Part shown: positions 1 through 14,276 of the stretch, in pieces
Layout: each line of letters begins with the position of its first letter
How positions within the stretch are numbered: the stretch's first letter is position 1
Assembly: GCA_012961055.1 (NCBI GenBank)
Contig: DUAA01000093.1
Location: 20,299-34,574, forward strand
Direction: 5' to 3'
Source: Nitrospinaceae bacterium
Lineage (GTDB): Bacteria; Nitrospinota; Nitrospinia; Nitrospinales; VA-1
Length of the DNA: 14,276 nt
The notes under the pieces: generated by a model
The model's database searches: none
Told to the model about the DNA's origin: nothing
What the model saw: only the letters and a program-made list of their open reading frames with translations
Position numbers and translations under genes: made by a program

Positions 1-564
1 TCTGGGGCCTTAGGGCGACACAATGTATGCAACACCCTCGCCGCCGTTGCAGTTGGAATGGAGCTGAATATGGATTTCCCAACAATTGCCAAAGCCCTGG
101 AAAATTTTGCAGGAGTACAGAGAAGGTTTGAAATTCTAAAACAATCCGAGTCTTTGATCATTGTCGACGATTACGGCCACCATCCAGCAGAGATCTGCGC
201 AACTTTATCAACAGCAAAAGAAGTGTGGCCAAGCCGAAGACTCGTCGTTATATTTCAACCTCATCGTTATTCCCGTACGAAACACCTTATGGAAAGTTTT
301 TTTTCCTCTTTCAACGATGCCGATCAGCTACTTTTGCTTGATATTTATTCAGCTGGGGAAAAAGCTGAGGAAGGCATCCACTCCCAGAGAATCGCGGAAG
401 GTGTGAAAGAGTTTGGACATAAAAACGTGGAATACATCGGGAACTCAGAATTAGTAATCCCAAATTTACAAAAGTTTCTAAAACCGGGAGATATCGTATT
501 GACTCTCGGCGCGGGGAATATAGGAGAACTGAGCCACAAGCTCGTATCCCAATTCAATGACTGA
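1..564 (+). CDS. murC: UDP-N-acetylmuramate--L-alanine ligase, C-terminal part (5' end outside window)
   Basis: MurC adds L-alanine to UDP-MurNAc using ATP, the first step of stem-peptide assembly, in the cytoplasm. The reading frame is open from base 1, where it encodes GRHNVCNTLAA, the end of the central ATPase domain of Mur ligases. The rest is the C-terminal substrate-binding domain. It contains DDYGHHPAEI (about 166-195) and VVIFQPHRYSRT (about 247-282), both highly characteristic of MurC rather than MurD, E or F. The stop codon is TGA at 562-564. The ATG at 58 is internal and not the start, because the family motif lies upstream of it. murB follows after 29 bases, as in many dcw clusters. 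The start and ATP-binding loop are not in the window. Confidence 0.95.
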   Translation, partial: SGALGRHNVCNTLAAVAVGMELNMDFPTIAKALENFAGVQRRFEILKQSESLIIVDDYGHHPAEICATLSTAKEVWPSRRLVVIFQPHRYSRTKHLMESFFSSFNDADQLLLLDIYSAGEKAEEGIHSQRIAEGVKEFGHKNVEYIGNSELVIPNLQKFLKPGDIVLTLGAGNIGELSHKLVSQFND

Positions 565-575
565 TCGCTTTAAAT

Positions 576-582
576 AGGGAGG
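576..582 (+). promoter_or_regulatory. Shine-Dalgarno site for murB
   Basis: AGGGAGG lies 11 bases before the ATG at 594. It favours this long form of MurB over the internal ATG at 726, which has no comparable site upstream. Confidence 0.6.
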
Positions 583-593
583 AACCGCCATCA

Positions 594-1649
594 ATGCTTA
601 ATGAAGCTTGGAAGCGCCGATTAATTCACATTGCACACTCTGGAATGGGAAACGAGTTTAATCTCAAAACTCGAATGGAATATCCCAAAACTGTTCTAGG
701 TCAAAAAATTTATCAGAGTAAAACTATGAGCTATTCTTTTCCTTGGTTACACAAAATCAAAGGTACCATCATTAAAAATGAAATTCTGGCTCCCTATACT
801 TCTATTCAGATTGGAGGCCCCGCGGACATATTGATTTTCCCCGAAGATGTCCGCGATATTCAAACGATTTTAAAAAATAAAGGCTCTCAACCTCTATTCA
901 CTCTCGGAGAAGGAACCAATTTGCTCGTTCGTGACCAGGGAATACGAGGAGTTGTTATCTCTTTAAAAGATTCTTTTAAGGAAATTAAGCGTCCCTTATT
1001 TTTCCGCAAGAAAACTGGAAAACGTCGGGCAGCAATCAAAGTTGGGGCCGGAGTGAAGATGTCTTACCTTGCTAAATTTGCTGCTCGTTACTCTCTGACT
1101 GGCATCGAGTATTTGGTCGGTATCCCCGGATCATTGGGAGGAGCCATTATCATGAATGCCGGAGCAGAAGGCGCCGAAATTGGTCAGGTTCTCCGCAGCG
1201 TAACCCGAGTCACACCAGATGGAGATATCCAGACATTGAAGCGGAAAGAACTTTCTTTTGAGTACAGAAAAACCATTTTCCCGGATAGCGAGGGAATCAT
1301 TATCGAAGCAGAGTTGGAACTTGAAGAAGGAGACCGTCCTGAAATCCAAAACGCTATGGACCAACAACTCTCGCATAGAGCCCAGAGACAGCCCCTCACC
1401 GTTCCTAACTCAGGTTCCATTTTTAAAAATCCCGAGGGCGATACAGCAGGAAGGTTGATTGAATCCTTAGGGCTTAAAGGCCTAACGGTTGGCAATGCCG
1501 GCATCTCCATCAAACACGCAAATTTTATTGTCAACAAGGGAGGCGCCACTGCAAGTGAAGTGACCCGTTTGATTGAACATGTTCAAAAAGAAGTTACGGA
1601 TAGAACAGGAATTAAATTACAAACAGAAATTGTTATCGCAGGCGAATAA
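594..1649 (+). CDS. murB: UDP-N-acetylenolpyruvoylglucosamine reductase
   Basis: MurB is the FAD- and NADPH-dependent enzyme that reduces UDP-GlcNAc-enolpyruvate to UDP-MurNAc in the cytoplasm. The FAD-binding part shows GGPAD (74-78), LGEGTNLLV (104-112), and GIPGSLGGA with MNAGA (176-191). The catalytic set is visible by family alignment: Arg225 in EYRKT, Ser275 in PNSGSIFKNP, and Glu345 in LQTEI near the C-terminus. The layout fits type II MurB, without the larger type I insert. At 351 residues it is longer than the usual ~300. The excess is about 45 N-terminal residues before MSYSFPW plus a short basic insert (about 132-146). The ATG at 594 is chosen for its good ribosome site. It sits between murC and ddl, as in many non-enterobacterial dcw clusters. 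Confidence 0.95.
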   Translation: MLNEAWKRRLIHIAHSGMGNEFNLKTRMEYPKTVLGQKIYQSKTMSYSFPWLHKIKGTIIKNEILAPYTSIQIGGPADILIFPEDVRDIQTILKNKGSQPLFTLGEGTNLLVRDQGIRGVVISLKDSFKEIKRPLFFRKKTGKRRAAIKVGAGVKMSYLAKFAARYSLTGIEYLVGIPGSLGGAIIMNAGAEGAEIGQVLRSVTRVTPDGDIQTLKRKELSFEYRKTIFPDSEGIIIEAELELEEGDRPEIQNAMDQQLSHRAQRQPLTVPNSGSIFKNPEGDTAGRLIESLGLKGLTVGNAGISIKHANFIVNKGGATASEVTRLIEHVQKEVTDRTGIKLQTEIVIAGE

Positions 1650-1709
1650 ACAGGAAAAAATTAATACTTATTTAGTCCGCCACAAAGGTGGTTCTTCTTC
1701 CTTTATTTT

Positions 1710-2687
1710 TTGACTCTTTTGGCCAAAGACCGGGGCGGACCTCATTATAGAGAATTTGTAATACAACAATTGAAAAATTTAAAAGATAAAACCATTGGAG
1801 TTCTTATGGGGGGACTATCCCCAGAGCGGGAGGTCTCAATCGTCACAGGAAACTCAATTATTGAGGCTCTTAATCGGAAAGGATTGAACGCTTTGCCAGT
1901 TCAAGTTGACCATGAAATCTGGAAAACACTGCAGTCGAATCCCATTGATCTGGCTTTCATTGCCCTGCATGGAACCTTTGGCGAAGACGGATGTATTCAA
2001 GGCCTGCTTGAATATTTTAAAATTCCCTATACCGGCCCTGGCGTTATGGGCAGTGCTCTCGCTTATGACAAGTTAAAGTCTAAGGAAATTTTTAAATCCA
2101 ATAAAATACCTACAGCCGATTATGAAGTGTTTTATAAAAGGACAAGTGAAAAGACAGGTCGAACCCTAGATTTTCCAGTTGTCGTCAAACCAACCAATCA
2201 GGGATCAAGCCTAGGCATAAGCATTGTAAAAAACGAAAACGAATGGAAACCGGCATTAAAAACCGCATTCACTTATTCAGATGAAGTGATTGCAGAAAAA
2301 TTCATTGAAGGCAAACTTCTAGCAATTGGCATGCAGGAAATGGAACCCATGCCAATCGTTCACATTCGTCCCAAATCTGGATTTTATGATTATGAAGCAA
2401 AATACACTTCAGGCAAAACGGAATATATTTGCCCAGCCGACCTTGAGAAAAACGAAGCAGACCGGTGCAGAAAAATTGCGCAACAGGTATTCCATGTATT
2501 GAGAGGAAGAGGGTTTCCTCGTGTCGATGTGATTCTGGACAATGAGGGAATACCATTTGTTCTGGAGATGAACACCGTACCCGGAATGACACCCACCAGC
2601 CTTCTGCCAATGGCTGCACAAAAGATGGGACTCGGGTTTGATGATTTGGTAGTAGAAATAATAAAAACTGCTCAACGGGATTACTAA
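1710..2687 (+). CDS. ddl: D-alanine--D-alanine ligase (TTG start proposed)
   Basis: Ddl makes the D-Ala-D-Ala dipeptide that MurF adds to the peptidoglycan precursor; it is an ATP-grasp enzyme. Visible signatures are GGLSPEREVS (34-43, with the substrate-contacting Glu39), HGTFGEDGCIQG (87-98), VVVKPTNQGSSLG (157-169, ATP Lys160), YDYEAKY (226-232), and FPRVDV plus LEMNTVPGMTPTS (269-297). Asp273, Glu286 and Asn288 are the expected metal ligands. Counted from Lys25 the enzyme has normal family length. There is no in-frame ATG or GTG before the first core strand; the first ATG is codon 33, inside the Rossmann-like core. Translation must therefore begin at a rare codon: TTG at 1710, 1719 or 1770. 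None has a good Shine-Dalgarno site, so the start is uncertain but the gene is not. Confidence 0.93.
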   Translation: MTLLAKDRGGPHYREFVIQQLKNLKDKTIGVLMGGLSPEREVSIVTGNSIIEALNRKGLNALPVQVDHEIWKTLQSNPIDLAFIALHGTFGEDGCIQGLLEYFKIPYTGPGVMGSALAYDKLKSKEIFKSNKIPTADYEVFYKRTSEKTGRTLDFPVVVKPTNQGSSLGISIVKNENEWKPALKTAFTYSDEVIAEKFIEGKLLAIGMQEMEPMPIVHIRPKSGFYDYEAKYTSGKTEYICPADLEKNEADRCRKIAQQVFHVLRGRGFPRVDVILDNEGIPFVLEMNTVPGMTPTSLLPMAAQKMGLGFDDLVVEIIKTAQRDY

Positions 2688-2696
2688 AGAATAGTT

Positions 2697-3626
2697 ATGA
2701 ATTTTGCAATTGCAAATCAAAAAAAATCTTCACTAGGGTGGCAGGATCTTCACTCCGGAAGAAGAAAAAAACAAAGGAGCGTGGGCAACCTTAACAAAAA
2801 GGTTGCTGGAAAGCCTTCGAGACATAACTTGTCAAGAGCAAAAATAATATTCGAGCTAGTCTCAAAATTTTTCCTGACAGGAGTCGTCATTTATTTAAGC
2901 TATGTAAGTTATAATTTTTTGACCTCTGATCCTCGGTTTAAAATTACGGATATTTTTTTCCAAGGAAACCAATCCCTGCTGGAAAATCAAATTTTGGACT
3001 TGGTGGGTCCGATTCAAGGAGAAAATCTTTTCACATACGACCTTTCAAAGGCCGCCGAAAAACTCGCGGCGCATCCCTGGGTACTTTCAGCTTCTGTTCA
3101 AAGAAAATTCCCCCAGGAAATTCAAATTACATTGATCGAACGTATTCCCTACGCCCGGATCAAATTTAAAAAAGTTTTTTTAATAGATAAATCTGGGGTG
3201 ATCCTTTCGGAAGAAAAAGCTGAGTACCAACATTTGCCGCTAATCGTACAGACCTCAAAGATTAAAAAACCTGGAAATTTTTCAGGTCAAAAAGTTATTC
3301 AGGGGCTCAAGACTATGCATTATTTTAACAAACTTTCATTTTTCGAAAAAAACCCCTTGGACACCGCTGAGATGAAAGGGCAGTCGAGAGTCATATTTTC
3401 CACTCGCAATCGAGACCTTCAAATCCAAATGTCTATGGAAACATTGGCAGAAGGATTTAAAAAATTCACGACTTTCCTCGACATTCGGGAGGACGAAGAA
3501 AAAAAAATCCAGCTGATCGACCTATCATTCAAGGATCAAGTTGTAGTAAGAGATCGAATTCTTTCCCACACACGTGAAGACACAAACCAAATAGGAGGTA
3601 ATTCGACACATGGCCAAAAAAAGTAA
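2697..3626 (+). CDS. ftsQ: Cell division protein FtsQ (POTRA domain)
   Basis: FtsQ is a bitopic inner-membrane divisome protein that links the cytoplasmic ring proteins to periplasmic septum synthesis through FtsB and FtsL. Residues 1-49 are basic and cytoplasmic. About 50-75 form one hydrophobic membrane segment (FFLTGVVIYLSYVSYNFL). About 81-149 form a POTRA domain (FKITDIFFQGNQSL, then HPWVLSASVQRKFPQEIQITLIERIPYA, which is very FtsQ/DivIB-like). The rest is the FtsQ beta domain. The start ATG lies 9 bases after ddl and has only a weak ribosome site (AAAGAA). Position between ddl and ftsA supports the call. The 3' end overlaps ftsA by 17 bases, which suggests translational coupling. Confidence 0.93.
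   Translation: MNFAIANQKKSSLGWQDLHSGRRKKQRSVGNLNKKVAGKPSRHNLSRAKIIFELVSKFFLTGVVIYLSYVSYNFLTSDPRFKITDIFFQGNQSLLENQILDLVGPIQGENLFTYDLSKAAEKLAAHPWVLSASVQRKFPQEIQITLIERIPYARIKFKKVFLIDKSGVILSEEKAEYQHLPLIVQTSKIKKPGNFSGQKVIQGLKTMHYFNKLSFFEKNPLDTAEMKGQSRVIFSTRNRDLQIQMSMETLAEGFKKFTTFLDIREDEEKKIQLIDLSFKDQVVVRDRILSHTREDTNQIGGNSTHGQKK
3593..3598 (+). promoter_or_regulatory. Shine-Dalgarno site for ftsA, inside ftsQ
   Basis: A full AGGAGG lies within the last codons of ftsQ, 11 bases before the ftsA ATG at 3610. It fixes the ftsA start and supports coupled translation across the 17-base overlap. Confidence 0.7.
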
Positions 3627-4842
3627 TTATATTGTCGGCCTCGATATTGGAACGACCAAAATTTGTTGCATCATTGGTGAGGTCATAGATGAAGAAAAAA
3701 TAGATATCATTGGTCTGGGCCAGTACCCATCAAGGGGCTTGAGAAAAGGAGTAGTCATCAATATAGACAGCACTGTTGAATCAATAAAAAGTGCTGTTGA
3801 AGAGGCCGAATTGATGGCGGGATGTGAAATCGATTCTGTATTTGTGGGTATTGCTGGAGGCCATATTAACAGTATGAACAGTCACGGAATCATCGCTATC
3901 AAGGGAAAGGAAATCACCCAAGCCGATATTGACCGTGTTATTGAAGCGGCTAAAGCCATTGCTATCCCGCTTGATCGTGAAGTCATTCATGTGCTGCCTC
4001 AGGAATATATTGTCGACAATCAGGATGGGATCAAAACCCCTCTAGGTATGGCCGGGGTAAGACTTGAAGCCAAGGTCCATATTGTAACTGCCGCAGTGAC
4101 ATCGGCACAAAATATTGTCAAATGCGTAAACAAAGCAGGTCTCGGGGTTCAGGATATTGTACTTGAGCAACTGGCTTCCAGTGAATCTGTTTTATCTCAG
4201 GATGAAAGAGAATTAGGCGTAGGAATGATTGATATAGGTGGCGGCACTTCTGATATGGCCATTTTTTACCAAGGAACTATTAAGCATACGGCGGTTCTTA
4301 CCATTGCCGGTGCTCAGATGACGAATGATATCGCCATCGGCCTTCGCACCCCTAATGCAGAAGCGGAAAAAATTAAACACTCTTATGGATGCGCCTTCAC
4401 TGCTCTGGTTTCCGAAGGGGAAAACATTGAAACCACCAGTGTGGGTGGGCGAGAGCCGCGAACGGTTTCACGCCAGATTCTCAGCGAAATAATTGAAGCA
4501 CGAACCCGGGAGATGTTTGAACTTCTGGATCATGAGATAAGCGAGTCTGGATACCGTGAAATTATTTCTTCGGGAGTTGTTCTAACAGGCGGGGCCGCGA
4601 GCATGCAAGGTATGGCCGATTTGGCAGAAGATGTATTTCAGTCGCCTGTTCGAATTGGAATTCCTATTGGTCTCGGAGGGCTAATCGATGTTGTAAATAA
4701 TCCCATGTATGCAACGTGTACCGGGTTAATCCAATACGGATCCAAAAGATTTAAGTCAGGGGCGAACAGAGAACTTCGAGGGAGAAACCTTTTCGACAAA
4801 ATATTTTCACGTATGAAAGATTGGGCAGATGAATTTTTTTAA
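3610..4842 (+). CDS. ftsA: Cell division protein FtsA
   Basis: FtsA is the actin-like ATPase that tethers FtsZ filaments to the cytoplasmic membrane and recruits later divisome proteins. The actin-fold signatures are present: phosphate-1 loop [12 protein letters not shown] (9-20), the FtsA-specific 1C domain around [13 protein letters not shown]...[17 protein letters not shown] (about 124-160), phosphate-2 DIGGGTSD (208-215), and adenosine motif [13 protein letters not shown] (322-334). At 410 residues it has normal length. The last 18 residues ([18 protein letters not shown]) alternate hydrophobic and charged residues and match the amphipathic membrane-targeting helix of the family. ftsZ begins 14 bases downstream, the expected order. 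Confidence 0.97.
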
Positions 4843-4846
4843 CACC

Positions 4847-4851
4847 GGAGG
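4847..4851 (+). promoter_or_regulatory. Shine-Dalgarno site for ftsZ
   Basis: GGAGG with a 5-base spacer to the ATG at 4857, in the short ftsA-ftsZ gap. It fixes the ftsZ start. Confidence 0.65.
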
Positions 4852-4856
4852 ATAAA

Positions 4857-6017
4857 ATGAGTTTAATAGACTTTGATAACGAAGATGATTATTCGGCAAC
4901 GATTAAGGTCATTGGGGTAGGCGGAGGAGGCAATAATGCCATCAACTCCATGGTGCAGGACAATATTCGTGGAGTGGAGTTTATTATCGCCAATACCGAC
5001 CTACAAACGCTTGAGAAATCCGAGTGCCCCGGTAAAATTCAAATTGGTGGGGAACTGACTCGAGGTTTAGGAGCCGGCTCCAATCCAACAATTGGTCGGA
5101 ATGCCGCCGAAGAAAGTGAAACAAATATTCGAGAAATGCTTGATGGTGCGGATATGGTCTTCATCACCGCTGGAATGGGTGGTGGAACAGGTACGGGTGC
5201 AGCTCCCATCATTGCTCGTATCGCTAAGGAGACAGGTGCCTTGACAGTGGGTGTCGTTACCAAACCTTTCGCCTTTGAAGGTAAACGACGCATGCGACAG
5301 GCAGAGGAAGGAATAATTGATCTTAAGGAAGCAGTCGATACCTTGATCGTCATTCCAAACCAAAAACTGCTCAGTTTTGTTGGCAAACAAACCTCATTCA
5401 TTGGAGCGTTTGGAATGGTGGATGATGTTTTAAGACAAGCAGTCTGCAGTATCTCCGATCTAATTGTTATCCCCGGTCTGATCAACCTGGACTTCGCCGA
5501 TGTAAAATCCATTATGGGTAGCATGGGTAAAGCACTAATGGGTAGTGGAACCGCCACAGGTGAAATGAGGGCGTCCGAGGCAGCACAGAAAGCTATCTCC
5601 AGTCCCTTGCTTGATGAAGCGACAATAGATAGAGCAAAGGGAATTTTAATTAATATTACTGGTGGTGAGGATCTGACTCTCCTCGAAGTCAATGAGGCTT
5701 CAATGATGATTCAGGAAAATGCTCATGAAGACGCGCATATCATTTTTGGAGCAGTGATCAACAAGGAAATGGAGGGGGAAATGCGGGTAACTGTCATCGC
5801 TACTGGATTTGAAGAAGCGGAACCCATCAGGACGCATCAAAGACCTGCCTTAAAAAAAGTAGTTGGGGGAGAGCCCATCTCAGAAGACGATTTGAGTTCA
5901 GGATCTTTCAAACGTTTAAAATCCTTGGCTACCACAATAAAGGAAGAAAGTCTGGATACAGGAAGCCTGACTTCGAACTTTGATATCCCAACTTTTCTCC
6001 GTAAACACGCAGATTAA
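4857..6017 (+). CDS. ftsZ: Cell division GTPase FtsZ
   Basis: FtsZ is the tubulin-like GTPase that polymerises into the Z-ring at mid-cell. It shows the nucleotide-binding start [13 protein letters not shown] (20-32), the tubulin signature GGGTGTG (108-114), and the T7 synergy loop NLDFADV (210-216), whose Asp215 is the expected residue activating GTP hydrolysis in the neighbouring subunit. The GTPase core ends near residue 320. A linker of roughly 50 residues follows, then the conserved C-terminal peptide [11 protein letters not shown] (376-386), which binds FtsA. The linker is on the short side. Total length 386 is normal. It is the last gene of this dcw block; no lpxC follows, unlike in enterobacteria. 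Confidence 0.98.
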
Positions 6018-6038
6018 TTATCTCTAGATAACCGGTAG

Positions 6039-6060
6039 GGCCAGCATAATAATGCTGGCC
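6039..6060. terminator. Perfect hairpin after ftsZ, between convergent genes
   Basis: The arms GGCCAGCAT (6039-6047) and ATGCTGGCC (6052-6060) pair perfectly over 9 bp around the loop AATA, 21 bases after the ftsZ stop. There is no T-run on either side, so it is not a textbook intrinsic terminator. It may work with Rho or protect the 3' end of the ftsZ mRNA. Being symmetric, it could serve the convergent DUF547 transcript as well. Confidence 0.5.
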
Positions 6061-6083
6061 TCGTCGATCTCATTAAAAATATA

Positions 6084-6135
6084 AACAGAAAACAAGACAG
6101 GTAAACTTATTAATTATTTCTGTTCACTGTTTACC
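6084..6135. repeat. Two interleaved inverted repeats (possible pseudoknot)
   Basis: AACAGAAA (6084-6091) is complementary to TTTCTGTT (6117-6124), and GGTAAAC (6100-6106) to GTTTACC (6129-6135). The pairs interlock in the order A-B-A'-B', the topology of an H-type pseudoknot. Intervening loops are about 8, 10 and 4 bases. The element lies just past the 3' end of the - strand DUF547 gene and in the downstream region of ftsZ. Structure and role are inferred only; the region is AT-rich and chance is possible. Confidence 0.4.
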
Positions 6136-6139
6136 GGAC

Positions 6140-6922
6140 TCATTGACCATTTATCTTCCAGTTATAATCCAGATAAGAAATTTTTATTTGGGATTTGTTT
6201 ATAGCTTTTCTTTCCTCGGGGTTAACATACTGAGCAATAAAATTTAATACACCGCCTCGACTTTCAAAATCCTCTGCAAACCATTTGAATATACGTGATA
6301 AATAAACCCTATTTTTCTTTTCATCCAGCCGCATTCCTTTTTCTTGGGAACTCAAAAACATTTTCATCTGGTCGTCCAACTGATCACTCAGTTTTGCAAC
6401 TGTATAGGATTCCAAACGAATATCTGGACAACTGATGGATGCACAAACTATGGCCACATGAATTCGAGGTTCATCCATTTTTCTGAGAATTTCATGCTCA
6501 ATGCCATTGAGAGTCCGTTCCTTTCCTGCTACCTTACCTGCTGGACGTTTCCAAACTGGACTAAAAAAGTTTCCCACATCTTTGATACTTTCTATGGGAA
6601 AATTATCGGCGATCATTTTTACTGCAAGAATATTATAAACGTTGATCCAGAAGGTCAGTTTGGCGTCACGGGACTGCAGGTTATCCAGAGGAAAAGAGTT
6701 TAGTCTAGAAACCAAATTTGAAAAAACGGGATCCGCTTTCAATCTCTCATAATCGAATGCATGAAACGATATCCCGTCCAGTTCTCTTGGAGTAACATAT
6801 TTTATGACTAGACCATCCCAATCAGTAAAATCAAAGGCTTCAGCATTGGAATAAAAACTAAAAACAAAAAATATACCCAACGCTAAAGACTGTAAGTACC
6901 CAACGAAAACTTTACCTTTCAT
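6140..6922 (-). CDS. DUF547-family protein with signal peptide
   Basis: Proteins with DUF547 are widespread, and their biochemical role is not firmly established. The call rests on TFWINVYNILAVKMI (90-104), EHEILR (142-147), VCASISCPDIR (159-169, with Cys160 and Cys165), LSRIFKWFAEDF (208-219) and a C-terminal YLDYNW, all in the order usual for the family. Residues 1-29 form a signal peptide: basic start MKGK, hydrophobic core (LALGIFFVFSF), then SNAEA before FDF as a likely signal peptidase I site. The mature protein is therefore probably periplasmic. I start at the ATG at 6922, with AAAAGGG nine bases upstream, rather than at an in-frame TTG six bases earlier. The gene converges on ftsZ and seems monocistronic. 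Confidence 0.85.
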   Translation of the reverse strand: MKGKVFVGYLQSLALGIFFVFSFYSNAEAFDFTDWDGLVIKYVTPRELDGISFHAFDYERLKADPVFSNLVSRLNSFPLDNLQSRDAKLTFWINVYNILAVKMIADNFPIESIKDVGNFFSPVWKRPAGKVAGKERTLNGIEHEILRKMDEPRIHVAIVCASISCPDIRLESYTVAKLSDQLDDQMKMFLSSQEKGMRLDEKKNRVYLSRIFKWFAEDFESRGGVLNFIAQYVNPEERKAINKSQIKISYLDYNWKINGQ

Positions 6923-6970
6923 AAACAAAAACCCTTTTATACAAATTAATTAGGTTGATACTTACCTTTT

Positions 6971-6998
6971 AGTATACTTACCAAATGATTCCTTACAA
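6971..6998 (-). promoter_or_regulatory. Candidate promoter of the DUF547 gene
   Basis: Read on the - strand, TTGTAA (6998-6993) and TATACT (6976-6971) are 16 bases apart. They would start transcription about 40 bases before the ATG at 6922. The -10 lies in the palindrome AGTATACT, so a + strand reading is also conceivable, but I see no matching -35 there. Prediction by eye only. Confidence 0.35.
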
Positions 6999-7082
6999 AC
7001 CTGCTATCATCATAACATTCCTTCACTTTCCACGCCCCAGCCGAACACCTATTGACCTGAACTTTATACAATAAAACCAATT

Positions 7083-7925
7083 ATGGAAAATGAACTTTTA
7101 TATATTTCAGACCTAGATGGCACCCTACTATTATCCGATGGTTCCTTCCCTCAAGATTATAAGGAGCGTCTGAACAGACTGATCAACATGGGATTGCTGT
7201 TCACCATCGCAACAGCCCGAAACTATGACTCTGCATATCCAATCTTAGATGGATTGGACCTGAACTTACCCGTCATTTTATTCAATGGTGTATATCTTAC
7301 CGATTTTAATAGTGGTCAAATTCTGGAGTATTCCAATTTTATTGATAGGACAGTTGTGGAAACCATGCTCAAACTGGTTTCGCCTTGCAGCATGGATCCA
7401 TTCATCTATACATTTGGGCGCAAACATAAACTCTATTATCGGAATACCACCAATCCCGGTTCCAAGGCCTACATTAATAGCCTAAAAGGTGATGATAGAC
7501 TCCGTAAAGTCAAACGCTTTGATTTTCAAGATGATGAAAAAATATCAGGCTTTTTATTGATCGACACTCATGATCGCCTTGAACCCATCTACACAGCCCT
7601 TCAGGAGAACTACTTCGACCGTCTCAACTTATATTTTGCTGAAGACGTATCGATGAAGGGCTATTATTGGCTCCAATCCTTCCACCAAGAAGCTAGTAAG
7701 GAAAATATGATAGAAGTGCTTGCTAAAAAATTGAAGGTTCCTCTCGAACGCATCGTTGTATTCGGAGATTATTTAAATGATTTGGGCATGTTTCGAATCG
7801 CAGGTCGCGCCATTGCGGTAGAGAATGCCCTGCCCGAAGTCAAAGAATCCGCGCACGAAATCATAGGGAGCAATGCTCAAGGAGCTGTTCTGGATTATCT
7901 TGAACTTATATATCTTGATAAATAA
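7083..7925 (+). CDS. Cof-type HAD-superfamily phosphatase (class IIB)
   Basis: This is a cytoplasmic Mg-dependent phosphatase of the HAD superfamily, most like the Cof/hydrolase_3 group, which acts on sugar phosphates and other small phosphorylated metabolites. All four motifs are present: I, SDLDGTLL (9-16, nucleophile Asp10, acid/base Asp12); II, TIATARN (41-47); III, Lys206 in SKENM; IV, GDYLNDLGM (228-236). The cap between about 80 and 195 belongs to class IIB. At 280 residues it has normal family length. The substrate cannot be read from the sequence, and the neighbours do not help. The start ATG has no Shine-Dalgarno sequence (CCAATT precedes it); no other in-frame start fits as well, since motif I begins only eight residues in. 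Confidence 0.88.
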   Translation: MENELLYISDLDGTLLLSDGSFPQDYKERLNRLINMGLLFTIATARNYDSAYPILDGLDLNLPVILFNGVYLTDFNSGQILEYSNFIDRTVVETMLKLVSPCSMDPFIYTFGRKHKLYYRNTTNPGSKAYINSLKGDDRLRKVKRFDFQDDEKISGFLLIDTHDRLEPIYTALQENYFDRLNLYFAEDVSMKGYYWLQSFHQEASKENMIEVLAKKLKVPLERIVVFGDYLNDLGMFRIAGRAIAVENALPEVKESAHEIIGSNAQGAVLDYLELIYLDK

Positions 7926-7946
7926 GTCTGTTCAAATTAAACTTTA

Positions 7947-7985
7947 AGTATAAACCTATTTTCTAAACTACTAGTATAAAACTAT
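7947..7985 (+). promoter_or_regulatory. Direct repeat with -10-like boxes just before the parvulin-like gene
   Basis: AGTATAAACCTAT (7947-7959) recurs as AGTATAAAACTAT (7973-7985), 12 of 13 bases identical and offset by 26 bases. Each copy carries a TATAAA box. The second box ends at 7980, so a transcript from it would begin at or next to the ATG at 7987, giving a leaderless or nearly leaderless mRNA. No good -35 sequence is visible. The repeats could instead be a paired protein-binding site. Confidence 0.35.
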
Positions 7986-7986
7986 C

Positions 7987-8571
7987 ATGTCTGAGAATGA
8001 ACAACCAAAAGAAGCCGAAAAAACCATCTACGAACGGGATAAAACGGCGAAAGAACCCAAGCCTGCAGCGGATGGTCCTATAGCCCCTATCAAACCCAAA
8101 CCTAAAATCAAAAAAGCTTTTGTCGCGAAAAAAAAGACCTTCACTACCGACAAACCTATGGAACATCGTGTGAGAAACATTCGCATGACTTCTTTAGAGT
8201 CTTCCAAAATGATATGGGAAACTATTGTCGATTACCAGAAGGACCTGGCTCAAATGGAAGTCGATGATCCGGACAAGCCATATCATGACTGGGAAAAGGT
8301 TGAAAAATTCTTCACCCGTTTCGCGAAAAAATATAGTGTCTGCGTGAGTAAGGCGTTAGGTGGCTCATTAGGTTGGGTTCACAAGGAAATCAATACAGCT
8401 TCGGAAACCATGAATCAGGAGTTGATCGATATCATAATGAAAACGGATAAGTTCAAGATACCCAAACCCATCAAAACAAAATTGGGCTTCCATATCATCA
8501 TGATATGCGAAAGCCAGATTCATATTCCTAAAGAGAAAGTCAAAGACGAAGAAAAACCCTTTTATTTTTGA
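7987..8571 (+). CDS. Lys/Pro-rich protein with a diverged parvulin (PpiC-type rotamase) domain
   Basis: The C-terminal part, about residues 60-176, follows the parvulin peptidyl-prolyl isomerase pattern. HRVRNIRMTSLESSKMI corresponds to the usual VRHILV...EEA strand and helix. FAKKYSVCVSKALGGSLGW (112-130) corresponds to FAK-YS-C-S--GGDLGW, and IPKPIKTKLGFHIIMICE (158-175) to the closing strands. The Cys at 119 and the His at 169 of the active site are kept. The first active-site His (HILV) is Asn64 here, so activity may be weak or lost. Residues 1-55 are rich in Lys, Pro and Glu and probably disordered. There is no signal peptide or membrane segment, unlike SurA or PrsA, so a cytoplasmic location is inferred. 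No Shine-Dalgarno sequence precedes the ATG. It converges with the next gene, 12 bases away. Confidence 0.7.
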   Translation: MSENEQPKEAEKTIYERDKTAKEPKPAADGPIAPIKPKPKIKKAFVAKKKTFTTDKPMEHRVRNIRMTSLESSKMIWETIVDYQKDLAQMEVDDPDKPYHDWEKVEKFFTRFAKKYSVCVSKALGGSLGWVHKEINTASETMNQELIDIIMKTDKFKIPKPIKTKLGFHIIMICESQIHIPKEKVKDEEKPFYF

Positions 8572-8583
8572 CCCGTATCAGAT

Positions 8584-10086
8584 TTACTCTCCCAGAAAAA
8601 ATTGATGGATCATGTTGACAACATATTCCATCTGGCTTTTGCTTATCTCATGAGATATCGGAAGCGCCAGGGTCTCTCTGGCGGCTTTTTCTGCCGCAGG
8701 GAAGTCACCCAATTTGTAACCTAAGGGCTTGAAACATTCTTGAATATGTAACGGAACGGGATAATAAATTTCGCACCCAATTTTGTTTTCGTTGAGAAAA
8801 GTTCTAAGTTCATCCCTGCGATTTCCTGCACAGATGACATATTGGTTATAAACGTGACGGGGAAATACTTCAGGAGGCAGTTGGACAAATGGGGTCATTG
8901 CTGAATCTTTAAAAAGTTGATTATACGTTTCTGCATTTCCCCTTCTTTTCTCAGTCCAACCTTCAAGAAAATTCAGCTTTGCACTCACCACACCCGCCTG
9001 TAGCGCATCCAGGCGAAAATTTCCTCCTATTACTTTATGGTAATACTTTGGTTCCGAGCCATGCACTCTGAGAACCTTTAATTGATCGTAAAGTTCCTCG
9101 GAATTGGTGGTCACCATCCCTCCATCACCAAAACTGCCCAGGTTTTTCGCTGGGAAAAACGAGAAACAGCCCAAATCTCCCATCGAGCCTGCGGGTCTTC
9201 CCTTGTACTCAGAGCCAATCGCCTGTGCAGCATCTTCAATCACCCGCAAGCCATGCTCCTCAGCTAGTTGCAGGATAGGGTCCATATCTGCACATTGTCC
9301 ATACAGGTGCACCGGAATTATGGCTTTGGTCTTCGAGGTAATACAACGTTCAATATGTTCAGGTTTAATGTTAAAAGTAATATCATTAATATCTGCAAAA
9401 ACCGGTTTGGCACCAACCCGTATAATAGAACCCGCAGTCGCAAAAAATGTATACGGAGAGGTGATCACCTCATCACCAGGTCCGACCCCTGACGCCATAA
9501 GTGCAATCAGTAATGCATCGGTTCCGGATGAAACTCCAACAGCATATTTGGCCTGGCAATAAGAAGCTATCCTCTCTTCCATCTCCGCAACTTTTGGACC
9601 CAGAATAAAATATCCCGATCGAATCGTTTCTGCCGTCTCCTTTTCCACTGCATTCAAAATCTCGTGGTACGAAGCAGTGATATCCAACAAACGAACTTCT
9701 TTGACTGGCGCAGGAGGGGCATCCAGTTTTTTCTGTAACTCCCCGGGAGCTAGAATCTGAACCGGCAAGCCGGAAAATTTTTCAGGAGTGAGTGTGACCA
9801 CTGCATCTAATCCACTTGTATCCACCAAACGAGCCAGCAACTCTACTTCAAATGGTTTTTCAGCTTCCAGAGCAATATCGATATCATGAGCCGTGGGAGT
9901 CATGACAGCCAAAACGCGCAAAAGAGACTGAACATCTCGGTTTTTCGCATTCTCCAAAATGGCAGGCACAGATGTGGATGCAACCCAACCCTTACAAGTT
10001 TCCTGACGACACAAGTTCAACACGGCTGAATTTTGGAGATCCTCCAGTGCCTGAACTAAACAGCCCGTATCGAATAAAATCTGCAT
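8584..10086 (-). CDS. PIN-like domain fused to DegT/DnrJ/EryC1-type sugar aminotransferase
   Basis: Residues about 131-500 are a complete PLP-dependent nucleotide-sugar aminotransferase, close in pattern to the WbpE/WlbC group. Motifs are GVSSGTDAL (184-192), TSPYTFFATAG (209-219), PVHLYGQCADMDP (258-270), EDAAQAIG (284-291) and SFFPAKNLGSFGDGG (309-323), with Lys314 the expected PLP Schiff-base lysine, plus NFRLDALQA (356-364) and VPLHIQ (444-449). Such enzymes aminate keto-sugars for surface glycans. Residues 1-120 look like a PIN domain: ILFDTGCLVQAL (3-14), STSVPAILE (37-45), PFEVELLARL (78-87), GLDAVVT (92-98), VQILAPGEL (109-117). Of the PIN acidic residues, Asp6, Glu45 and Asp94 appear kept, but the DFEDA-like motif is PFEVE and DTN is DTG, so nuclease activity is doubtful. 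A Pro-rich linker (121-130) joins them. The frame is continuous from the ATG. Confidence 0.85.
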   Translation of the reverse strand: MQILFDTGCLVQALEDLQNSAVLNLCRQETCKGWVASTSVPAILENAKNRDVQSLLRVLAVMTPTAHDIDIALEAEKPFEVELLARLVDTSGLDAVVTLTPEKFSGLPVQILAPGELQKKLDAPPAPVKEVRLLDITASYHEILNAVEKETAETIRSGYFILGPKVAEMEERIASYCQAKYAVGVSSGTDALLIALMASGVGPGDEVITSPYTFFATAGSIIRVGAKPVFADINDITFNIKPEHIERCITSKTKAIIPVHLYGQCADMDPILQLAEEHGLRVIEDAAQAIGSEYKGRPAGSMGDLGCFSFFPAKNLGSFGDGGMVTTNSEELYDQLKVLRVHGSEPKYYHKVIGGNFRLDALQAGVVSAKLNFLEGWTEKRRGNAETYNQLFKDSAMTPFVQLPPEVFPRHVYNQYVICAGNRRDELRTFLNENKIGCEIYYPVPLHIQECFKPLGYKLGDFPAAEKAARETLALPISHEISKSQMEYVVNMIHQFFLGE

Positions 10087-10118
10087 GAATTAATTTAAAC
10101 CTTGGTAGTTTTGGAGAG

Positions 10119-10400
10119 TTAAAACTGGATATCCTGACCTAGCTTTTCACGAAGGATGATCTCTGCTGGGGTGTAATACTTTTTATTCACATTGCATTTC
10201 TTACATGCAGGCACCAAATTCCCGCGCTTACTTTTCCCACCTCGGGAAATAGGAACAATATGGTCCATAGTCAATTCTTCAGCGGTATATCGACCACCAC
10301 AATAGTGACACGCACCCGCATGAATTTTTGTTTTCCACCACTGTGACTGGCGGAGCTTTCGGGCCTTGGCTTTCTCAACTTTAAAACTTTCTTGATCCAT
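10119..10400 (-). CDS. Small HNH endonuclease-family protein
   Basis: The protein has 93 residues and is almost entirely one HNH (beta-beta-alpha metal) domain. CHYC (31-34) and CKKC (66-69) form the zinc-binding pair. LTMDHIVPISRGG (43-55) supplies the catalytic Asp46-His47, and Asn61 (GNLVPAC) and Asn70 complete the HNH set. The N-terminus is a charged helix (KVEKAKARKLRQSQWW). Such small HNH proteins occur both as mobile-element nucleases and as stable chromosomal genes; nothing here shows a phage or intron context. I start at the ATG at 10400, with a GGGG stretch about 10 bases upstream, rather than the in-frame GTG at 10415. It lies 32 bases upstream of the PIN-aminotransferase gene on the same strand, so they may be cotranscribed. 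The biological target is unknown. Confidence 0.85.
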   Translation of the reverse strand: MDQESFKVEKAKARKLRQSQWWKTKIHAGACHYCGGRYTAEELTMDHIVPISRGGKSKRGNLVPACKKCNVNKKYYTPAEIILREKLGQDIQF

Positions 10401-10492
10401 AATGACAAACCCCACCGTAAGCAGATGGAGTAACCTAATAAAATGTTATTTAAAAAAATGTGACAGGGAAATAAAACCCACTTCTGAGATTA

Positions 10493-10963
10493 CTACCCGG
10501 AGCCAGCGGTTTCTTCCGCCCAACTCAGGTCAATCAATAGGCGGGGTGTCCAATTATTTCGCACAGCTCGAACCGTTCCATTCAAGCTTCCCTTCGGGTA
10601 CCAGTGAATATCTCCCATGTCAAATTCAAATCCCAATGCGCCAGATAGCCGAGTTTTACTGGTCCAGAAACAACACCCATAACTAAACTCAAAAATAGGA
10701 TCAATATGAAGGATGAATGTTCTGCCTCGAGATTGAAAAGGCTTGGAGATTTCATACAAGCTCTGAATTTCAAGCCGACCGGGAAGGCGCCAATCACTAT
10801 GACTCCCAAATCTATCTTGATTCAGCTTACTAATGTAATCCTGGGCATCATACCAACTGATATTATTTCCCGTTTCCACATAGGCATAACTCTCTTGCCA
10901 CATCAGCCCCGTACGAACATCGGAAATAGTCCGATTGCCATGGTCAATAAATCGTTGCTCCAT
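10493..10963 (-). CDS. DUF1566 / Lcl C-terminal domain protein
   Basis: The whole 156-residue protein matches the DUF1566 pattern: RFIDHGNRTISDVRTGLMWQ at 4-23, SWYDAQDYISKLN (36-48), SDWRLPGRLEIQSL (56-69), CCFWTSK (97-103) and a closing VRAVR (131-135). This fold is C-type-lectin-like and is often found in surface or secreted proteins, sometimes with adhesive roles, but the function of single-domain members is not known. No signal peptide is visible, so either it is cytoplasmic or it is exported by a route I cannot see. A candidate extended -10 promoter and a small inverted repeat lie upstream, so it probably has its own transcript. Confidence 0.8.
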   Translation of the reverse strand: MEQRFIDHGNRTISDVRTGLMWQESYAYVETGNNISWYDAQDYISKLNQDRFGSHSDWRLPGRLEIQSLYEISKPFQSRGRTFILHIDPIFEFSYGCCFWTSKTRLSGALGFEFDMGDIHWYPKGSLNGTVRAVRNNWTPRLLIDLSWAEETAGSG

Positions 10964-10981
10964 AAATCACTTAAAATAACA

Positions 10982-11005
10982 ATTATAACAGAGGTTATCT
11001 TAACC
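10982..11005 (-). promoter_or_regulatory. Candidate promoter and operator of the DUF1566 gene
   Basis: On the - strand, TGTTATAAT (10990-10982) is an extended -10 (TG-N-TATAAT). It would start RNA about 12 bases before the ATG at 10963. Just upstream, GGTTA (10993-10997) and TAACC (11001-11005) form a 5-bp inverted repeat with 3 bases between. It sits in the -10/-35 spacer where a regulator could bind. No good -35 is visible, which fits an extended -10 promoter. Confidence 0.4.
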
Positions 11006-11064
11006 CTTTGTTGGTCGTCAACTCAAGCATGCCGAGACAATTAACCTCTCCCCAGAAAAGGTCA

Positions 11065-11424
11065 TTACCAGTTGGCCCCACGCCTAGTGGATTGGAAATT
11101 GTAACCACAGTCTGGGATTTCCTCAATATCCTGCTTGGTAGTAGGAAAACGAAGACAAATAAGAGGTTTATTGGGGCTATCATGAACCCGGCACCGGTTG
11201 TCCTTTGTCAACTCACTACATGGCACCGCCATAGAGTAATAAAGCCGGTTTTCCTCTTCGTCTGAGCCAACGACTCGGATTCCCCGATAGGACAAATAAA
11301 GTTCCAACTCTTTCAGGCTGCCATGTTGCTGAATAGTGATGTCACGGACAACGGTCATATTGACTGTTTGGCAACACTCACTACAGGAATGACATTCCCC
11401 CATTCTTTCTATCGGCTCGCCCAC
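11065..11424 (-). CDS. YkgJ-type CxxCxxCC zinc/iron-chelating family protein
   Basis: This small cytoplasmic protein has eight cysteines in the pattern of the CxxCxxCC (YkgJ) family. CHSCSECC occupies 11-18, PCSELTKDNRCRVHDSPNKP follows at 68-87 (Cys69, Cys78), then LICLRFP (88-94, Cys90) and IPDCGY (103-108, Cys106). The family is thought to bind zinc or an iron-sulfur centre; its physiological role is mostly unknown. The proposed start is GTG at 11424, with AAGG five bases before it. The ATG at 11403 (residue 8) is an alternative and would keep every cysteine. It lies 91 bases downstream of queF and 101 upstream of the DUF1566 gene on the same strand. Confidence 0.8.
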   Translation of the reverse strand: MGEPIERMGECHSCSECCQTVNMTVVRDITIQQHGSLKELELYLSYRGIRVVGSDEEENRLYYSMAVPCSELTKDNRCRVHDSPNKPLICLRFPTTKQDIEEIPDCGYNFQSTRRGANW

Positions 11425-11515
11425 AAATACCTTATCAAAAACAGAATTCTTGCATTAGTCAGAAAATCTGGACCACCTTGATCGACAAAACCTATTTACT
11501 CTTTTTATTTGCAGA

Positions 11516-11887
11516 TTATTCTGCCTTTGCCAGATGTTCCACCGTAACCGTAGTGTGAATCCCTCCGCGGACATTAAAATCAGCCACAATGGTCATCCTT
11601 CTTGGCAGGCAGGCGGATACAAGGTCATTCAAAATAATATTGGTCAGCTCTTCATGAAATCCCCCTTCATTCCGGTACGATACCAGGTAAAGCTTTAATG
11701 ATTTCAATTCTATACACAATTTTTCCGGAACATAACTGATATACAGGGTGGCAAAGTCCGGTTGCCCGGTTTTTGGGCACAAACAAGTGAATTCCGGGCA
11801 CTCCATTTCAATGGTGTAATCTCGTCCCGGAAACAGATTTGGAAATGTTTCTATCTCTAGGATTTCATTTTTTGCTATATTTTTCAT
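11516..11887 (-). CDS. queF: NADPH-dependent 7-cyano-7-deazaguanine reductase (type I)
   Basis: QueF reduces the nitrile preQ0 to the amine preQ1, the last step before the modified base is inserted into tRNA for queuosine. Family marks are [17 protein letters not shown] (30-46), in which Cys37 is the expected thioimide nucleophile and Asp44 the acid. ELKSLKLY (60-67) is the QueF motif, with Leu in place of the usual second-position Ser. [10 protein letters not shown] (71-80) supplies the substrate-binding Glu79, and VRGGI (106-110) follows. At 123 residues it is at the short end of single-domain (type I) QueF. No other queuosine genes are nearby. A TATAAT box 11 bases before the ATG implies a very short leader, and no Shine-Dalgarno sequence is seen. 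Confidence 0.95.
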
Positions 11888-11898
11888 ACTTTAGGGTG

Positions 11899-11904
11899 AT
11901 TATA
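11899..11904 (-). promoter_or_regulatory. Candidate -10 box of queF
   Basis: On the - strand, TATAAT (11904-11899) lies 11 bases before the queF ATG, placing the likely RNA start only about 5 bases from the start codon. The -35 region has no clear TTGACA-like sequence. It lies back to back with the groES promoter in the divergent gap. Confidence 0.4.
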
Positions 11905-11926
11905 CAGATTATTTTTTTGGAAGACC

Positions 11927-11958
11927 TTGCTATTTGTATTTGGGATTACATATATAAT
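11927..11958 (+). promoter_or_regulatory. Candidate sigma-70 type promoter of groESL
   Basis: A perfect TATAAT (11953-11958) is preceded by TTGCTA (11927-11932) at the long distance of 20 bases; read against the overlapping TATATA at 11951 the spacing is 18. The -10 joins directly onto the CIRCE element, so the RNA start would lie inside the operator. I see no sigma-32-type heat-shock promoter. Confidence 0.55.
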
Positions 11959-11984
11959 CAGCACTTATACCTAACGAGTGCTAA
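11958..11984 (+). promoter_or_regulatory. CIRCE operator (HrcA-binding inverted repeat)
   Basis: The left arm TCAGCACTT (11958-11966) and right arm GAGTGCTAA (11976-11984) are separated by exactly 9 bases. The consensus is TTAGCACTC-N9-GAGTGCTAA; the right arm matches perfectly and the left at 7 of 9. CIRCE is the known binding site of HrcA, which represses groESL and dnaK operons until heat or misfolded protein titrates GroEL. Its position at the -10/start region of the groES transcript is the classical one. hrcA itself is not in this window. Confidence 0.92.
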
Positions 11985-12113
11985 AAAATAAGGTGCTTTC
12001 CACGACCAAGAGACCAAGACCATTAGTTTCAATGAGTTATATATTTTTGCGAGCAAATACACGCTAAATTGCGTTTTTTCTTTCAAATTTTAATCTGAGT
12101 ATAACATTTTTTC

Positions 12114-12119
12114 AAGGAG
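12114..12119 (+). promoter_or_regulatory. Shine-Dalgarno site for groES
   Basis: AAGGAG with a 5-base spacer to the ATG at 12125. It ends an untranslated leader of roughly 160 bases if transcription starts inside the CIRCE element. Confidence 0.7.
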
Positions 12120-12124
12120 TCTAT

Positions 12125-12412
12125 ATGAAAATCCAACCACTGCATGACCGTATCCTAGTTCAGCCTATTTTAGAGAAAGAAGTCCGAAAAGGGGGAATCA
12201 TTATTCCTGATTCGGCCAAAGAAAAACCCATTGAAGGAAGAATAAAAGCTGTAGGCAAGGGCAAAACTGGTGATGACGGAAAGCTCGTTAAACTGGAAGT
12301 AAAAGTGGGTGATAAAGTTCTATATAGCAAATACGGCGGCACCGAAGTCAAATTTGACGGACAAGATTACCTACTGATGCGTGAAGACGATGTTCTGGCA
12401 ATCGTAGGTTAA
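12125..12412 (+). CDS. groES: Co-chaperonin GroES (Cpn10)
   Basis: GroES forms the heptameric lid of the GroEL folding chamber in the cytoplasm. The 95-residue sequence is full length and typical: [11 protein letters not shown] (5-15), the mobile loop region [19 protein letters not shown] (17-35) whose GGIII-like stretch contacts Gro[18 protein letters not shown] (61-76) and the ending [12 protein letters not shown]. It has a strong ribosome site and lies 66 bases upstream of groEL. The operon is probably controlled by the CIRCE element upstream. Confidence 0.98.
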
Positions 12413-12448
12413 TCTTCATCAAAATTATTTAATGAAAAAATTATTCAC

Positions 12449-14149
<1,701 letters not shown>

Positions 14150-14180
14150 TTCCACTTCTTCATTTAAGCTGAAAAATAGG

Positions 14181-14215
14181 CCGGCTCTCTTTCTAATGGG
14201 AGCCGGTTTTTTTTT
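14181..14215 (+). terminator. Intrinsic terminator of groESL, probably bidirectional
   Basis: The arms CCGGCTCTC (14181-14189) and GGGAGCCGG (14198-14206) pair over 9 bp with one G-U, around an 8-base loop, and nine T follow (14207-14215). It lies 31 bases after the groEL stop. On the - strand the same hairpin is followed by CCTATTTTT, so it may also end a transcript arriving from the right. Confidence 0.9.
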
Positions 14216-14276
14216 GCCCCTCAATCAGTTGACAGTCCAAAGCTTTCGCAATATCATCAAAATCAATGGACATGAT
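14193..14276 (-). CDS. Possible 3' end of a convergent hypothetical gene (runs off the window)
   Basis: On the - strand a reading frame enters from the right edge and encodes MSIDFDDIAKALDCQLIEG, then QKKTGSH and a TAG stop at 14195-14193, inside the groEL terminator. The ATG at 14273 may be internal. No family is recognisable from so little. The bidirectional look of the terminator gives mild support for a convergent gene here. It may equally be chance. Confidence 0.25.
   Translation of the reverse strand: MMSIDFDDIAKALDCQLIEGQKKTGSH

Follow-up and report, generated by a model that had tools for sequence, protein, structure and literature searches.

A PIN-like domain with an incomplete nuclease site is fused to a DegT-type sugar aminotransferase across an order of Nitrospinota

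One gene in the window (i.e. the whole stretch of 14,276 nucleotides analyzed here) encodes a two-domain protein in which a PIN-like domain that lacks the complete acidic set of a nuclease is joined to a DegT-type sugar aminotransferase, and this fusion is spread across one order of the Nitrospinota. The gene lies at 8584..10086 on the minus strand and is complete (500 amino acids and a stop). A sequence-only reading had reported an uninterrupted 500-codon frame here; it is present at exactly these positions, on the minus strand (the plus strand of 8584–10086 holds many stops), and it contains all the motifs listed at the time (FDTG, STSVPAILE, PFEVELLARL, GLDAVVT, and VQILAPGEL). Residues 1–124 (9715..10086, minus strand) make up the predicted PIN domain, as indicated by a structural model, fold searches, a profile match, and counts of acidic positions. 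They are followed by a Pro-rich linker visible in the sequence (residues 125–131; 9694..9714, minus strand), near which the matches of unfused relatives start, and by a sugar aminotransferase of the DegT/DnrJ/EryC1/StrS family (residues 132–500; 8587..9693, minus strand). The model of the full-length 500-residue protein is not confident (pLDDT 62).

We propose that a dead nuclease domain derived from PIN_3 acts as an accessory module on a UDP-sugar 3-aminotransferase that works for the envelope, an explanation to which, as a whole, we give an even chance. Specifically, the N-terminal 124 residues would be a PIN domain that descends from the PIN_3 (VapC-like) toxins and no longer has a nuclease site, and the C-terminal ~370 residues a PLP-dependent UDP-sugar 3-aminotransferase. 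Its substrate would most likely be a nucleotide sugar of the 3-keto-GlcNAc type, supplied by a GnnA-like Gfo/Idh 3-dehydrogenase that the lpx cluster encodes, and its product would most likely be UDP-GlcNAc3N for the cell envelope. The PIN part would be a noncatalytic accessory module whose former catalytic pocket now carries a different group of conserved polar residues (positions 6, 8, Trp34, Asp/Glu68, and Asp94); this group would probably bind a ligand or partner and position or regulate the aminotransferase. We infer the substrate, the accessory role, and the single pocket shared by the polar residues as probable. Such a protein would offer an order-wide case of a toxin-type PIN domain that has become a noncatalytic part of an apparent envelope enzyme, and because stand-alone toxin relatives and unfused enzyme relatives are both known, the domestication of a toxin fold can be tested residue by residue.

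A search with residues 1–135 returned 31 proteins of 498–503 amino acids, the window's own included, all of which span the entire N-terminus; the other 30 are 57–90% identical over this region, and the two with an organism name belong to Nitrospinaceae and Nitrospina. A second database search found 39 fused proteins, with the 40th match being a 607-amino acid protein that has other domains and no fusion. Among 77 genomes of the phylum, a single-sequence search detects the domain in 44, and a profile built from 27 divergent N-termini raises this to 48, i.e. 48 of the 64 genomes in the window's order and none of the 13 outside it. One match runs through both domains in a single frame in 47 of these 48 genomes, while in G056 the contig ends inside the gene. 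An assembly error or misjoin is ruled out because the joined frame recurs in 47 genomes and in the 31 and 39 database proteins; the fused architecture claimed earlier is genuine. The available parts of the literature searched, including PMC5644692, PMC10622841, and PMC8195603, hold no mention of a PIN–DegT fusion.

The domain is missing from 16 genomes of the order (G023, five g4, one g5, eight g7, and one g9, the last 59% complete), and 10 of these (six g4/g5 and four g7) encode an unfused aminotransferase in frames of 379–406 codons. From 573 confirmed relatives, 80 loci were kept, 64 of them from outside the order, and in none of these 64 does an open frame longer than 60 codons precede the aminotransferase match (L071 lies at a contig edge and is uninformative). 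In trees of the aminotransferase half, 29 fused rows and four unfused g7 rows form one clade (support 0.994, and 97 in a second tree). In the quick tree the fused label has to change twice, and grouping all fused rows in one clade is not rejected (p-AU 0.613); the g7 relatives may have lost the domain or may never have had it. Rows from g4/g5 fall outside foreign relatives in one tree and beside the fused clade in the other (support 90). We propose that the fusion became fixed at or near the root of this one order. A stand-alone version of the fused subfamily was also sought among candidates of ~70–220 amino acids and rejected: the three profile matches sit on contigs of 924, 1519, and 715 bases, two of them continue into the start of an aminotransferase, and the third (93 amino acids) ends inside the PIN part.

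The model of residues 1–126 is confident (pLDDT 92.5), and fold searches with it recover the alpha/beta/alpha topology of PIN domains. Both SMG5 and Utp23 are among its structural matches, and in the VIA structural list a few of the 50 listed matches lack a PIN label (e.g. RohQ cyclodehydratase and a Cas9 complex). SMG5 and Utp23 contain eukaryotic PIN domains said to be inactive, and inactive PIN domains of this kind serve as binding modules; these two act in RNA decay and ribosome assembly, whereas the present domain is joined to a sugar enzyme. A fold search with the full-length model shows no match to the N-terminus among the 50 matches listed, because aminotransferase matches occupied them.

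At the sequence level, no PIN model of Pfam or NCBIfam recognizes residues 1–124 of the window, where the only Pfam row is a chance-level DUF1480 (E 0.19), and PIN_3 (PF13470) is not matched in the window at all. PIN_3 does appear in 5 of the 27 divergent N-termini (best E 0.0025), each time under the Pfam cut-off, with the best relative scoring 19.0 bits against 27. The N-terminus profile, run against PHROGs and against the sequences of solved structures, produced rows that resemble chance matches, including VapC2 of Rickettsia felis (E 0.57). The 27-row profile matches a stand-alone PIN_3 protein in genome G022 (E 2.3e-10), and hhalign aligns the two over 129 columns (E 9.5e-11). Together, the fold, the divergent PIN_3-like relatives, and this profile match to a true PIN_3 protein bear out the PIN-like domain of the sequence-only reading.

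The domain shares with the VapC-like PIN_3 toxins the order of its elements and a full-length profile match, including an end near T-P-x-E-F-L. Toxins of this family found beside DUF6364 are stand-alone proteins of ~140 amino acids that have an upstream partner gene and intact acidic motifs; by contrast, the present PIN domain is fused, has no such partner gene, and has lost its acids. For example, the stand-alone gene of G022 (L187:173–895; G022:C10) adjoins a DUF6364 antitoxin-like gene, and the same genome also carries the fusion. Each of the five stand-alone relatives inspected in detail has a small upstream gene, which in four of them scores above the Pfam cut-off as DUF6364 and in one is DUF2281-like but below the cut-off; these relatives retain DTN or DAN, D-(F/L)-E-D, and TRN-x-KDF. 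Among nine ordinary PIN_3 proteins encoded by these genomes, two Asp residues never vary, the first one and one later in the sequence.

With the stand-alone protein of G022 as reference for the acidic slots, the acidic metal-binding set of a PIN nuclease or VapC toxin is complete in none of the 27 divergent N-termini. The slot of the first catalytic Asp (position 6) holds His in 20 rows, Asp in 4, Asn in 2, and Glu in 1; Asp stands in the slot of the DTN Asn in 21, the last Asp of D-L-E-D is Asp in 6 and Glu in another 6, and the T-x-N slot is Asp or Asn in 7. The partial loss noticed earlier in the window is real, with PFEVE (residues 78–82; 9841..9855, minus strand) aligned to the D-(F/L)-E-D of stand-alone relatives and DTG to their DTN, and it is more thorough in the relatives, given the His at position 6.

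The window itself retains Asp6 (codon 10069..10071, minus strand, placed from aligned rows), rows of its genus have Asp or Glu at this position, and Glu80 is also present. Both residues would speak for a nuclease still active in the window's genus, yet in the window Val occupies the third Asp slot and Thr the T-x-N/D slot, and there is no row among the 27 in which Asp6, the Asp of L-E-D, and the T-x-N/D slot are all retained, which makes this reading extremely improbable. As expected from the sequence-only reading, no antitoxin-like gene adjoins the fused gene. At the 29 fused loci drawn (a 30th, L162, was dropped as its contig ends in the gene), in which frames of at least 90 codons were taken in, no small antitoxin gene lies beside it; the neighbor is an HNH-endonuclease-like gene in the window (10119..10415, minus strand, upstream, from Pfam scan and locus comparison) and a sugar-dehydrogenase-type gene in 14 loci. 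The HNH-like gene holds this upstream place in all 8 drawn loci of the two nearest genera and in none of the other 21. The site residues, and the absence of a partner gene among the frames drawn, led us to reject an active toxin.

The domain is nevertheless under purifying selection. The N-terminus has a median dN/dS of 0.20 and the aminotransferase half one of 0.068 (24 genomes of the two nearest genera; 85 of the 276 pairs, those with dS<1.5), i.e. the N-terminal domain evolves about three times faster. When its 130 columns are ranked by entropy, Trp34 is first (invariant in 27 of 27 rows), Asp94 ninth, and positions 8, 6, and 68 are 11th, 12th, and 13th, with Asp or Glu at position 68 in every row; hydrophobic and backbone positions are also among the top ranks, as expected for any fold. 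The faster evolution, and the fact that g7 relatives manage without the domain, would fit a mere tail that serves structure or solubility, persists by inertia, and binds neither a ligand nor a partner. We regard such a tail as unlikely, because Trp34 is invariant and several polar positions stay conserved among N-termini as low as 17% identical to that of the window. Alternatively, as in the RNA-dependent control raised by the sequence-only reading, the domain may bind RNA without cutting it and make the aminotransferase respond to an RNA signal or to its own transcript. Related PIN proteins act on RNA and positions 6 and 8 are conserved, but no result of this analysis speaks specially for RNA, the six remaining acid or Asn slots rank only 85, 91, 99, 112, 119, and 121 of 130, and we find this version very unlikely. 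Considering the loss of the acidic set, the conserved polar positions, and the low dN/dS, the PIN domain has most likely been kept for a role other than RNA cutting.

The assignment of the second half to the DegT sugar aminotransferases of the WbpE/QdtB class holds. Residues 148–493 match Pfam DegT_DnrJ_EryC1 (PF01041) at 400.7 bits (E 8e-120; cut-off 19.8), the sole Pfam match above cut-off, and Lys314 (9145..9147, minus strand), which we take from its known role in the family to be the PLP-binding lysine named earlier, is invariant in 31 aligned rows, one of them the window's own protein. The whole domain and this lysine are shared with the sugar 3-aminotransferases WbpE, QdtB, and GnnB. Among the nearest solved sequences are an Archaeoglobus sugar transaminase, QdtB, DesV (2oga), and WbpE, and unfused relatives ~60% identical occur in Desulfobacterales. 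The PseC model (TIGR03588) scores 254.5 against a cut-off of 423.5, and the other NCBIfam aminotransferase models stay under their own cut-offs among the best 25 of 46 rows.

Evidence on the substrate comes from gene content. In the window's genome, the lpx cluster reads fabZ, lpxA, Gfo/Idh, lpxI, and lpxB, with FabZ, LpxA, and LpxB above their own cut-offs and LpxI below. The best model for the Gfo/Idh protein is UDP-GlcNAc 3-dehydrogenase, at 229.8 bits, which does not reach the NCBIfam cut-off of 450. This gnnA-like gene (L248:7956–8921; G000:C239 in the window's genome) lies between lpxA and lpxI in all seven genomes examined, the window's included, and its protein has a match at E<=1e-30 in 69 of 77 genomes, among them 45 of the 48 that carry the fusion. 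GnnA oxidizes UDP-GlcNAc and GnnB then transaminates it, which yields the UDP-GlcNAc3N used for lipid A; the gnnA and gnnB genes of Mesorhizobium loti lie apart from each other and from lpx (PMC5644692). Two genomes that are 97% complete (G031 and G019) have the fused protein as their single DegT match, together with the gnnA-like gene and no strong WbpB–D orthologue. Because of the lpx-cluster gene and the content of these two genomes we favor a role like that of GnnB, although the enzyme may act like WbpE in lineages where genes of that pathway are available. The fused protein would then be a candidate for the GnnB that partners the lpx-cluster dehydrogenase of Nitrospinota. The PIN part is dispensable in some genomes, since g4/g5 genomes have the gnnA-like gene without the fusion and g7 genomes have an unfused orthologue.

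The alternative, possible though tentative, is that the aminotransferase half is WbpE-like, acting on UDP-3-keto-GlcNAcA in the UDP-GlcNAc3NAcA/UDP-ManNAc3NAcA pathway of a surface polysaccharide, with the PIN part docking it to pathway partners. The sugar-dehydrogenase-type gene at 14 of 29 fused loci is of the NDP-sugar 6-dehydrogenase type (assigned from one scanned representative of the cluster, TIGR03026 above cut-off), lies immediately upstream on the same strand, and in 4 loci directly follows a WbpB–WbpD-like gene that joins Gfo/Idh and hexapeptide-acetyltransferase parts; WbpE is also among the near solved structures. This context resembles the WbpA-B-E-D-I gene set and pathway steps described in PMC10622841, and in some lineages the placement beside WbpA-like and WbpB/WbpD-like genes favors a glucuronate substrate there. 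However, a strong orthologue of the WbpB–D-like protein (E<=1e-120) is found in 22 of the 64 order genomes, only 18 of the 48 with the fusion, and 3 of 16 in the window's genus; weaker matches occur in all 64, and the window's genome (74% complete) has only weak Gfo/Idh matches, with no strong orthologue found. Genes for a WecB-type epimerase, rmlA, rmlB, and rmlD also lie near some fused loci. At L159:4245–5783, a Gfo/Idh dehydrogenase is fused to a hexapeptide acetyltransferase, apparently placing two amino-sugar pathway steps in one protein, and a dehydrogenase–acetyltransferase gene at G056:C61:1859–3403 has an in-frame stop.

The fusion is not strictly restricted to the order. In G081, a record titled Deltaproteobacteria bacterium, the N-terminus profile finds a match (E 3.4e-14; hhalign E 4.5e-12) that continues into a DegT domain (L255:1171–2900; G081:C49). 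Its N-terminus has the altered start N-x-D and a Trp near the place of Trp34, as in the fused family. The aminotransferase part belongs to another DegT branch and is interrupted, as judged by eye, by ~200 bases of inserted DNA; its readable piece (131 amino acids) is 53.7% identical to a G009 paralogue and at most 46.9% to the fused clade, which suggests a second fusion or an exchange of partners. In a bolder and quite unlikely version of our explanation, the PIN domain of a toxin–antitoxin system would have been domesticated to sense a ligand and to control the synthesis of envelope amino sugars allosterically. The dead pocket, refitted with His6/Asp8/Trp34 in most lineages, would bind a nucleotide, a nucleotide sugar, or RNA and switch the first committed transamination on the way to lipid A or a surface polysaccharide, and a deltaproteobacterium would have evolved this pairing a second time from a different DegT branch. 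When 395 genomes of G081's phylum were searched with a single sequence, only G081 had the fusion, and the four other matches lay in frames of 138–147 amino acids.

Elsewhere in the window, positions 7987–8571 hold a short gene for a parvulin-type PPIase whose N-terminus is long and charged and which matches only part of the Rotamase profile.
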